A stretch of DNA of 64,000 bases from a bacterium (GTDB lineage Bacteria; SZUA-182; DTGQ01): the NCBI GenBank assembly GCA_040755755.1, contig JBFLZW010000031.1, forward strand, positions 81,371-145,370, given 5' to 3'. Positions 1 to 64,000 of the stretch are shown here, piece after piece; position 1 is the stretch's first letter; each line of letters begins with the position of its first letter. The notes under the pieces were generated by a model that saw only the letters and a list, made by a program, of their open reading frames with translations, made no database searches and had not been told where the DNA came from. The position numbers and the translations under genes are program-made.

Positions 1-1947
1 CGGAATGTAAAATCGCAGATGGAAAAAAGCCTCTCGCTCGGAAAAGCTCTGCTGCCGGATGTCGTGGTTATCGCCAGCAACATCGATGATCCCGGCAAGC
101 TGGCTGACCTGATCGTATCCAACCTGGTTCTGAAGACCGATGAAACCCAGAGTGTTCTTGAGATCATCGATCCTGTCCAGCGGCTCAAAAGAGTCAATGA
201 GCTTTTGTCGAAGGAGCTGGAAGTTCTGGCCATGCAAAAAAAGATCCAGTCCCAGGCCAAAGAGGAGATGGACAAGGATCACCGGGAGTATTACCTTCGC
301 CAGCAGTTGAAAGCCATCCAGCACGAGCTGGGCCAGGTGGATGAGCGCACCGAAGAAATCAATGACCTGAAATCCAAGATAGAGAAGGCCAACCTGCCGG
401 ATGAGGCCAGGAACGAGGCCGAGAAGCAATTGTCCCGCCTGGCCAAGATGCACCCTGAAGCCGCGGAATCCGGTATGGTCCGGTCCTATCTGGAATGGCT
501 GGTCGAGCTTCCGTGGAGCATATCAACCGAGGATAATCTCGACATTGCCCAGGCTTCCAGGGTGCTTAACGAGGATCATTATGACCTGGAAAAGGTCAAG
601 GAAAGAATCCTTGAATACCTGAGCGTCAGAAAGCTCAAGAAAAATAAAATGAAAGGGCCTATTCTCTGCTTTGTCGGCCCTCCGGGAGTTGGGAAAACCT
701 CCCTGGGAAAATCCATTGCCCGCTCTCTGGGAAGAAAATTCGTGCGCATCTCCCTTGGCGGTGTCCGGGACGAAGCGGAAATCCGGGGCCATCGCCGGAC
801 CTATATCGGCTCCCTGCCGGGCCGGATTATTCAGGGAATCAGACAGGCGGGCTCCAACAATCCGATTTTCATGATGGATGAAGTAGATAAAATCGGTGCT
901 GATTTTCGCGGGGACCCTTCGGCAGCCCTGCTGGAGGTTCTGGACCCTGAGCAAAATTCAGCCTTCACCGACCATTACCTGGGGATACCCTTCGATTTGA
1001 GCAATGTCATGTTTATCGCTACCGCCAACCTCCTCGATCCAATTCTGCCGGCCTTCCGGGACCGGATGGAGATCATCCATCTGTCCGGCTACACCGAGAT
1101 AGAAAAAATGAAAATCGCCAGACGATACCTGATTCCCAAGCAGCTGGAGGAGAATGGAATTACCGATAAAGACCTCTCTATCTCGGATCAGGCCACCCTG
1201 AAAATTATTAATGAGTATACGCGGGAGGCGGGATTGCGAAATCTGGAGCGGGAAATCGCCACCATCTGCCGCAAATGTGCAAAACGCAAAGCCGAAGGAT
1301 CAACTGGCAAGATGAGTGTCGTGCCGAGAAACGTCCACCATTTCCTCGGCATCCCCTCCTATCAGAGGGAGCTGGAGTATAAATCGGACGAAGTTGGTGT
1401 CGCTACCGGATTGGCATGGACCGAGTCCGGAGGAGATATTATTCATATCGAAGCTACCACCATGAGAGGCAAAGGAGCTTTGATCCTGACCGGACATCTG
1501 GGAGATATCATGAAAGAATCCGCTCAGGCAGCCCTGAGCTTTGCACGTTCCGAAGCCGAGCACCTGGGTATTGACGGAAACTTCAATGCTGAAAAAGATA
1601 TCCATATCCATATCCCGGCAGGTGCCATTCCCAAGGATGGCCCTTCGGCTGGAGTAACCATGGCTACCTCGCTGGTTTCGCTCTTCACTAATAAACCGGT
1701 CCGCAAGGATGTGGCCATGACTGGCGAAATCACCCTGCGAGGTCATGTCCTGCCGGTTGGAGGGCTGAAGCAGAAGGTTCTGGCTGCCAAGCGAATGGGC
1801 ATTAACAATATCATTGTCCCCGCACGGAATAAAAAAGATATCCAGGATATTCCGAAACAGGTACGTCAGAATATCCATTTTACCTTTGCGGAAAATATGG
1901 AAGATATTCTGAATGTTGCCCTGAAGAATACGAATGGAAATTCGTAA
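1..1947 (+). CDS. lon: ATP-dependent protease Lon, 5' end beyond window
   Basis: Lon is a cytoplasmic homo-hexameric AAA+ serine protease that degrades misfolded and regulatory proteins. The frame is open from base 1, so the first ATG at 19 is not the true start. About 648 residues are visible against 780-810 for the family, so most of the N-terminal substrate domain is missing. Visible parts are the coiled-coil end of the N-domain, Walker A GPPGVGKT near visible residue 226, an ILDEVDK-type Walker B (MMDEVDKIG), and the C-terminal protease domain. The catalytic serine lies in KDGPSAGVT (visible residue 549) and the catalytic lysine in VGGLKQK (590), so the Ser-Lys dyad is intact. The next gene follows after 29 bases and may be co-transcribed. 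Confidence 0.97.
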
Positions 1948-1976
1948 TTGGTGACTTCTCACTCTAAGGAGAACAG

Positions 1977-3158
1977 GTGTTTCATATCGCCACTGAGGAT
2001 GAGATCAAGGCCGGGGCGGTCACGGATGTTTATTTCCAGCGCACTGAAGAAATCCTGCGGCATGAAGGGATCAATCACCAGGTTGTAGCCGAGGTGACCA
2101 TGAAGGATGCTTCCCCAGGATGGAATTGGGGGATTCTGGCCGGCACGGAAGAAGTCACCCGCCTGCTGGAGGGGCTGCCGGTCAATGTCTGGGCCATGTC
2201 CGAAGGGACCCTGTTTGGCCTGGAGCAGCCGGTTCTGGTCATCGAAGGGAAATACCTTGATTTTCTAAAGTATGAAACCTCCCTGCTCGGCCTCCTCTGC
2301 CAGGCTTCCGGAATCGCCACCAAATCCTCCCGCTGCCGCAAGGCAGCCGGAAACCGGATATTAGCCAGTTTCGGAGCACGCAGAATGCACCCCGCCATTG
2401 CTCCCATGATCGAGCGCAGCGCCTTTATCGGCGGATGTGATGGCGTGGCGGTAATCAAGAGCGCCGAGCTCATTCATGAGCTGCCGGTCGGAACCATGCC
2501 CCATTCGCTGATTCTGATGCTTGGAGACACCGTCAGCGCCTGTCGTGCCTTTCACGAAACCATTGACCAGCAGATACGGCGGGTAGCCCTGATCGATACC
2601 TTCTGCGATGAAAAAGAGGAGGCCCTTCGGGTAGCCGGGCAGCTTGGTCAGAACCTGTTTGCCGTTCGTCTGGATACCCCTTCCTCCCGCCGGGGCAACA
2701 TGCGGCAGATCCTTGAGGAAGTCCGGTGGGAATTGAATCTGCGGGGCTTCCAGCACGTTAAATTATTTGTCAGCGGAGGGATCGATGAGCGCAGGATCCT
2801 TGAGCTCAACCCGGTGGCTGACGCCTATGGCGTGGGGACCGCCATCAGCAACGCCCCGGTTTCGGATTTCGCCCTCGATATTGTAGAAGTCGCAGGCAAG
2901 CCGATAGCCAAACGAGGGAAAAAATCTGGCCGGAAAACGGTGCTGCGATGCCCTGACTGCTTTCAGACTCAAGTCCTGGCCGCAACCGCTGAAGGCCTCG
3001 GCATTGCTCAACAGGAAGTCATCTGCTCCTGCGGAACCCCTCTTGAACCCCTCCTCACCCCGCTCATCCACCAGGGAAACGTAGTCCGCCCCCTTCCCTC
3101 ACCCCAGGAAATCCGCTCCTTCGTCCTCCGGCAACTTGAGCAGGTGACGTTAGTCTAG
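1977..3158 (+). CDS. Nicotinate phosphoribosyltransferase, zinc-ribbon-tailed type
   Basis: Converts nicotinate and PRPP to nicotinate mononucleotide in NAD salvage. The 393-residue product has the order of the archaeal-type NAPRTase family: an N-terminal segment with VYFQRT, the type II phosphoribosyltransferase barrel with SFGARRMHPAIAP and the VRLDTPSSRRGN stretch, then a C-terminal tail with two Cys pairs (CPDC and CSCG, roughly residues 325-355) that look like a zinc knuckle. The start is GTG, with AAGGAG at 1966-1971 six bases upstream. The TAG stop lies inside the CTAG target duplication of the IS5-type relic that follows, so the insertion did not change the protein. Family confidence is high; substrate (nicotinate rather than nicotinamide) is inferred. 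Confidence 0.88.
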   Translation: MFHIATEDEIKAGAVTDVYFQRTEEILRHEGINHQVVAEVTMKDASPGWNWGILAGTEEVTRLLEGLPVNVWAMSEGTLFGLEQPVLVIEGKYLDFLKYETSLLGLLCQASGIATKSSRCRKAAGNRILASFGARRMHPAIAPMIERSAFIGGCDGVAVIKSAELIHELPVGTMPHSLILMLGDTVSACRAFHETIDQQIRRVALIDTFCDEKEEALRVAGQLGQNLFAVRLDTPSSRRGNMRQILEEVRWELNLRGFQHVKLFVSGGIDERRILELNPVADAYGVGTAISNAPVSDFALDIVEVAGKPIAKRGKKSGRKTVLRCPDCFQTQVLAATAEGLGIAQQEVICSCGTPLEPLLTPLIHQGNVVRPLPSPQEIRSFVLRQLEQVTLV

Positions 3159-3771
3159 GTAGTGTATGCAAAGCCTGTAATTTATGTTAAGTCTTTGATA
3201 TAATGAAAGTATGGAGAAGAACAACAGAGGAGAATTAACCGATGGACAATGGGAGAGGCTGAAGGCATTGCTTCCCCCACAAAAACCAAAGACAGGGAGA
3301 CCTGTGGCGTAAGGCTGGTGTCTGGGACAAGATATTTTCTGTCCTCCAGGCACAGGGTGAGGCTCAAGGTGCTATAGAGTGGGAGGTGAACTTTGTTGAT
3401 AGCACCATCATCAGAGCCTACCAGCATGCGGCTGGGGCAAAAGGGGAGACCAATCCACAGAGGCTCTTGACTACAGCCAGGGGGGATTCAGCACCAAGGT
3501 ACACCTCAGATGTGGTTATGAGTTTACCCCAGGAGGTATAAGGAATCTCCAGAGGTCGGAGTAAAGATTTTCCCACAAGCTGGTTCAGCAAGGAGAGAGG
3601 TCTATACTTTATCCCCTGCTGCTAAGGCCACCTCCCTTTCAGGGACTCACTTGTGTTCGCCGCCTTGACAGCGCTTTCGTTTCGCGTAAAGGGCTGCTCA
3701 AGTGGTGCAGAGAATTTTCTTTATCGGTGGCTATGGAAACCCGTTTACCACTGAGGCTTTGCATACACTGC
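3159..3771 (+). mobile_element. Degenerate IS5-type element with CTAG target duplication
   Basis: The ends are 18-bp inverted repeats with one mismatch (3159-3176 and 3754-3771, core AGTGTATGCAAAGCCT). CTAG is duplicated on both sides (3155-3158 and 3772-3775), which fits the YTAR target of the IS5 group. At about 613 bp it is shorter than an intact element of that family, so internal sequence has been lost. The interior holds only transposase fragments. It sits exactly at the stop codon of the upstream NAPRTase gene. The boundaries are secure; the subgroup is inferred from target sequence and fragment similarity. Confidence 0.85.
3211..3540 (+). pseudogene. IS5-family transposase remnant
   Basis: The ATG at 3211 opens an N-terminus typical of IS5-family transposases: LTDGQWERLKALLPP followed by a GRP motif. 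A TAA at 3310 interrupts it. In another frame the sequence continues with WDKIFSVLQAQ and VDSTIIRAYQHAAGAKG, the VDST segment that carries the first catalytic Asp in these transposases. The rest is deleted or frameshifted, so it cannot make an active enzyme. Confidence 0.8.
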
Positions 3772-3871
3772 CTAGAAACAGTAGGAATAGGGAATAAAGA
3801 AAAGTTTATATGAAGTCATGTTCAAACATTCAACCATTGACTTACAAAAATTAGAAAAAGGAGGATTAAAA

Positions 3872-4087
3872 ATGGTTGATAGCATTGATGTCCATGATTT
3901 ACCGGAAGAGGAAGTTAAATTTATTCAGGAATTCACAGAGTTTATAAGACAGAAAGTAAGGAGCAATAAAGTGCAAAAAGGAGAAGAAGGGATAGAAGAA
4001 GAGATAACAGAAGAAAAAGCCCTTACCGCCCATTCTTCAAATGTAATTGGTAAACTTACGAGAAGAGAAATCTATGACTACCTCTAA
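3872..4087 (+). CDS. Putative antitoxin of PIN-toxin pair
   Basis: A 71-residue acidic protein encoded directly before, and overlapping, a PIN-domain gene. The start is set by AAGGAGG at 3858-3864, eight bases before ATG 3872; a longer reading from 3818 has no Shine-Dalgarno. The sequence is mostly helical, with a Glu/Lys-rich middle and a C-terminal LTRREIYDYL that could wrap into the toxin groove, as antitoxin tails commonly do. I do not recognise its DNA-binding fold with certainty. The assignment rests on size, charge and position. The pair is AT-rich compared with its neighbours, consistent with transfer. Confidence 0.6.
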   Translation: MVDSIDVHDLPEEEVKFIQEFTEFIRQKVRSNKVQKGEEGIEEEITEEKALTAHSSNVIGKLTRREIYDYL

Positions 4088-4517
4088 TCTTGCACTCTTG
4101 GATAGTAACATTCTCATTTATAGACATCAGGCTCTTTCGGAGTTTCACACCAGGACAAGAGCACTGTTAAGGAAAGGATTTAAAGGTGATTTGCTTCTTG
4201 GTATCTGTCCTCAGGTTCTCAATGAATTTTATGCGGTAATTACCAATCCCAGACGGGTGACCGATCCTATATCGCCAGCAGAGGCGGTTAGAGAAATTGA
4301 GACATACATTAAAGCTAAAAATATCATAAAAGTATATCCTAAAGAGGATATCTTTGATGTAACTATCCATCTCTTGAAAACCTATAAGATCAACGATAGA
4401 GATATTTTTGACCTGCAATTAGTGGCTACGATGATCTCTAATGATATTACCTGCCTTTATCCATATAACCAAAATGATTTTTCCAGATTTAAAGAGATAG
4501 AAGTATTAACACCGTAG
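4074..4517 (+). CDS. PIN-domain ribonuclease toxin (VapC-like)
   Basis: PIN-domain toxins are Mg-dependent ribonucleases that cut tRNA or rRNA when released from their antitoxin. The product shows the N-terminal strand with the first acidic residue (LALLDSNILIYR), a central CPQVLNEFYAVI helix bearing Glu, and a third cluster DRDIFDLQLVATM, so the usual acidic set is present. I chose ATG 4074, which overlaps the antitoxin end by 14 bp with AGAAGAGA in front; the upstream ATG at 4047 would add nine residues before the PIN fold. Overlap implies translational coupling. Confidence 0.8.
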   Translation: MTTSNLALLDSNILIYRHQALSEFHTRTRALLRKGFKGDLLLGICPQVLNEFYAVITNPRRVTDPISPAEAVREIETYIKAKNIIKVYPKEDIFDVTIHLLKTYKINDRDIFDLQLVATMISNDITCLYPYNQNDFSRFKEIEVLTP

Positions 4518-4589
4518 ATTATAGACTTTCTCCCCGTTGGTTGCCTTAACCGTCCACAAGGAAAGCGGTATCGTGCTGCCGCAGTCCAA

Positions 4590-4630
4590 AGCGGCTGCCG
4601 CTGCTTTTTGCCTTGTTCGTTTGCAAAAAG
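4590..4630. terminator. Possible terminator between convergent genes
   Basis: AGCGGC/GCCGCT (4590-4602) runs into a T-run at 4605-4609. The T-run is itself half of an overlapping CTTTTTGC/GCAAAAAG stem (4604-4611 with 4623-4630). It lies between the PIN toxin and the oppositely oriented radical SAM gene and could end transcription from either side. The first hairpin's loop would be tight, so confidence is low. Confidence 0.35.
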
Positions 4631-4686
4631 ATGAGGAACCTGTGCCTGGCAAGGAGGATTGAACCCTTACCTTACCCCATCCCCCT

Positions 4687-6471
4687 CTAACAGCTCCACT
4701 GCCCGCGGTTTCTGATGGCCTGGAAGCGGTGCCAGATCTCAATGAGGAACCAGTTTTTCAGGATCCATCCGATATTCATCCGCAGCAGGCGGGTGGGCCA
4801 TTCGAGCTCTTTTTTCTCACAGATGGTGTTTTCACTCAGCTTGCGGACCCTGGCTTTGAGCTTCTGCATTTGCCGGTCCCGCTCGGCATCGTCGGATATC
4901 AGCATGATGTCGTCGATCTCCTTCATGGCCTTGATGGCCAGTTGCATCCGCTTCTCCGTCCGCTCGGCCTTTTTCGGATTTATCAGGCCATAGCGGGCCT
5001 TCAGGCGGTTGAGGATCATTCCGGCCTCATAGGAGCTGTCGACGATCTCGCTTCTGGTCATCCACCTGGTTTCGTAGCTCAAGACATATTTCCAACTGGG
5101 GCTTTCCATTGCCCGGCGATGCTCTTCCACCGTGCGGCAGAGGATTTTGTAGCCGAATTTTTCGGGATCCTCGTAGGCCTCGCTCCCCGGATCGATAAAG
5201 GGGGCATAGGGAGAGATAAAGGGGATCAGCCGTCTGGTATGGCCAAATCGTTCCAGCAACAGGCGGCAGTAGTCAACGGTGTTCAGAACCGACTGATAGG
5301 TCTGCTTTGAAAGGCCGATCATGAAAAAAAGGTCGATGCGCCGGCAGCCAAGGCGCAGCGAGGTATCGATCATCCGCTCCAGTTCCTCGTTGCCGTAGGG
5401 GCGGCCAAAGGTCCTTCGGACCTCTTCATCGTGGGATTCAGGGGACATTTCGATATTGAAGTTTGGCACTGCATCGGCTATCATTTCGAGGATATCGTCG
5501 GCGGGCGGGACAAAGAACTCCACGGCTACGGGATTGCGGATTTTCTGTTTCTTCAGCTCCTTCAGCAGCCGCAGGGCATACTGACGGCCCGGCTGCATCA
5601 TGTCGCCGATGATGATGATCGGGGCATTCAGGTTGTTGTCGATGGTCTTCATGTCCCTGGCCAGCAATTCAGGATCCCGGTAGGCGGGCTTGGGGCGGTT
5701 GCAGTTTTTCCGGAAGGCGTAAGCCGCTCCTCCGCAGGTCCGGCAGGTGTGGGTGCAGCCCCGGACATTGAAAACCGCCGTAGCAGGATAGTTCAGCCAG
5801 TTCTGGTAGGGAGTATATCCGTGGAGGTCACGGTATCGCATGACCTTTTTCATGATATGGGAATAATCGATTTTAATGTCGTCAAGATCGGCCGGTACAT
5901 TGGTCAGGGGATTGACCTGCACCTTTCCCTGACTGTCCCGCCAGGTGAGGTTGGGAATATGGTCAACCTTGGGGGCAGTGTGGCCATCGGCTTCCTTGAG
6001 CGCCGAGATGAGCTGGCGCAGCGGCTCCTCGGTCGAGTCTCCCCGCATGACGTAGTCGATCTGGGGATAGCAGCGGATCAGTTCTTCATGGAAGTAGGTG
6101 GAAGAAAGCCCTCCGAAGATAACCGGTGTTGCGGGATGGTATTTTTTTACAATCTCAGCCAGAGCAAGACTCCCCTGGACATGGGGCATCCAGTGCAGGT
6201 CGATACCGAAGATGCGGGGATGGAGGTTTTTAATCTCCTCTTCCACATTGTATCGTTTGCTTCGCAGCATCTTCAGGGCGATGTTGATGATCCGGACATG
6301 GAATCCGAACCGGCTGAGGTATTCGGAAATGCTGGTAAAGCCGATCGGATACATCTCAAAAACCGGTGTCGAAGGAACCAGATCGCTGATGGGTCCAAAG
6401 AGAATGGCTTTTTCTCGAAAATCATAAACGGTTGGCGGATGAAGCAATATCAAATCTGCTTCCTGTCTCAT
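4687..6471 (-). CDS. B12-binding domain/radical SAM protein
   Basis: A 594-residue protein with an N-terminal cobalamin-binding-type Rossmann domain (about residues 1-160, starting ADLILLHPPTVYDF) and a radical SAM barrel whose cluster motif is CTHTCRTC (C-x3-C-x2-C). It resembles the Ta0216-type family of B12/radical SAM proteins, whose reaction is unknown. It has no TPR or SPASM extension; the C-terminal 120 residues are helical and basic. Its ATG overlaps the selB stop as ATGA, so it is the last gene of the sel transcript. A role in selenium metabolism is only a guess from position. Confidence 0.82.
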   Translation of the reverse strand: MRQEADLILLHPPTVYDFREKAILFGPISDLVPSTPVFEMYPIGFTSISEYLSRFGFHVRIINIALKMLRSKRYNVEEEIKNLHPRIFGIDLHWMPHVQGSLALAEIVKKYHPATPVIFGGLSSTYFHEELIRCYPQIDYVMRGDSTEEPLRQLISALKEADGHTAPKVDHIPNLTWRDSQGKVQVNPLTNVPADLDDIKIDYSHIMKKVMRYRDLHGYTPYQNWLNYPATAVFNVRGCTHTCRTCGGAAYAFRKNCNRPKPAYRDPELLARDMKTIDNNLNAPIIIIGDMMQPGRQYALRLLKELKKQKIRNPVAVEFFVPPADDILEMIADAVPNFNIEMSPESHDEEVRRTFGRPYGNEELERMIDTSLRLGCRRIDLFFMIGLSKQTYQSVLNTVDYCRLLLERFGHTRRLIPFISPYAPFIDPGSEAYEDPEKFGYKILCRTVEEHRRAMESPSWKYVLSYETRWMTRSEIVDSSYEAGMILNRLKARYGLINPKKAERTEKRMQLAIKAMKEIDDIMLISDDAERDRQMQKLKARVRKLSENTICEKKELEWPTRLLRMNIGWILKNWFLIEIWHRFQAIRNRGQWSC

Positions 6472-8399
6472 GGTGCTTCCCTTCTTTTTTTCAAAATTCT
6501 TTTATCCCCCAGTCTCATAGTCAAATTCGAAGTGTCGAAATATTCGAGCAGAGCAATAGCGTACTTTCTGGAAAATCCGAATAAATCCTTAAACTCGGCT
6601 ACCGAGATATCAGTTTTGTGCTGAAGATAGCTCTGCAGCTTCTGCTGGATCTGCGACAGGGCCTGCTGATGAAATAACAGTCCTTCTTTCAGCTTGATCA
6701 ATGTGCCTTCGTCGATCAGGTGCTGGATCAGTCTGGCAACATCGATGCCGGACGCATGGCAGGTCTGTGCCACTTCATCGAGGCCCGGAGGCTGATAGCC
6801 TGCCTGGCGGCACATGTCCAGGATTTTGGCTTTCTGTTTTTCCTCCTCCGGGGTCAATCTGATCTGGTGAGTAGACAGGCTCAGGGTTTTCTCCTGGACA
6901 ATGATTTTCCCCTGCTCCAGCAGCGAGGAAATGATCCGGGCATACAGCCGGGAATCAAGGTCCGGATGCAGGCGGACTTTCAGCTCCTCCCTGGACATTC
7001 CCGATTTCAGGGCAAACCGCTGGTGAAAGCTGGTCAAGGTGTCAATTGCCGCACTCACCAGGCCGTGGAAGACCTCCTGATGAATGACCCATTGGTCGAG
7101 CGGATCGATGACAACAATCCGCTGCTTTGCCTGCAAATGTCCAAGATGACCGGCTATTCTGTCCTGATCGAGATTGAGGCGGGTTGTCAGACGGGCATTG
7201 TTGATTCCCTGGATTCCCGCCTGACGGACGATGAATTCAAGGCGCGTCAGATCATCTCCCTCTTCCAGAATACGGAGCCCAGAAAGGACCGCCGCATCAG
7301 ACCGCCGGTGCCGGGATGGAAGGTTGTCGATGATGTTTCCGCCTCCGATGGTGATGACCGGAGAATAGGAGCGCACCACAAAGCGGTCTTTGGCCATCAG
7401 GGCCAGGGGGGATTCGAGCTGGAATTGAACCAGGGCCTCCTGACCGGGTGCAAGCTCCTCCTCCTTGTCGAGCAGGACCGCTCTGGCCAGCACCTCCGAT
7501 GTTCCGGCATGAAACCGCAGGCGGGCCCGGTTCTTCAGCGGATGAGGAGCGGACGGGAGAAGGGAAATTCGCCCGTCGAGAAGATAGGAGGCCTGCAAAT
7601 GGGAAGGCAGTGATACCACATCCCCGCGGGTCAGGTCTGCCTTTTCCACGCCATGCAGGTTAATGGCCACCCGCTGTCCGGCCAGGGCCTCTTCCACCGA
7701 CTGGTTATAGACCTGAATTCCCCGGATCTTGGCCTGTTTCCCGCCGGGGAATATTTCAACGGTCAGGCCCTTTTTCAAAGTCCCCGATAAGAGCGTACCG
7801 GTAACTACCGTCCCGAATCCTTTCATGGTGAATATCCGGTCAACCGGCAGCCGGCAGATACCTCCCGGATTCCGGGGCGAAACGCTTTTGGCCAGTTCTT
7901 CAAGGCCCTTGAGCAGAGCCGGGATCCCCTGGCCGGTCGTGGCCGAGACCGGAAAGATGGGGGCGTTTTCCAGGAAGGATTCCCGGACAAAACTCCTGAC
8001 ATCATCAAGGACCAGCTCCAGCCACTCCGGATCAACCATGTCTGTCTTGGTGACCACCACGATCCCCTTCTGGACCTGGAGCAGACGGCAGATATCGAAG
8101 TGCTCGCTGGTCTGGGGCATGACCCCTTCATCAGCGGCGATAATCAGCATCACCGCATCGATGCCGGTCACTCCGGCCACCATATGCCGCACAAACCGCT
8201 CATGACCCGGCACATCGACAATGCCAAGGCGCTCTCCATCCGGCAGGTCCAGATGGGCAAATCCCAGCTCGATCGTGATTCCCCGCTCTTTTTCCTCCTT
8301 CAGCCTGTCCGTGTCAATGCCGGTCAAGGCCCGAACCAGGGTCGTTTTCCCATGATCAATGTGCCCGGCGGTCCCCAGGATAATCCACTTAGAGTCCAT
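6468..8399 (-). CDS. selB: Selenocysteine-specific elongation factor SelB
   Basis: SelB is the GTPase that brings selenocysteyl-tRNA to the ribosome at UGA codons marked by a SECIS hairpin. The N-terminal EF-Tu-like GTPase has GHIDHGKTT (G1), the switch segment [12 protein letters not shown] and DVPGHERF (G3); domains II and III follow. The C-terminal third is winged-helix repeats that bind SECIS RNA. I chose ATG 8399 (MDSKW) because GGAG lies about eight bases upstream and the GTPase fold begins at once; an upstream reading to 8435 adds twelve unconserved residues. It follows selA after about 100 bp containing a hairpin. Its presence implies that this organism makes selenoproteins. Confidence 0.96.
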
Positions 8400-8424
8400 C
8401 CCAAAGCTCCATTCCAAATAAAGA

Positions 8425-8482
8425 AAAGACACCACACAGACACAGAGACACAGAGAAAAGCACAGGATGTCGCGGTGTCTTT
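8425..8482. repeat. Inverted repeat between selA and selB
   Basis: Perfect 9-bp arms AAAGACACC (8425-8433) and GGTGTCTTT (8474-8482) flank a purine-rich CACAGAGACACAGAG spacer. On the selA/selB mRNA the hairpin is followed by TTTTCTTTATTT, so it could act as a partial terminator or attenuator. The spacer resembles the CGCAGAGACGCAGAG repeat at 13163-13287. Confidence 0.6.
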
Positions 8483-8497
8483 ATCTTTTTCAAGGTA

Positions 8498-9940
8498 TCA
8501 CCTCGCATCGCTTCCCCACTGTTCGAGAATTTGTCTGCCTGCCTGGATAATCTCCGGCACATCCTCATCCTGAATGGTCCGCAGGCTCAAAAGAAACCGT
8601 CCATGATTGATGCGCCCCAGAACAGGAGGCTGATTCAGGCGAAACCGCTCCTCGAGCTGGTTGATTTCTTTTCCGGATGAGGAGATGGCCACCGAAAGGG
8701 AAGGAATGTTGTGCAGGGGAAAGGAGCCGCCGCCCACCTGGGCATCGTCATCGACCATCTCGATACTGACAGTATCATCATCATGCCGGTCTGAGGCCAG
8801 ACCTTCCAGTATCCGTCTCCCCCGCTCCTCAAGCTGCTGACGGGAGGCGGTGATCATGCGCAGGGTGGGAATTTTCTGCAGAACGTCCGGTTCCCGGTAC
8901 AGCTTGAGCGTACTCTCAAGAGCGGCCAGGGTCATTTTGTCAGGCCGCACAGCCCTGGTCAGAGGATTTTTCCGCAGAAGTCCGGCATATTTTCCCCTGC
9001 ACAGGATAATCCCTGCCTGCGGCCCGCCCAGGAGCTTATCGCCGCTGAAGGTTACAATCTCTGCCCCCTGCTGAATGATCCGGGAAACAAGGGGCTCATC
9101 CAGCCCGTAAGGGGAAAGGTCGGCCAGCATGCCGCTTCCAAGGTCGCAGATGACGATCAGCCCCCGTTCCTTACCCAGGTGAACCAGTTCCGGAAGGCTT
9201 GTTTCTTCCGTGAAGCCCACAATCCGGAAATTACTGGGGTGTACTTTCAGAATGGCTGCACTGTCTGATGTAATCGCCTGCCGGTAATCCTCGATGCGGG
9301 TTTTATTGGTGGTGCCGACCTCCACCAGCCTGGCCCCTCCCTTTTTCATAACCTCCGGAACCCGGAAAGATCCGCCGATTTCTACCAGCTCTCCCCGGGA
9401 AACGATTACTTCCCGGGATTCGGCCAGGGTATTGAGAACCAGCAGAACCGCAGCCGCATTGTTATTTACCACCAGAGCATCTTCTGCGCCGGTCAGATGA
9501 CAGAGCAGCCGGGTGATGGAATCCCCGCGCTTTCCCCTCTTTCCGGTCAGGAGGTCATACTCGAGGTTCGTGAAGCAACTGGCCGCCGTGGTAACCCTTT
9601 CCACCGCCTCACCGGCTAAAACAGCCCGTCCGAGATTGGTATGCAGAATAATCCCCGTAGCATTGATCACTCTTCCCAATTCAGCATACTGGGTTCTCTG
9701 AAAGTACAGGTCCACTTCTTCCAGGACAGAGCTTGCCGAAACCCGGAATTCTTCAAGCTCCTGCGGGCTGGTACAGGATAAAATCCACCCTCTTTTCCCA
9801 TCAAGAACCTGCCTGATCCCCTCAACCAGAATCCACCTGGGATACCAGGAAAATCTTTCCCCCCTGGCTGCGGCATGGTGAAGGATTGATTCCACCGAAG
9901 GTATCGATCTGAGGCAGGCAGTTTGCAATTCACTCAGCAT
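8498..9940 (-). CDS. selA: L-seryl-tRNA(Sec) selenium transferase SelA
   Basis: PLP-dependent enzyme that converts Ser-tRNA(Sec) to Sec-tRNA(Sec) using selenophosphate. The product has 480 residues, a little over the usual 460. It shows the SelA N-terminal helical domain, NATGIILHTNLGRA, and the PLP lysine in the segment TFSGDKLLGGPQAG. The start ATG at 9940 begins MLSELQTACLRSIPSVE, which matches the family N-terminus. It lies 145 bp downstream of the EBP1 gene on the same strand and upstream of selB. The tRNA gene selC and the selenophosphate synthetase selD were not seen in the window. Confidence 0.96.
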   Translation of the reverse strand: MLSELQTACLRSIPSVESILHHAAARGERFSWYPRWILVEGIRQVLDGKRGWILSCTSPQELEEFRVSASSVLEEVDLYFQRTQYAELGRVINATGIILHTNLGRAVLAGEAVERVTTAASCFTNLEYDLLTGKRGKRGDSITRLLCHLTGAEDALVVNNNAAAVLLVLNTLAESREVIVSRGELVEIGGSFRVPEVMKKGGARLVEVGTTNKTRIEDYRQAITSDSAAILKVHPSNFRIVGFTEETSLPELVHLGKERGLIVICDLGSGMLADLSPYGLDEPLVSRIIQQGAEIVTFSGDKLLGGPQAGIILCRGKYAGLLRKNPLTRAVRPDKMTLAALESTLKLYREPDVLQKIPTLRMITASRQQLEERGRRILEGLASDRHDDDTVSIEMVDDDAQVGGGSFPLHNIPSLSVAISSSGKEINQLEERFRLNQPPVLGRINHGRFLLSLRTIQDEDVPEIIQAGRQILEQWGSDAR

Positions 9941-10085
9941 ACAAGCCTGTAACAGTCAGATAATTAATTCATAAGGTGCCGGTAAATGTCAGTAATTACT
10001 TTTGGGACTATTCGTCTTATCTATAAAGGTATCACAGCCCGGCCAAAATCTCAAGGCTTGATTTGGAAGTCCCTGGAAAGTCTCA

Positions 10086-11153
10086 TCAGGCATCCGAGCG
10101 GCTTTCGCGCTCCGGCGGCATCAAAATATGATGCTTTTTCATGAAATATCCCAGGTTCCTTCGGTCAATTCCCAGCAGCTTGGCTGTTCTGCTTTTAACC
10201 CAATTGGCCCGGTCAAGGGCATTGAGGATTATGATTCTCTCGTACATCAATAACTGGTTTCGTAAATTAAGATCCTTGGCCAGCAGCTTCCTGTCCATCG
10301 GGATGCTTTCAGTCGGAGAGACCGCAGGCTGGTGATTCTCCCTGATATGGGCAGGAAGAATATCCGGATATATTTTATCCCTGCTTTCGATAATCATGGC
10401 ATTCTCGATAACATTTTTCAATTCCCGGATATTGCCCGGCCAGTCATACTTTACGAGCAGTTCCATAGCCTCGCTGGAAACTCCCTTCACTTTAGTCTCC
10501 ATTTCATTGCTGTTATGCTGAATGAAATGCTCCAGCAGGGAAGGGATATCCTCACGCCGATCTCTCAGGGGAGGAAGAAAAATAGTAATGACGCTCAGCC
10601 GGTAATAGAGGTCTTCGCGGAAGGTTCCCTTTTGAGCGGCATCCTTGAGAATGACATTGGTCGTGGCGATAACCCGGACATCCACCTTAATGGTTTTACT
10701 GCTTCCCACCGGCACGATCTCGTCTTCCTGGAGCACACGCAACAGCTTGGCCTGTCCGGCCAGCGGCATATTTCCAATTTCATCGAGCAGTATGGTCCCT
10801 TTATTGGCCAGCTCAAACCGGCCCTTTCGATCCGACAGGGCACCGGTATAGGATCCCTTCACATGACCGAACAGTTCACTTTCCAGCAATGTCTCGCTTA
10901 AAGCCGCGCAGTTCACCTTGATAAAGGGCCGCCCATTCCGTAAACTGTGCTTATAAATCGCATTAGCCACCACTTCCTTGCCTGTTCCGCTCTCGCCCTG
11001 AACCAGTACTGTTGACTTTGTCTTGGCAATGATTCCAATCAGGCGGCAAATCTCTTTGATCTTCTCGCTCTTACCGATGATATCTGCTTGAACGTAATCC
11101 TGACCCATAATCAATACATCCCCCCGATCAATGTGAACAGGTTCCAGTTTCAT
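10086..11153 (-). CDS. Sigma-54-dependent activator without sensory domain (EBP1)
   Basis: Bacterial enhancer-binding protein of 355 residues. After about 25 N-terminal residues comes an AAA+ domain with Walker A GESGTGKE, the sigma-54-contacting loop in [13 protein letters not shown], and Walker B LLDEIG. A Fis-type helix-turn-helix sits at the C-terminus (SRTAKLLGIDRRNLGYFM). The loop reads GSYTGA instead of the canonical GAFTGA. No receiver, GAF or PAS domain precedes the AAA+ module, so like PspF it is probably controlled by its own level or by a partner protein. A near-consensus sigma-54 promoter and two palindromes lie upstream, which suggests autoactivation. Downstream are selA, selB and the radical SAM gene. 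Shine-Dalgarno is weak. Confidence 0.9.
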   Translation of the reverse strand: MKLEPVHIDRGDVLIMGQDYVQADIIGKSEKIKEICRLIGIIAKTKSTVLVQGESGTGKEVVANAIYKHSLRNGRPFIKVNCAALSETLLESELFGHVKGSYTGALSDRKGRFELANKGTILLDEIGNMPLAGQAKLLRVLQEDEIVPVGSSKTIKVDVRVIATTNVILKDAAQKGTFREDLYYRLSVITIFLPPLRDRREDIPSLLEHFIQHNSNEMETKVKGVSSEAMELLVKYDWPGNIRELKNVIENAMIIESRDKIYPDILPAHIRENHQPAVSPTESIPMDRKLLAKDLNLRNQLLMYERIIILNALDRANWVKSRTAKLLGIDRRNLGYFMKKHHILMPPERESRSDA

Positions 11154-11185
11154 AAGGGATCTTTCTCGCGCACCTCCATAAGGTG

Positions 11186-11201
11186 AGCAAATCCTATGCC
11201 A
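11186..11201 (-). promoter_or_regulatory. Sigma-54 (-24/-12) promoter of EBP1
   Basis: On the minus strand this reads TGGCATAGGATTTGCT, with the invariant GG and GC at the correct spacing. The predicted start of transcription is near 11175, giving a leader of about 22 nt before the EBP1 ATG at 11153. Palindromic candidate activator sites lie 120-160 bp further upstream. Confidence 0.8.
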
Positions 11202-11321
11202 GCTTAAATTTTATCCCCCCCGCTCATTTTTATGCCCATAGGTGACTATAATTCTTCAGACAATCTATCCGACCTCATGAGGCTGCACGGCGCTCCAGAC
11301 AACGGGAGAGAGCCGCCTGGC

Positions 11322-11356
11322 ATGAAATAGATTTCATATATGAAAATATTTTCATA
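11322..11356. promoter_or_regulatory. Two palindromes, candidate upstream activator sites
   Basis: ATGAAAT-AG-ATTTCAT (11322-11337) is followed at once by the perfect 18-bp palindrome TATGAAAATATTTTCATA (11339-11356). Both have ATGAAA/TTTCAT arms separated by four bases. The distance to the EBP1 sigma-54 promoter is typical for enhancer-binding proteins. A palindrome with similar arms occurs at 57401-57428 in front of two further sigma-54 promoters. The remainder of the 11154-11494 gap shows no gene. Confidence 0.65.
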
Positions 11357-11494
11357 CTAGTTCAGAAATAGTATATTTCCATTCATAGTGGCATTTTTAC
11401 GAACTCACGGCTATCTTATCTGTTGATTTTCTGATCTCGATACGATAAACTAGAGTATTCTGATAGTATACTTTTTTCCCTTAACGCGAGGAGC

Positions 11495-12052
11495 ATGAAG
11501 TCGAGTATGGAAGAAATAATTCAACTTGATCCGATCATCCAGCCATCGCCAGACCAATGGTATGGCGTGCATACCCGATCTCGTCATGAGCAGGCGGTTT
11601 ACGAGCGACTGACAAGTAAATCCATCCATACCTTTCTCCCCAAAATGGAGGTCTGGAGTGCGCGAAAGGACAGGCAAAAGCGGATTAGAGTGCCGATGTT
11701 TCGGGGGTACCTCTTTATCCGGGCCAACCTGGAAAACCGGCTCTGGCTTACTGTCCTGCAAACTCCGGGAGTCGCCCGGATCATCAGTAGCAACGGCAAG
11801 CCGGTACCTATCCCGGAAAACCAGATTTCCTCGATCCAGACCATTCTGGAAAACGATACGGTCGTCACTCCCTATCCTTATTTGAATATTGGCGAAAAGG
11901 TACGAATTGTGGCCGGCCCCCTTAAGGGGGTGGAAGGAATTCTTCAGCGATTTAAGTCGAATAAACAAAGACTTATTCTCTCGGTAGACCTTCTTCAGCA
12001 GTCAATCTGTGTTGAATTGAATACCATTGAAGTAGAGCCGATTAATTTCTAA
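11495..12052 (+). CDS. NusG/RfaH-family transcription elongation factor (UpxY-like)
   Basis: A specialised NusG paralogue of 185 residues. The N-terminal NGN domain starts QWYGVHTRSRHEQAVYERL and includes PMFRGYLFIRANL. The C-terminal KOW motif is IGEKVRIVAGPLKGVEG. Family members bind RNA polymerase and let it read through long operons, often for surface polysaccharides. No such operon is here: the next gene, tsaD, is convergent and overlaps by 4 bp, so the target must lie elsewhere. GAGGAG at 11488-11493 is only one base from ATG 11495 and 13 from ATG 11507, so the start is uncertain by four residues. Confidence 0.85.
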   Translation: MKSSMEEIIQLDPIIQPSPDQWYGVHTRSRHEQAVYERLTSKSIHTFLPKMEVWSARKDRQKRIRVPMFRGYLFIRANLENRLWLTVLQTPGVARIISSNGKPVPIPENQISSIQTILENDTVVTPYPYLNIGEKVRIVAGPLKGVEGILQRFKSNKQRLILSVDLLQQSICVELNTIEVEPINF

Positions 12053-13101
12053 CTGCCGAGGGGAAGACTGCTTACCGCGTTCAGAGGAAAAATTTCTTTT
12101 CCCTCGATAAAATTCCCCGCCATTTTCCGAAAAAAACCCGCACTGGCAATCATGGCTGCATTATCGGTACACAGGAGCGGCGGGGGGTAAAAGAGCCGCA
12201 AGTTCAATTTTTGCGCACTGTGCTCCGCCCTGGTCCGGAGGCAGGAATTACAGGCCACGCCGCCGACCAGAACCAGTTGCTCTATCCCCTTGATCCGGCA
12301 GGCCCTGACGGCTTTGGTAACCAGGATATCCACCACCGCCTCCTGGAAGGAGGCGGCAATATTCCGCACCTCAGGAGAAACCTCGTCGTGCGGGGAGCCC
12401 GCTTCAGGAAGCACCAGGGAACCCTGCCGGGAGCGGACATGGTTTAAAACCGCCGTCTTTAATCCGCTGAAACTGAAATCGAAGCTGTCTTTTTCCAGGT
12501 ATGCGCGAGGGAATTTAACCGCCGCCGGATTGGCGGTTTTGGCGAGCCGGTCAATTATCGGCCCTCCCGGATAGCCCAGTTGCAGGATCTTGGCAACCTT
12601 GTCAAAAGCCTCGCCTGCCGCATCGTCCCTGGTTCCGCCCAGGAATTCGTAATCCGTATGACTGTGAACGGCAAAAAGGCTGGTATGCCCGCCGGAAACC
12701 AAAAGAGCGATAAAGGGGAATTCCAGGGTGGGATAAGCCAGGAAGATCGCCTTGATGTGCCCTTCGATATGATTGACGGGAATAAGGGGCTTATGCTTCA
12801 GGTAAGCAAGCGCTTTGGCGACCGATACTCCCACCAGCAGTGAGCCGATCAGTCCTGGGCCAACGGTCACGGCAATGGCCTCGAGGTCATCGAAATCCAT
12901 CCGTGCTTCCTGAAACACCTGATCCAGGATCGGAATGATGGCTTCCATAGCCTTGCGGGCTGCAATTTCCGGCACTACCCCCCCGAATCTGTGATGGACT
13001 GCAATCTGGGAGGCTATCTCCTGGGCCACAATGTGCACTCCATCCCGGACAATGGCCACTGATGTTTCATCGCAGGAGGATTCTATGCCTAAGATGTTCA
13101 T
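12049..13101 (-). CDS. tsaD: tRNA threonylcarbamoyladenosine synthase subunit TsaD
   Basis: TsaD transfers the threonylcarbamoyl group to A37 of ANN-decoding tRNAs, together with TsaB and TsaE. The 350-residue product has the ASKHA-fold N-terminus GIESSCDETSVAI, the metal-binding HIEGH motif (about residue 113), LLVSGGHTSLF, and the C-terminal DNAAMIASAG. Length and motifs match intact bacterial proteins. It is convergent with the NusG-like gene and overlaps it by 4 bp at the 3' end. Confidence 0.97.
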   Translation of the reverse strand: MNILGIESSCDETSVAIVRDGVHIVAQEIASQIAVHHRFGGVVPEIAARKAMEAIIPILDQVFQEARMDFDDLEAIAVTVGPGLIGSLLVGVSVAKALAYLKHKPLIPVNHIEGHIKAIFLAYPTLEFPFIALLVSGGHTSLFAVHSHTDYEFLGGTRDDAAGEAFDKVAKILQLGYPGGPIIDRLAKTANPAAVKFPRAYLEKDSFDFSFSGLKTAVLNHVRSRQGSLVLPEAGSPHDEVSPEVRNIAASFQEAVVDILVTKAVRACRIKGIEQLVLVGGVACNSCLRTRAEHSAQKLNLRLFYPPPLLCTDNAAMIASAGFFRKMAGNFIEGKEIFPLNAVSSLPLGS

Positions 13102-13162
13102 ACTAATACCCCCCCATGAACAAGCAATAACCCGCTATAACACTAACTGATTTAGTATTTCT

Positions 13163-13287
13163 CCCGCAGAGACGCAGAGGCGCAGAGGATATCATTTGCC
13201 AGTTGACATATGGCCATGACAAGATCAACACTATAGTTATCTCTATATCATTTTTGGTCATTCTCTGCGCCTCTGCGTCTCTGCGGG
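13163..13287. repeat. MITE-like element with 25-bp perfect inverted repeats
   Basis: The arms at 13163-13187 and 13263-13287 are exact inverted copies (left arm begins CCCGCAGAGACGCAGAGG) flanking 75 AT-rich bases with no coding sequence. Repeats of the CGCAGAGACGCAGAG kind are scattered through many bacterial genomes. It fills the gap between tsaD and the deacetylase gene. The transcript would form a long hairpin. Confidence 0.8.
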
Positions 13288-13325
13288 AAATCGTTTACAT
13301 TTTGTATTTCTGGGCAACCCCTTAC

Positions 13326-14567
13326 TTATTTCACCAGCTCCGATACCCTGACCAGGGTGATACCCTTGTCCCGGAACTTCGAAGCCGACTCCCTCAATGC
13401 CTGAATGGTCGCCGGATGAAGATGCCCTATGCCCACGGCCTGGCCATCCTTCAATGCCGTGTCGATCAGGAGGTCAATCTGACGACGGATAGAGCTGACA
13501 CTCTTCTGGTTGTCTAAAAATACCTGCCGGCGGGCACTCGGAACCTCAAGGGCCTGGGCGATTTCATAGCCGACGCTTCCTGGCGTGGTCCTGCTGTCAA
13601 GAAAATATAATCCACGGCTTTTCAGCTCTTCGAGAATCACCTGCATGGATTTTCGGTCCTCCAGCATCAGGGAGCCCATGTGATTATTCACTCCCCTGGC
13701 CCCCGGCACATCCCGCAGGCCGGAGTCAAGGATTTTGAGCATCTCCTCTTTACTCATGCCAACCTGTAAGGTGTTCTTTTCCCAATAGGCCAAAGCGCAT
13801 TGGCGTGGCTGCATGGGAAGGTGGAGGATGATTTCCCATGAGCGGTCATGGGCCATCTGGGCGCACTGCCGGGAAAAAGGGTGATGGGGCAGAATGGATA
13901 CATTCAGGATGAGGTTCAGGTCAAACAGTGCCCTGGCCAGCTGGCGGTTATACCCCAGGTCATCGATCACCAGGGCGACCCTGGCTCTCTGCTTTCGCCT
14001 GGCCGCAGGATGCCGCTCTTCGGAGAGAATCCTGCTCTGGAAGATCAGGATGTAGCTTGCGGTATTTGTGTCTTTACTCCCCAGGAAGAAAACCATCTGC
14101 CGGTGCGAAGGGGAAATCGTTTCTTCATGGCTGGTGAAGACTTTTCCGCCACGGGCTTGAACCAGATCAAGAACTGTCTTACGGATTTTCGTCCACAGGC
14201 CCCTGTCCCCAAGCTCGATTACCCGCTTCAGCGGCAGCGAAGAAGAATCCTCGCCGCCGCTGGCAGTAACACCTTCAAGCCCCAAATCAGACAGGGCTGT
14301 TTGAAGAGCTGAATCGAATTCCTGTGCCCAAAAGAAGCGTTTTTCTTCTTCATTCAGAATATCCGGCGGTGGCGGGATAAGCGGGGAGCCCTTCCCCCGG
14401 CTGAAGAACAGGGACTTTGCATATTCAGCGCCCTGGTGGAATTTATCCGCAAGCCTGCTCGTGGTGATGGAGAGGAAGCCCAGGATCAGGAAGAAACCTG
14501 CCAGAGCCAGAATGATGCCGGCAGGTTTCCCTTTGTCGCTTCGCTTTCTTTTTTTCCTTCTTCCCAT
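13326..14567 (-). CDS. Divergent polysaccharide deacetylase family protein (YibQ-like)
   Basis: A 413-residue membrane-anchored protein. A basic N-terminus (GRRKKRKRSDKGK) precedes one transmembrane segment (about residues 15-37), then a low-complexity linker. The C-terminal 200 residues hold a divergent polysaccharide deacetylase domain with VALVIDDLGYN, ILHLPMQP, NNHMGS and YFLDSRTT. The family is periplasmic and its exact substrate is not established; it often sits beside ctpA and envC genes, as here. It is the last gene of the ftsE-ftsX-envC-ctpA run, 18 bp after ctpA. Confidence 0.88.
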   Translation of the reverse strand: MGRRKKRKRSDKGKPAGIILALAGFFLILGFLSITTSRLADKFHQGAEYAKSLFFSRGKGSPLIPPPPDILNEEEKRFFWAQEFDSALQTALSDLGLEGVTASGGEDSSSLPLKRVIELGDRGLWTKIRKTVLDLVQARGGKVFTSHEETISPSHRQMVFFLGSKDTNTASYILIFQSRILSEERHPAARRKQRARVALVIDDLGYNRQLARALFDLNLILNVSILPHHPFSRQCAQMAHDRSWEIILHLPMQPRQCALAYWEKNTLQVGMSKEEMLKILDSGLRDVPGARGVNNHMGSLMLEDRKSMQVILEELKSRGLYFLDSRTTPGSVGYEIAQALEVPSARRQVFLDNQKSVSSIRRQIDLLIDTALKDGQAVGIGHLHPATIQALRESASKFRDKGITLVRVSELVK

Positions 14568-14585
14568 CTTCTTCTCTGGACAAGC

Positions 14586-15950
14586 TTACAGTTTTTTGCT
14601 TGCCTCGAGAATTTTGGAAGCTTTAATAATATCGATGGCACGCTGCAGCTGCAGGTCCTCGAAGTATTTGGCCTCATCACCCTCTTTGGTCTTCGGTGAG
14701 TTGGGATCAGGCTGCGGCTCTGGCGGGGGAGCCTCTTCTTCACCCTCCGGCTCCAGATTCTTTTTCCGGTTTTCCATATCGACCAGATCCTTTTCCCTGA
14801 TGGCATGCTCCTCCGAAATGACCATTTTCTTATCTTCCAGGCGCATGTTCTCAACGACGATATCCGGTGTAATTCCCTTGGCATGGATGGAGGTGCCTTT
14901 TGGAGTATAATATTTGGCCGTGGTCAGGCGCAGGGCGGAACCATCCGATAAGGGGTAGATAGTCTGAACCGACCCCTTGCCGAAGGTTTTGGTTCCCACC
15001 AGTACCGCCCGGCCCCAGTCCTGCAAGGCCCCGGCCACGATCTCGGAAGCGCTGGCACTGCCTGCATTGACCAGGACAACCATGGGCATGCCCTTGGGGA
15101 TGAGAGGATCATGGGTTGATTTGAAGGTAATGGTCTGCTCCTCCCCTCTCCCTCTGGTGGTGACAATCACCAGTCCTTTAGGCAAAAACTTGTCGGCCAC
15201 ATCTACCGCCACGCTCAGCAGTCCGCCGGCATTGAACCGCTCATCGAGAATAAGTCCGTCAAGTTCCTGAATCTTCATGCCCTTGAGCTCTTTCACCATG
15301 TCCGTGGCGGTATTTTCCTGAAACTGGCGCAGCCGGATGTAGCCGATTTTCTTGTCGATGACCTTTGAGCTGACACTGGCCAGTTTGATGATTCCCCGGG
15401 TAACGGTGAAATCCTTGGGTTTTTCGAACTCCTTGCGCATTATGGTCAGGGTCACTTTGGTCCCTTTCGGTCCCTTGATTCTCTTGGCCGCTTCGGTCAA
15501 CGACATGTCACGGGTCGAGACATCGTCGATTTTTAAAATCTGGTCTTCGGATTTCAGACCCATCTGAAAAGCAGGCGTACCTTCAATCGGAGAAACAATG
15601 ATCAGCACCCCGTCACGGATGGAGATTTCGATTCCGATGCCCTCGAACTTGCCCTGAGTATCAACCTGCATCTCCTTATACATGTCCGGTGTCATGAAGG
15701 AGCTGTGAGGATCAAGGGTCTGGAGCATGCCTTTGATAGCGCCGTAGACCAGATCCTTGACCTGGAATTCATCCACGTAGTTGCCCTGCACCTTGGAGAG
15801 CACCTCACTGAAGATCCTGAGATCCTCATAGGATTCCTTTCCGGATACTACGGCCCGGCTGCCCAGACTGAAGATTCCTCCCATGAATAAAGCCATAATG
15901 AGAAGAGCATAGAGAATAATTCTTTTCTTCCTGTGCACTGCTTTTTCCAT
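14586..15950 (-). CDS. ctpA: C-terminal processing peptidase, S41 family
   Basis: Periplasmic serine protease of 454 residues that trims or degrades envelope proteins from their C-termini. It has an N-terminal signal anchor (RIILYALLIMALFMGGIFSL), a PDZ domain at about 95-180 (GIGIEISIRDGVLIIV), and the S41 catalytic domain. The serine lies in NAGSASASEI and the lysine in TFGKGSVQT. The usual LRNNPGG strand reads DERFNAGG here, a modest variation. The C-terminal 70 residues are acidic and Pro/Glu-rich. It lies between envC and the deacetylase gene and probably acts with them in cell-wall turnover. Confidence 0.93.
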   Translation of the reverse strand: MEKAVHRKKRIILYALLIMALFMGGIFSLGSRAVVSGKESYEDLRIFSEVLSKVQGNYVDEFQVKDLVYGAIKGMLQTLDPHSSFMTPDMYKEMQVDTQGKFEGIGIEISIRDGVLIIVSPIEGTPAFQMGLKSEDQILKIDDVSTRDMSLTEAAKRIKGPKGTKVTLTIMRKEFEKPKDFTVTRGIIKLASVSSKVIDKKIGYIRLRQFQENTATDMVKELKGMKIQELDGLILDERFNAGGLLSVAVDVADKFLPKGLVIVTTRGRGEEQTITFKSTHDPLIPKGMPMVVLVNAGSASASEIVAGALQDWGRAVLVGTKTFGKGSVQTIYPLSDGSALRLTTAKYYTPKGTSIHAKGITPDIVVENMRLEDKKMVISEEHAIREKDLVDMENRKKNLEPEGEEEAPPPEPQPDPNSPKTKEGDEAKYFEDLQLQRAIDIIKASKILEASKKL

Positions 15951-16000
15951 TTGTATCTCCTTAAAGTTTTTATCTATAACTTTAGTTACCTGCCATTAGG

Positions 16001-17218
16001 TTACTGTAGCCATATTAAGGGGTCTACAGGATTTCCCCGGAAGCGGATCTCAAAATAGACCTGCGGACTGCTCACACCTCCGGTATCACCAATCCGGGCG
16101 ATGGGTTGTTTCTCCTGGACGGAGTCCCCGGAATTTACCAGCAATTCCGAGGCATGGGCATAGACACTGCAATACCCTTCTCCGTGGTCCACAATCAGCA
16201 ATTTCCCATATCCAAGACACCAGTCCGCATAGGCCACTCTTCCTGGATAAATAGAGCAGATTTCCTTCCCAGCCGGGGCCTGAATAGTGACTCCTTTTCT
16301 CCAGGTTGCATTCCCCGCTGTGCCGGTGGGTTGTTTGCCGAAAGGAGAAGAGGAAACGATCTTTCCCTGGACAGGCCAGGGGAGCTTGCCCCTTCTGGCT
16401 GCAAATCCGGACGCAGGAGAAGGTTTGATCTGCTGCAGGCGGCGCTTCTTTTCCAGATCGGTCAATAATGCCTGAAGATCGTTTAATCGGTTCGATAATC
16501 CCTGATGGGCAAGACGGTATTCATTTTCCCGGGCCCGAAGTGCCTTGAGGTGCTTTTCTTTCTCATTTTTCTTTTGGATCCACGCTCTTTCCTGTTCGGC
16601 TGCGCTTTTTTGAAGCTCCTCGATTTCCTGCTGATGAAGATACATCTTTTCTTTTTTAATCTTAAGCTCTTCTATTTGATGGGAAAACCGCTGGATCAAT
16701 CGGGAATCCTCTTCGGCAATCAATTTCATGTAGCTCACCTTCCGCCAAAGTTCAGTCATGGACTCAGCTCCCAGAATCACCCGCCAGAATCTCAAGGGTC
16801 CTGCCTGATATACTGATCGAAGGCGTAAGGCCAGGAGATTTTTCTGCCTGGCCACAGAGCCCTGCTCTCGGTTGATCTCAAGGCTCAATTCTTCCTGCTT
16901 CAGCTTAACACTATTTATTTTATCGTCCAGTATGGCGCGTTTATACTTGTACTTTTCCGCTAATTGATCGCAGAGTTCAATTTTGCGGAGAACTTCCTCC
17001 TCTCCGGCCCGGGTTTTTTTCAATCTGTTCTCACTCTCCCGGATTTGCTGCTCAATCGCCTTTACCTTTCCCTGCGCCTGATTGATTTGCTGCTGCAGCG
17101 AGTCCTTTTTATTTGCCGCATACCCTGGGGAACTGAAAAGAGCCGCCAGAAAAAGTACCACGGTTTTCAACAACAGGATATCATAGCTGTTTTCTCTCCA
17201 AAAAGCAATCATTTCCAA
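16001..17218 (-). CDS. envC: EnvC-like murein hydrolase activator, catalytically dead LytM
   Basis: Periplasmic protein of 405 residues with a signal peptide (KTVVLFLAALFSSPGYAA), a long coiled coil (about residues 36-270) and a C-terminal LytM/M23 domain. The zinc ligands are lost: the first HxxxD region reads KGVTIQAPAG, the HxH region reads YAHASE, and the last motif is VYFEIR rather than LHFEIR. Loss of these ligands is the hallmark of EnvC, which FtsEX recruits to switch on amidases at the septum. It lies 14 bp downstream of ftsX, fitting that role. Confidence 0.9.
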   Translation of the reverse strand: MEMIAFWRENSYDILLLKTVVLFLAALFSSPGYAANKKDSLQQQINQAQGKVKAIEQQIRESENRLKKTRAGEEEVLRKIELCDQLAEKYKYKRAILDDKINSVKLKQEELSLEINREQGSVARQKNLLALRLRSVYQAGPLRFWRVILGAESMTELWRKVSYMKLIAEEDSRLIQRFSHQIEELKIKKEKMYLHQQEIEELQKSAAEQERAWIQKKNEKEKHLKALRARENEYRLAHQGLSNRLNDLQALLTDLEKKRRLQQIKPSPASGFAARRGKLPWPVQGKIVSSSPFGKQPTGTAGNATWRKGVTIQAPAGKEICSIYPGRVAYADWCLGYGKLLIVDHGEGYCSVYAHASELLVNSGDSVQEKQPIARIGDTGGVSSPQVYFEIRFRGNPVDPLIWLQ

Positions 17219-17232
17219 GCATTATCCTATCT

Positions 17233-18135
17233 TTAGGCCGAGCGGAGGGATAATGAAACCACGGCCCCGAACCCCCCGATAACCGAACCCAGAACAAGGA
17301 CCAGAATCACTTTTTCCAGTTCCAGAAAGGTGATGGCAGATGCCCCGAAAATCAGATTTACCAGGGGGCTCACTTTCCAGCAGAAGGCATGGTATACTGC
17401 GGCTGAGATCGCAATCGCCAACCCCCCGCCGAGAAAGCCCTCAAACATCCCCTCAAAGAGAAAGGGAAGACGGATATACCACTCGCTTGCGCCTATGAGT
17501 CGCATGATCGAAATTTCCTCCCGCCGCCGGTCAATGGTCAGATGAATCGTGCTGGCAGTGATAAACAGGGAAATGATGGCCAGTATGGCCCCCAGGAGGG
17601 ACAGAACCAGACGGCTGACCGATACCAGGCTGGATAACCTTTCCACCCATTCAACTCCCCCCTGGATACTTTCCACTTCGGGCTGTCTGGACAGATACTT
17701 CATCAGGGACTTTAACCGGGCAGGCTCTTTCAGAGCGGGATCCAGGAATAATTCAAAAGAGGCAGGCAGCGGGTTGGTATCAAGGCCATCCAGAAGTCGT
17801 GCATCCCTGCCGAGCGAATTTCTGAATTCCTCCAAGGCCATAGCCTTGGAAACATAGCGGACTCTGGAGATTTCAGTTATGCTGGCGAGTACCTGCTGCA
17901 GCCGCCCGGTTTGCTCGCGGGTAAGATTGTCCCGCAGGTACACAACAACCTGAAGATTGCTGGCTGAGTCAAGGGCTTTGGAAAGATTGGAAAGGGCCAT
18001 GAAGTACAGGCACAGAAGAAGCATCGAGCAGGCGATGCTCATTACGGCGATACCGGCGGGTATTCCGGCAGATCGAAGATCCTGGAGCCCCTGGCGAAGG
18101 AGGTAGGACAGTTGGCGAACCTTAGCAGTGAACAA
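17233..18135 (-). CDS. ftsX: Cell division ABC transporter permease FtsX
   Basis: Membrane subunit of the FtsEX complex, which couples ATP hydrolysis to periplasmic murein hydrolase activation. The 300-residue product has one N-terminal transmembrane helix (about 28-50), a periplasmic domain, and three C-terminal helices, including the conserved EISIMRLIGASEWYIRLPFLFEG segment. It overlaps ftsE by 14 bp and precedes envC, the expected partner. Confidence 0.95.
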   Translation of the reverse strand: MFTAKVRQLSYLLRQGLQDLRSAGIPAGIAVMSIACSMLLLCLYFMALSNLSKALDSASNLQVVVYLRDNLTREQTGRLQQVLASITEISRVRYVSKAMALEEFRNSLGRDARLLDGLDTNPLPASFELFLDPALKEPARLKSLMKYLSRQPEVESIQGGVEWVERLSSLVSVSRLVLSLLGAILAIISLFITASTIHLTIDRRREEISIMRLIGASEWYIRLPFLFEGMFEGFLGGGLAIAISAAVYHAFCWKVSPLVNLIFGASAITFLELEKVILVLVLGSVIGGFGAVVSLSLRSA

Positions 18136-18820
18136 TTTTACCTTCTCGCAGGTAAATGACCCGCTTTTTCATCTCCTCAATGATCCGCAGGTTATGCGTT
18201 GCCATCAGCACCGTTGTCCCCTGGATATTGATATCGGTAAAAATCCTCATCACGTCCCTGGCCGCGTCCATATCCAGGTTTCCCGTCGGCTCATCCGCCA
18301 GGAGTAAGACCGGATCATTGACCACGGCCCGGGCAATGGCTACCCGCTGCTGCTCGCCCCCCGACAGCCTCTTCGGATAGTAATCCATCTTGCGCTCGAG
18401 GCCAACCCGCCTGAGGCAATTCCATACCTTCCGCTCGATTTCGGGTTTTGGTTTGCCCAGGACCTGCAACAGGTAGGCGACGTTCTCAAACACCGTTTTG
18501 GAGTGAATCAGTTTGAAATCCTGAAAGACTACCCCCATTTTCCGGCGCAGATGGCAGATCTGGCTGCTCTTGATCTTACCGATATTCCTGCCGTTAACGA
18601 TGATTTGTCCGGAAGATGCCTGCTCCTCCCGGAGAATGAGCCGCATCAGGGTCGTCTTTCCGGCTCCGCTCGGCCCGGCCAGGAAAACCATCTCTCCCGG
18701 ATCGATTCGCAGATTGATGTCAGTCAGAGCACTGCAATGGCCATCGAATGTTTTATGGACATGAAACATTTGGACGATAGCCGATAAAGAGGCCGAGATC
18801 GGGGCCGAAAGCGGTTGCAC
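18122..18820 (-). CDS. ftsE: Cell division ATP-binding protein FtsE
   Basis: Cytoplasmic ATPase of FtsEX, 232 residues, with Walker [11 protein letters not shown]-loop FQDFKL, signature LSGGEQQR, Walker [13 protein letters not shown] and the switch histidine in ATHN. GTG at 18820 has AAAGGA eight bases upstream and is taken as the start; MFHVHKTF at 18769 is an alternative that would match the usual FtsE N-terminus more closely. It follows the transketolase genes after 12 bp, so one transcript may run from the transketolase genes into division genes. Confidence 0.95.
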
Positions 18821-18832
18821 GGGAGCTATCCT

Positions 18833-19780
18833 TTAATTCCTCTTCTTTCTGGCCACTATTTCCCTGACGGCTTTAACGACCGCCTCAGCGGTCAGGCCAT
18901 AATGGGTCAGCAGTTTTTCTGCATCTCCGGAAACTCCGAAGCTATCATTCAGGCCGATTCTTTTCAGGGGAACCGGGCATTGTTCTGAAATGACTTCAGC
19001 CACCGCGCTTCCCAGTCCTCCAATAATCGAATGCTCTTCAGCGGTCACGATACAGCCGGTCTCCCGGGCTGCGGCCAGGATAGCCTGCTGATCGATGGGC
19101 TTCAGGGTGGACATATTCAGGACGCGGACAGAAATGCCCTCGCTTTTCAGTATCTCGCTGGCCTTCAGTGCCCGGCTGACCATGACCCCAATGGCGATCA
19201 CGGTGGCATCGCTGCCATCTTCAAGCAGAGCGGCCTTTCCCTTCTGGAAAGTGTAGTCGGAACCCAAAACCACCGGGAACTTGCATCTGCTCAGCCGCAC
19301 ATAGACAGGGCTTTTGTCATTGACCAGATATTCCAGCACCTTCTCCGTTTCAATTCCATCTGCGGGTACGATAATATTCATATTGGGCAGACTCCGCATC
19401 AGGGCAATATCCTCATTGGCCTGGTGGGTAGCGCTGTCTTCTCCCACGGTCACGCCTGCATGGGTGGCTACGATCTTAACGTTCTGCATGGAATAACAAA
19501 GAGATTGCCGGATCTGGTCCCAGGCCCTTCCGGTAGCGAAAACGGCAAAGGTGCTGACGAACGGAATCTTCCCGAAGGCAGCCAGCCCGGCTGCCGTGGC
19601 AATCATATCCTGCTCGGCGATTCCGATATTAAAAAACCTGTCCGGAAAGGCCCTGGCAAATTTTTCGGTCCGGGTAGAACAGGAAAGGTCTGCGTCGAGC
19701 ACGACAATGTCAGGATTCTGCTGTCCCAGTCTCACCAATACGTCTCCATAAACATCACGAGTACCTAAACTTTGACTCAT
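18833..19780 (-). CDS. Transketolase, C-terminal subunit (split enzyme)
   Basis: Pyrimidine-binding and C-terminal half of a two-gene transketolase (non-oxidative pentose phosphate pathway). Residues 1-180 are the Pyr domain with GIAEQDMIATAAGLA, which carries the glutamate that activates thiamine diphosphate, and ATHAGVTVGEDSATHQ. The remaining 130 residues are the C-terminal domain. It starts 3 bp after the N-terminal subunit gene, so the two are translated together. Such split transketolases are common in archaea, Firmicutes and deep bacterial lineages. A DXP-synthase-like role is less likely given the partner sequence. Confidence 0.93.
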   Translation of the reverse strand: MSQSLGTRDVYGDVLVRLGQQNPDIVVLDADLSCSTRTEKFARAFPDRFFNIGIAEQDMIATAAGLAAFGKIPFVSTFAVFATGRAWDQIRQSLCYSMQNVKIVATHAGVTVGEDSATHQANEDIALMRSLPNMNIIVPADGIETEKVLEYLVNDKSPVYVRLSRCKFPVVLGSDYTFQKGKAALLEDGSDATVIAIGVMVSRALKASEILKSEGISVRVLNMSTLKPIDQQAILAAARETGCIVTAEEHSIIGGLGSAVAEVISEQCPVPLKRIGLNDSFGVSGDAEKLLTHYGLTAEAVVKAVREIVARKKRN

Positions 19781-19783
19781 AGC

Positions 19784-20611
19784 TCACCTCAACTCCAGTA
19801 ATGCTTTTTCCAATTCCGCCTCGGTCGGCGCAACCCCATGATAGTGCACTTTGCCTTCCATAAAGGAAACCCCCTTGCCTTTGACCGTGTGGGCAACGAT
19901 CAGCGAGGGCTTGCCCTTGACCTGTTCACACCGCTCAAATGTCGAGAGGAGAGCCGACAGGTCATGGCCATCGACCTCAAAAACCTGCCAGCCGAAAGAT
20001 TCCCATTTTGGGGCTATGGGCTCGATATTCTTTATTTGGGACAGTGAACCATCAATTTGCAGTTTATTGGCATCGATGATGCCGCAGACATTATCGAGCT
20101 TATAATGGGCCGCGGTCATGGCCGCCTCCCATATCTGGCCCTCCTGAGTCTCTCCGTCCCCCATTAAAACATATATCCTGGCCTCGGATTTGTTCAGTCT
20201 GGCAGCCAGGGCCATTCCATTGGCTACGGATAATCCCTGCCCCAGGGAGCCGGTTGAAATTTCGACCCCCGGAGTGGTCAGATTAAAGGGATGCCCTTGC
20301 AGCATCCCGCCGAGTTTGCGAAGGTTGTCGAGCTCTGCCTTGTCGAAGTAGCCGAGTCGGGCCAGAGTGGCATACAGGGCCGGCGCTCCGTGTCCTTTCG
20401 ACAGGACGAACCGGTCGCGGCCGGGCCATCGGGGATTTTTCGGATCATGGCGTAACTTCACCATGTACAGTGCGACCAGAATCTCGATGATGGATAAAGA
20501 TCCCCCCGTATGTCCGGATCCGGCGCGGGTTAACATGCGCAAAACTTCGATGCGTAATTGACGGGCCGTCTCTTTCAATTCTATAATTTTGCTCTCCGGC
20601 AATGATGACAT
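19784..20611 (-). CDS. Transketolase, N-terminal subunit (split enzyme)
   Basis: Thiamine diphosphate-binding half of the split transketolase. Visible are LSKGHGAPALYATLA, the ThDP/Mg motif GDGETQEGQIWEAAMTA, and HTVKGKGVSFME at the end, as in full-length enzymes. I place the start at ATG 20611 (MSSLPESK), where GAGGAAG lies five bases upstream; an in-frame TTG at 20638 has no such site. The gap upstream (20639-20809) shows no gene or clear promoter. Confidence 0.94.
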   Translation of the reverse strand: MSSLPESKIIELKETARQLRIEVLRMLTRAGSGHTGGSLSIIEILVALYMVKLRHDPKNPRWPGRDRFVLSKGHGAPALYATLARLGYFDKAELDNLRKLGGMLQGHPFNLTTPGVEISTGSLGQGLSVANGMALAARLNKSEARIYVLMGDGETQEGQIWEAAMTAAHYKLDNVCGIIDANKLQIDGSLSQIKNIEPIAPKWESFGWQVFEVDGHDLSALLSTFERCEQVKGKPSLIVAHTVKGKGVSFMEGKVHYHGVAPTEAELEKALLELR

Positions 20612-20809
20612 AAATTCTTCCTCTTTACTAGGGCTCAATCAATCTGACAGTTCCAGCGCGAATAGGCTCAACCTGAATGCAAAGAAAAATACCCAACATA
20701 TCTCACACATCGGTATTCTTCAAGGCAAAATACGAGGGACGAATTACTCCGTGGTAGAATGGAAAACACTTGCGTTGGCTGGACCTTACTGATAATAGGT
20801 TGAATAATA

Positions 20810-21043
20810 TTATTCTTCAATTAATTCCAACACGTATCTCATTTTTTCTTTCCCGCCGGCGCTGGCCAGCAGAGTTCGGATAGCCGATATGGTACGGCCT
20901 TTTTTCCCGATTACCTTCCCAATATCATCTTTTGCTACCTTAAGTTCAATAATCGTCGTTCTGCCTCCATCGATCTCGCTGATATTCACATCTTCCGGGC
21001 TGTCCACAATCGCTTTCACAATTTTTCTAATAATGTCTCTCAT
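20810..21043 (-). CDS. khpA: KH-domain RNA-binding protein KhpA
   Basis: Small single-KH protein of 77 residues (family 75-80), known in other bacteria to pair with KhpB and bind many RNAs, affecting envelope growth and sRNA function. The KH core ends in the loop IGKVIGKKGRTISAIR. ATG 21043 has AAAGAGG about nine bases upstream. A longer in-frame reading from 21127 adds 28 charged residues unlike the family and would start almost at the predicted transcription start. Confidence 0.9.
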   Translation of the reverse strand: MRDIIRKIVKAIVDSPEDVNISEIDGGRTTIIELKVAKDDIGKVIGKKGRTISAIRTLLASAGGKEKMRYVLELIEE

Positions 21044-21138
21044 ACAACCGTACCTCTTTCTACCTTGATCTTCCTTGCTCTTTTCTTCATTTTCTTTTGA
21101 TCTGTCTCGAAAAAATTTTCCTAGCATAATGGATTCAT

Positions 21139-21167
21139 TTTATAACAATTGGCATCATATTTGTCAA
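21139..21167 (-). promoter_or_regulatory. Vegetative promoter of khpA
   Basis: On the minus strand: TTGACA (21162-21167), a 17-bp spacer, and TATAAA (21139-21144). Transcription should begin near 21132, giving a leader of about 89 nt before the khpA start at 21043. Confidence 0.8.
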
Positions 21168-21202
21168 CAAAAATAGTGAATCGTGAAAAATCCCGGTTTT
21201 CC

Positions 21203-22006
21203 TCACGCCATATCCTTTTTTGCCTCTTCCCACAGCTCATCCATCTCCTGAAGAGACATTTCCTGAAGAACCTTTCCCCTCTCCCTGGCCTTTTTTTCAA
21301 TGAGCTGAAAGCGGCATATGAACCGGGTGATAGACCGGCTTAACGCCCTGTCTGGATCGACCTTGATGAACCGGGCCATATTTACTAAGGCGAATAATAT
21401 ATCTCCTAACTCATCTTCCATCTCCTGGGTGTTTTTCCGAAAAAAAGCATCTTCAAATTCCGATATCTCCTCCCGGACCTTGTCAAGGACCTGGTCCGCG
21501 TGCTCCCAATCGAATCCTGCTCTGGCTGCCTTCTCCTGAAGCCTGTGCGCCCGCAGAAGAGCCGGCAACTGCCGGGGGACTCCATCCAGTACCGATTCTC
21601 TTGGTTTTTTCCCCTCAGACTGCTTGATCTGCTCCCATCTGGTCAGTACTTCCCGGCTGCTGGTCGCTGTTTCTTTACCGAATACATGAGGATGCCTGCG
21701 GATGAGTTTGGCACAGATAGTTTCAATTACCTCGACAATGGTAAACCTGTCCTCTTCGGCAGAAAGTTGAGCGAGGAAAATTATCTGAAACAGCAAATCC
21801 CCCAATTCTTCCTTGAGATGATTACCATCATCCTCGTCAATCGCCTCCAGAACTTCGTAGCTTTCCTCGAGAAGGAGGGGTTTTACCGAAGCGAAGGTTT
21901 GCTCTTTATCCCAGACACAGCCATGCTCTCCCCGGAGTGTGGCCGCGATCTGAACCAGGCGGGTAAAAGCTTCGCCGACAGTATGCCGATTCTTATCCTC
22001 GTGCAC
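21203..22006 (-). CDS. mazG: Nucleoside triphosphate pyrophosphohydrolase MazG
   Basis: Hydrolyses NTPs and dNTPs to monophosphates and pyrophosphate, clearing damaged nucleotides or lowering ppGpp. The 267 residues contain two MazG domains. The first has the metal-binding EESYEVLEAIDE and EELGDLLFQI; the second has EEISEFEDAF and DELGDILFALVNMARF. Both sets of acidic residues look intact. It is divergent from hrcA, across the CIRCE region. Confidence 0.94.
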   Translation of the reverse strand: MHEDKNRHTVGEAFTRLVQIAATLRGEHGCVWDKEQTFASVKPLLLEESYEVLEAIDEDDGNHLKEELGDLLFQIIFLAQLSAEEDRFTIVEVIETICAKLIRRHPHVFGKETATSSREVLTRWEQIKQSEGKKPRESVLDGVPRQLPALLRAHRLQEKAARAGFDWEHADQVLDKVREEISEFEDAFFRKNTQEMEDELGDILFALVNMARFIKVDPDRALSRSITRFICRFQLIEKKARERGKVLQEMSLQEMDELWEEAKKDMA

Positions 22007-22153
22007 CGTGCTGATGTGGTCTCCTTTACGATCTTTTTATTATGAGGGCAGTTGTCTGATTATTCTGTAATGGACGGTACCACCTAAATTATATATCGAT
22101 GCTCATTGGATTTTCAAATTAAATATGTCTCATTCTGCATTATTTTTTACCTC

Positions 22154-22182
22154 TTGACATTAAAAATGAATCTTGTTATTTT
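22154..22182 (+). promoter_or_regulatory. Sigma-70 promoter of hrcA-grpE
   Basis: TTGACA at 22154-22159, 17-bp spacer, TATTTT at 22177-22182. The transcription start falls near 22189, directly in front of the CIRCE element, so bound HrcA would block initiation. Confidence 0.8.
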
Positions 22183-22192
22183 TATTCTGATG

Positions 22193-22219
22193 TTAGCACT
22201 CTATTTAATAGAGTGCTAA
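22193..22219 (+). promoter_or_regulatory. CIRCE operator, HrcA binding site
   Basis: A perfect match to the CIRCE consensus: TTAGCACTC, nine bases, GAGTGCTAA. It lies at the transcription start and 24 bp before the hrcA start codon. HrcA, kept active by GroEL in other bacteria, represses heat-shock genes through this site. It implies autoregulation of hrcA-grpE. Confidence 0.97.
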
Positions 22220-22242
22220 TTTGCTATCATGGAGACATCGAC

Positions 22243-23268
22243 GTGATTGAGGAACTTACTGAACGAGAAAAATTTATCCTTGAAGCAATTATCAGGCAAT
22301 ATATCGGTATGGCTGAACCGATCGGTTCCCGGACCATTTCCAAAAAAATCAACCTGCCGCTCTCCCCGGCCACCATCCGTAATATTATGGCTGATCTGGA
22401 AGAGAAGGGATACCTTCAACACCCTCATACCTCTGCCGGGAGGATCCCGACGGATCAGGGCTATCGATATTATGTTGACAACCTTCTCAAATCAAGTAGC
22501 CGGAAAAAGTCCAGAAAGACAGGGCTTGAGCCCCTGTCAAAAATTCATGAGCGGGAGGAGCTCATGGAAGGAGCCTGCCGGCTCTTATCCCTGCTGTCCA
22601 AATATGTCGGTATCGTCATTCCACCCAAGATCACTGACCTGCGGATGAAGCGCATGGATTTTATCCCCTTGAGCTCACACCGGATACTGGCGGTATTTGT
22701 ATCTGAGACCGGCCTGGTGTACAACAAGATTATCGAGGCCAGGGAACCGTACACCGAGCGAGAGCTGAATATGATGAACCAGTTCATCAATGAACGGTAT
22801 CAGCATATGAATATCGTGCAAATCAGGGATAAACTCATGGAAGTAGTGTCCGAAGAGGGGAGACTGTACAAGAACCTGTTTGACAATATCAACCTCCTCA
22901 GTGAGGAAATCTCCAGAAGTCAGACAGACAGCCTCTATCTGCAGGGGCAGTCGAATATTCTGAAGCATCCAGAGTTTGCCGATGTCCAGAAGATCAGGGC
23001 GCTGTTCGATGCCTTCGAGGAAAAGATCAAGCTCATCCGGCTGCTGGATAAATGCATCGATTACGAGGGAGTAAGGGTTATCATCGGAGCGGAAAACGAT
23101 AACCCTGATATTCAGGATTGCAGCATTGTCGCGGCACGCTACCAGATGGGAACCCTAGCCAGCGGCGTTATCGGCGTTATCGGGCCTACCAGGATGCGGT
23201 ATCAGGAAGTTATCGAGCTGGTAGGCAGTGCAGCGAAAATCATCGATACGCTTTTCTCCGAAGAATAA
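22243..23268 (+). CDS. hrcA: Heat-inducible transcription repressor HrcA
   Basis: Dimeric winged-helix repressor of heat-shock operons, 342 residues. The N-terminal wHTH shows LTEREKFILEAIIRQYI, GSRTISKKINLPLSPATIRNIMADLEE and HTSAGRIPTDQGYRYYVD, all family hallmarks. The C-terminal GAF-like domain ends GVIGVIGPTRMRYQ. GTG 22243 with GGAG eight bases upstream is the likely start; the reading from 22213 begins inside the CIRCE repeat. It is followed by grpE. Confidence 0.95.
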   Translation: MIEELTEREKFILEAIIRQYIGMAEPIGSRTISKKINLPLSPATIRNIMADLEEKGYLQHPHTSAGRIPTDQGYRYYVDNLLKSSSRKKSRKTGLEPLSKIHEREELMEGACRLLSLLSKYVGIVIPPKITDLRMKRMDFIPLSSHRILAVFVSETGLVYNKIIEAREPYTERELNMMNQFINERYQHMNIVQIRDKLMEVVSEEGRLYKNLFDNINLLSEEISRSQTDSLYLQGQSNILKHPEFADVQKIRALFDAFEEKIKLIRLLDKCIDYEGVRVIIGAENDNPDIQDCSIVAARYQMGTLASGVIGVIGPTRMRYQEVIELVGSAAKIIDTLFSEE

Positions 23269-23327
23269 CAGATTATCAATCCATATGAATTCAAAAGAAC
23301 ATCAGTAATAACAGGAGGAATTATCTT

Positions 23328-23885
23328 TTGGCTGAACCAGAAATACAATCAGCCCAGGCCGATGATCAGCAGGAAGCGCTGAGTGCACTTCATCAGGAAC
23401 TCAATAACCTGAAGCGGCAGCTCGAACACTGTCAAAGTGCGCTCCAGAAGGAAAAGGAAATAAATAGAGAGCTTTCCGATAAGTCGTTGCGCCTTCAGGC
23501 GGAGTTTGAGAATTTTCGCCAGCGGATGCAGAAAGAAAAATCTGATTTCATGCGGTATGCACTCGAAAACCTCTTCAAAAATCTCCTGCCCCTGATCGAT
23601 AACTTCGAGTTGGCCCTGGAATCGGCTGAAAAATCCTCGTGCTTCGAGGGGCTTTCCGAAGGAGTGAAACTTATTCACAGCCAGTTCCTGGATACTCTCC
23701 AGAAAGAGGGCCTGACCCGCTTTTCCTCTCTCGGCGAGCTCTTTGATCCCCGAAAGCATGAGGCTGTTATCCAGGTAGACTCTGACGGTCATGGTGAAAA
23801 TACCGTCGTAGAAGAATTCAAGAAGGGATATTGCCTCCATGACCGGCTTTTACGGCCCGCTCTGGTGGCCGTTGTTAAGGGCTGA
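23328..23885 (+). CDS. grpE: Nucleotide exchange factor GrpE
   Basis: Co-chaperone that releases ADP from DnaK. The 185-residue product has an N-terminal coiled coil (residues 15-65), then RLQAEFENFRQRM, FKNLLPLIDNFELAL and the C-terminal beta domain FDPRKHEAVIQV. The start appears to be TTG 23328, with AGGAGG nine bases upstream. The usual next genes, dnaK and dnaJ, are absent; rsmE follows after 20 bp. Confidence 0.94.
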   Translation: MAEPEIQSAQADDQQEALSALHQELNNLKRQLEHCQSALQKEKEINRELSDKSLRLQAEFENFRQRMQKEKSDFMRYALENLFKNLLPLIDNFELALESAEKSSCFEGLSEGVKLIHSQFLDTLQKEGLTRFSSLGELFDPRKHEAVIQVDSDGHGENTVVEEFKKGYCLHDRLLRPALVAVVKG

Positions 23886-23904
23886 CCCCTTAACCCATGA
23901 AAAA

Positions 23905-24693
23905 ATGCCCAAATTTTTTATACTCCCGAAGGATATTTCCTCCGATCAGGCAATTATCAGAGGTGGTGACGCCCATCACATCCGCCGTGTTCTCCGCTTG
24001 AAGGCGAACGATGAGATAACGATCAATTGTCAGGGCAGAGACCTCCTGGCCCGGATTGAAACCATCTCTCCCTCCGAGGTCCGGCTTCGGATCATGGAGC
24101 ATCTTCCCTCCCCCTTCCAGAACAAAAATTCCCTCGTCCTGGTCCAGGGGATTCCCAAGCACTCGACCATGGACCTGATCCTCCAGAAATCCACCGAGCT
24201 CGGAGTTGAGGAAATCATGCCCCTGGCCTCAAGCCGCAGCTTCGTCAATGAACAAAGGACAGTATCTGAAGGAAGGTGGCAGCGATGGCAAAAAATCTGC
24301 CAGGAGGCTGCCAAGCAATGCGGCCGAAGCACGGTTCCCAAGCTCCATCATCCGCTCGACCTTCCCGCCGTGTGCAGCCAGGTGGTCAAAGAGAACCGCA
24401 TTCTTCCCCTGCTCCTGTGGGAGAAAGCCCAGCAGAGCCCCCTGAAATCCATCCTGGCTGGGAGGAGAAGAGTACACGGCAGAGAAGAAGAGGAAGATAG
24501 AGAATCAGGGACCAGAGAAGGAAATAAAATCTTTATCCTGGTTGGACCGGAAGGGAGCTTTTCCGGGGATGAAATTCAAATGGCCATACAGGCCGGGTTC
24601 ATCCCCGTATCCTGTGCTCCCTGGATACTTCGGGCCGAGACTGCTGCCCTCTATGCACTATCCATTATTCAGTACGAGTTCAATTTCCCATAG
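23905..24693 (+). CDS. rsmE: 16S rRNA m3U1498 methyltransferase RsmE
   Basis: SPOUT methyltransferase that methylates N3 of U1498 in 16S rRNA. The 262 residues comprise an N-terminal PUA-like domain (GGDAHHIRRVLRLK) and the C-terminal SPOUT knot with LVGPEGSFSGDEI and LRAETAALYALSII. The start ATG 23905 (MPKFFILP) has no clear Shine-Dalgarno and probably depends on coupling to grpE. A charged stretch of about 22 residues before FILVGPEGSF (GREEEEDRESGTREG) looks like a species-specific insertion. Confidence 0.92.
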   Translation: MPKFFILPKDISSDQAIIRGGDAHHIRRVLRLKANDEITINCQGRDLLARIETISPSEVRLRIMEHLPSPFQNKNSLVLVQGIPKHSTMDLILQKSTELGVEEIMPLASSRSFVNEQRTVSEGRWQRWQKICQEAAKQCGRSTVPKLHHPLDLPAVCSQVVKENRILPLLLWEKAQQSPLKSILAGRRRVHGREEEEDRESGTREGNKIFILVGPEGSFSGDEIQMAIQAGFIPVSCAPWILRAETAALYALSIIQYEFNFP

Positions 24694-24754
24694 GCACCCC
24701 GGGATGAGCCGGATATGCAGGGTATGCAGAGCGCGCTGAAGCCGCCTTCTTTCT

Positions 24755-24790
24755 CCCTCGCCCCTTCGGGGAGAGGGCCGGGGTGAGGGG
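24755..24790. repeat. GC-rich dispersed repeat
   Basis: The segment begins CCCTCGCCCCTTCGGGG and ends GAGAGGGCCGGGGTGAGGGG. It contains a short CCCC/GGGG hairpin and resembles a repeat widely scattered in proteobacterial intergenic DNA. The 24694-24929 gap holds no gene. Confidence 0.55.
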
Positions 24791-24863
24791 CTTTCTCGGT
24801 ACGTAGCCTAAAGCTATTGACATTGCCCACTGGGGCTCCCTGCAGGCTGCCCACACAAGGGGC

Positions 24864-24891
24864 AAGGGCAGGCACATGAATGCCTGCCCTT
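24864..24891. repeat. Perfect 11-bp hairpin
   Basis: AAGGGCAGGCA and TGCCTGCCCTT flank a six-base loop. It sits between the convergent rsmE and exported-protein genes, so it may help terminate either transcript, but no T-run follows on either strand. A dispersed palindromic repeat is equally possible. Confidence 0.6.
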
Positions 24892-24929
24892 CCAGGTGAT
24901 AAAAATCATTACCCCCACATTGGCGCAGA

Positions 24930-25355
24930 TTAGATTCCAAGTGCCAGCAGGGTAGTGGTAGATGTGCTTCCTCCCAGGAGAAGAGCAGTAGCTATACCGA
25001 TACTGGTAGAACTGGTGGTGTAGGTTGGATAGGAGTAAGTAGGTGTTGGAGTGGGCGTAGAATAGGTAGTATAGGGAGTATAGCTCGTATAGGGAGTAGT
25101 GCTGTAAAGAGTGGTGGAGGAAGTGGGAAGTACGCCTAACAGGGCAAGTGTGGTCAATAGTGCCTGAGCACCCCGGTAAGGAATAAGCTCTGGAGGAACG
25201 GGAACATAGGGAGAATACCCAAAGGGGCTGTAAACATAGGTATAATAGGGACCGGAAGCACTGTAGTAGGCATCGGCAGTGGATACAAAAGCCGGGGAGG
25301 ATATTAACACTACCATAAAAAGCCACAAAGCTGCTTTTCCAATTTTTGCTCTCAT
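24930..25355 (-). CDS. Exported Tyr/Thr/Pro-rich low-complexity protein
   Basis: A 141-residue protein of unknown function. It has a signal peptide (about residues 1-29, ending TADA), a YY/SP-rich segment (YSASGPYYTYVYSPFGYSP), a short helical part (AQALLTTLALLGVLP), then a run dominated by Thr, Tyr, Pro and Ser (PYTSYTPYTTYSTPTPTPTY), and a hydrophobic glycine tail (GIATALLLGG). The codons of the run are not one exact DNA repeat. It is likely secreted or surface-attached. No family is recognised. Confidence 0.7.
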   Translation of the reverse strand: MRAKIGKAALWLFMVVLISSPAFVSTADAYYSASGPYYTYVYSPFGYSPYVPVPPELIPYRGAQALLTTLALLGVLPTSSTTLYSTTPYTSYTPYTTYSTPTPTPTYSYPTYTTSSTSIGIATALLLGGSTSTTTLLALGI

Positions 25356-25723
25356 TGCGTTTCCCTTTCATAATCTTGAAGCTTTCCGATTTGTTTTCTC
25401 ATAAACCCTGACCTGCTTACCACGGGCAAAGCATAATAGCCATCTCTCACCCCCTTTGTGAACTCAGTGCGAACACTCTTCTCGCCGGAAAAATGAGAAA
25501 AACAGATGCATGAAAATAGCTGGAGAAGAAGTCGCTTAATTAAAGAGATTGTTAAAAAAGGCTGGGGAACTGGGGAGAAATAATTATTGTATCGTATGAG
25601 CCGTTGAATGAATGAAAATATGTGTCTATTATATTGAGACGAATTTTTTTCGATTTCGTTATGGAACGGCCTTTGTTTAATTGAGAGGCTATCTGAAAAT
25701 CTCCCTCCAGATGAAGAACTGTA

Positions 25724-25822
25724 CCTGCCGTCATCGAGAAGCTGGAGAAAAAGGTTAAAAACATCCGGCCTCAATGTCCTTTTTCCATTTCATCCAGTAA
25801 AATAACGCTGTAGGACCTAACA
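25724..25822 (-). pseudogene. Fragment of a Clp/HSP100 ATPase
   Basis: In one frame the minus strand reads SYSVILLDEMEKGH and in the next RPDVFNLFLQLLDDGR. Together these match the Walker B and following helix of the second AAA+ domain of ClpA/ClpB/ClpC, joined by a frameshift. The rest of the gene is absent on both sides. The surrounding gap 25356-25904 holds nothing else that I can support. Confidence 0.65.
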
Positions 25823-25904
25823 GTTTTAACTTATACTGAAATATGTTAAGGATTAATCTATTAATATATAATTAATCGTGGGCACATCTCCTTCCAGAAT
25901 CAAA

Positions 25905-25940
25905 TTGACATTTATGCATAAATGATGCATACTTGTGCAT
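25905..25940 (+). promoter_or_regulatory. Promoter and likely operator of vapBC
   Basis: TTGACA (25905-25910), 17-bp spacer, CATACT (25928-25933). The start of transcription would coincide with the vapB ATG at 25941, so the mRNA is probably leaderless. The region carries three TGCAT elements (around 25914, 25926 and 25936), suitable as an autoregulatory operator for the VapB dimer. Confidence 0.65.
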
Positions 25941-26138
25941 ATGAGGACGACATTAAACATTGATGACAAAATTTTAGAGAAGGCTTCACTGTTAACAGGT
26001 GTAAAGGAAAAGACAGCCTTAGTGCGTCTTGGATTAGAGGCCCTTATAGCTCGTGAAAGCAGTAAGCGACTCGCAAGGCTGGGTGGCTCTGAAAAGAATC
26101 TTCGGCCTATTCCAAGACGAAGGTTTAAAGAATCATAA
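25941..26138 (+). CDS. vapB: Type II antitoxin, VapB family
   Basis: A 65-residue ribbon-helix-helix antitoxin. MRTTLNIDDKILEKASLLTG gives the DNA-binding strand and first helix, and ALVRLGLEALIARES the second helix. The basic C-terminal tail (LRPIPRRRF) would bind the toxin. ATG 25941 is preferred because the predicted transcript begins there; GTG 25935 would add two residues. It is two bases upstream of vapC. AT-rich, probably mobile. Confidence 0.88.
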   Translation: MRTTLNIDDKILEKASLLTGVKEKTALVRLGLEALIARESSKRLARLGGSEKNLRPIPRRRFKES

Positions 26139-26140
26139 TC

Positions 26141-26518
26141 ATGGTTATCGTCGATACTTCTCTTTGGGTTACCCACCTGAGAGAAGGCAACAACCACCTT
26201 GAAGAATTGCTGCTGAATGGAGAAGTACTCTGTCATCCCTTCATCGTCGGTGAATTGGCGTGTGGGAACATCAAAAACAGAGTTGAATTACTGACGCTTC
26301 TTCAATCACTTGAGATGGCTCCAACTGTCACCTTGGATGAACTATTGTATTTTATTGAGCGAAATAGATTAATGGGCAAAGGGGTCGGTTTTGTTGATGC
26401 ACACCTATTAGCCTCAGCCCAATTAGCGGAAGTGCCCTTATGGACTTCTGATAAGAGATTGAAATCATCGGCAATTGACCTTAAAGTCGCCTATAAAGAC
26501 GGGGCTGTTATATTCTGA
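26141..26518 (+). CDS. vapC: PIN-domain ribonuclease toxin VapC
   Basis: A 125-residue PIN domain. Acidic residues expected for metal binding appear in VIVDTSLWV, in FIVGELACG and in GFVDAHLLASA, with a final SDKRL. Length is normal for a VapC toxin that cuts tRNA or the sarcin-ricin loop. It is coupled to the VapB antitoxin two bases upstream and is convergent with the FHA gene. It is not similar in detail to the PIN toxin at 4074. Confidence 0.9.
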   Translation: MVIVDTSLWVTHLREGNNHLEELLLNGEVLCHPFIVGELACGNIKNRVELLTLLQSLEMAPTVTLDELLYFIERNRLMGKGVGFVDAHLLASAQLAEVPLWTSDKRLKSSAIDLKVAYKDGAVIF

Positions 26519-26558
26519 AGGGCGAAATGTAACCCTGTCCCCCTTACCCCCTTCAGCC

Positions 26559-27524
26559 TTAATGTTTCCAGAGCTTCTTCAAAATGGAAAGCGGGCCTTT
26601 GGTGTCTTTATTCTCAGGGGCATCCTTGTGCTGGTGTCCTTCCCCTTTTTGATCGGAGGAAGGGGAACCCGGACGCTCATTGGAGGAGGGCTTTGGTATT
26701 TCAGCCAGGCGGCCGCTGCCCAGAAAGCGAAACAGGGGCCCCAAGGGGCCGAGGGACAGCTCATCGCCGGGATTGAGCGGTGACTGAAGGTCGATGGGCT
26801 GCCGGTTGACCATAATCAATCGTTGTCCCGTGAGGTCCTTGACCCAGTAGCGATCCTGACTGTAGAAGACCTGGACATGCTGACCCTGGATACCAGGATG
26901 GTCAAGCTGAAAATCGCAGCTTGCCTCTTTTCCCATGGTAACCGGCACCGCTTTGTATGAGCGCAGCGTAGGGCCATACTGGATAATGAGGGGGACTCTC
27001 ACGTTGTGCACCACGACTTTGCCTGCTGCCTCGACAGGCTCAGGATGAAGGGGTGGGGGTTCGGGCTGGAGGAAGGGGTGCTCAGGCTCCAGCCGGGAAG
27101 ATGAATCCGGTTCACTCTCCGGGGGATGATGCGGCGGTGAAGGCAGGGGGCCGCTTTGCTGCGGAGCCGGGAGAACGCTTTCTTTCCCGGCTTGGTTTTC
27201 CTGAATCTGGGTCAGGAAGCTGACCTTTGGCCCGCCTTCGGCAAAAGACAACACGTCTCCGTTCTTCAGGTACGCCTCTTCAACCACTCTCTTGCCGTTG
27301 ACAAAGGTGCCATTGGTGCTGTGGTCTACCAATTTAAAGCGATTTCCGTCTCGGACTATTTCGGCATGGTTGCGGGAAATTATGGTCAGATCCGCCGGGA
27401 ACTTCAAATGACATGACTGGTGGCGGCCAATGGCAATCCTGGCTTCGGAAAACTCCTGAATTTCGCCCTTGAGAGGCCCTTGAATATGAACGAGTTGAAC
27501 GGTAATAACCGGCTGTTGCTTCAT
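26559..27524 (-). CDS. Protein with two FHA domains
   Basis: A 321-residue cytoplasmic protein. The first FHA domain (about 20-105) has all phosphothreonine-reading residues: IAIGRHQSC, ISRNHAEI and STNGTFVNG. A Pro/Glu-rich linker (PEPEPP-like, 115-165) leads to a second, degenerate FHA-like domain (170-270) in which the signature serine and NG are poorly kept. The C-terminus is polar and charged. FHA domains bind phosphothreonine, and a kinase gene and a PP2C gene lie nearby, so it is probably a reader in that pathway. Confidence 0.88.
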   Translation of the reverse strand: MKQQPVITVQLVHIQGPLKGEIQEFSEARIAIGRHQSCHLKFPADLTIISRNHAEIVRDGNRFKLVDHSTNGTFVNGKRVVEEAYLKNGDVLSFAEGGPKVSFLTQIQENQAGKESVLPAPQQSGPLPSPPHHPPESEPDSSSRLEPEHPFLQPEPPPLHPEPVEAAGKVVVHNVRVPLIIQYGPTLRSYKAVPVTMGKEASCDFQLDHPGIQGQHVQVFYSQDRYWVKDLTGQRLIMVNRQPIDLQSPLNPGDELSLGPLGPLFRFLGSGRLAEIPKPSSNERPGSPSSDQKGEGHQHKDAPENKDTKGPLSILKKLWKH

Positions 27525-27584
27525 TGGGAATAAAAATTATCTGATGGTAAATGGTTTATCATCCTGTTTGCAGTCCAGAACTCA

Positions 27585-27614
27585 ATTATAGCCTGAATCT
27601 CGCATTTCTTGCAA
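27585..27614 (-). promoter_or_regulatory. Promoter of the FHA gene
   Basis: On the minus strand TTGCAA (27609-27614), 18-bp spacer, TATAAT (27585-27590). It lies 61 bp upstream of the FHA start codon in the gap shared with the divergent PP2C gene. Confidence 0.65.
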
Positions 27615-27711
27615 GAAAATAATTATTTACAACCTGCCATAAGTTTACTAAAATAGGATTGACTTTTAACCTTTCTCATGAGAGGATCTATAACCACCAA
27701 ATTGAAAGGCG

Positions 27712-28440
27712 ATGCCTATGACAGTCTCATTTGGACAATCAGATCCTGGCCTCAGACGCTCGAATAATGAAGATGCTTTCATCATCATATCCGAAGCGGA
27801 CCTTCTGGCAGTGGCCGATGGAATGGGCGGGGCAGCGGCTGGTGAGGTGGCCAGCCGGATATTTATTGAATCCGCCTCGGCACTTTCCGGCGGTGCGAAG
27901 TGTCAATCCGAGCAGGAAGCCCTTGTCAGGGTCCAGGATATCTTCAGATCAGCCAATGAAAAAATTATTAACCATGCCAGGCAGAACCCTCAGTGCCGGG
28001 GAATGGGGTGTACCGCCGAAGTCATTGTCTTCACCAGCCAGGGTTATGTTCTTGGCCATGTAGGAGACAGCCGCACCTATCTGCTGCGAGCGGGACAACT
28101 GAAACGATTGACGCATGATCACTCTGTGGTCCAGGAGCAGATCGACCAGGGCCTCATCACGCCAGAGGATGCCAGAAAACATCCCCTCAAAAGTGTTATC
28201 CTCAGAGCTGTAGGTGTCAACGAACAGTTGGCCCTTGACCTGATACGGGATAAAACCGTTCCCGGCGACCTTTTTCTCCTCTGCTCCGACGGTCTGACAG
28301 ATATGATTGACGATTCCTTCATCAAGGATATCCTTTCCCGTCCCCTGACTCTTTCTCAAAAGGGAACCCAGTTAATCGAGGCTGCCAAATCAGCCGGGGG
28401 GTATGACAACGTAACGGTAGTTCTCGGTGAAGTAAAGTGA
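27712..28440 (+). CDS. PP2C-type Ser/Thr protein phosphatase
   Basis: A 242-residue metal-dependent phosphatase of the bacterial Stp/PrpC kind. The conserved PP2C motifs are present: SDPGLRRSNNEDAF, VADGMGGAAAGEVAS, GHVGDSRTYLLR, LTHDHSVVQEQIDQG and LLCSDGLTDMIDD, with SAGGYDNVTVVL at the end. The Asp residues for two metals are all there. It heads the plus-strand run phosphatase, protease, kinase and should reverse the kinase at 29408. Either ATG 27712 or 27718 could be the start; AAAGG fits the second slightly better. Confidence 0.95.
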   Translation: MPMTVSFGQSDPGLRRSNNEDAFIIISEADLLAVADGMGGAAAGEVASRIFIESASALSGGAKCQSEQEALVRVQDIFRSANEKIINHARQNPQCRGMGCTAEVIVFTSQGYVLGHVGDSRTYLLRAGQLKRLTHDHSVVQEQIDQGLITPEDARKHPLKSVILRAVGVNEQLALDLIRDKTVPGDLFLLCSDGLTDMIDDSFIKDILSRPLTLSQKGTQLIEAAKSAGGYDNVTVVLGEVK

Positions 28441-28446
28441 TTGACC

Positions 28447-29394
28447 ATGAGCAAGTTCACTCGGGCGTGGATGGTCCTGGCCGTTGCCGCTGTCACGGTT
28501 TTTCTGCTGTTTGCGTTTGCCGGGGCTGGAAGCGCGGACGTGGAGTTCAGATCGTATCCTTTTCCTCTGCCGGAGGTGGAGGATGTCATTTCACGATGGC
28601 TGCACAGCAACGGCTTTGAGATCGTCCGTGCTTGCCGGGAAGGGGGCCAGGTCCACCTGGGAGCGATGAAAGAAGGCGAGCGCTGGCAGATCATGCTCAA
28701 GCCCCGCTCTCCCCTGGCCTCGGAGGTCCAGGCCGAATACTTCCGGCAGGGGCAGCCCGATCAGGCGCTCCAGAAAGAACTATGGGCCCATCTGCAAAGA
28801 TATGCCCGGAATCCTGCTGCCGAACAAGAGGATTACGGTGTCCCCTCCCCGGTTTTGGCCCACAGTGAATCGGTGGTCTGCATCAAAGCCGAGCGGGGAG
28901 GAAAACCGATTCAGTTCTCCGGTTTCATTATTGACCGGGAGGGGTTAATATTAGGAACAGCCCATGACCTTGAAGGGATCCAGGAGGTCAGGGTTATTCT
29001 CGATAACGGCCATGAGCTGAACGGACAACTATGCAGGGCCGATCATGACCGGGATTTGGCTCTTATTGCCGTCAAGACCAGGTTCGATGCCTGCATTTCT
29101 CTTTCCCGGGGACGAAACCTCCTGAGCATGGGTGAAAAGGTGTTTTCGATCGGATGTCCCGTCAATCTGCAGGGAACGGTCCATGCCGGTTTCATCGACG
29201 GCCCTCCGAGGAAGGTGAATACTCTGCTCCTGTGGCAGGTGAATATGGAAGTCCTGCCGGGAAGCAGCGGCAGCCCGGTGTTTGATACCCAGGGAAACGT
29301 GGTGGCTGTTGTCAAGGGCAGATACCGCGGCACGGATTCAGTGGGCTTTCTGATCCCAATGGAGACGATCAGAGAATTTATGGGACAAAAATAG
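28447..29394 (+). CDS. Exported trypsin-like serine protease
   Basis: A 315-residue protein with an N-terminal signal anchor (WMVLAVAAVTVFLLFAFAGAG), an N-domain of about 120 residues without a recognised fold, and a trypsin-like domain (about 135-310). Candidate triad: His in ILGTAHDLEG, Asp in DHDRDLALIAV, Ser in PGSSGSPVFD. All three are in place, and no PDZ domain follows, unlike DegP. TTG 28441 directly after the phosphatase stop is possible, but ATG 28447 is more likely. The gene sits between phosphatase and kinase genes, so the protease may be an output of, or input to, that pathway. Confidence 0.85.
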   Translation: MSKFTRAWMVLAVAAVTVFLLFAFAGAGSADVEFRSYPFPLPEVEDVISRWLHSNGFEIVRACREGGQVHLGAMKEGERWQIMLKPRSPLASEVQAEYFRQGQPDQALQKELWAHLQRYARNPAAEQEDYGVPSPVLAHSESVVCIKAERGGKPIQFSGFIIDREGLILGTAHDLEGIQEVRVILDNGHELNGQLCRADHDRDLALIAVKTRFDACISLSRGRNLLSMGEKVFSIGCPVNLQGTVHAGFIDGPPRKVNTLLLWQVNMEVLPGSSGSPVFDTQGNVVAVVKGRYRGTDSVGFLIPMETIREFMGQK

Positions 29395-29407
29395 GACGGA
29401 AGTTAGC

Positions 29408-30640
29408 ATGTTATTACAGTATGGACGGTATCAGATCGAAAATGAGCTTGGCAAGGGAGCTATGGGGGTGGTCTACCGGGCCCATGATCCCCGGATTGAC
29501 CGGTCAGTCGCTTTGAAGGTCCTGCGTCCGGACCGGGTCACCAACGAGGATTTCGTCCAGCGGTTCCTCAAGGAGGCTAAAGCGATTGGCAGGCTTTCGC
29601 ATCCCAATATCGTTACTGTCTATGACGTCGGGCAGGATCAGGACACGATCTTTATTGCCATGGAATTTCTCGATGGCAAACCTCTTCATACGATCTTGCA
29701 GGAAGCAAAACCGGATATTGGCACCATCGTCGATCTTGGCATCCAGGTAGCCTGTGCCCTCGATTATGCCCACCAGAAGGGAATCGTTCACCGGGATATC
29801 AAGCCCGGCAATATTATTGTCCAGCCCGATGGCCGGGTGAAAATAACCGACTTCGGAATTGCCCATATCGAAGATTCCTCGGCCACGCAGCAGACCAGGG
29901 CGGGAGAGATTCTCGGCAGCCCGGCTTATATGTCCCCCGAACAGGTGATGGGCCAGCCGGTGGACGGACGCTCAGATCTGTATTCGCTGGGCGTTGTCCT
30001 CTACGAGCTGTGCGCCGGGAAGCGGCCCTTCCAGGAAGATAACCTGGCCGCTCTTTTCAGGGCCATTACTCAGGATAATCCCCCTGAACTGTCAGCTCTC
30101 GACCCGGCAATCCCCCCCCTGCTTTCGCAGACAATCGTAAAGTGCCTGAGCAAGCAGCCGGAGAAACGCTTTCAGACCGGCCTTGCCCTGGCCGATGCCC
30201 TGAAGACCTGCCTGAAGAAGACAAAAGCCGCCCCGACCGGACAGGATCGGCCAAAGGGCAGGTTCCTGGTGCTCCTGATCGCGGTTTTCCTGATCAGTAT
30301 CACGGCGGGGATTTTGGTCTATTTCTTCGGCTCAGCCAGGGATGATCGTCTTCCTCCTCCTTCTCCTCCTCCGTCGGTTACGGAGCAGCAACCGCCGCCG
30401 ACTGGAGAAGCGCCTCCGGTGATTGCTTTTCTCAAGGTCGAAAGTACGCCCGTCGGTGCCCAGATTTTCGTGGATGGAACCCTGCACGGGAAAACGCCTG
30501 CCCGGCTTGAGCTTGCGCCCGGAAAACATGAGGTCCGGCTGACTTTGCCCGCTTATTTTGACTGGGAAGCCCAGGTTCAGTTACCCGAAAAGGTCGAGAC
30601 CCCTCTCCTGGTCCGGCTGATGCCGACCGAGGAGGAGTAG
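29408..30640 (+). CDS. Transmembrane Ser/Thr protein kinase with PEGA domain
   Basis: A 410-residue Hanks-type kinase. The cytoplasmic kinase domain (residues 5-265) has LGKGAMGVVYRA, catalytic HRDIKPGNI, DFGIAH (DFG) and SPAYMSPEQ. A single transmembrane helix (about 281-304, LLIAVFLISITAGILVYFF) leads to a Pro-rich stalk and a periplasmic PEGA domain (FLKVESTPVGAQIFVDG and LAPGKHEV). The topology suggests that an envelope signal is passed to cytoplasmic targets such as the FHA protein. The gene lies 13 bp after the protease gene, in one operon with the PP2C phosphatase. Confidence 0.95.
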   Translation: MLLQYGRYQIENELGKGAMGVVYRAHDPRIDRSVALKVLRPDRVTNEDFVQRFLKEAKAIGRLSHPNIVTVYDVGQDQDTIFIAMEFLDGKPLHTILQEAKPDIGTIVDLGIQVACALDYAHQKGIVHRDIKPGNIIVQPDGRVKITDFGIAHIEDSSATQQTRAGEILGSPAYMSPEQVMGQPVDGRSDLYSLGVVLYELCAGKRPFQEDNLAALFRAITQDNPPELSALDPAIPPLLSQTIVKCLSKQPEKRFQTGLALADALKTCLKKTKAAPTGQDRPKGRFLVLLIAVFLISITAGILVYFFGSARDDRLPPPSPPPSVTEQQPPPTGEAPPVIAFLKVESTPVGAQIFVDGTLHGKTPARLELAPGKHEVRLTLPAYFDWEAQVQLPEKVETPLLVRLMPTEEE

Positions 30641-30641
30641 T

Positions 30642-30669
30642 GGTCAGTGGTCAGTGATCAGTGGTTAGT
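30642..30669. repeat. Heptad tandem repeat (GGTCAGT type)
   Basis: Four consecutive 7-mers (GGTCAGT, GGTCAGT, GATCAGT, GGTTAGT). They are followed by an inverted AGTCAGGAG/CTCCTGACT pair up to about 30725. Related arrays occur at 42314-42348 and 40286-40363. They resemble the short tandemly repeated sequences found between genes in several bacterial groups. Confidence 0.8.
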
Positions 30670-30751
30670 GGCTGGAATCCAGAAGTCAGGAGAAAAACAG
30701 CCCTTATTCTGACTCCTGACTCCTGAATTCTTTAAAAAAAAGGAGTGTCAG

Positions 30752-32746
30752 ATGAAGATTACCCGAAAATGCCGTGCCGTCAGTTTGATCCTCACCCTTG
30801 GTTTTTTCCTCTCGGGAATGGGCGTAAGCTATGGCCAGATCGCACCCGGCCAGTCCGCTCCGCTCTTTTCCCTGAAGGATATCGCCGGAAAATCCCATGA
30901 CCTGGCCCAGATGAAAAATCAGCCCATGATTATTCTCTACTTCTTCGATGCAGAATCGAGGCCGAGCCAGGAAGGAATCGTAAGCCTGAATCAATTGGCC
31001 AGACAATACAAGGGCTATGACCTGACCACCCTGGCCATTACCCTCTCTCCGCGGGCCAAGATCGATCAGTTCAGGAAGCAGACCGACCTAGGGTTTCCCA
31101 TCATCCAGGACCAGTCCGGGATCAGCGACCGGTATCAGGCCCGGCAGATACTGCCCACGGTCTGCATTATCGGGCCGGGTCTTCGCGTTCTCGACCATTT
31201 TCAGGGCGGAGGCAAAACCACCGAAGTGATGCTGGTCAGGCTGGCCGAGAGGGAATTACAGAGAAAACAGACCACGCTGGCTAAAGCCATCAGCGCCGAG
31301 GTGGTAAAAAAGAACCCTCACAATACCAGGGCCAAAACAGTGGCTGGTTATGCAGCCCTCAGGGAGGGGAACCTCAAGCAGGCGCAGGAGGTTTTCCAGA
31401 ACCTGGCCAAAGACAGCGGACAGGCAGAGGTACTTGGCAAAGAAGGGCTGGCCGCCGTTCATGTCCAGAAGGGAGAGGCGGCCAGAGCCCTTGAGCTGGC
31501 CAGAGAGATAGAGCACAAAGCTCCTGAAAGATCCTATGTCCATGTCATCAAGGGAGATATTCTCGCCAGTCAGGATAAAAAGCAGGAGGCCGAGGCGGAA
31601 TATCAGAAAGCGATAGCCAAGAAGGATGCCGAGCCGTACCAGGAAGCGGTCAGGCATAACCAGCTTGGCCGGTTGTATGCAAGCAGCGGACAGTATCAAA
31701 AGGCGCGTGAGCTTTACGACCAGGCGGTGGCCATCGATCCTTATTACATCGAGGGGACGACCAACAAGGGGATAACCTACCAGAAAGAAGGCAATTGGGA
31801 TAAAGCCCTGGAATCCTTTCAGCAGGCCGTCACCCTTGACAAGGGCGATACCTTTGCGGTTGTCCTGGCCAAAAAAGCCCAGGAGATGCTGGAGTTCCAG
31901 AAAGACAACGAGCGTAAAAAACGGGTTGACCAACTGGTGAAAGACCTGGCCGAGCGGTACCGCAGTCAGGAGAAGTCCAGGCCAAAGGATGAAGATACCT
32001 GGACCTCCCGGCCCATGATTATCTCCTTTGTCGATTTTCAGGAAAAAGGCGGCCTGGCCGAGCGGGATGGCTTCTCGACCGTGATGACCAGCCAGTTAAG
32101 CGATTCCCTGACCGCCTCGAACCGGGTCCAGGTGGTGGAGCGGGTGCTGATCGAGCGTCTCATGGAGGAGTTGAACCTTGGTTCTTCGGATCTGGCTGAT
32201 CAGGAAACTGCGCTCAAGCTTGGCCGGGTACTGGCCGCCAAACTGATCGGCACCGGATCCCTCTTTTACCTGCCCAACGGGACGCTCCTGAATCTCAGGC
32301 TCATCGACAGCGAAACCTCAGCCATCCCTTTGGTGATCACCCGGCAAATCAGCCCCCAGGCATCTCTGGAAAAAGAGCTTTACGCCCTCAACCGGCAGAT
32401 ATTAAGGACAGTCATGGAAAAGTATCCCCTGCACGGGTATCTGGTTGAAGTCACAGGAGATCAGGCCCTGGTTAACCTCGGCTCCCGCCAGGGAGTGGTT
32501 CAGGGGACACGGTTTGAAGTGCTGGAAGAAGGCAAGCCGATCACCTACAAGGGGAAGACGCTCCAGAGCTCACCAAAAATCATCGCCCAGGCCGAGGTTG
32601 TCCGGGTTGAGCCTGACCTGTGCCATATCCGGATCATCAGCCAGGAAAGACCCCTGAAAACCGATGACAAGGTCCAGGAGAGAATCGCGGAAGCGGTCCT
32701 GGGAGAAGGCAGCGAAGAAGGTAGTGGAAGCAGGGATCATGAATAG
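30752..32746 (+). CDS. Exported thioredoxin-fold/TPR/CsgG-like multidomain protein
   Basis: A 664-residue protein with a signal peptide (LILTLGFFLSGMGVSYG). Domain order: AhpC/TlpA-type thioredoxin fold (about 28-160), TPR repeats (about 185-375), a CsgG/FlgO-like domain (about 410-540, with NRVQVVERVLIERLMEELN), and a C-terminal FlgT-like beta domain (about 550-650). The redox CxxC site is replaced by FFDAESRPSQ, while the cis-Pro loop (ILPTV) is kept, so the fold is probably not a redox enzyme. ATG 30752 follows AAAAAGGAG. It shares the CsgG-like domain with the overlapping lipoprotein gene, suggesting an outer-membrane complex. Confidence 0.8.
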   Translation: MKITRKCRAVSLILTLGFFLSGMGVSYGQIAPGQSAPLFSLKDIAGKSHDLAQMKNQPMIILYFFDAESRPSQEGIVSLNQLARQYKGYDLTTLAITLSPRAKIDQFRKQTDLGFPIIQDQSGISDRYQARQILPTVCIIGPGLRVLDHFQGGGKTTEVMLVRLAERELQRKQTTLAKAISAEVVKKNPHNTRAKTVAGYAALREGNLKQAQEVFQNLAKDSGQAEVLGKEGLAAVHVQKGEAARALELAREIEHKAPERSYVHVIKGDILASQDKKQEAEAEYQKAIAKKDAEPYQEAVRHNQLGRLYASSGQYQKARELYDQAVAIDPYYIEGTTNKGITYQKEGNWDKALESFQQAVTLDKGDTFAVVLAKKAQEMLEFQKDNERKKRVDQLVKDLAERYRSQEKSRPKDEDTWTSRPMIISFVDFQEKGGLAERDGFSTVMTSQLSDSLTASNRVQVVERVLIERLMEELNLGSSDLADQETALKLGRVLAAKLIGTGSLFYLPNGTLLNLRLIDSETSAIPLVITRQISPQASLEKELYALNRQILRTVMEKYPLHGYLVEVTGDQALVNLGSRQGVVQGTRFEVLEEGKPITYKGKTLQSSPKIIAQAEVVRVEPDLCHIRIISQERPLKTDDKVQERIAEAVLGEGSEEGSGSRDHE

Positions 32747-33272
32747 AAGAGCATGGCTGACAGGTCTTATCCTGGTTGGATTTTTTTGCGCCTCCTGCAC
32801 GTTGCGTCAATCCCTGCCCCTTGGGCAGGGCACAGCGATGGAAAAGGATACTGCAATTGAAAAGGGTGCTGCGGTAGCTGTCTGGGATTTCGATAACTTG
32901 AGCCCATCTGCCGAAGGCCAGCCGCCTTCACTGGGAGAGCTTCTCTCCGCTCAGGTTATGGAATCGCTCCAGTCTCGCGGGGATGTAACGGTCATCGAGC
33001 GGCAGCGGCTGCACCTGGCCCTTGAGGAGCTTAAATTGGGATCGACCTCACTGGCGGATGAGGCCACACGGTTAAAGCTCGGCCATCTGGTGGGAGCCCG
33101 GCTGATGGTTTTTGGAGCCTACCAGGCGATCGCCGGCACCATGCGCCTCGACCTGCGGCTGGTCGAAGTGGAAACCGGCAAGGTGCGTAATGCTGTCAAA
33201 GGAACGGCTTCGAGCGGGGATATGGCCGAATGGCTGAAGACCGCCAGGGAAGCCGCGGCAGGGCTGCTGTAG
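32739..33272 (+). CDS. CsgG-like outer-membrane lipoprotein
   Basis: A 177-residue lipoprotein whose signal ends in FFCASC, with the modified Cys near residue 18. The mature part is a CsgG/FlgO-like domain with VAVWDFDNL, VIERQRLHLALEELKLG and KLGHLVGARLMVFGAY, matching the corresponding domain of the upstream TPR protein. ATG 32739 overlaps the previous gene's stop (ATGAATAG), so translation is coupled; the longer reading from 32664 has a charged N-terminus that would hide the signal. No other curli or flagellar genes are near, so the cargo is unknown. Confidence 0.82.
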   Translation: MNRRAWLTGLILVGFFCASCTLRQSLPLGQGTAMEKDTAIEKGAAVAVWDFDNLSPSAEGQPPSLGELLSAQVMESLQSRGDVTVIERQRLHLALEELKLGSTSLADEATRLKLGHLVGARLMVFGAYQAIAGTMRLDLRLVEVETGKVRNAVKGTASSGDMAEWLKTAREAAAGLL

Positions 33273-33297
33273 GGCACACATTCTCCGAAAATTCTAT

Positions 33298-33591
33298 TCA
33301 GGGATGAGAAGTTATTGCAATGATGGTAATTTGACCTGCATCAGGACCATAATACCAAAAGACCCTATATGCCGCAGGAGTGGATTGTTCAGCATAAGCT
33401 TCAAAGACTTTTTCTTTTTCGGGTCCTTTTAAGCTGGTGAATTCATGGGTTTCAAGACTTTTATGTCTTGGATTTTCAGCTAATAAATGGACAGTCCTGG
33501 TTACTGCCTTGTACCTTTTTTCGAGTCCCTTGTCAGTTTTAAGCCTCTCTAATTGCTTTTTTGCCTGATCAGTAAGGAAGATTTCAAACAA
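33298..33591 (-). CDS. RelE/ParE-type toxin
   Basis: A 97-residue protein with the RelE-superfamily layout: MFEIFLTDQAKKQLERLK, ENPRHKSLETHEF, and a C-terminal AAYRVFWYYGPDAGQITIIAI strand pair. Family members cut mRNA at the ribosome or poison gyrase; which applies here cannot be told. It follows a small antitoxin-like gene after 11 bp on the same strand. AT-rich relative to the upstream signalling cluster. Confidence 0.8.
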   Translation of the reverse strand: MFEIFLTDQAKKQLERLKTDKGLEKRYKAVTRTVHLLAENPRHKSLETHEFTSLKGPEKEKVFEAYAEQSTPAAYRVFWYYGPDAGQITIIAITSHP

Positions 33592-33602
33592 AACTGGCTA
33601 TC

Positions 33603-33884
33603 CTAAAATTCATCAAGATTAAGTTTCGATATCTTGCCCTCGGATGCATCCTTTAAGCCGTCCATAACACTTTCAAGGGCTTCTTTATTTTGAAAAAGCC
33701 AAACCTCTGAAGCTGGAATTTCTGCTATAGGTTGTAAGAGAATCTCTCCCCGGTTATTTTTATATAGTCTGACTCTTTTATAACCCTTCAAAAGATCACC
33801 CAGAGTAATTCGTGTTCTGTCGTCAATTGTTTTAGTATCAACCTCTTGAAATTCATCATTAATCTGCAGGGTATTATTTTTCAT
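33603..33884 (-). CDS. Putative antitoxin of RelE-type pair
   Basis: A 93-residue acidic protein immediately upstream of the RelE-like gene. ATG 33884 is preceded by AGGAGGTGATACT, an excellent ribosome site; the reading from 33932 is a 16-residue artefact. The middle has ITLGDLLKGYKRVRLYKNNRGEILLQPI, which resembles an AbrB/MazE-like strand-rich fold, followed by a helical tail (KEALESVMDGLKDASEGKI). The antitoxin role is inferred from position. Confidence 0.65.
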   Translation of the reverse strand: MKNNTLQINDEFQEVDTKTIDDRTRITLGDLLKGYKRVRLYKNNRGEILLQPIAEIPASEVWLFQNKEALESVMDGLKDASEGKISKLNLDEF

Positions 33885-34041
33885 AGTATCACCTCCTGAA
33901 CAGAATATACTATAATTCCCATATTGGGTCAATGGGCAATTCTATTCCTCCAGCAATTCTAATTATGAACTTTTATGGACAATTTAACCTCACATCTTTC
34001 GGGATTGGATAGAGGTTTATAGCGGTTCCCGGTTGAGTGGA

Positions 34042-34470
34042 CTACCTGATAGTAGTATAACCAGATAGAATAGAATGGCACTGAGAAGCTGTCTGAAAAA
34101 TACCAAGGCTTGATTGTCTGATTTTATTCACTACCGGAGAGAAGAAGGTCTCAATCCGAAATCGTTTCCTGTACCAGTTGCAGGCATCTTGTGTCGATTC
34201 AACATTGGTGACCAGAGAGATGGGCTCTTTGTAGTCCTTCTCCCACCAGAGGATAGCATGAACAGGACCATAGGCTTGGTTGGTGAAAAAGACACCTGGC
34301 AGACTCACAGGCTTTTGTCCCTGGGGGACAAAGATCTTGCCCAGAGGAGAGCTTTTTGTCTCCCTTAAAGAGCACACTGCTTTTGCCCGGGCGACAGGCA
34401 TACTGCCAGCCATAGCTTTGTAAGAAATTATTTTACGTTATTCTGGTTTATTTCAGAGACGAGGCTTCAC
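34042..34470 (-). pseudogene. IS4-type transposase remnant
   Basis: The minus strand holds a 3' portion of a DDE transposase: AYGPVHAILWWEKDYKEP, LVTNVES and the diagnostic NWYRKRFRIETFF, where Y-(2)-R-(3)-E is the IS4-family signature. The protein then runs into the element's end instead of the expected DQKSRG segment, so it is truncated. The upstream part continues in another frame (GWQYACRPGKSS). The 27-bp end sequence at 34088-34114 recurs at 37011-37037. Confidence 0.8.
34088..34114. repeat. IS-end repeat, copy 1
   Basis: GCTGTCTGAAAAATACCAAG followed by GCTTGAT; matches copy 2 at 37011-37037 with one mismatch. Probably a terminal sequence of the IS4-type element whose transposase remnant it touches. 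A weaker fragment is seen at 25683-25697. Confidence 0.7.
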
Positions 34471-34472
34471 CT

Positions 34473-34880
34473 TTAAGGAACTAAATAAGGGGACTCAGGT
34501 CGTGGCCTGAGTTTTCCTTCCTTGCAGTCAACGATCAGGTCGAGTTCCTCCAAAATGGTCTGGCCGAGCAGACCTTCGCTCCCCGGAGGACCGACCACAC
34601 AATTAACCGGCGTGATTCTGTTTTCAACCCTGACCATAGCCACTCCAGCCACTTCTCTTTCCTCTTTCCGTTCATCCGCGTAGGTGACGATGACCTTATC
34701 CAGCCTTTTCAGGCCGAGTTGCTCCACCAGGTCCTGGGGCAGGACGAGCATTGTTGAGCCGCTATCGACCAGCACCCTGACCCTTTCCCTGCGGATCTCC
34801 TCTATTTTCCTGAGATTGTGCTCATATAATACCCTATCGTCGTAATTCTCAATCTCAAGCTCAACGATGACTTCACCCAT
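34473..34880 (-). CDS. Clan AA (retropepsin-like) aspartic protease
   Basis: A 135-residue single-domain protein with RVLVDSGSTMLVLPQ, where the catalytic Asp lies in DSG, and EGLLGQTILEELDLIVD, the second hallmark (hydrophobic-G before the C-terminal strands). Like retropepsins it should work as a homodimer. No signal peptide is seen, so it is cytoplasmic. The physiological target of such bacterial proteins is not known to me. It has its own promoter and is divergent from sufC. Confidence 0.8.
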   Translation of the reverse strand: MGEVIVELEIENYDDRVLYEHNLRKIEEIRRERVRVLVDSGSTMLVLPQDLVEQLGLKRLDKVIVTYADERKEEREVAGVAMVRVENRITPVNCVVGPPGSEGLLGQTILEELDLIVDCKEGKLRPRPESPYLVP

Positions 34881-34928
34881 GTTCTATCCACTCCTTTCAG
34901 TATCCGGTTTTGCTGCCCCCTGAGAGCA

Positions 34929-34958
34929 AATATAGCGAATAACCATGAGTATTGTCAA
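34929..34958 (-). promoter_or_regulatory. Promoter of the aspartic protease gene
   Basis: On the minus strand TTGACA (34953-34958), 18-bp spacer, TATATT (34929-34934), about 50 bp upstream of the start codon. Confidence 0.7.
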
Positions 34959-35010
34959 TGAATTATAATGTTTTTCACGACAAGGGATCAGGCAGAAATT
35001 TATCGTAACA

Positions 35011-35802
35011 ATGCATCCAATCAAGGAAAGAGCAAAAAAGAGCATGCTGGCTATCGAAAACCTGAGTGTTCGGCTTTTTAGCCGAACTATCCTGAAAGAT
35101 GTTAATCTTCATATTCCTCCGGGCGAAGTTCATGCCCTGTTCGGCCCCAATGGATCAGGGAAAACAACGCTCCTGATGACTATCATGGGCTTTCCTGAGT
35201 ATGAGGTGATTTCGGGCCGGATTATTCTCAAGGGAGAGGATATTACGAACCTTCCAGTTTATGAAAGGGCTCAGGCAGGAATCGGCATCTCGTTTCAGCG
35301 GCCTCCAACCATCAAGGGAATAAAGACGCAGCAGATGCTCAAGATCTGCAATCGCAGCCAGCAGGACTTTAGCCCCTTTATCGAGGAGCTGAATTTTCAG
35401 GATCTTCTGGCCCGTGATGTCAATCAGGGATTTTCAGGGGGAGAAATCAAAAAATCCGAGATGCTGCAGCTCCTGGTCCAGCGCCCCCTGATGGCCCTTC
35501 TGGATGAGCCGGAATCGGGGGTGGACCTTGAAAACATCGCTCTCATCGGTGGGGCTATCAATCAGTTGCTTCACCGGAACTGGCCGGGGGAAGAAACAAC
35601 CGAATGCCGGCGCAAAGTGCGCGAAGAGCGCCGTATTGCCGGGCTGATCATTACCCATACCGGCTACATTCTCGACTATGTGGAAGCGGACCGGGGGCAT
35701 GTGATGATGGACGGCACGATTGCCTGCCACGGAAATCCCCGGGAAATACTGCGCTGCATCAAAGAGGTAGGATATGAGGAGTGCGTGCGATGCCTGATCT
35801 GA
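35011..35802 (+). CDS. sufC: Fe-S cluster assembly ATPase SufC
   Basis: A soluble ABC-type ATPase that drives the SufB/D scaffold for iron-sulfur cluster assembly. It has Walker A GPNGSGKTT, the SufC-typical GIGISFQRPPTIKG, signature FSGGEIKKSEMLQ and Walker B LMALLDEPESGVD. A short insertion (NWPGEETTECRRKVREERR, near residues 191-209) is unusual. The start may be ATG 35011 or ATG 35044 (MLAIENLSV); the ribosome site is weak for both. It overlaps sufB by 13 bp. Confidence 0.93.
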   Translation: MHPIKERAKKSMLAIENLSVRLFSRTILKDVNLHIPPGEVHALFGPNGSGKTTLLMTIMGFPEYEVISGRIILKGEDITNLPVYERAQAGIGISFQRPPTIKGIKTQQMLKICNRSQQDFSPFIEELNFQDLLARDVNQGFSGGEIKKSEMLQLLVQRPLMALLDEPESGVDLENIALIGGAINQLLHRNWPGEETTECRRKVREERRIAGLIITHTGYILDYVEADRGHVMMDGTIACHGNPREILRCIKEVGYEECVRCLI

Positions 35803-37007
35803 GAAAAGAGAGGGCGCAGGCTGCCCTGCACAAACAGGCCCTGTACGGCCCGGATATCGACTTGAGGCAGTTTTCCCTGACAGCTCCTGAAGAGCCGTAT
35901 CAGAAAGACCTTCGGCAGCTCCCGAAGGAGTTTTCCCGGCAGGTTCTGTCCGCGGGCATTGAAACCGGGGAAAAGGGCCGGTCAGGGACGTATCTCCAGA
36001 AAAACCACTCGGTGCTCCACTGCCAGATCCATCAGGAAGGGGTCGAGATTCTGAACATCGACGATGCCCTGGCAAGATATGACTGGCTTGGAGACTACTG
36101 GTGGAAGATGGTGCCCGTGGACCAGGATAAATATACCGCCTGGGCGTATCTTCACCCGCATCACGGATACTTCATCCGGGCACTGCCGGAAGCCAAAACC
36201 ACCTTCCCGCTTCAGGCCTGCCTGTATATCGAGCAGGACAACCTGGTGCAGAACGTACACAATATCATCATTGCTGAAGAGGGGTCGGAACTGGATATCA
36301 TTACCGGCTGTGCCGCCCATTCAGGAATGAAACGGGGGCTGCATGTGGGAGTATCGGAGTTTTACGTCAAAAAAGGAGCCAGGCTTACCTTTACCATGAT
36401 CCACAACTGGGCCGAGCAGATGGATGTCAGGCCCCGATCAGCCGCAGCCGTCGGGCCTTCGGGTATTTTTATCTCCAACTACGTTTCCATGAAGCCGATC
36501 CGGTCGTTGCAGATGTATCCGGCCACCTGGCTGCAGGGGAAAGATGCCCTGGCCCGGTATCATAACATCCTGGTGGCTACCCCTGGCTCTGAGCTGGATG
36601 TGGGCTCCACTGTTACCCTGGAGGCACCAGGCACCCGGGCTGAAGTGGTGAGCCGGGCTATTTCAGCCGGAGGGAAAATATGGGCCAGGGGACGACTGGT
36701 CGGGAAAGCGGAAGATATCAAAGCCCATCTCGAATGCCGCGGCCTGATTCTGGAAGAGGGAGGAACGATTCAGGCCATTCCGGAGCTGGAAGGCCATCTG
36801 CCGGGAATAGACCTTTCTCACGAGGCTGCCGTAGGGAAAATCGCCCAGGAAGAGATCAATTACCTGATGGCCAGGGGGCTTCCCGAATCGGAAGCCATTG
36901 CCGCCATTGTCCGGGGCTTCCTGACCGTGGATATTGCGGGCCTGCCAGGTGAGCTGCAAACGGAATTGAACCGGGTGATAGAGGAGAGCGAGAAGACGCT
37001 TCTGTGA
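35790..37007 (+). CDS. sufB: SufB/SufD-family Fe-S scaffold protein
   Basis: A 405-residue SufBD-type protein. The core beta-helix has NVHNIIIAEEGSELDIITGCA, FTMIHNWAEQMDVRPRS and AISAGGKIWARGRLVG, with the C-terminal helix LSHEAAVGKIAQEEINYLMARGL, where SHEA is conserved. Together with SufC it forms a two-gene set without SufD, SufS, SufU or SufE nearby, like the minimal SUF-like systems of archaea and deep bacterial lines. ATG 35790 has GAGGAG eight bases upstream. IS relics begin four bases after its stop. Confidence 0.9.
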   Translation: MPDLRKERAQAALHKQALYGPDIDLRQFSLTAPEEPYQKDLRQLPKEFSRQVLSAGIETGEKGRSGTYLQKNHSVLHCQIHQEGVEILNIDDALARYDWLGDYWWKMVPVDQDKYTAWAYLHPHHGYFIRALPEAKTTFPLQACLYIEQDNLVQNVHNIIIAEEGSELDIITGCAAHSGMKRGLHVGVSEFYVKKGARLTFTMIHNWAEQMDVRPRSAAAVGPSGIFISNYVSMKPIRSLQMYPATWLQGKDALARYHNILVATPGSELDVGSTVTLEAPGTRAEVVSRAISAGGKIWARGRLVGKAEDIKAHLECRGLILEEGGTIQAIPELEGHLPGIDLSHEAAVGKIAQEEINYLMARGLPESEAIAAIVRGFLTVDIAGLPGELQTELNRVIEESEKTLL

Positions 37008-37010
37008 GAG

Positions 37011-37037
37011 GCTGTCTGAAAAATACCAGGGCTTGAT
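37011..37037. repeat. IS-end repeat, copy 2 (solo)
   Basis: Matches the IS4-type end at 34088-34114 with one mismatch, but no transposase is attached. It starts four bases after the sufB stop. Confidence 0.7.
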
Positions 37038-37051
37038 GATTGTGATAATCT

Positions 37052-37097
37052 AAAATTCCCCCATTTTAGGGGTTTGTGACAACGCAAAATTCCCCCA
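37052..37097. repeat. IS21-type end with repeated AAAATTCCCCCA
   Basis: AAAATTCCCCCA occurs at 37052-37063 and again at 37086-37097, 34 bp apart, next to TGTGACAACGC. Repeated transposase-binding sites of this kind are typical of IS21-family ends. Confidence 0.55.
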
Positions 37098-37194
37098 CCC
37101 CTGACTGAAGTTTCCGGTATTTATATGGGCAGAAAAAAACTAAAGACCATGATACCGGAGGCAGGAAGATGATAGGGATGAATAAGTATGAATA

Positions 37195-37320
37195 CATATT
37201 CCCCGTGTTAACAGCTTTGAGGAGTTAAACGAGTATCTATTGGGGCAATGTCTGTCTCATGATGACCATAAAGTGGAGGGGAAGGAAGGATGTGTTGAGG
37301 AGCTTTTTGAGAAGGAGAAA
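37195..37320 (+). pseudogene. IstA (IS21 family) fragment
   Basis: The frame reads IPRVNSFEELNEYLLGQCL, then a segment ending GCVEELFEKEK. This matches the region after the DDE core of IS21 IstA transposases. The N-terminal catalytic part and the helper gene istB are missing. Confidence 0.65.
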
Positions 37321-37335
37321 TCCCAAAACATTACC

Positions 37336-37578
37336 ATGTTATACAATGATATTTCCTTAACTGGAGATATGCTCGTAAGATCTGTTAATTGGAAAAATTA
37401 CCCTTTTCCGGTTCCGGTAAAAATCATAATTCAAATAATGCCATCAGAGCATCGTGATCTTTTACAATTAGCAGATAGGCTTGGAATACCAAAACGTGAT
37501 TTTCACAAAGTGATTAATCAATGGAGTACGGAGCCTCTATATCAATTCATCAGCCCAGTAGGCCAGTTTAATTTTTAA
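37336..37578 (+). CDS. Hypothetical 80-residue protein
   Basis: An open frame continuous with the IstA fragment but unlike IstA from about here on (MLYNDISLTG to SPVGQFNF). A pattern HRDLLQLADRLGIPKRDFHKVIN could be a small helical or HTH-like segment. There is no Shine-Dalgarno. A good terminator follows, which is the main reason to consider it real. It may be a chimera created by the IS insertion. No family is recognised. Confidence 0.35.
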   Translation: MLYNDISLTGDMLVRSVNWKNYPFPVPVKIIIQIMPSEHRDLLQLADRLGIPKRDFHKVINQWSTEPLYQFISPVGQFNF

Positions 37579-37587
37579 TGATAAGCG

Positions 37588-37617
37588 TCACCAATTTTAA
37601 ATTTTTGGTGACTTTTT
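37588..37617 (+). terminator. Rho-independent terminator
   Basis: TCACCAA (37588-37594) pairs with TTGGTGA (37605-37611), followed by CTTTTT. It ends the plus-strand transcript of the hypothetical gene. Confidence 0.65.
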
Positions 37618-37631
37618 GGTGACTTAAACAC

Positions 37632-37661
37632 AAAAGGGTTACCGACTCTAATCAGTAACCC
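37632..37661 (-). terminator. Terminator of tRNA-Thr
   Basis: Reading the minus strand, GGGTTAC and GTAACCC (37636-37661) form a stem, followed by TTTTGTGTTT. It lies 15 bp beyond the tRNA 3' end. Confidence 0.75.
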
Positions 37662-37675
37662 CTTGAGTTTACTGA

Positions 37676-37747
37676 AGCCGGCGATGGGATTCGAACCCGC
37701 GGCCTGCTGATTACGAATCAGCTGCTCTACCCCTGAGCTACGCCGGC
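37676..37747 (-). tRNA. tRNA-Thr (CGT anticodon)
   Basis: A full cloverleaf on the minus strand. The acceptor GCCGGCG pairs with CGCCGGC, the anticodon stem is GCTGA/TCAGC, and the loop TTCGTAA gives anticodon CGT, reading ACG. The T-loop is GGTTCGAATCC. Discriminator base T; CCA is not encoded. About 72 nt. It is transcribed away from pyrE and followed by its own terminator. Confidence 0.95.
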
Positions 37748-37848
37748 GATTACCTGCACATTCAACATCGATGAAGTGGCGAATGATTATCCTTCAACCC
37801 TGAACGCTATTATACTCAAGCATCAGGATCTAAGGCAAGAGAAAAAAC

Positions 37849-38436
37849 TCAGTCAGCCCGGCGAAGATGGTACTGGTTCATGATTTCCTGTTTGCTCAAC
37901 AGCGCCTCTACCGGGACACCTGCCTCCCGGATTCGCTCCAGCCCGTTTTCTTCCTGCCGGTCGATTAAAACGATTGCTTTTTCGACCAGGAGGCCATTGG
38001 CCCTGGCCCGTTCAATGGCCGTGATGGTCGATTGTCCGGTGGTAACTACGTCATCAACCACCACCACCCGGTCTGCGGGATGCAGGTCTCCCTCGATTTC
38101 CCGCTGCAAACCGTGATCTTTTTTCAATTTGCGGACGATGAAAGCTTTAATATTCTGTTGATGTTGATACGCGACACTCATGACTGCATAGGCGATGGGG
38201 TCTGCTCCAAGAGTCAGTCCGCCAATGCCCTGGATGTTAAGATCCCGTATCATGGCAAAAATCAGATGGCCGATACAATCCATTCCCTCCGGAATCAAGG
38301 TTACTTTCCGGCAGTCAAGATAATAATTGCTTGTCTTCCCGGAGGACAGCATGAAGGGCTTGTCTTCGCTGTAGTTGAAGGCCCGATCCAAAACCAGATT
38401 CAATAATCTTTCCTTCATCTCTTTCACGGTTTTCAT
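37849..38436 (-). CDS. pyrE: Orotate phosphoribosyltransferase PyrE
   Basis: Forms orotidine monophosphate from orotate and PRPP in pyrimidine synthesis. The 195-residue product has the PRPP loop RVVVVDDVVTTGQST, the FMLSSGKTSNYYLDCR N-terminal region and the KKDHG catalytic loop. Length and motifs are normal. It lies between tRNA-Thr and ptsI; a 15-bp sequence is tandemly repeated just upstream. Confidence 0.95.
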   Translation of the reverse strand: MKTVKEMKERLLNLVLDRAFNYSEDKPFMLSSGKTSNYYLDCRKVTLIPEGMDCIGHLIFAMIRDLNIQGIGGLTLGADPIAYAVMSVAYQHQQNIKAFIVRKLKKDHGLQREIEGDLHPADRVVVVDDVVTTGQSTITAIERARANGLLVEKAIVLIDRQEENGLERIREAGVPVEALLSKQEIMNQYHLRRAD

Positions 38437-38460
38437 GAACCTTTCTTCTTGTTTTTCAGG

Positions 38461-38490
38461 AACATTCTTTCTTATAACATTCTTTCTTAT
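38461..38490. repeat. Two tandem copies of a 15-mer
   Basis: AACATTCTTTCTTAT occurs twice without a gap in the short space between pyrE and ptsI. The repeat overlaps the pyrE leader (pyrE start at 38436), so copy number could affect its expression. Confidence 0.85.
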
Positions 38491-38507
38491 GAGGAGGAAA
38501 GAGCACG

Positions 38508-40244
38508 TTAGAAAAATTCCGGGAATTTAGAGCTCATTTCTCTCAAGACAAATTCCTCGATTTCTTTGGCCGTCGAGAAAGACATGGCCTTGTAGGCAAG
38601 CTCCGTAGCCTGCTCCAGCCGGACGGAACGGACAATCTGCTTGATGATCGGGATCGAAGCCGTGTTCATGCTGAACTCATCCAGCTCCAACCCTAACAGA
38701 ATCAAAGTCGATAGCGGATCCCCTGCCATTTCTCCGCACATCCCTACCGGGATGCCCTCGGAGTGCCCTGCCTCCACCGTGCGCTTGATCAATCGAAGAA
38801 CAGCCGGGTGCAGCGGCTCATACAGGTAGGCCACATGCTCGTTTCCCCGGTCGATGGCGATGGAATACTGGATCAGATCGTTGGTGCCGATGCTGAAAAA
38901 ATCTGCCTCCTTGGCCAGCAGGTCAGCGGTAATTGAAGCCGAGGGGATTTCGATCATTACGCCGACCGGGATGTCCTCGTCAAAATAAATTCCCTCCGAC
39001 GACAACTCGTCCTTGACTTCGGCCAGAATGAGATTGGCCTGCTGGAGTTCCTCGATACCGGAGATCATGGGGTACATGATGCGCAGTTTTCCATAGGCAC
39101 TGGCCCGCAGAATTGCCCGCAACTGGAGGCGGAACAGGTCGGAGTGCTTCAGGGAGAACCGGATGGCGCGAAGGCCCAACACAGGGTTCGGCTCATCCAT
39201 GACGTGCAGCTTGGATTCGATCTTGTCACCTCCAAGATCCAGGGTGCGGATAGTTGCCTGTCGGGGACTCACCTGCTCAGCCAGCCGCTTGTAGACACGG
39301 AAATGGTCTTCCTCCGTGGGTAATTTGGGGCTGTTCATATAGAAAAACTCGGTCCGGTACAATCCGATCCCTTCCGCTCCCCGGCTCAGTACATGGGGAA
39401 TATCATCCAGGAATTCGATATTGGCCATGATTTCTATTTTATATCCATCCAGGGTTTCGGCCGGCTGGTCAGTATATTTCAAAAGCTCCTGAATGACATA
39501 TTTGAATCTGCGCTGCTTTTCCAGATAATCGCGAAACTCTTCCGGGGTCGGTTTGACGATAACCACCCCATCGGTCCCATCGATGATGATCGGATCTCCG
39601 GTCTTGACAAAGGTGCAGATGTTCTCCAGACCTACCACTGCCGGGATTTCCAGCGAACGGGCCATAATGGCCGTATGTGAAGTCCGGGCCCCAAGGTCCG
39701 TGGCGAAGCCGATTACCCTCCCCCGGTGCATCTGAGCGGTATCGGCTGGTGACAAATCGTGGGCAACAACGATAACATCCTCCTCAAACCCGTCGAGGCT
39801 CCTCATTTTTTCCCCTACCAGGTTATGCAGGATCCTTTGCCCTACGTGTTCGATGTCACTTTTGCGCTCCTTCATGTACGGATCTTCGATCTGGTCAAAA
39901 ATATTGGCGAACCGGGTCAATACCTTTCGTAATGCCCACTCGGCATTGACCCGTTCTTCCCTGACGATATTTATGGCTTCATTAACCAGCATCTCATCTT
40001 CGAGAATAAGAATGTGGACATCCACGATATGAGCATGCCCCTGGTCACCAAGGTCGTGGGTGAGTTTCTCCTTTACCTGCAAGAGCTGCTCGCGGGATTT
40101 TTGCAGGGCATCCATGAATCGGGCGACTTCTTCCTCGACCATGTCACCAGCGATGGTAAATTTTTCAACCTTGATTTTTCTTCTATCCAGTAAAAAAGCT
40201 TTACCGATGCTGATGCCTGGTGATACCCCTACTCCTTTCAGCAT
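38508..40244 (-). CDS. ptsI: PTS enzyme I (PEP-protein phosphotransferase)
   Basis: Starts the sugar phosphotransferase relay by moving phosphate from PEP to HPr. It has 578 residues, normal length. The phospho-His lies in ARTSHTAIMARSLEIPAVVG. The PEP-binding domain has GIGLYRTEFFYM and the C-terminal GMCGEMAGDP. HPr, and the mannose-type IID, IIC, IIB and IIA genes, precede it on the same strand, so all general and sugar-specific parts are in one region. A heptad-type repeat (40286-40363) separates it from HPr. Confidence 0.97.
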   Translation of the reverse strand: MLKGVGVSPGISIGKAFLLDRRKIKVEKFTIAGDMVEEEVARFMDALQKSREQLLQVKEKLTHDLGDQGHAHIVDVHILILEDEMLVNEAINIVREERVNAEWALRKVLTRFANIFDQIEDPYMKERKSDIEHVGQRILHNLVGEKMRSLDGFEEDVIVVAHDLSPADTAQMHRGRVIGFATDLGARTSHTAIMARSLEIPAVVGLENICTFVKTGDPIIIDGTDGVVIVKPTPEEFRDYLEKQRRFKYVIQELLKYTDQPAETLDGYKIEIMANIEFLDDIPHVLSRGAEGIGLYRTEFFYMNSPKLPTEEDHFRVYKRLAEQVSPRQATIRTLDLGGDKIESKLHVMDEPNPVLGLRAIRFSLKHSDLFRLQLRAILRASAYGKLRIMYPMISGIEELQQANLILAEVKDELSSEGIYFDEDIPVGVMIEIPSASITADLLAKEADFFSIGTNDLIQYSIAIDRGNEHVAYLYEPLHPAVLRLIKRTVEAGHSEGIPVGMCGEMAGDPLSTLILLGLELDEFSMNTASIPIIKQIVRSVRLEQATELAYKAMSFSTAKEIEEFVLREMSSKFPEFF

Positions 40245-40285
40245 TAAAAATCAGCCTCCCTGCTTTGACCTCAATCTTGAGGTAA

Positions 40286-40363
40286 GAATCCAGAATCCAG
40301 GAGTCAGAAGTCAGAAGTCAGAATAAATACTCTTTTCTCCTGGCTCCTGACTCCTGACTCCTG
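40286..40363. repeat. Inverted heptad-type repeat between HPr and ptsI
   Basis: Left side carries GAGTCAGAAGTCAGAAGTCA, right side CTCCTGACTCCTGACTCCTG, so the transcript can fold into a long imperfect hairpin inside the HPr-ptsI mRNA. The unit is shared with the intergenic repeat near 30675-30725. Confidence 0.8.
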
Positions 40364-40369
40364 TCTTTT

Positions 40370-40639
40370 TTAATTTTTTTCCCCGAATTTATCTTCAATC
40401 AGTTCTATCAGCTTTGTCAGAAGCTCCTGCGCATCGGAACCATTCACATCGACCAACAGCTCACTGCCCAGTGGAGCATCCAGGGTCAATATTCCGAGGA
40501 GGCTTTTCCCATTGGCCGTAACGTCCCCTTTCTGAATGGTTATTTCTGAAGTATACTTATTGGCCAGATTGACAATCTGACTGGCAGCTCGTGCATGTAA
40601 GCCCAACTTATTTTTAATAAATACTGTCTGCTTTGGCAT
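40370..40639 (-). CDS. ptsH: Phosphocarrier protein HPr
   Basis: An 89-residue HPr. The phosphorylated His lies in KLGLHARAA (residue 15) and the regulatory Ser in GKSLLGILTL (about 46). With hprK present in the same cluster, both EI-dependent His and HprK-dependent Ser phosphorylation are expected. It lies between IID and ptsI. Confidence 0.97.
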   Translation of the reverse strand: MPKQTVFIKNKLGLHARAASQIVNLANKYTSEITIQKGDVTANGKSLLGILTLDAPLGSELLVDVNGSDAQELLTKLIELIEDKFGEKN

Positions 40640-40702
40640 ATCTTCCCCCGGCAGATTGACGAGCGGATGAGAACCACAAAGAGAGAATGTTATACTTTAT
40701 AC

Positions 40703-41488
40703 CTATATGATATTCAATAATCCTAACAAGATACAAGTGCTGCTGGTAATAAGCAATACTTTAATCAAGGTAATCTTTCGACGAAAAAGCTCTGAAATTA
40801 CGAGAACTCCGAACAGTAATCCCAGCTTGTCCAGTGCACTGCGCCATGGCCACACTGGTTTACAATCCCATTTTATCACAACTGGGATCATCGCTCCAAG
40901 AACAATCATCAGAAAAGATTTCAGATAAGCGCTGTATCGGAATAAATCGTACTTTCGAATCCTTTCCACAATTCTCCTCTCAAGAACATAACCCTGCCAA
41001 AAGCCGAAAAATTTTACGTAGAAGTGAGGGATATTGTAGATGAGAAGGAAGGCAAGGGGAGCATATTCCCAGCCGGCCAGGGCCAGAGCGGCAGCCAGGA
41101 CGCCAAGGAACGGCCGCCAGGAAGCCCAGAAAAAAGAATCCCCCAAAGCGCCCATCGGCCCCATCATTGCCTTTTTAAACGTCAGGATGTCTTCTGTCCG
41201 GATACCTTCGCCCTGAGCATGTTTTTCCTCCATTTTAATAATAGCCCCCAGAACAAAAGAGGCCATATAGGGGTGGGAATTGTAGAACTCAAGATGCCGC
41301 AGCAGGGCTGCCTCCCGTTCTTTCCGGTCCGGGTAAATTCTCCGGAGGGCAGGAAGAGCGGAAAAGGTAAAACCGAGATTTTGCATTTTCCTGAAATTCC
41401 AGCTCCCCTGGAAGATAAACGAACGAAAAACAACCCGGAGTAAATCGACCTTCCGCAGGCAGACAGCGCTTTGTGTACGTGATTTCAC
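40703..41488 (-). CDS. PTS mannose-family IID component
   Basis: A 261-residue membrane component. The N-terminal soluble part has FIFQGSWNFRKMQNLGFTFSALP, matching the IID family start, and HLEFYNSHPYMASFVLGAI. Several hydrophobic helices follow in the C-terminal half. With IIC it forms the membrane channel for the transported hexose. It starts one base after IIC ends. Substrate specificity cannot be read from the sequence. Confidence 0.92.
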   Translation of the reverse strand: MKSRTQSAVCLRKVDLLRVVFRSFIFQGSWNFRKMQNLGFTFSALPALRRIYPDRKEREAALLRHLEFYNSHPYMASFVLGAIIKMEEKHAQGEGIRTEDILTFKKAMMGPMGALGDSFFWASWRPFLGVLAAALALAGWEYAPLAFLLIYNIPHFYVKFFGFWQGYVLERRIVERIRKYDLFRYSAYLKSFLMIVLGAMIPVVIKWDCKPVWPWRSALDKLGLLFGVLVISELFRRKITLIKVLLITSSTCILLGLLNII

Positions 41489-41489
41489 A

Positions 41490-42275
41490 TTACCCCCTGC
41501 TCCACTTTCCCTTTATGGATTCCTTCAATCCATACAGCACACTCAGAAGGAGGGACGGGACCCCAAAGGCCATCCAGCACGGAAGAGGCCAGAGAGAGGA
41601 AAGCAGTGTGGCCAACAGAAAGCTCAAGGCAAACAGCCAGTACATATCTTTACTGCGAAAGGCATCGAAGAGCAGGGCGATGCCAATCATCGGATAGGCA
41701 AAATACAAAAGCTTTAATCCACGATATAATCCCGGGGGAAATAAGGGGGCAATCCGCTGGAGAAGCGGGACGGTAATGAGCAGACTTATCAGGCACAGGC
41801 TGAATGAGCGAAGATAGAACAACCCGATCCCGCTGAAGTGGAGAAGATCGATTTTCCTTGATGTTTTTCCCGTGACCGCTGCCTGGACCTGATCGCAGAT
41901 CCTGCCATTGGCCTTTCTGACCAGGATGCTCACCCGCTGGGCAAGGATCGAGAAGGGGATCGCCAATAAAATGGCCAGGCTGATCAGGGACTCGCGGGAG
42001 CCTGGAAAAAATGGCCCGGCCAAAAGGCAGATTCCGGCAGCAATAACTGCTGCCATCGATCCGTCCAGGGGGACTGAACATCCGATCGGCAAAAGGTAAA
42101 CCATCATAAGCTCAAGGAATGCCCCTATCACCAGTCCGGCATGCAAATCTCCAAACATCCATCCAAGCAGAGGAGCAGCCACAACCGGCTGCGAAATCAT
42201 TATTTGAGTCAGCGAAACATCATCTAAATTTATCAGCCCGCCGATGAGACTGATTTCAAGGATTTGCTGAATCAC
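41490..42275 (-). CDS. PTS mannose/sorbose-family IIC component
   Basis: A 261-residue integral membrane protein with about seven hydrophobic helices. The segment SLTQIMISQPVVAAPLLGWM and the following GDLHAGLVIGAFLELMMVYLLPIG match IIC of the mannose family. It is paired with IID. A heptad repeat and the GH57 gene separate it from the IIB and IIA genes, an uncommon order. Confidence 0.9.
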   Translation of the reverse strand: MIQQILEISLIGGLINLDDVSLTQIMISQPVVAAPLLGWMFGDLHAGLVIGAFLELMMVYLLPIGCSVPLDGSMAAVIAAGICLLAGPFFPGSRESLISLAILLAIPFSILAQRVSILVRKANGRICDQVQAAVTGKTSRKIDLLHFSGIGLFYLRSFSLCLISLLITVPLLQRIAPLFPPGLYRGLKLLYFAYPMIGIALLFDAFRSKDMYWLFALSFLLATLLSSLWPLPCWMAFGVPSLLLSVLYGLKESIKGKWSRG

Positions 42276-42313
42276 CCTAACCTCTTAATCCTGAGCCTTG
42301 CATTGATTTAAGT

Positions 42314-42348
42314 GGTCAGTGGCCAGTAATTAGTGACCAGTGGTCAGT
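42314..42348. repeat. Five heptads of GGTCAGT type
   Basis: GGTCAGT, GGCCAGT, AATTAGT, GACCAGT, GGTCAGT in a row between the GH57 gene and IIC. Same family as 30642-30669. Confidence 0.8.
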
Positions 42349-42379
42349 AAAAAACTGATAACTGATACTTCTCTCTTGC

Positions 42380-44557
42380 CTAGTTATGGCTGTAATTGGA
42401 AACCTGCATCCGGAAGCGGCAGGTCCATCCCTCCCCTGCGGCTAAGTTGATATCCCAGTAGGGAAGGATAACCGAGCTCTGATAAACTCTTTCAAACCCT
42501 GATTCAGAATTTGAGGCGGTTTCGATCGGGAATCTCCAGATGCCGGGGTAGTCAGCAAAATCGAAAGAGACAATCAGACCAAGGGCTTCATCCACCAGTT
42601 GAATCTGCTCGACCTGCTCCAGGGTTCCCCAACTGGCCAGTTGCCGATCCTTGAGGGCAATGCCGGGTACTTGATAATACCTGTCCGCACTTCGTCCGGC
42701 CAGAAGGTTCACATTGAATTCTACTCCGAATCGGCATCGAACGGTCGATTTCCCTAAATTGACCAGTTGATACTCGAAAGCTAATTCCGATTTATCTGCC
42801 TGAACCCTCACCGCTTTTTCAACGCGGAATGGGATATGCTCTCCATCGATCAGCAGGGAACCATCCCGGGAAAGAATAAGGTGGAGCATGTCCTGAGTCG
42901 ATTGAAGTTGCTGTTTCTGGTAATTTCCGGTAATAAAATCCCCATATTCCTGATGTTGTAACCGGCTGAACTCCTTGAGTGTGGTGACAGGAGGGAAGAA
43001 ATGATCGAGCAGGCAGTTGCGGGCATATTGATCATAATAAAGCAGCTCAGCCAGATCCTTTTCCTTGCTGACCGTAATCTCATGGATGCTCTTTACCCCA
43101 TAGCTGTCATCCTGATCCACTCCTATGTGTGCTCCCTGCTGCAGTTTCTGGTGATACGTTTCCCGTCTGCGCATGAGAGAGTTGATCAGGTTAAAGGCTT
43201 TTGGCCGGTAGTCCAGTTCGTTGATCGTGCCCCCTGCGTCCATGTCAAGCCAGAACATCAGACTGGATGTTTTGACCAGGATTTCCTCTCTTCCGTCGCC
43301 ATCCATGTCCACTGGCAGGCAATCGATCCAGCTCTCCGTCGGATGAAGCCGCTCATCGATGATGTTCTCTGCCTTGATCAGGTGATTATAGACTCCATCC
43401 CGCAAATGCGGGAGGTAGAGCCCGCCAAAAAGGCCGTGCCAGTAAGCATCATTGCATTGGCCTTTCCAGAGCTCATCCCGTGCCCGATCCAGCCATTGCT
43501 GAGAAGAATCCGCGGATGCCCCTTTACTCTGATACTGTTCGATCTGCTTACTCACCCAGAGCATTTTCTGATAGAGGTTGTTGCTCTCCGAATACTTGCT
43601 CAAAAAGTTGCGCCAGAAACCTCCCTTGACAAAGGGTTTGGCTCTCTGAGGGAACTCTTTGGTATTACTGATCATTCTTTCCAGAGCAATAAATTCCTCC
43701 GCCGTCTGGATCGGCAGTGCCCACTCCTCCATCTCCGAATACGAGGCGGTCGGCAAATAAACTTTTCCCAGCGGAGGAAACTTGTCCACATATTCGCCGT
43801 AAGTTATTGTTTCAAGAACATCCTGATTTTCTTCAACCAGGCTGAAGAACTGATCCAGCCAGCCCTGATTATAAACCAGATCATAGGTACCCGGCCAGAC
43901 ACCGAATTTTTCTCCGTCATCGGCCATAACCCGCAGATTCCCCCTCCCCCGGTTTTCATGCAGCAGATAATCGATCGTCATCCGGGGGGATTTAAATGGA
44001 ATCGTATATCGCAGATACTTGCTGCCGGGGAAGACTTTCAGCAGGTTTCCCTGCTCCTCGGTAAGGTAATAACCCCACAGTTCCTCTTCACGAATGCCGG
44101 CGGATCGAAAATGCAGGTCATCTACCGCCAGATACTCAATTTCAGCCTCTCGAATGTAGCGCACCAGATGCGGCTCCCACACCCGCTCGGCCAGCCACAT
44201 GCCCCTCGGTGTGGTATGAAAGCGTTCTTTGAGAAACCGGTTCAATTTTTTAATCTGGCCAACCTTATCCACATCCGGGAGAATCGGTAAAATCGGTTCA
44301 TAATAGCCGCCGCTCAATAATTCTACCTGTCCCCGCTCGATCATGTCAGCCACGATATCCAAAAGAGGAGAGGATTTTTCCAAAAACCAGTTCCAGAGTG
44401 TTCCTGAATAGTGGAGACTTATCTTGATTCCGGGATGTCTTTTCAACACCTCCCAAAAGGGAAAATATGCTTTCTGGTAACATCCTTCGAAAACAAAATC
44501 AAAGTTTCCTATCGGCTGGTGATTATGAATTCCCAAAATAAGGTATTGTTTTTCCAA
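42380..44557 (-). CDS. GH57 4-alpha-glucanotransferase / amylase
   Basis: A 725-residue glycoside hydrolase of family 57. The N-terminal barrel begins YLILGIHNHQPIGNF. The nucleophile Glu is in GMWLAERVWEP and the acid/base Asp in MADDGEKFGVWPGTYD, as in the Thermococcus glucanotransferase. The C-terminal 300 residues are the beta-sandwich domain found in that subgroup. No signal peptide is seen, so it works on cytoplasmic glucans such as glycogen or maltodextrin. Its place inside a PTS operon is odd. Confidence 0.9.
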   Translation of the reverse strand: MEKQYLILGIHNHQPIGNFDFVFEGCYQKAYFPFWEVLKRHPGIKISLHYSGTLWNWFLEKSSPLLDIVADMIERGQVELLSGGYYEPILPILPDVDKVGQIKKLNRFLKERFHTTPRGMWLAERVWEPHLVRYIREAEIEYLAVDDLHFRSAGIREEELWGYYLTEEQGNLLKVFPGSKYLRYTIPFKSPRMTIDYLLHENRGRGNLRVMADDGEKFGVWPGTYDLVYNQGWLDQFFSLVEENQDVLETITYGEYVDKFPPLGKVYLPTASYSEMEEWALPIQTAEEFIALERMISNTKEFPQRAKPFVKGGFWRNFLSKYSESNNLYQKMLWVSKQIEQYQSKGASADSSQQWLDRARDELWKGQCNDAYWHGLFGGLYLPHLRDGVYNHLIKAENIIDERLHPTESWIDCLPVDMDGDGREEILVKTSSLMFWLDMDAGGTINELDYRPKAFNLINSLMRRRETYHQKLQQGAHIGVDQDDSYGVKSIHEITVSKEKDLAELLYYDQYARNCLLDHFFPPVTTLKEFSRLQHQEYGDFITGNYQKQQLQSTQDMLHLILSRDGSLLIDGEHIPFRVEKAVRVQADKSELAFEYQLVNLGKSTVRCRFGVEFNVNLLAGRSADRYYQVPGIALKDRQLASWGTLEQVEQIQLVDEALGLIVSFDFADYPGIWRFPIETASNSESGFERVYQSSVILPYWDINLAAGEGWTCRFRMQVSNYSHN

Positions 44558-44616
44558 AATCTATCTCCATCAAAAGTATGAGATACCGTCAATCTGGCTT
44601 TGGCCAGGCTTTGATT

Positions 44617-45111
44617 TTACTTGCGCCCGATTAACTTCTGGTACAGGGGAATGTCCTGCAAATCGATCTGCTTATCCTGAGGGAGAGCACGCAAATCCAA
44701 ATGAACCCCGCTTTTCTGAATGTCCACCAGGTAGGAAGCCTCCTCTGCCTTAATTGCTATGTTGCTCTGAATCTCTATCTCTCCGGAATGAACACACCCC
44801 AGGTTCACTTCCCGGATTGGAAAACCCAGATCCAGGGACCTTTTGAAGTCCTTCAATTTGGAAAACAGGACGATAACATTTTTGTCCGGCAAATCGTGGC
44901 TGAGACATTTTTCTACGGTCAGGGCAATACTGTAAGCTTCTACCTTGATATTTTCCGGTACGGCAAGTTTCATGACTTCCAACCGAAGCTCATCTTTTTC
45001 AACTTCATCATCAGCAACAATAATCATGCTTGCCTTCAGGAATTTCGCCCATCCGACAATCACTTGGCCGTGAATTAATCTTTCATCGATCCGTACTAAA
45101 ACTATCGGCAT
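44617..45111 (-). CDS. PTS mannose-family IIB component
   Basis: A 164-residue cytoplasmic phosphocarrier. The active His lies in RIDERLIHGQVIVGWAK, the family signature, near residue 14. It receives phosphate from IIA and passes it to the sugar moving through IIC/IID. It lies between IIA and the GH57 gene. Confidence 0.94.
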   Translation of the reverse strand: MPIVLVRIDERLIHGQVIVGWAKFLKASMIIVADDEVEKDELRLEVMKLAVPENIKVEAYSIALTVEKCLSHDLPDKNVIVLFSKLKDFKRSLDLGFPIREVNLGCVHSGEIEIQSNIAIKAEEASYLVDIQKSGVHLDLRALPQDKQIDLQDIPLYQKLIGRK

Positions 45112-45193
45112 AAATGTATCTACACTTTGTTAAAAAATGAACTAACCGGGGAAAGGGGGTTCTGGACTCAAAGCTTACTGCCAGTACCTGCCC

Positions 45194-45631
45194 CTATAAT
45201 TTAACTTTTTTCTCTTCGAGTTTCTTGTTTAAGAGGTCACTGGCGATAATAATCTTTTCCCGACCGTAGATAAAGACGGTCTCTTTGATTTCCTCCAGGC
45301 AGTGCCCTTCACGATACGTAGCCAGCTTTAACAGCATGGGAAGGTTCACGCCCGTAACAACCTCGATACGCTTCGTGGACAAAAAGGATAAGCTCAGGTT
45401 TGAGGGACTTCCTCCGAACATATCCGTTAAAATCAAAACTCCCGAACCGGAATCCACCGCTTCGATGGCTTTCTGTATATCGTGCATCGCCTGCTCTACC
45501 CCGTTTCTCGAATCTACTGAAACGGCCTTCATTTTCGGAAGCGAACCGACAATAAGCTCAGAGCTTTTCAGCAGCTCTTCCGCCAGGTTCCCGTGAGCGA
45601 CGATAACTACTCCCACCATGTTATTTTCCAT
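45194..45631 (-). CDS. PTS mannose-family IIA component
   Basis: A 145-residue IIA-Man type domain. The phosphorylated His is in VIVAHGNLAEELL (about residue 13), and ILTDMFGGSPSNLSL is the family motif. It is separate from IIB rather than fused. It follows hprK at 25 bp, so HprK and the transporter are transcribed together. Confidence 0.94.
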   Translation of the reverse strand: MENNMVGVVIVAHGNLAEELLKSSELIVGSLPKMKAVSVDSRNGVEQAMHDIQKAIEAVDSGSGVLILTDMFGGSPSNLSLSFLSTKRIEVVTGVNLPMLLKLATYREGHCLEEIKETVFIYGREKIIIASDLLNKKLEEKKVKL

Positions 45632-45656
45632 TTTGTCCTCACTTAAGTAGTAAAGC

Positions 45657-46616
45657 TCAAATAAGTTTGGCCTTGGATTTTTTGCTCAGTATATCGATCA
45701 CCTTCTGATCAAAGTCACGGGCTGAGTAATAACCGCTTTCCTTTAAGAGCTGATTTCGGGCTGCAACCTCAATAATAATGGCCATGTTTCTCCCCGGAGC
45801 TACCGGCATTTTAATTAACGGCACCTCAACTCCCAGGATATTCACCGTACTTTCCTTCAGCCCCAGTCGATCATACTCATACTCTTTTTTCCACTCTTCC
45901 ATCACTACCGCAAGCTCTATCTTTTTTCGGTAACGGACAGCAGCCACTCCAAAGAGGTCTTTAATGTTGATGATTCCAAGGCCCCGCAGCTCCATATGAT
46001 AGCGGATCATCTCCGGGCCGCTGCCAATCAGCACGTCAGGGGGCAGCAGTTTGATGTTGACCATGTCATCCGAAATCAACCGATGTCCTCGAACAATAAG
46101 GTCCAGCGCGCATTCACTCTTACCGATGCTGCTCTTGCCAAGCAGGAGAACTCCCCGTCCGTAGATGTCCATCAGAACACCATGAATGCTCGTTTCCAGG
46201 GCTAACTTCTCTTCCATGTAAGTTGAAATCTGACGGATAAAAATCGAACTTTGGAGACTGGATTGCAATATGGGGATTTTATACTTGTTTCCTACCGAAA
46301 TCAGCTCCGGCGGCGGCAGCATGCTCTTGGTGAGAATAAAGCAGGAAATAGGTATTTGGCAAATAGCCTCTAAGACTTCCTGACGACGCTCACTGGAGAG
46401 GGTGTCCATAAAGGACACTTCGGTACTTCCTAAGACCTGGACCCGTTCTGCCCGTATCTGGGCAAAATACCCTGCCAGCGCCAGCCCCGGTTTTTGAATG
46501 CGAGGGGAGGTAATCTTGCGGTCGAGCCCTTCGTCCCCATTCAGGACTTTCAATTGCAGCCGTTCCGCCTGCTCGTTTACGAGCTCCCGGATGGTTAAGC
46601 ATTTCTGGACGAGCAT
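45657..46616 (-). CDS. hprK: HPr kinase/phosphorylase
   Basis: Phosphorylates and dephosphorylates HPr on Ser-46. The 319-residue product has the usual N-terminal domain and a C-terminal kinase domain with Walker A LLGKSSIGKSECAL (SSIG instead of SGIG) and the HprK signature ELRGLGIINIKDLFGVAAVR. In Gram-negative bacteria this kinase is often encoded beside rpoN, hpf and ptsN, exactly as here. It is one of the strands tying carbon status to this region. Confidence 0.95.
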   Translation of the reverse strand: MLVQKCLTIRELVNEQAERLQLKVLNGDEGLDRKITSPRIQKPGLALAGYFAQIRAERVQVLGSTEVSFMDTLSSERRQEVLEAICQIPISCFILTKSMLPPPELISVGNKYKIPILQSSLQSSIFIRQISTYMEEKLALETSIHGVLMDIYGRGVLLLGKSSIGKSECALDLIVRGHRLISDDMVNIKLLPPDVLIGSGPEMIRYHMELRGLGIINIKDLFGVAAVRYRKKIELAVVMEEWKKEYEYDRLGLKESTVNILGVEVPLIKMPVAPGRNMAIIIEVAARNQLLKESGYYSARDFDQKVIDILSKKSKAKLI

Positions 46617-46626
46617 TCTTGCGTGT

Positions 46627-47094
46627 TTATCCTATAACGTCTTTTTCTTCATCGGCAATGGCCTGGTAAATGTCTCTGCCACTTTTAGCCTGCATTAATG
46701 CCTCTCGGAAGGTTGTTTTTTTCAGGAGCCGGGAAATTCTGGCCAGTATCTTCAGATGCAAAGGCGCCGAATTCTCCGGTGCCAGAAACAGAAAGAAGAG
46801 GTGAGCGGGCTTATTATCCAGAGATTCGAAATTGATTCCCTTTCGTGACCGTCCGAAAGCGGCCACCAGCGTTTTTATGTCACTGAATTTGGCATGGGGA
46901 ATGGCCACGCCGTCCCCTATCCCGGTACTGCCCAGCTTTTCTCTCTCCAGTAAAACCTCCAGAGCCTTATCAGCATTCCGTACCTGGTTGTTATTAACCA
47001 GAAGTTGAACTAATTCCCTGAGCACCCCCATCTTGGTTTCAGCTTTGAGATCTGCTTCAATAACCTCCTCCGGCAAATAATCCAAGACCCTCAT
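46627..47094 (-). CDS. ptsN: PTS IIA-like nitrogen-regulatory protein PtsN
   Basis: A 155-residue fructose-type IIA domain. The phospho-His lies in GDGVAIPHAKF, close to residue 69. PtsN senses nitrogen and potassium status through the PTS-Ntr relay in other Proteobacteria; no PtsP or NPr is seen here, so it may take phosphate from the HPr encoded nearby. It lies 10 bp upstream of hprK in the rpoN-hpf-ptsN-hprK order. Confidence 0.93.
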   Translation of the reverse strand: MRVLDYLPEEVIEADLKAETKMGVLRELVQLLVNNNQVRNADKALEVLLEREKLGSTGIGDGVAIPHAKFSDIKTLVAAFGRSRKGINFESLDNKPAHLFFLFLAPENSAPLHLKILARISRLLKKTTFREALMQAKSGRDIYQAIADEEKDVIG

Positions 47095-47129
47095 AAAATT
47101 CCCTCCATTACGCGGACCATATCACTCTC

Positions 47130-47681
47130 TCACTGGAGCTCAGGCTCAATCAGTACCACTTTATCATCTTTAGACCGGTAAATTACACTGATGGAATTCG
47201 ATGCCGGATTGAGAAACACGAAGCAATCTTCCTCTGTCATGTCCATCTGCATCATCGCTTCATCCAGACTCATTGGCTGGACAGCTACCCGTTTCGTCTT
47301 GATCATCCGCAGGTTAGATGGGCCTTCCTCCTCTTTGCTTTCAGAGGCGAACATATCCACTCCTATAATGCTCTCTTTCAGGGGCTGCCTGGTCTTGTGC
47401 TGGCGGATTTTCTCCTTGTATTTTTTTACCTGCCGCTCGATCTTTTCCATCACCAGATCGATAGAGCTGTACATGTCATCGGTCTCTTCTTCACCATTGA
47501 TGGTGATCCCGTTGGCTTTAATGGTTACTTCGGCAGAATGACGATATTTTTCTACAGATAAGATGACGTCCGCCTCTTTGATATTTTCCAGATACTTGCC
47601 TACGCGCTCTACTTTATTTTTTACATAATCTTGGAGGGCATCAGTCATCTCCATATGCCTACCCGTAATGAGGACTTGCAT
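47130..47681 (-). CDS. hpf: Ribosome hibernation promoting factor, long form
   Basis: A 183-residue long-form HPF. The N-terminal domain (about 1-100) has ITGRHMEMTDALQDYVKNK and the C-terminal dimerisation domain has VAVQPMSLDEAMMQMDMTEEDCFVF. Long forms make 100S dimers directly. The start ATG has GGGAGGT seven bases upstream. It follows rpoN and has its own candidate promoter. Confidence 0.95.
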   Translation of the reverse strand: MQVLITGRHMEMTDALQDYVKNKVERVGKYLENIKEADVILSVEKYRHSAEVTIKANGITINGEEETDDMYSSIDLVMEKIERQVKKYKEKIRQHKTRQPLKESIIGVDMFASESKEEEGPSNLRMIKTKRVAVQPMSLDEAMMQMDMTEEDCFVFLNPASNSISVIYRSKDDKVVLIEPELQ

Positions 47682-47717
47682 TGTCAGGACCTCCCTGAAA
47701 AATATATAATAATAAAG

Positions 47718-47746
47718 AAAATAATTTCTGTCAGACCACTACTCAA
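47718..47746 (-). promoter_or_regulatory. Candidate promoter of hpf
   Basis: On the minus strand TTGAGT (47741-47746), 17-bp spacer, TATTTT (47718-47723), in the 177-bp gap after rpoN. The -35 box is weak. Confidence 0.45.
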
Positions 47747-47858
47747 TCCCGTGTATGGCTGAAAAAAGAACCCATAACGGTCACAAGAGGATGCACAAAG
47801 AAGAACATTCCTCCGCCTTGCCCAAACAGGTTGAACAACCGCCGGCCTTCGCTGAGGC

Positions 47859-49328
47859 TTAGTCGAGAAAGACCGCTTTTCGCTTTTGAGAAGGTAATAT
47901 GTGCAGCTCATCTCTATACTTGGCAATTGTTCTTCTGGCAATCACCACTCCCTGCTTTTTGAGTAGCTCAAGAATCTGAGTATCGCTGTAGGGTTTTCGG
48001 ACATCTTCGTTTTTGATCAATTCACGAAGCAGTTCTTTTACCCGGACAGAAGAGATAAAATCACCATCTTTTTTCTTCAACCCGGAATTAAAGAAGAACT
48101 TCAGCTCAAAAATCCCCCGCGGAGTATACATGTATTTATTGGTGGTAACCCGGCTGATTGTGGATTCGTGCATTGAAATATCGTTAGCCACATCCACGAG
48201 AGTCAGGGGTTTGAGATAAGCTACCCCTTTGTCGAGAAAATCCCGCTGAAAGTTGACAATGCTTCTGGCTACATTATACAGCGTTCTTTGTCTCTGCTGG
48301 ATACTTTTAATGAGCCAGACAGCGGACCGCAGCTTCTCCTCGACATACTTTCGGGTATTGTCGGGAACATTTTTTCCTTTCCGCAGGATCTTCCGGTAAA
48401 TATTACTCACCCGAAGCTGCGGCAACCCTTCATCGTTCAAAGAGATGACATAATCATCTCCCATTTTATAGACGAATACATCAGGCACGATATAATGAGA
48501 AACATCGGGATTAAACCGCCGGCCAGGTTTGGGATCATAGCTCAGGATTATGTCGGCCAGCTCCTTTACTTTGGCCAGGCTGATACCCATGTTCTTTGAG
48601 ATAGCCTGATATTCTCTCGATTCCAGCAGGCTGATATGATGCTGAATCATTCTCTTGATCAGAGAGGCTGTCGGCTCTTCCTCTTTGACTTGCAGCAGCA
48701 GGCATTCCTGAGGAGTTCTGGCTCCAACGCCGGGCGGGTCCAGGTTCTGGATCAGGTGCAGGACATCCTCGACTTCCTTGGCATCGTGCAGTTCCAAAAC
48801 CTTGGCCATTTCTTCAACCGTTGCACACAGATAGCCGTTCTCATCGATATTGCCGATGATCATCTCCCCTATCCGGAACTCCTGCTCGCTGATGGAGGAA
48901 GACATGCGCAATTGCCACAGGAGGTAGTTTTGCAGGGATTGGGGCCTGGTCAGGATATTTTCCAGCGGGGGAAGCTCCCGCTCATCACCGCCCGATACCG
49001 AGAACCTGTTTGTGTCCACGGCGTCATCGTCGATAAAGTTTTCCCATTCCACTTCCCGTTCCGCATCATCAAAACCGTTTTCATCGCTGCCAAGCCTAAT
49101 GTCTTCAGCCTTGACATCCCGCTGGTCCATCTCCTCTGATCCGAAATCCGAAGGCGGTTCCAGCGATAATTCCTCCAACATGGGATTTTCCTGCAATTCC
49201 TGGTGAATGAGCTGGGTCAGTTCGAGTTTCGAGAGCTGCAATAACTTGATGGACTGCTGCAACATCGGAGTCATCATTAGCCGGTGCGTCAACTTCATGT
49301 TTAAAGTTTGCTTCATCTCCAGCGCCAT
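47859..49328 (-). CDS. rpoN: RNA polymerase sigma-54 factor RpoN
   Basis: A 489-residue sigma-54. The N-terminal Gln/Leu-rich activator-interacting region (MLQQSIKLLQLSKLELTQLIHQELQENP) is followed by an acidic linker, the core-binding domain and the RpoN box ARRTIAKYRDELHILPS that reads the -24 element. It serves the -24/-12 promoters noted at 11186, 53083, 56991 and 57227 and the activators EBP1 and EBP2. It follows the HU/IHF gene by 125 bp. Confidence 0.98.
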   Translation of the reverse strand: MALEMKQTLNMKLTHRLMMTPMLQQSIKLLQLSKLELTQLIHQELQENPMLEELSLEPPSDFGSEEMDQRDVKAEDIRLGSDENGFDDAEREVEWENFIDDDAVDTNRFSVSGGDERELPPLENILTRPQSLQNYLLWQLRMSSSISEQEFRIGEMIIGNIDENGYLCATVEEMAKVLELHDAKEVEDVLHLIQNLDPPGVGARTPQECLLLQVKEEEPTASLIKRMIQHHISLLESREYQAISKNMGISLAKVKELADIILSYDPKPGRRFNPDVSHYIVPDVFVYKMGDDYVISLNDEGLPQLRVSNIYRKILRKGKNVPDNTRKYVEEKLRSAVWLIKSIQQRQRTLYNVARSIVNFQRDFLDKGVAYLKPLTLVDVANDISMHESTISRVTTNKYMYTPRGIFELKFFFNSGLKKKDGDFISSVRVKELLRELIKNEDVRKPYSDTQILELLKKQGVVIARRTIAKYRDELHILPSQKRKAVFLD

Positions 49329-49453
49329 ATCAATACCTCTTTTTGAGTTAATGTCCCCTGCCAGGGGTGATTCGATGCCAGTTCGACATCTGATTCAGAT
49401 AACCCTTGCTCTTCACCAATTGAGAATCAGTTGTAATCAGCCCATAGTCAGAA

Positions 49454-49732
49454 TCAGCAATAATCAACCAGCGATCGCAGTTCTTTTCCCGCTTTGAAAA
49501 ATGGCACCTTCTTGGCCGGTACATTCACCATATCACCAGTTTTCGGGTTTCTCCCCTGCCGTGCCTTTCGATTTCGGATCCGAAAGCTCCCAAAACCCCT
49601 CAGCTCCACCTTGTCTCCTTCACTCAAGGCGGTAGTAATGCTGCCAAATATGGTTTTAATTACCGTTTCGGTCTCTTTCTTCGTTAAATCCGTTAACTTC
49701 GCTACCTCGATCACAAGATCGGCTTTCGTCAT
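49454..49732 (-). CDS. HU/IHF-family DNA-bending protein
   Basis: A 92-residue DNABII protein with KKETETVIKTIFGSITTAL, VELRGFGSFRIRNRKARQGRNPKTGD and a VPAKKVPFFKAGKEL end. The RNPKTGD loop and Pro that intercalates DNA are conserved. The sequence does not clearly separate IHF from HU. IHF bends DNA between activator sites and sigma-54 promoters, so the gene's place next to rpoN fits a helper role. Confidence 0.92.
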   Translation of the reverse strand: MTKADLVIEVAKLTDLTKKETETVIKTIFGSITTALSEGDKVELRGFGSFRIRNRKARQGRNPKTGDMVNVPAKKVPFFKAGKELRSLVDYC

Positions 49733-49837
49733 CGCTCAGGGACCTCCTTTCCGGTTCTAAAAGACAGCCGTTTCCATTTTAAATAACCAGATATTCTTTA
49801 ATAAACAATAACATAATAAATTACCTCTGTCAAGAGA

Positions 49838-50554
49838 TTACATCCGAAAACTCTCTCCAAGGTAAAGGTCCTTGACCCTGGCATCCTTGATCAAATCTGC
49901 GGTCGTGCCGGAAATGAGAATTTCTCCATCGTACATGATATATGCGCGGTCGGTAATGGTCAGGGTCTCCCGGACGTTATGATCGGTGATCAGCACCCCG
50001 ATGCCTTTCTTTTTCAGCTTGTTGATGATGTTCTGGATTCCCACCACAGCTTTGGGATCGATGCCGACAAACGGCTCATCCAGGAGGATAAAGGAAGGGG
50101 AAGTTACCAATGCCCGCGTAATTTCCACTCTCCTGCGCTCTCCTCCGGAAAGAACATCCGCCTCATACTTTGCCAGGTCGGTCAAATTTAATTCAGCCAG
50201 CAGCATTTCCAGTTGCCGCTGCCGTTCCGCTGAATCCAGATCAAGAGTTTCGAGGATAGCCATAATATTCTGTTCGACATTCAATTTCCTAAAAATCGAA
50301 GATTCCTGCGCCAGGTAGCTGATTCCCAGATTAGCCCGCCGGTACATGGCCAGGTGGGTGATCTCGGTGCCGTTCAGATATATGTGCCCGCCTTCCGACC
50401 TGATTAAGCCGATGATCATTCGAAAGGTTGTAGTTTTCCCGGCCCCGTTGGGTCCGAGCAGGCCAACCACCTCTCCCCGACTCAGGTGAAAACTGACCCC
50501 CTTGACTGTTGTTCGGCCTTTATACTTCTTAACAAGACCCCGGGCTTCAAGCAA
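49838..50554 (-). CDS. lptB: LPS export ABC transporter ATPase LptB
   Basis: ATPase that powers lipopolysaccharide extraction from the inner membrane. The 238-residue product has Walker A GPNGAGKTT, the signature LSGGERRRVEI, Walker B FILLDEPFVGIDP and a switch His in ITDHNVRET. It starts one base after lptA. The permease genes lptF and lptG are not in the window. Confidence 0.96.
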   Translation of the reverse strand: MLEARGLVKKYKGRTTVKGVSFHLSRGEVVGLLGPNGAGKTTTFRMIIGLIRSEGGHIYLNGTEITHLAMYRRANLGISYLAQESSIFRKLNVEQNIMAILETLDLDSAERQRQLEMLLAELNLTDLAKYEADVLSGGERRRVEITRALVTSPSFILLDEPFVGIDPKAVVGIQNIINKLKKKGIGVLITDHNVRETLTITDRAYIMYDGEILISGTTADLIKDARVKDLYLGESFRM

Positions 50555-50555
50555 T

Positions 50556-51101
50556 CTAGTTTGGCCTCAACTTTTCCATCTTCTCTCTGTCCATGATAAT
50601 CGTAGCTTTTACATTTCCTTCAACCAGCGCCTTGCCCTGATCCCAGAGATAGACAATTTTGTCTCCGCTGATGCAATTGTTCCCCTGCCGGGTTACCGGA
50701 TTGCCGGTCAGGACCACTTTTCGATCCTGCTGGTAATAGATACCTTCCTCGGCCGTAACCAGTCTGTCTTCCTGGATAATTCGAATATTCCCAAAAGCCT
50801 TGATCAGCGTAATATTTTTGCCTTTAGCCGTAAAATGCACTTCTATCCGGTCGGCATACAGGGAAGTGTTTTCCTGGGTCACCGTAACCTGCCCCGTATA
50901 GGTGGCAATCTCATTTTGGGGATCGAACTCCACCTGATCGGAGGTAATCAGAATCTGGGCCTCTTTCGCCTGGTTCTTCTGCGGCTGGGCTTTTTCTTTC
51001 TCTGCCGGCGATGCCCCAGCCGGAAGAAGCCAAAGCCCGATTATCATGAGCAAAGCCAGGATAATTCTCCCTGCCTTTGCCTCCTTACGAAAAATAACCA
51101 T
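50556..51101 (-). CDS. lptA: LPS transport periplasmic protein LptA
   Basis: A 181-residue periplasmic bridge protein with a signal peptide (about residues 13-31) and an OstA-like beta-jellyroll: VEFDPQNEIATYTGQVTV and LYADRIEVHF. It is placed between lptC and lptB with gaps of only a few bases, the classical order. Confidence 0.93.
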   Translation of the reverse strand: MVIFRKEAKAGRIILALLMIIGLWLLPAGASPAEKEKAQPQKNQAKEAQILITSDQVEFDPQNEIATYTGQVTVTQENTSLYADRIEVHFTAKGKNITLIKAFGNIRIIQEDRLVTAEEGIYYQQDRKVVLTGNPVTRQGNNCISGDKIVYLWDQGKALVEGNVKATIIMDREKMEKLRPN

Positions 51102-51104
51102 AAA

Positions 51105-51659
51105 TCAATGAATCACTGTCCTTACGTTCTTATTGAGCCTGATTTTTTTCAGACTCATATCGGCAACCATTCCCCTGCCGGTGATCTCGACGTTTTCCCG
51201 CTTCAACCAGACCGGATCTTCGGTCAGAAGCTCTCTCTTTTGCCTGTTCCAGGAAAGAGTATCGGTCTTGAGCTGGATGTGGTAAGAAGATGCACCCACG
51301 TTTCCCCGCAGGAATATGTCTTTGCGCCCCAGATTGATTTCCCCCCGCTCACCGGTGAGCACTACTTCCTCCCCTTCATTCAACAGGTACTCCAGAGTGA
51401 TGTCCTGCAGGTAGGCAATTCCCCGTTTCTCATAAACCTCGGCCCGTTCAGCCCTGAGATTCCACTCAAGTTCTCCTCCCTCAGTCTCCGATAATTCCAT
51501 CTTTTTTACTTCTACGTCCGCCTTGTTCAGGATCGGCTCCAATGCAGGGCTGCTCGTCTGCCGCTGGTCTGCCTGTCTCAGAGAAATGAACAGGACGATC
51601 AGCAGTATTCCTCCAAGGAGGAGGAGTGCTTTTTTATGCAGGAAATATTTTTTCAGCAT
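51105..51659 (-). CDS. lptC: LPS export protein LptC
   Basis: A 184-residue bitopic protein. The N-terminal anchor (ALLLLGGILLIVLFISL) is followed by a periplasmic LptC domain with WNLRAERAEVYEKRGIAYLQ. LptC passes LPS from LptBFG to LptA. Three bases separate it from lptA. No KdsC phosphatase gene precedes it, unlike in Escherichia. Confidence 0.9.
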   Translation of the reverse strand: MLKKYFLHKKALLLLGGILLIVLFISLRQADQRQTSSPALEPILNKADVEVKKMELSETEGGELEWNLRAERAEVYEKRGIAYLQDITLEYLLNEGEEVVLTGERGEINLGRKDIFLRGNVGASSYHIQLKTDTLSWNRQKRELLTEDPVWLKRENVEITGRGMVADMSLKKIRLNKNVRTVIH

Positions 51660-51815
51660 ATCTCACATTTTTTCTCGCAGGAGCCGCCACTTCCTGGCAG
51701 GAAACGGTTTTCCTCTCTTTCCCCGCTCTCTCTACGAGTAGTATATTCCTTTACTATCTTTTTTTCCAGCAATTATTGACCTGCGGCGGAAGATTTTCAC
51801 CCGGATGGGTAATAC

Positions 51816-52964
51816 CTACAGCCCGGCGTCTTTTCGCAGGTCTTCCGCTTTATTTACTCTTTCCCAGGTGAATTCCGGCTCCGGCCTTCCGAAATGCCCA
51901 TAGGCTGCCGTCTTTTTATAAATGGGACGCCGAAGATCAAGGTAATTGATGATTCCCCGGGGAGTCAGATCAAAATTTTTCCAGATGATGTCCCTGATAT
52001 TCTTCAAGGGAATCCGGCTGGTTCCGAAGGCATCGACCATAATGGACACCGGCTTATCCACGCCGATCGAGTAGGCAAACTGCACCTCGCACCGCTCGGC
52101 GATACCGGCAGCAACAATATTTTTCGCTACATGCCGGGCCATATAGGAAGCCGAGCGGTCCACCTTGGTGGGATCTTTTCCGGAAAAAGCGCCGCCGCCA
52201 TGACTGCCGAGCCCGCCATACGTATCGACAATGATCTTCCTTCCGGTTAAGCCGGAATCACCCTGCGGACCACCGATGACAAACCTGCCGGTAGGATTAA
52301 TGAAGAAGGTGGTCTCATCGTCGATCAGCGAAGAGTCGATTACCTCCCGGATGACATGATTGATGATATCCTTTTTCAGGGTCTCGATATCGATCTGCGG
52401 GCTGTGCTGGGCCGAAATGACCACGGCCTCCACCCTCGCCGGTTTGTTATCCACGTACTCAAGCGTTACCTGGCTTTTGCCGTCCGGACGAAGATAGGGG
52501 AGAATGCCGTTCTTACGCACCTCGGTTATCCTCTGGGCCAGCCGGTGAGCAAGCATAATCGGCATGGGCATCAGAACATCGGTTTCATTGCAGGCATAAC
52601 CGAACATAATCCCCTGATCACCGGCACCTCCGATATCCACTCCCTGGGCAATGTCCCGCGACTGCTCGTCAATCGAGGTAATTACAGCGCAGGTTTCACA
52701 ATCGAATCCGTAGGTTGCATCAGTGTAGCCAATGTCCCGGATAGTCTGGCGGACGATCTTGGGAATATCAACATAACAACTGGTCGTGATCTCTCCAGCC
52801 ACAAAGGCCAAACCAGTGGTGACCATAGTCTCGCATGCCACCCTGGCCAGCGGGTCCTGGGATATGATGAAATCGAGCACCGCGTCGGATATCTGGTCTG
52901 CAACTTTATCGGGATGACCTTCGGTAACAGATTCAGAGGTAAACAGGAAATCTTTTTTATGCAT
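51816..52964 (-). CDS. metK: S-adenosylmethionine synthetase
   Basis: Forms SAM from methionine and ATP. The true start is ATG 52964 ([20 protein letters not shown]), with GGGAG nine bases upstream, giving 382 residues; the longer reading to 53105 has 47 unconserved residues that overlap the promoter. Hallmarks: [12 protein letters not shown] and [17 protein letters not shown]. No SAM riboswitch features were seen in the leader. Confidence 0.97.
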
Positions 52965-53016
52965 CGGCTTTTTCTCCCAACGGATAATTGATAAAGTAAT
53001 AAACGCAATAAACTTA

Positions 53017-53045
53017 TGTATATCAATATCCTTGTCCTTTGTCAA
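53017..53045 (-). promoter_or_regulatory. Vegetative promoter of metK
   Basis: On the minus strand TTGACA (53040-53045), 17-bp spacer, TATACA (53017-53022). The transcript would begin about 45 nt upstream of the metK start. Confidence 0.75.
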
Positions 53046-53082
53046 GACCAATTCGGCGCAGCCGGGCTTTGAATGGACCTTA

Positions 53083-53098
53083 TGGCATGGTTCTTGCT
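53083..53098 (+). promoter_or_regulatory. Sigma-54-like promoter facing the R-M genes
   Basis: TGGCATGGTTCTTGCT matches the -24/-12 consensus with correct spacing. Predicted start near 53109, 167 bp before the methyltransferase. No ATGAAA palindrome is seen upstream. It may have served the RNase Z-like gene before the R-M genes arrived, or be a chance match. Confidence 0.5.
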
Positions 53099-53205
53099 TG
53101 GCCACAGGGATGGCAGAAAATTCCAGGTGACAAAAAAATTCTCTTGATGTATCCTTGAAGGGAAAAGGAAGCTGGAGAACAAAGCATTTATAAGGAAATT
53201 TGATA

Positions 53206-53235
53206 TTGACAAATAAGTTAGGTATAAAGCATAAT
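53206..53235 (+). promoter_or_regulatory. Promoter of the R-M operon
   Basis: TTGACA (53206-53211), 18-bp spacer, CATAAT (53230-53235), 40 bp before the methyltransferase ATG. Confidence 0.65.
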
Positions 53236-53275
53236 CCTTTTTAAAATGTTTTGTTACCTTCTGGAGAAAACGGTT

Positions 53276-54322
53276 ATGAAAGCTTTAGAAATCAACTTCG
53301 AGAGGTTGCCGAAAGGATTGCAGGAAAACCTTAAAAAGATTTATTCTTCCAATTCTTGTCTATCGACTTTTTTACAGCCTGATATGATCTATCAAGGTGA
53401 TGCGCGGGAGTTATTGCAACATATCGAGCCGAATAGTATAGCTTTGAGTGTTTGGTCCCCTCCCTATTTTGTTGGCAAAGAATATGAGGCATATCTTTCT
53501 TTTGACGAGTGGAAAAACTTATTGTCTCGTGTTATAGAGCTTCATTTTCCAATAATAAAACCAGGCGGTTTCTTAGTGATAAATATTGCAGATATACTTT
53601 GCTTCAAAGATACTTCAATGCCGAGGATTCAAGCAGAAGTGGTCCATAGAAAAAGATCCGCAGTCACCAGGGATGACATTTTCAAGGCAATGTCCGAGCA
53701 TCCCAACTTTAATCGATATCAATTGGCCGCTCTTCTTGGCTGTAGCGAGCAAACAATTGACCGCAGACTGAATGGCAATAATATCCGTGGCGGAAAATAC
53801 GAACCACAAACCAGGGTAAAAATAGTTGGTGGAATGGTTGAGGAATGGGCACTCAAAGCAGGTTTCTATCCTTATGATCGACGAATTTGGGTTAAAGATG
53901 CCACATGGGAAAATTCAAGATGGGCCAGTTTATCTTATCGTTCAGTGGATCAATTTGAATACTTATACTTCTTTTGGAAACCTGGCATAACCAAGTATGA
54001 TAGAAACAGGCTCTCTGCTGATGAATGGAAAAATTGGGGTTCTCTGAGTGTATGGAATTTCCCTTCTGTTAGAGCCAATGATGATCATGAAGCGAAATTT
54101 CCCATCGAGCTCCCCCTTCGGACTATTCGCTTACTTACTGATCCCAGTGACATAGTATTAGACTGCTTTATAGGCTCAGGGACAACAGCAGTGGCAGCTA
54201 TCCGTGAGAAACGGAGATACCTTGGGATAGAAATTGAAAGTAAATATGTTACGTTGGCATGCAAGCAAATAGACACTGAGCTTTCAAATTATGTTGATAA
54301 ATCCACAAGAACTCAGGAGTAA
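53276..54322 (+). CDS. DNA methyltransferase (predicted N4-cytosine) of a type II R-M system
   Basis: A 348-residue methyltransferase of the beta arrangement: catalytic motif IV SPPYF near residue 62, and the SAM motif DCFIGSGTTAVAAI near the C-terminus (about 300). SPPY favours N4-cytosine methylation. Between them, about residues 122-170, an insertion resembles an HTH (RYQLAALLGCSEQTIDRRLNG) and could contact DNA or regulate expression. ATG 53276 has GGAG upstream; the reading from 53246 adds ten residues. The endonuclease gene overlaps by 32 bp. AT-rich, likely acquired. Confidence 0.88.
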   Translation: MKALEINFERLPKGLQENLKKIYSSNSCLSTFLQPDMIYQGDARELLQHIEPNSIALSVWSPPYFVGKEYEAYLSFDEWKNLLSRVIELHFPIIKPGGFLVINIADILCFKDTSMPRIQAEVVHRKRSAVTRDDIFKAMSEHPNFNRYQLAALLGCSEQTIDRRLNGNNIRGGKYEPQTRVKIVGGMVEEWALKAGFYPYDRRIWVKDATWENSRWASLSYRSVDQFEYLYFFWKPGITKYDRNRLSADEWKNWGSLSVWNFPSVRANDDHEAKFPIELPLRTIRLLTDPSDIVLDCFIGSGTTAVAAIREKRRYLGIEIESKYVTLACKQIDTELSNYVDKSTRTQE

Positions 54323-55004
54323 CTTGGATAGACTGGAAGGAATAGAAAAAGCCTCCCTTCGTTTAGTTACCCAAGCGATTTTCGAATATAGAGATACTGC
54401 TTCTGAGATCTTCCGACACGAAGGTGACCTTGTTGCTGATATTGGTGAGGATATCACAAGAGAATCTTTAGATCGATTAGGAACTTCCAGGATCGATCAA
54501 CGACTTTTCGGCAAAATAGATTACAAGCGTGCTCGATATCTCTTTCATCCTGATTATGCGGTAAAACAAGCTTTATTTGTTGATTCAAAAGCAGAAAAGG
54601 TTAGTGGCCAAGGTACTGCCACCCTACAAACATCTCAACTCTCCATGACAGTTCGTCACATTCGTTCAGGATGTAACGTAGAGGTAGCGGGTAAATTACC
54701 TAATATATTGATTTTGAAAAATGAACCTTATATTACCACGACTATTTTTGTTAAATATAACTACAGAGAAACACTCAAGAGTAAAATTTTAGATTCTGTT
54801 ACCATTGCAGCGCTACCCAATGGGATGCTCCAAGAAAGATATAATCCCAATTTCACAGACACTATTTGGCTTGCGGGAAGAAATGCGCCTACTTTAGGTG
54901 AAGAATTCAGAGTCCGACTCAGTTTCCCTCGGCTCAAAGAGAAAGCCTGTTGGCGAGTTCAAAAAATACCGATATCCCCTCATGAATTTCATTGGGATGA
55001 TTAA
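54291..55004 (+). CDS. SfiI-like type II restriction endonuclease
   Basis: A 237-residue protein that resembles R.SfiI as I remember it. Shared segments are GIEKASLRLVTQAIFEY at the start, GKIDYKRARYL, QALFVDSKAEK (the catalytic D-S-K), TLQTSQLSM, and RYNPNFTDTIWLAG near the end. SfiI cuts GGCCNNNNNGGCC as a tetramer; the target here may differ. ATG 54291 overlaps the methyltransferase; a TTG at 54324 with AGGAG close by is a shorter alternative. The methyltransferase partner type agrees. Confidence 0.72.
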   Translation: MLINPQELRSNLDRLEGIEKASLRLVTQAIFEYRDTASEIFRHEGDLVADIGEDITRESLDRLGTSRIDQRLFGKIDYKRARYLFHPDYAVKQALFVDSKAEKVSGQGTATLQTSQLSMTVRHIRSGCNVEVAGKLPNILILKNEPYITTTIFVKYNYRETLKSKILDSVTIAALPNGMLQERYNPNFTDTIWLAGRNAPTLGEEFRVRLSFPRLKEKACWRVQKIPISPHEFHWDD

Positions 55005-55015
55005 AGGATAGTATT

Positions 55016-56023
55016 ATGAAACCGATTTTTCATCCCTATTTCGTTAACCGGGTCAACGGGGATCCGCTGCTTTACATCGATTTCCTGTTCGATCGCCGGG
55101 CCATTCTCTTCGATCTGGGGGATATCAGTGCCGTATCACCCAAAAAACTCCTGCGGATTACGGACATCTTCATCTCCCATACCCACATGGACCACTTCTT
55201 CGGCTTTGACCACCTGCTGCGGATCCTGCTGGGCAGAGAGCGGCATATCCGCATGTATGGTCCGCCGGGAATCCTGGAAAATGTTTCCGGAAAGCTGCGG
55301 GGCTATACCTGGAATCTGGTCGAAAACTATGAAAATAACCTTCTCTTTGAAGTCACCGAAGTTCATGATGATCATCTGGTGAGGGGCACCTTCTCCTGCA
55401 GGGAAGGCTTTCGACTTCTGGGCCCCCTGGAAAGTGCTCCATCCGGGGCCCCTCTGCTGGATGAATTGACCTTTCGGGTCACCTCAGCCTGCCTGGATCA
55501 TTCCATTCCCTGCCTGGCTTTTTGTCTTCAGGAGAAAAACCACATCAATGTCAATAAGGTAAAGCTCCAGGAAATGGGGCTTCCGGTTGGCCCCTGGCTC
55601 AAGGAGCTCAAGGATGCTGTCAGGGCCGGAAAGTCTCGTGACACCCTGATAACCATCCCCTCCCTCAGCAATGGCATGAACACGGAACGAATCGAACCGC
55701 TGTCCCGGCTGACATCCCTGGTTGACGTTTCACGGGGACAGAAAATCACCTACGTGGTCGATTGCGCCTATACCGAGAGCAATCGGGAAAAAATTCTGGC
55801 CCTGGCTGAAGAAGCCGACTACTTTTTCTGTGAAGCCGCCTTTCTGGAAGAGGACCGGGACCGGGCTGCACAACGCTCCCACCTGACCGCATATCAGGCC
55901 GGTCTCCTGGCCCGGCAGGCGAGAGTGAGAAAGCTGATCACCTTTCATTTTTCACCCCGCTATCATGGCTCCTACCACATCCTGGTCGATGAGGCCGCAC
56001 GGTCCTTCAAGGGAGACGTTTAG
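55016..56023 (+). CDS. Metallo-beta-lactamase fold protein, RNase Z-like
   Basis: A 335-residue enzyme with the zinc motif FISHTHMDHFFGFDHLL and later single His/Asp ligands (ACLDHSIPC, VVDCAY, and a final ITFHFSPRY). Sequence layout is that of the RNase Z/ElaC group, which processes tRNA 3' ends; the AxxDH-type spacing and FHxSxRY-like end support this, but it is divergent and may act on another substrate. It lies 12 bp after the restriction gene yet is GC-richer, more like core genes. Confidence 0.82.
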   Translation: MKPIFHPYFVNRVNGDPLLYIDFLFDRRAILFDLGDISAVSPKKLLRITDIFISHTHMDHFFGFDHLLRILLGRERHIRMYGPPGILENVSGKLRGYTWNLVENYENNLLFEVTEVHDDHLVRGTFSCREGFRLLGPLESAPSGAPLLDELTFRVTSACLDHSIPCLAFCLQEKNHINVNKVKLQEMGLPVGPWLKELKDAVRAGKSRDTLITIPSLSNGMNTERIEPLSRLTSLVDVSRGQKITYVVDCAYTESNREKILALAEEADYFFCEAAFLEEDRDRAAQRSHLTAYQAGLLARQARVRKLITFHFSPRYHGSYHILVDEAARSFKGDV

Positions 56024-56305
56024 AGAGTTACCTGTGAACAACTTGCCCAGAGAAGACAAAAGACAAAGGTAACTACTCAAGGCACAAAGGGGCAAAGACA
56101 CAGTTCCCCCTTTGTACCTTTGTCCCTCTGTCTGTGCCTGGTTTATTGTTAGTCCGGGGATAATGGAAGGAGTCCGTAGGACGACTGGAGTTACCCCCGG
56201 GCGTTCGATTTTTGTATATTCAATACTTTTTCTTGTTATCTTACAAATCATTGCAAGTATTACAATTAAAAAAACAAAACCCGCAAATATCGAGAGCGTA
56301 GTCAA
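55952..56305 (-). CDS. Possible small membrane protein, degenerate tail
   Basis: An open frame of 117 residues starting 9 bp after the membrane protein gene above it. Only the first 20 residues (SIFAGFVFLIVILAMIC) look like a real transmembrane helix. The rest reads through an inverted repeat and antisense to the RNase Z-like gene. No Shine-Dalgarno. Treat as doubtful. Confidence 0.2.
   Translation of the reverse strand: MTTLSIFAGFVFLIVILAMICKITRKSIEYTKIERPGVTPVVLRTPSIIPGLTINQAQTEGQRYKGGTVSLPLCALSSYLCLLSSLGKLFTGNSLNVSLEGPCGLIDQDVVGAMIAG
56080..56139. repeat. Imperfect palindromic repeat
   Basis: AGGCACA (56080-56086) with TGTGCCT (56133-56139), and inside it ACAAAGGGG (56085-56093) with CCCCTTTGT (56107-56115). 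It lies just after the RNase Z-like gene and has no T-run. Similar purine-rich CACAGAG-type palindromes occur near 8425 and 13163. Confidence 0.6.
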
Positions 56306-56314
56306 AGCTATCAG

Positions 56315-56695
56315 CTACTTTCCCGTCCGGTCGAGGCGGATTTTCCGCTCGGCCAGAATAATATAGAGGATGAGGGCAACATCCATGACCAGGGAGGACA
56401 CCTCGATGCTTGCCTCACGCCGGGCCAATGGTTCTGCTATGAAGGGGCTCAGGAGCAGGTTGGCCGTGACGATAATAAAAAAACTGGTAAACGGGATAGC
56501 GAAGAAAAATATGCCCAATTCCAGATAATCCACCATCCGCCTCTCCGAACCATTGTCATCCCGATTCCCGATCTGAATTAATCCCTGTCTCCTCCGGATA
56601 CCAAACCAGATCGGAAAGGCCACCCACAAGACAAAGAAAATACCATAGAACAGGAATGAGAGCACATGATGGATGCTGGCGGTGAAAGTTTGCAT
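56315..56695 (-). CDS. Small integral membrane protein, unknown function
   Basis: A 126-residue protein with about three or four hydrophobic helices: residues 8-30 (LSFLFYGIFFVLWVAFPIWF), 55-85 (LGIFFFAIPFTSFFIIVTA) and 100-118 (VMDVALILYIILA). Charged loops contain RRRQG and NGSERRMVDY. GAAGGG lies five bases before the ATG. It is downstream of the tandem RNA genes on the same strand; whether it shares their regulation is not known. No family is recognised. Confidence 0.65.
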   Translation of the reverse strand: MQTFTASIHHVLSFLFYGIFFVLWVAFPIWFGIRRRQGLIQIGNRDDNGSERRMVDYLELGIFFFAIPFTSFFIIVTANLLLSPFIAEPLARREASIEVSSLVMDVALILYIILAERKIRLDRTGK

Positions 56696-56807
56696 ATACC
56701 CTTCTTTGGGAAATCTTCAGTGTGTATCAATTTTTCAATCGCGAAGCGATATTTCAATGTATTGATTATGATATCGGATCTTACGGCAAAATACAAGGTA
56801 TGGACCG

Positions 56808-56941
56808 GGAAAGAAGATTTCTCATCGGAGAGAATGGCTTTTGGCAAAAAAAAGGCTATCAGTTGCTCCCCAGCACCGCACTGATAGCCCCAGGCATACA
56901 TCTTAGAGAGTATCCCCTATGTGTATGGCCAATTTCTTGAT
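56808..56941 (-). repeat. Tandem RNA unit, copy B
   Basis: A 134-bp unit identical to 57026-57160 except for one fewer A in the poly-A (poly-U) tract. It covers the RNA body, the terminator and about 40 bp beyond. Flanking DNA between the copies has diverged. Confidence 0.95.
56846..56889 (-). terminator. Terminator of RNA copy B
   Basis: Ten-bp stem GGCTATCAGT (56880-56889 on the minus strand) and ACTGATAGCC (56854-56863), followed by eight U. Only the minus strand has the U-run, which fixes the orientation. Confidence 0.9.
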
Positions 56942-56980
56942 TGTCTCATTTTGGTTACTGCTTTATCTTGTCATTTTTCA
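56846..56980 (-). ncRNA. Predicted sigma-54-dependent small RNA, copy B
   Basis: Predicted RNA of about 135 nt, from near 56980 to the U-run ending at 56846. After a conserved ACAAGATAAAGCAGTAA near the 5' end come an imperfect stem (GGCCATACACAT with ATGTATGCC) whose loop holds AGGGGATACTCTCT, and a terminal stem GGCTATCAGT/ACTGATAGCC with an apical TGCT-GGGG-AGCA hairpin and 8 U. Both loops display GGGGA. No good ORF with ribosome site is present. I do not recognise an Rfam family. Expression and function are inferred. Confidence 0.72.
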
Positions 56981-56990
56981 CACTTATTAA

Positions 56991-57006
56991 TGCATTTCCG
57001 ATGCCA
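56991..57006 (-). promoter_or_regulatory. Sigma-54 promoter of RNA copy B
   Basis: Minus strand TGGCATCGGAAATGCA: GG and GC at exact -24/-12 spacing. The predicted start is near 56980. It matches the promoter of copy A at 15 of 16 positions although nearby spacer DNA has diverged. Confidence 0.82.
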
Positions 57007-57025
57007 ACTTAAAAAATATGATCAC

Positions 57026-57160
57026 GGAAAGAAGATTTCTCATCGGAGAGAATGGCTTTTGGCAAAAAAAAAGGCTATCAGTTGCTCCCCAGCACCGCAC
57101 TGATAGCCCCAGGCATACATCTTAGAGAGTATCCCCTATGTGTATGGCCAATTTCTTGAT
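57026..57160 (-). repeat. Tandem RNA unit, copy A
   Basis: 135-bp unit, the upstream (first transcribed) copy; see copy B. Nine instead of eight U in the terminator tract. Confidence 0.95.
57064..57108 (-). terminator. Terminator of RNA copy A
   Basis: Stem GGCTATCAGT/ACTGATAGCC (57073-57108) followed by nine U (57064-57072). Confidence 0.9.
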
Positions 57161-57216
57161 ATCTTGTTTTGTTACTGCCTTGTTATTTGCTTACTGCTTT
57201 ATCTTGTCGTTACGAC
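57064..57216 (-). ncRNA. Predicted sigma-54-dependent small RNA, copy A
   Basis: Predicted RNA of about 153 nt from near 57216 to 57064. The 3' 97 nt equal copy B; the 5' portion is longer, with an extra AAGGCAGTAACAAAACAAGA-like stretch. It has the same two hairpins with GGGGA loops. It is transcribed in the same direction as the EBP2 gene that ends 250 bp upstream, but from its own -24/-12 promoter. A role as a base-pairing RNA or as a decoy for a GGA-binding protein such as CsrA is possible. Confidence 0.72.
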
Positions 57217-57226
57217 TATTTATAAT

Positions 57227-57242
57227 TGCATTTCCAATGCCA
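57227..57242 (-). promoter_or_regulatory. Sigma-54 promoter of RNA copy A
   Basis: Minus strand TGGCATTGGAAATGCA with invariant GG and GC at correct spacing; predicted start near 57216. The palindrome at 57401-57428 is about 170 bp upstream. Confidence 0.82.
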
Positions 57243-57400
57243 ACCTTAAAAATCCAAATTATTTTAAACCGAGCCTTATATTTACCGTTATTTGCCTGCA
57301 TCTCGATTCTATTCAGGATGCCTATGGATAGTTTCAGAGGTGACTATGGACAAACTGAGCGTGTCAATGTGCGACAATTACCTTGGAAATCGTCTCAGCA

Positions 57401-57428
57401 TATATGAAAATGATAACATTTTCATATA
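57401..57428. promoter_or_regulatory. 28-bp palindrome, candidate activator site
   Basis: Perfect 12-bp arms TATATGAAAATG and CATTTTCATATA around a 4-bp centre. It lies between the EBP2 stop and the first RNA promoter. The ATGAAA/TTTCAT arms are shared with the two palindromes upstream of EBP1, but here they are ten bases apart instead of four. The activator that binds it is unknown. Confidence 0.65.
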
Positions 57429-57466
57429 GTTGTCTATTTTTGTAGCGCTGTGGAATAAAATCGCAA

Positions 57467-60400
57467 TCATGATACAGGATTTCGGCTGATATTGTACTTC
57501 TTCAACCAGCGGTAAAAGGTCGCACGACTGATTTTCAGAATTCTGGCACTCTCATCCGTATCCCAATCAGTGTCCTTCAATACTTTGAGCAAAATGTCTT
57601 TTTTAACATCGTTCAGACTCAGGTCTTGCTTGATCCCTTGTTGCTGGTCAATAGGAGGAGTATCAACAGGTCTGACGGGATATTCCCTGTTCTTTTGCTG
57701 ATGGATGATCTCCAGAGGTAAATTTTCCAGGCCGATGATTGTGCCTTCACATTTGACAAAGGCGTGTTCGATAGCATTTTCCAATTCCCGTACATTTCCT
57801 GGCCAGGAATAGGCAAACATCAGATCCAGAGCCTGATTACTGATTGATTGAATAGGTTTATTAGTCTTTTCCCGAAACTTTTCAATGAAATGGTTAACCA
57901 GCATCGGCAGATCTTCCATTCGCTCCCGCAAAGGGGGAATATGGATGGTAATCACATTGAGACGATAATAGAGATCTTCTCGGAATTCCTTGTTTTCAAC
58001 CGCCTTCTTCAGGTCCTTGTTGGTTGCTGCAACAATTCTGACATTGATTTTCTTTATGTTTTCTCCTCCAACGGGGACAAACTCCCGCTCCTGAATTACC
58101 CGAAGCAATTTAACCTGAATGGATAGACTGATATCACCTACTTCATCGAGAAAGATAGTTCCTCCATCAGCCATTTCGAACCGGCCTATTTTATCGCGAA
58201 TAGCTCCGGTGAATGCACCCTTGACATGGCCAAACAACTCACTCTCGAGCAGGTTTTCAGACAATACTGAGCAGCAGACCTCTACGAAGGGCTTATCGTG
58301 CTGGGGGCTGTTATAATGAACCGCCCTGGCTATTAATTCTTTTCCCGTTCCACTTTCTCCGAGAAGCAATACCGTCGTCATGTTTTGGGCTACAACCTGA
58401 ATAAGTTCATAAATTTCCTGCATTTTATGATTTTTGCCAATAATATTTCCAAACCGGTACCGTTCTTTTAACTCCCTGATCCGCCGCTGTTCCGATTCGA
58501 TAAGCTGGGATTCCAGCCTTTTTCTTTCAGTAATGTCCCGAACCACTTCGATAATCGAGCGGCTGCCTTCCTCGATACTCAGGGGGGATGCGGAAATTTC
58601 GATCAGCCGTTTTTGCTTATCCTCCTTGATAAAATTGACCGGCACTTGGTTCTCCTGGAAAATCTTATCCAGGGCGCAGGGGTTGCAGGGAGCATCGCCT
58701 CCCATAAAAACCCGGTAGCATTTCTTGCTGATCTGATTACCGAAAAGGTCAATCAGGTTTTGGTTCATGAAGAGGATATTGTATTTCGTGTCAATGACCC
58801 GGATTCCATCATTCATGTTGTTGAGTATGGCATCCAGTAAATCCCGGCTGCTCTTGATTGCCTCCTGAAGTCTCATCCGCTCGGTGATGTCCTTTGATGT
58901 TTCAACTACCGAGGTGATTTTCCCATTCCGGTCTCGAATGGGAGATGTGCTGGTGAGGTAGAGAACACTGGTACCGTCTTTATCAGCAATGGAAAATTCC
59001 TCTCCCGAATAGATTTTCCCATCGGAGAAGGTTTTCTGCACCGGGCAGGACGAACAGGGATGATCAGACCCCTTATATACCTGATAGCACTTGCGGCCGA
59101 TAATATCCTCTCCATATCTTTGCAAAGCTACCGGATTAGCCCAGATGATATGGAGATCTTTGTCCAGAATCGAAATCCGGTCACTTCCTATGGATTCCAG
59201 AATAGCACGCAGCCGCTCTTCGGATTTGCGGATCTGATCTTCCATTACCAGTTTCTTTTCAAGGTATTTAACTTCCTCTTCCACTTTTATCCGTTTTTTA
59301 TTGACATTAAAAATAATAAAGCTTCCCAGGCTGACCAGGCAAAAAAGTCCGATCACGAGCAAGGCAATATTGCGGTGAACCCGGTTGATCGGATGAATCT
59401 CCTGATAGGGTGCAGCGACTACTACTGACCAGAGTTGTTCGTGAATCCTGAGAGGAGAATAAGCAAACAGCTTTAATTGATCGTTCCCGAGTTGTCTCAA
59501 ATCATACGGAGGGCTTTCCTCGCTGAAACCCTCCGCACCTTTTTTGATCTTTTCCAGGAATTTTTGCCGGTATTGGGGCGGATAGGAGCTTGAAGAGACT
59601 TCAGCCAAAAATTTTTTGCCTATATATTTATCATCAGGATGATACAGGATATTTCCATCCTGGTCGATCAAGAGACCATACTTCCGAGCCCCTGAATTTA
59701 CATGTTGAAGGTAAGTTTTGGCTGTTTTGAAAACATCGATCTCGGCGACAAGAAATCTGACCTGCGCCTGTTTATCCGCGACCTCGGGCAAATCCTTAAT
59801 CATCGGGCAGATAATCGTGATTGGAACAAAGACCAGCAGGAGCTTGTTCCTGGGGGAAGAGGAAGAAATCAGGACGGTATGGGCCTTGTCCGACCACTTT
59901 TGGAAAGAAGGAAGGTACTTCTCCAACCCGCTGGGAGTATCTCTTTCCACCACTTTTCCCCCCTCTGTGACCCCAAAACGAACAAGACCAAGCGAATCGA
60001 TGAGTTTCAGACTTCGGATATAATTATGGTTAATTTGATAAATTCTATTTAATTCCGCCTGGCATCGGGTATCCATGAGCTGTATTGACCGGGACTGGGT
60101 AAGGTAATTAAGCTCGTGCTCGGTCTCCATCATAAATTCACGGATCCCGTTGGCGACGCTTTGAGCGATCACAAGCTGATGCTGCTGGAATTGTTGAAAA
60201 ACATAACTCTCAAACTGACGATGGATCATATCAGCAATAACCAGCATTCCAAGAACAACGATACCAATCAAGATCAAAAGCAGCTTGGTTGTCCGTGGTG
60301 TTTTAAAAATCTTGACATTCTCAAAACCTGCATCCGGTAAAGGAGTACCGGATTCTCGTGAATGAGAGTCATCCTCTTTCCTCAATTGAGGATCATCGCC

Positions 60401-60805
60401 ACTCCTGACAATAGAGCTTACAACCGGGTCATTCTCTCTTTTATCCTGATGAAGCAAAGCCTCAGAATCGGAAGACGAGCAAGTTTTCACCTCTGGTGAG
60501 AATTGGGGGAGGAGACTAATTTGGTCATCATGCACCGACAGAAGACCGGCCTTGATACCGAATTTGATCAGCCGCCGTATCCAGTATTTATTTTCCCGGA
60601 TCACTTTTGGGGTTTTCCCCTGCTTGTGTAAATGATCTTCAAGATGATCCAGGAGGCAGGAGATTGAGACTTCCGGGATATCTCCCTCAGTTTCAACGCC
60701 GTACGCCTCATAGAGTTTTTTTAAGGCGGAGCGCAGCATGTAGATGCCGGAGGAAGTAATTTCTCCAGAAGTAATATACGTTTCCGACAGATTGTATAAG
60801 TTCAT
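57467..60805 (-). CDS. Membrane-bound CACHE-PAS-PAS sigma-54 activator (EBP2)
   Basis: A 1112-residue activator. Order: helical N-terminal domain (1-105) of unknown fold, polar linker, transmembrane helix (about 172-195), an extracytoplasmic dCACHE-like sensor (about 200-480, with [14 protein letters not shown]), a second helix (about 488-510), coiled coil, two PAS domains, the AAA+ domain (Walker [11 protein letters not shown] near 815; [10 protein letters not shown]) and a Fis-type HTH ([17 protein letters not shown]). Both PAS domains carry a Cys motif, [15 protein letters not shown] and [15 protein letters not shown]. Few sigma-54 activators are integral membrane proteins. It probably senses an external ligand and drives the RNA promoters downstream. 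Confidence 0.9.
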
Positions 60806-60961
60806 ACCACGGGAATGAGAAATGCTGAGTTATACTCAGCAGGTAGCGGCCTGTTCGAATGACAATGATAGTCTCTATCGAGAGAGGCTCATAAAAGAAG
60901 CCTCATGGCGGTTTAAAGAGCCTCAATTCTGGAAAAAGCGGGCTTTTTCCAAGAGATGTCT

Positions 60962-61867
60962 TTACTGCAGTCGATCTTCGGCAATCTTGATCAACCTCCT
61001 GGGCAGATGTGAATCCAGGGGATAAGTAGCTGCGCCAAACCGTATATTCAGCTCGCCTTTGAGGTCTGAATGCAATCCATTTTCGTTGTTCTCAAATGCG
61101 CTAACCAAATTTTTCTTTAATCGGCTACAAAGGGTGGCAGACCCTTCCATGGTCGTTTCAGGCAAGATAACAGCAAACCCTGAGTTGTAACGGGCAATGA
61201 TATCCACATTTCGAATATTTCCGGATAAGACCTTTAATACCTCTAAAATTTCATGAGCGGAAGGAGGGGTGATTCCCGCTTCTTCCTCAATCTCCCGGGT
61301 GCCACAATCCAGGTGGCACAGCAACAGGGAGAGCCAATGCTCATGGCGTTGAGCTCTCTTGACCTCCATATCCAGTCGCTCAAAAAAGTACTGACTGTTA
61401 AATACACCAGTTTCAAGATCATGCATGATCCATTTATGGTTTTGGGTTAAAACCTCCTCAAGCTTATGCTTCAACCTCTCATTCTCCGCCTCCAGCGAAT
61501 GGCGCAGTATTCCCTTTCTAACTCCATCGATGAGCCGCATAGGGAGCAGGGGTTTAATCAGGTAATCGTCGATTCCTACATCGATTGCCTTTTTGATCAA
61601 AGCGGGAGTGGAATCAATGAGCATCAGGGAGATAAAAACTCTGGGAAACTCTTTTTTTATCCTCTCGGCGATTGGTAACAACATGCTGTTGGATACCCTC
61701 AGATCCAAAAGGACTGCTTGAAAACTTTCGCTCCTTAATAATTCCAATGCCTGGGTTTCCCCTTCAGCTACGGCAGTATCGAATCCATGTCCGATGAACA
61801 GTTCTTTATAGGCACTTCGAGTTTTGCTATCGTCATCAACAATTAAAATTCTCCCCTCATCACCCAT
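60962..61867 (-). CDS. Response regulator with degenerate GGDEF domain
   Basis: A 301-residue protein. The receiver domain (5-120) has ILIVDDDSKTRSAY and the phospho-Asp in AVLLDLRVSN, with the conserved Lys in YLIKPLLP. A coiled segment leads to a GGDEF-like domain (about 145-300) that begins HDLETGVFNSQYFFERLDMEV. The active-site loop reads ARYNSGFAVIL instead of RYGGDEF, so cyclic-di-GMP synthesis is unlikely. It lies 156 bp upstream of EBP2 on the same strand and may be its co-transcribed partner. GAGG precedes the ATG. Confidence 0.85.
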   Translation of the reverse strand: MGDEGRILIVDDDSKTRSAYKELFIGHGFDTAVAEGETQALELLRSESFQAVLLDLRVSNSMLLPIAERIKKEFPRVFISLMLIDSTPALIKKAIDVGIDDYLIKPLLPMRLIDGVRKGILRHSLEAENERLKHKLEEVLTQNHKWIMHDLETGVFNSQYFFERLDMEVKRAQRHEHWLSLLLCHLDCGTREIEEEAGITPPSAHEILEVLKVLSGNIRNVDIIARYNSGFAVILPETTMEGSATLCSRLKKNLVSAFENNENGLHSDLKGELNIRFGAATYPLDSHLPRRLIKIAEDRLQ

Positions 61868-62066
61868 ATATGCCCTCTATCTCCTTATGAAAACCGTAGC
61901 TTACAAACTTAAGTTGCACTCTCGATAAAAGCTTATTGTGAGCTATCGTCTGGCTCAAAGGAGCCGACCTCTCTCTCCAAAGGGGCAGGATTATATGACG
62001 TTATTCTTGCAGGGTTAATCTCATGCTCTCCTGAAACGGTACCGAAAAAAGTCCACCATTCATCTT

Positions 62067-63152
62067 TTATTTCTTCCGTTCAGTGGCTTTCATCCTCTCC
62101 CATGCATCAAAAAGAACGGGATAAATATCACAGCTCTTCTTATAGCTCTCATATGCACCTGCGAAATCTTGTGCATCTTCAAGCTTCCTCCCCTGCCGGT
62201 ATAAGGATATTGCCTGTTCCGCGTTCTGTTTGGCAATCTCCAGTTTTTCCTGGATCTCCTGGTCCGAGGGGTTTTGCTCCAGATATTTCCCGAAATACAC
62301 AACTACTTTATCCCATCTCTTTTGCCGGAAGAATTCCTCTCCCCGCGCTTTATTCGAGGAGCCGGAAGAAGAGGACACGGAAGCTGTTTTGGCTGTGGAG
62401 CTCTTTTTTTTCTTATTCTTGCCTTTGCCTGTGGACTTGGCTTTCGGTGTGCCCTCCGCAGACTTCAAGGACTCGGGCTCTGGCGTTAATACTGTATTTT
62501 CTTCTTTATTCTCCTGCTCCGGCTCCGGAGGGTTTCCCTGCTGGGTTTGTGCGGGTTCCTGAGAAGGCACATTTGAAGATATCCCCTGTTCGGCAGGTAA
62601 AGCCGTCTCCTTGGGCCTATCACCTGGCGTCGGTTGAACAACCCCGGCCTCTTGCGGCGGAGGAGATGGAGGTGGCGCCGGGCTCACGGCTTTCTCGCTC
62701 GGCTTCGATTGCGGCAGAGCGGGGCCAGAAGAAGCGGAGTCCGAAGAAGATGGGCCCTTCTGGGCGATAATGATAACCTTCTCAACCCGAAGAGGCTTGC
62801 CCTCCTCACCCGTTTTTTTCAAAACCATGACAAAGCTCTGACTGATTTTTCTCAGCCCCTCGTCGAGGGGAAGATTATCAAACTGCTGAGTCACCACTCC
62901 TTGAGCGTTTTCCCAGCCTTCGAAATTCACTCCGGTTTGACGCGCAATTTCCTGGATGACCTGTTGTATCCTGGCATTTTCCAGCTTTACTGACAAGAGA
63001 CCATTTTCCGCCTTGACCTGGATAAGCTCACTACCTTCGCGTACCACGGGATTTTGAGCCAGCGAAAAAGATGGGGAAAAGATTAAAATTACTCCACACA
63101 TGAATAAAAGAAACAAAATCATGCCCTGACAAATGACCTTCCTGTACTGCAT
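62067..63152 (-). CDS. Exported STN-domain protein with TPR-like C-terminus
   Basis: A 361-residue protein with a signal peptide (about 1-33, ending SFSLAQ), an STN/secretin N-terminal-like domain (about 45-130: LLSVKLENARIQQVIQEIARQTG and NLPLDEGLRKIS), a long Pro/Ser/Gln/Glu-rich linker (130-255) with a Lys cluster, and a C-terminal helical TPR-like part (about 265-360). STN domains sit in the periplasm in secretin and TonB systems. No secretin or other pilus/type II genes are adjacent, so the partner is unknown. Confidence 0.78.
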   Translation of the reverse strand: MQYRKVICQGMILFLLFMCGVILIFSPSFSLAQNPVVREGSELIQVKAENGLLSVKLENARIQQVIQEIARQTGVNFEGWENAQGVVTQQFDNLPLDEGLRKISQSFVMVLKKTGEEGKPLRVEKVIIIAQKGPSSSDSASSGPALPQSKPSEKAVSPAPPPSPPPQEAGVVQPTPGDRPKETALPAEQGISSNVPSQEPAQTQQGNPPEPEQENKEENTVLTPEPESLKSAEGTPKAKSTGKGKNKKKKSSTAKTASVSSSSGSSNKARGEEFFRQKRWDKVVVYFGKYLEQNPSDQEIQEKLEIAKQNAEQAISLYRQGRKLEDAQDFAGAYESYKKSCDIYPVLFDAWERMKATERKK

Positions 63153-63358
63153 GAATATTATCCTCGCCCTGAAAAATCAGAATGTTACACGAAAATCCAA
63201 AAAATGGTATACTTATTTAAAAATTTAATCATCATCAAAAATATCATATTATTACCACGATTGTCAATCTCTTTTTCTTTCCCCCTTCGGGGTCAAATTC
63301 CCTCCTTGAAACCGAAGGTGCAGAAGAAATTATCATTGTGCAGATAATCATAATTATA

Positions 63359-63387
63359 TTGACATGATCATGAAAAAAAATTAGACT
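63359..63387 (+). promoter_or_regulatory. Promoter of the membrane protein at 63475
   Basis: TTGACA (63359-63364), 17-bp spacer, TAGACT (63382-63387), about 80 bp upstream of the start codon. The remainder of the 63153-63474 gap is AT-rich and I see no gene in it. Confidence 0.6.
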
Positions 63388-63474
63388 GGAGGTGAATGAG
63401 GAAAACTTTAGCTGTCCCGCAGGCTCTCAAGAAGAGCATATGATAAATTCCTGGGCTAAAGGGGGAGACGAGTG

Positions 63475-63873
63475 ATGAAATGGGTTTTGTATACGATCAG
63501 CTTTTTGTGGATTATCCTGGGCACAGTTCAGATCCTGTATACTGAAAAGTCAACCGCTGCTTTGAGAAAACTCATGGCTGAACGCAATCCCAAAGTACTG
63601 GCTGTCTTTCCTTTCCTTATAGGGTTCCTGCTCTGCCTGGCAGCACTCCTGAACTATGACCATGTGGGCGGCACATCGATGTGGAAGCCGCTGTGGCTGG
63701 TTTTTTCCCTGGGACTTCTTGCCTGTATCAAAGGAATACTCTTCTTTTTTCTCCCGCCTCAGAGCACCAGAGAAGTTATCCAGTGGTGGTTTTACAAAGC
63801 CTCCGACCGACTCATTCGCCTCTGGGGATTGATCCTGGTTGTTTTAGGCATTGTGGTGATTTCCTGGATATAA
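63475..63873 (+). CDS. Small membrane protein, unknown function
   Basis: A 132-residue protein with about four hydrophobic helices: 1-18 (VLYTISFLWIILGTVQIL), 43-60 (AVFPFLIGFLLCLAALL), 70-92 (PLWLVFSLGLLACIKGILFFF) and 110-130 (LWGLILVVLGIVVISWI). ATG 63475 has GGGGGAG six or more bases upstream; a GTG three bases earlier is possible. No family is recognised. The remaining 63874-64000 holds only weak repeat-like sequence. Confidence 0.7.
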   Translation: MKWVLYTISFLWIILGTVQILYTEKSTAALRKLMAERNPKVLAVFPFLIGFLLCLAALLNYDHVGGTSMWKPLWLVFSLGLLACIKGILFFFLPPQSTREVIQWWFYKASDRLIRLWGLILVVLGIVVISWI

Positions 63874-64000
63874 TGTAGGCCCTTACTGCCCGTACAATAG
63901 AAATTTTGTTCAAACTTTGGTGCAAGAAGAGCCAGGAATCAAGAGTTGGAAGCCGGAAGAAGATTAAATGGTTAGATTGGCATTTAGTTTTATTAATTTT

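What the first reader, a model, noticed from the sequence alone, without database searches (positions are those of the whole stretch)
56808..57242. Two tandem sigma-54-dependent small-RNA genes
A 134/135-bp unit is duplicated in tandem, identical except for one A in the terminator run. On the minus strand each unit carries a strong intrinsic terminator and is preceded by a near-consensus -24/-12 promoter (57227-57242 and 56991-57006). DNA between promoter and conserved body has diverged, while promoter and body are kept, which suggests selection on an RNA. The RNAs would be about 153 and 135 nt. Sigma-54-driven multi-copy sRNAs are known (Qrr, GlmY/GlmZ), but this sequence is not one I recognise.
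Basis: partly seen in the sequence, partly recalled or inferred. Interest (0 to 1): 0.88.

Follow-up and report, generated by a model that had tools for sequence, protein, structure and literature searches.

The report
Regulator-linked sigma-54 small RNA pair
An uncultured bacterium carries two near-identical genes for a previously unlisted small regulatory RNA, right behind the membrane-bound activator that most likely switches them on; relatives keep the RNA almost letter for letter, which makes it a new case of a known kind of RNA switch in a group that seems to lack the usual RNA helper proteins.

Summary
Two 134/135-bp units stand in tandem on the minus strand, differing by one base in the terminator run. 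Each has a GG-N10-GC (-24/-12) promoter and a strong terminator. Predicted RNAs are 153 and 135 nt.

Four MAG genomes of one family keep the element in the same place: between a sigma-54 activator gene (dCache-PAS-PAS-AAA+-HTH_8) and a 126-codon membrane ORF. The -24/-12 boxes are kept in all four. The 77-nt RNA body is 97.4% identical between two species whose activator genes match at only 49.3% of fourfold sites. The terminator hairpin shows compensatory changes around an invariant UGCUGGGGAGCA tip. All four promoters have two TCCATA boxes 22-24 bp apart, 64-118 bp upstream: the likely activator site.

Rfam has no match. Hfq and CsrA were not detected in the phylum's nine held genomes, so Hfq-dependent pairing and CsrA titration are unlikely. 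The closest precedent is Pxr of Myxococcus (behind activator nla19, tandem copies in Cystobacter, no Hfq); CrcZ/CbrB is similar. This is a new member of that kind, not shown to be homologous. Expression, rpoN dependence and targets are untested.

The parts
57064..57216 (-). predicted sRNA copy 1 (153 nt): A-rich unstructured 5' part, stem-loop 1 (57149-57112), stem-loop 2/terminator (57110-57073) and T9
   Evidence: start inferred from the -12 box
57227..57242 (-). -24/-12 promoter 1, TGGCATTGGAAATGCA
   Evidence: kept in G001, G002, G003
56846..56980 (-). predicted sRNA copy 2 (135 nt): stem-loop 1 56930-56893, stem-loop 2/terminator 56891-56854, T8
56991..57006 (-). -24/-12 promoter 2, TGGCATCGGAAATGCA
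57323..57350 (-). candidate activator-binding site: two TCCATA boxes (57350-57345 and 57328-57323), starting 108 and 86 bp upstream of the -24 box
   Evidence: pair with 22-24 bp spacing in all four genomes, 0 of 20000 shuffles share such a repeat
57440..57466 (-). conserved block just behind the activator stop codon (TTGCGATTTTATTCCACAGCGCTACAA), role unknown
   Evidence: alignment of four genomes
57467..60805 (-). membrane-bound sigma-54 activator (1112 aa): two TM helices (read from the sequence) around a weak dCache match, two PAS, Sigma54_activat, HTH_8; predicted activator of the sRNAs
   Evidence: Pfam, NCBIfam; orthologues directly upstream of the sRNA in three genomes
56315..56695 (-). 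126-aa membrane ORF without Pfam/NCBIfam match; conserved neighbour, probably independent of the sRNAs (own sigma-70-like promoter TTGTAT-N17-TATCAT on the minus strand, 56796-56768)
   Evidence: G004 has the ORF behind a metF-like gene without any sRNA
47859..49328 (-). rpoN (sigma-54), in the same window
   Evidence: PF04552 hit at G000:C31:129247-129720 = window 47877-48350; ORF

Best explanation
Two tandem genes for one trans-acting small RNA. The membrane-bound activator encoded just upstream senses a signal outside the cytoplasmic membrane through its dCache-like domain and/or one inside through its PAS domains, binds the paired TCCATA boxes, and drives sigma-54 RNA polymerase at both -24/-12 promoters. 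Each transcript ends at its own intrinsic terminator. Shown by sequence comparison: the element, its synteny, purifying selection on the RNA body, kept -24/-12 boxes, kept paired boxes, and a hairpin with compensatory changes. Inferred: that the RNA is made, that this activator drives it, and that the G-rich segments of the RNA (the invariant GGGG tip of stem-loop 2 and the GGGGAUAC segment of stem-loop 1) pair with C-rich sites in target mRNAs without Hfq. Repeated copying of the hairpin (whole unit in this genome, hairpin alone in G002) suggests that dose of the GGGG tip matters. The confidence given is for the activator-driven sigma-54 sRNA reading; the mRNA-pairing step alone is about 0.5.
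For: Homologues in 4 of 9 phylum genomes, all in one family and all between activator and 126-aa ORF; body 97.4% identical against 49.3% at 341 fourfold sites of the activator gene; -24/-12 score 21.7-22.7 of 24.2 in all, about 1% chance per intergenic region (27/3000 shuffles); TCCATA pair 4/4; 5 pairs with changes on both sides, 2/500 shuffles, none when slid; rpoN present; 126-aa ORF occurs without the sRNA in G004; literature precedents with the same layout.
Against: No transcript data. Only four genomes and six hairpins, two of them near-identical, so the covariation sample is small, and a terminator hairpin will show some covariation in any case. The TCCATA shuffle test ignores shared ancestry. 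Stem-loop 1 is only weakly better than shuffles (z -2.5; z -1.5 in G002, where its alignment is uncertain). No target was found: no full complement of the 12-nt tip was recognised in the family's genomes and no conserved pairing with the activator or 126-aa ORF start.
Confidence: 0.8

Rival explanations
1. Same transcription units, but the RNA is a sponge: the invariant UGCUGGGGAGCA hairpin tip binds an RNA-binding protein and titrates it, as CrcZ does with Hfq or CsrB with CsrA.
For: The tip, including its 4-bp stem, never varies in six hairpins while the outer stem changes; the hairpin has been multiplied in two ways in two lineages; 5' part is A-rich as in CrcZ.
Against: Hfq and CsrA, the two known sponged proteins, were not detected in any of the nine genomes. 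Only one or two tips per RNA, whereas CrcZ has six A-rich motifs (PMC4063720).
Confidence: 0.25
2. The RNA is a cis-acting leader or attenuator of the downstream 126-aa membrane gene.
For: The 126-aa ORF follows the RNA, same strand, in all four genomes.
Against: A second promoter and terminator lie between copy 1 and the ORF; distance from terminator to ORF varies from about 110 to 350 bp; the genus keeps a sigma-70-like promoter in front of the ORF; G004 has the ORF behind a metF-like gene with no such RNA.
Confidence: 0.07
3. The conserved body encodes a short peptide (MYAWGYQC-GAGEQLIA).
For: Frame is open in the two window copies, G001 and G003, with an in-frame 3-nt insertion and synonymous changes in G003.
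Against: G002 has no such frame though the hairpin is kept; the C-terminal end differs between the two window copies because the T run changes frame; the G003 changes are those that keep the stem paired; no good ribosome site at standard spacing.
Confidence: 0.04
4. Chance -24/-12 matches over a duplicated terminator without regulatory role.
For: Terminators are common and -24/-12 matches alone are weak evidence.
Against: Conservation of 97.4% against near-saturated fourfold sites, and boxes kept in four genomes.
Confidence: 0.04

Closest known systems
Pxr sRNA (Myxococcus xanthus and relatives)
   Same: Lies in the intergenic region downstream of a sigma-54-dependent regulator gene (nla19), has its own sigma-54 promoter, folds into several stem-loops, has tandem paralogues each with a sigma-54 promoter in Cystobacter, narrow distribution, host without Hfq (PMC5568312, PMC5684412).
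   Different: Regulator there is a response regulator, here a membrane dCache-PAS protein; other flanking gene is an NADH dehydrogenase, here a 126-aa membrane ORF; Pxr sequence was not on hand, so homology was not tested.
CrcZ / CbrB (Pseudomonas, Azotobacter)
   Same: sRNA gene next to the gene of its sigma-54 activator, RpoN-dependent; activator binds non-palindromic 6-bp subsites 20-25 bp apart (PMC6296734, PMC6292655).
   Different: CrcZ is 407 nt and titrates Hfq (PMC4063720); here about 135-153 nt, no Hfq detected, no Rfam match to CrcZ.
Qrr1 / LuxO (Vibrio)
   Same: sigma-54 sRNA beside its activator gene; multi-copy family (PMC8043402).
   Different: qrr1 is divergent from luxO; Qrr RNAs need Hfq (own knowledge); no Rfam match.
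GlmY / GlmZ with GlrR (Enterobacteria)
   Same: sigma-54 promoters on paired homologous sRNAs (PMC3844500).
   Different: No sequence match in Rfam; the two genes lie at separate loci.

Membership tests
sigma-54-dependent sRNA genes (general kind) | -24/-12 promoter (GG-N10-GC) at the right distance from a terminated noncoding unit | tested here: met
   both copies and three relatives
sigma-54-dependent sRNA genes (general kind) | rpoN and an AAA+ activator in the genome | tested here: met
sigma-54-dependent sRNA genes (general kind) | rpoN-dependent transcript | not testable with these tools
   needs RNA data
Pxr | intergenic position behind a sigma-54 regulator gene with own sigma-54 promoter | tested here: met
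   against PMC5568312
Pxr | Pxr sequence and SL1-SL3 structure | not tested
   Pxr sequence not available in the papers read
Pxr | neighbouring regulator is the response regulator nla19 and the other neighbour an NADH dehydrogenase | tested here: not met
   dCache-PAS activator without receiver domain; 126-aa membrane ORF
CrcZ, Qrr, GlmY/GlmZ (Rfam families) | match to the family's covariance model | tested here: not met
   no match at gathering score in window or relatives nor at E up to 5
CsrA- or Hfq-titrating RNAs | target protein encoded in the genome | tested here: not met
   no CsrA or Hfq hit in nine genomes, controls positive

The most novel reading that the evidence does not exclude
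The RNA works through its invariant UGCUGGGGAGCA hairpin tip in a way not described before, for example by binding an unknown RNA-binding protein or by kissing-loop pairing, in a bacterial phylum that has neither Hfq nor CsrA.
Probability: 0.2. Interest if true: 0.7.

Novelty: new member of a known kind. Interest (0 to 1): 0.45.

Why it matters
Sigma-54 activators with an sRNA gene as immediate neighbour are known in Myxococcus (Pxr), Pseudomonas (CrcZ) and Vibrio (Qrr1). An apparently unrelated RNA with the same layout in a small, uncultured phylum suggests the arrangement is wider than thought and may have arisen more than once. Because Hfq and CsrA were not detected there, it is also a compact system in which to ask how sRNAs work without them.

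Tried and rejected
Rfam at relaxed threshold gave only mir-557 and a snoRNA far below cut-off: chance. R1 hits at E 0.1-0.9 were not followed up and are taken as chance. Paralogous activators were checked for sRNAs downstream: G003:C266 has a -24/-12 site ahead of a secreted Gly/Met-rich protein, G004:C52 ahead of a secreted protein, none has the RNA. Other TGCTGGGGAGCA places in the class lack the terminator-hairpin context (most read as coding) and none is an obvious full-complement target. Other TCCATA-pair places lack a good -24/-12 box. Pairing with the starts of the activator or 126-aa gene is not better than shuffles in a consistent way. The 12-bp inverted repeat at 57401-57428 is not kept in G002/G003, so it is not the activator site; it may be a hairpin behind the activator gene. 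No match in plasmids or viral contigs.

Full report
What is there. On the minus strand, between the stop codon of an 1112-aa sigma-54 activator (57467) and a 126-aa ORF (start 56695), lie two tandem units. Each has a GG-N10-GC promoter, an A-rich stretch of 60 or 77 nt, a 77-nt body with two stem-loops, and a T run. The bodies are identical; the terminators differ by one base. The estimated transcripts are 153 and 135 nt. The folded body has z -3.3 and the terminator hairpin z -4.2 against dinucleotide shuffles; the whole transcript does not stand out (z -1.3 and -0.6) because its 5' part is unstructured.

Relatives. The genome is a 5.26-Mb assembly (88 contigs, 97.6% complete) of a phylum with nine held species. 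The RNA is found in four genomes, all in its own family. A scan of 84,980 species genomes for the hairpin pattern found only the same three relatives: CSMAG_150 and CSMAG_2299, filed as Pseudomonadota bacterium, and HOT.CON.50. In each, the RNA lies between an orthologue of the activator (62-82% identical; 74% over the partial G003 copy) and an orthologue of the 126-aa ORF, while the wider surroundings are largely rearranged. G002 has one promoter and two successive hairpins with the same 12-nt tip; the genome of the window duplicated the whole unit.

Selection. Window against G001, the nearest relative: body 97.4% over 77 nt, fourfold sites of the activator gene 49.3% over 341 sites, promoter-to-body spacer about 71-80% with long gaps, upstream 200 bp 67%. 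So the RNA body is under strong constraint. Within the window, however, the 3' flank behind the terminators is also nearly the same in both copies and is not conserved in G001; the copies' identity therefore comes from recent duplication or gene conversion and is not itself evidence of selection.

Structure. In five aligned hairpins from four genomes, 97.5% of cells pair and five pairs show a change on both sides; two of 500 shuffles reach that, and slid structures show none. The tip UGCUGGGGAGCA never varies. Stem-loop 1 (UAGGGG/UCUCUA in the window, AGAGGA/UCCUCU in G002) is probably kept, but the G002 alignment there is uncertain.

Control. -24/-12 scores are 21.7-22.7 of 24.2 in all four genomes; such sites occur 11 times in 453,148 strand positions, and five of the eleven are these promoters. 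Upstream are two TCCATA boxes, 22-24 bp apart, starting 64-118 bp before the -24 box in all four genomes; none of 20,000 shuffle sets shares any such 6-mer repeat, with the caveat that shuffles ignore common ancestry. This resembles the 6-bp subsites of CbrB at crcZ, 20-25 bp apart (PMC6296734). rpoN itself lies in the window at 47859-49328.

Mechanism. The activator has two membrane segments (read from the sequence) around a weak dCache match, two PAS domains with Cys-rich motifs, the AAA+ domain and HTH_8. The natural reading is that it senses a ligand, binds the TCCATA pair and fires both promoters. What the RNA does is inferred. Hfq and CsrA gave no hit in nine genomes while the controls were positive, so Hfq-dependent pairing and CsrA titration are unlikely. 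I favour Hfq-independent pairing of the G-rich segments with C-rich mRNA sites (roughly 50%) over a protein sponge (25%). No target was found.

The 126-aa ORF is probably a bystander: it has its own sigma-70-like promoter in the genus, and in G004 it stands behind a metF-like gene without the RNA.

Comparison. Pxr of Myxococcus is the closest precedent: behind the sigma-54 regulator gene nla19, own sigma-54 promoter, tandem paralogues in Cystobacter, no Hfq, narrow distribution (PMC5568312, PMC5684412). CrcZ/CbrB and Qrr1/LuxO also put the sRNA next to its activator gene. No Rfam family matches. I file it as a new member of the known kind 'activator-linked sigma-54 sRNA', not as a member of any of these families.

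Noticed in passing
window 11201-11186 (-) and ORF 10086-11153 (-): A very good -24/-12 site (TGGCATAGGATTTGCT, score 23.1) 48 bp ahead of a short sigma-54 activator gene of about 355-374 aa; possible sigma-54-driven or self-driven activator.
   Followed up: no
window 45194-49328 (-): rpoN followed by hpf-, ptsN-, hprK- and mannose-type PTS EIIA-like genes (named from sequence by eye): an rpoN cluster combined with HPr kinase.
   Followed up: no
window 57440-57466 (-): 27-nt block behind the activator stop codon kept in all four genomes (TTGCGATT..CGCTACA); role unknown.
   Followed up: partly
L029 (G003:C266) 1230 (-) and L022 (G004:C52) 3474 (+): Paralogous or divergent activators in relatives have a -24/-12 site just downstream leading into genes for secreted proteins (a Gly/Met-rich protein; a large exported protein), so activator plus adjacent sigma-54 target may be a common layout in this phylum.
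   Followed up: partly
nine genomes of the phylum: Very many sigma-54 activator genes (up to about 80 matches per genome) but no detectable Hfq or CsrA.
   Followed up: partly
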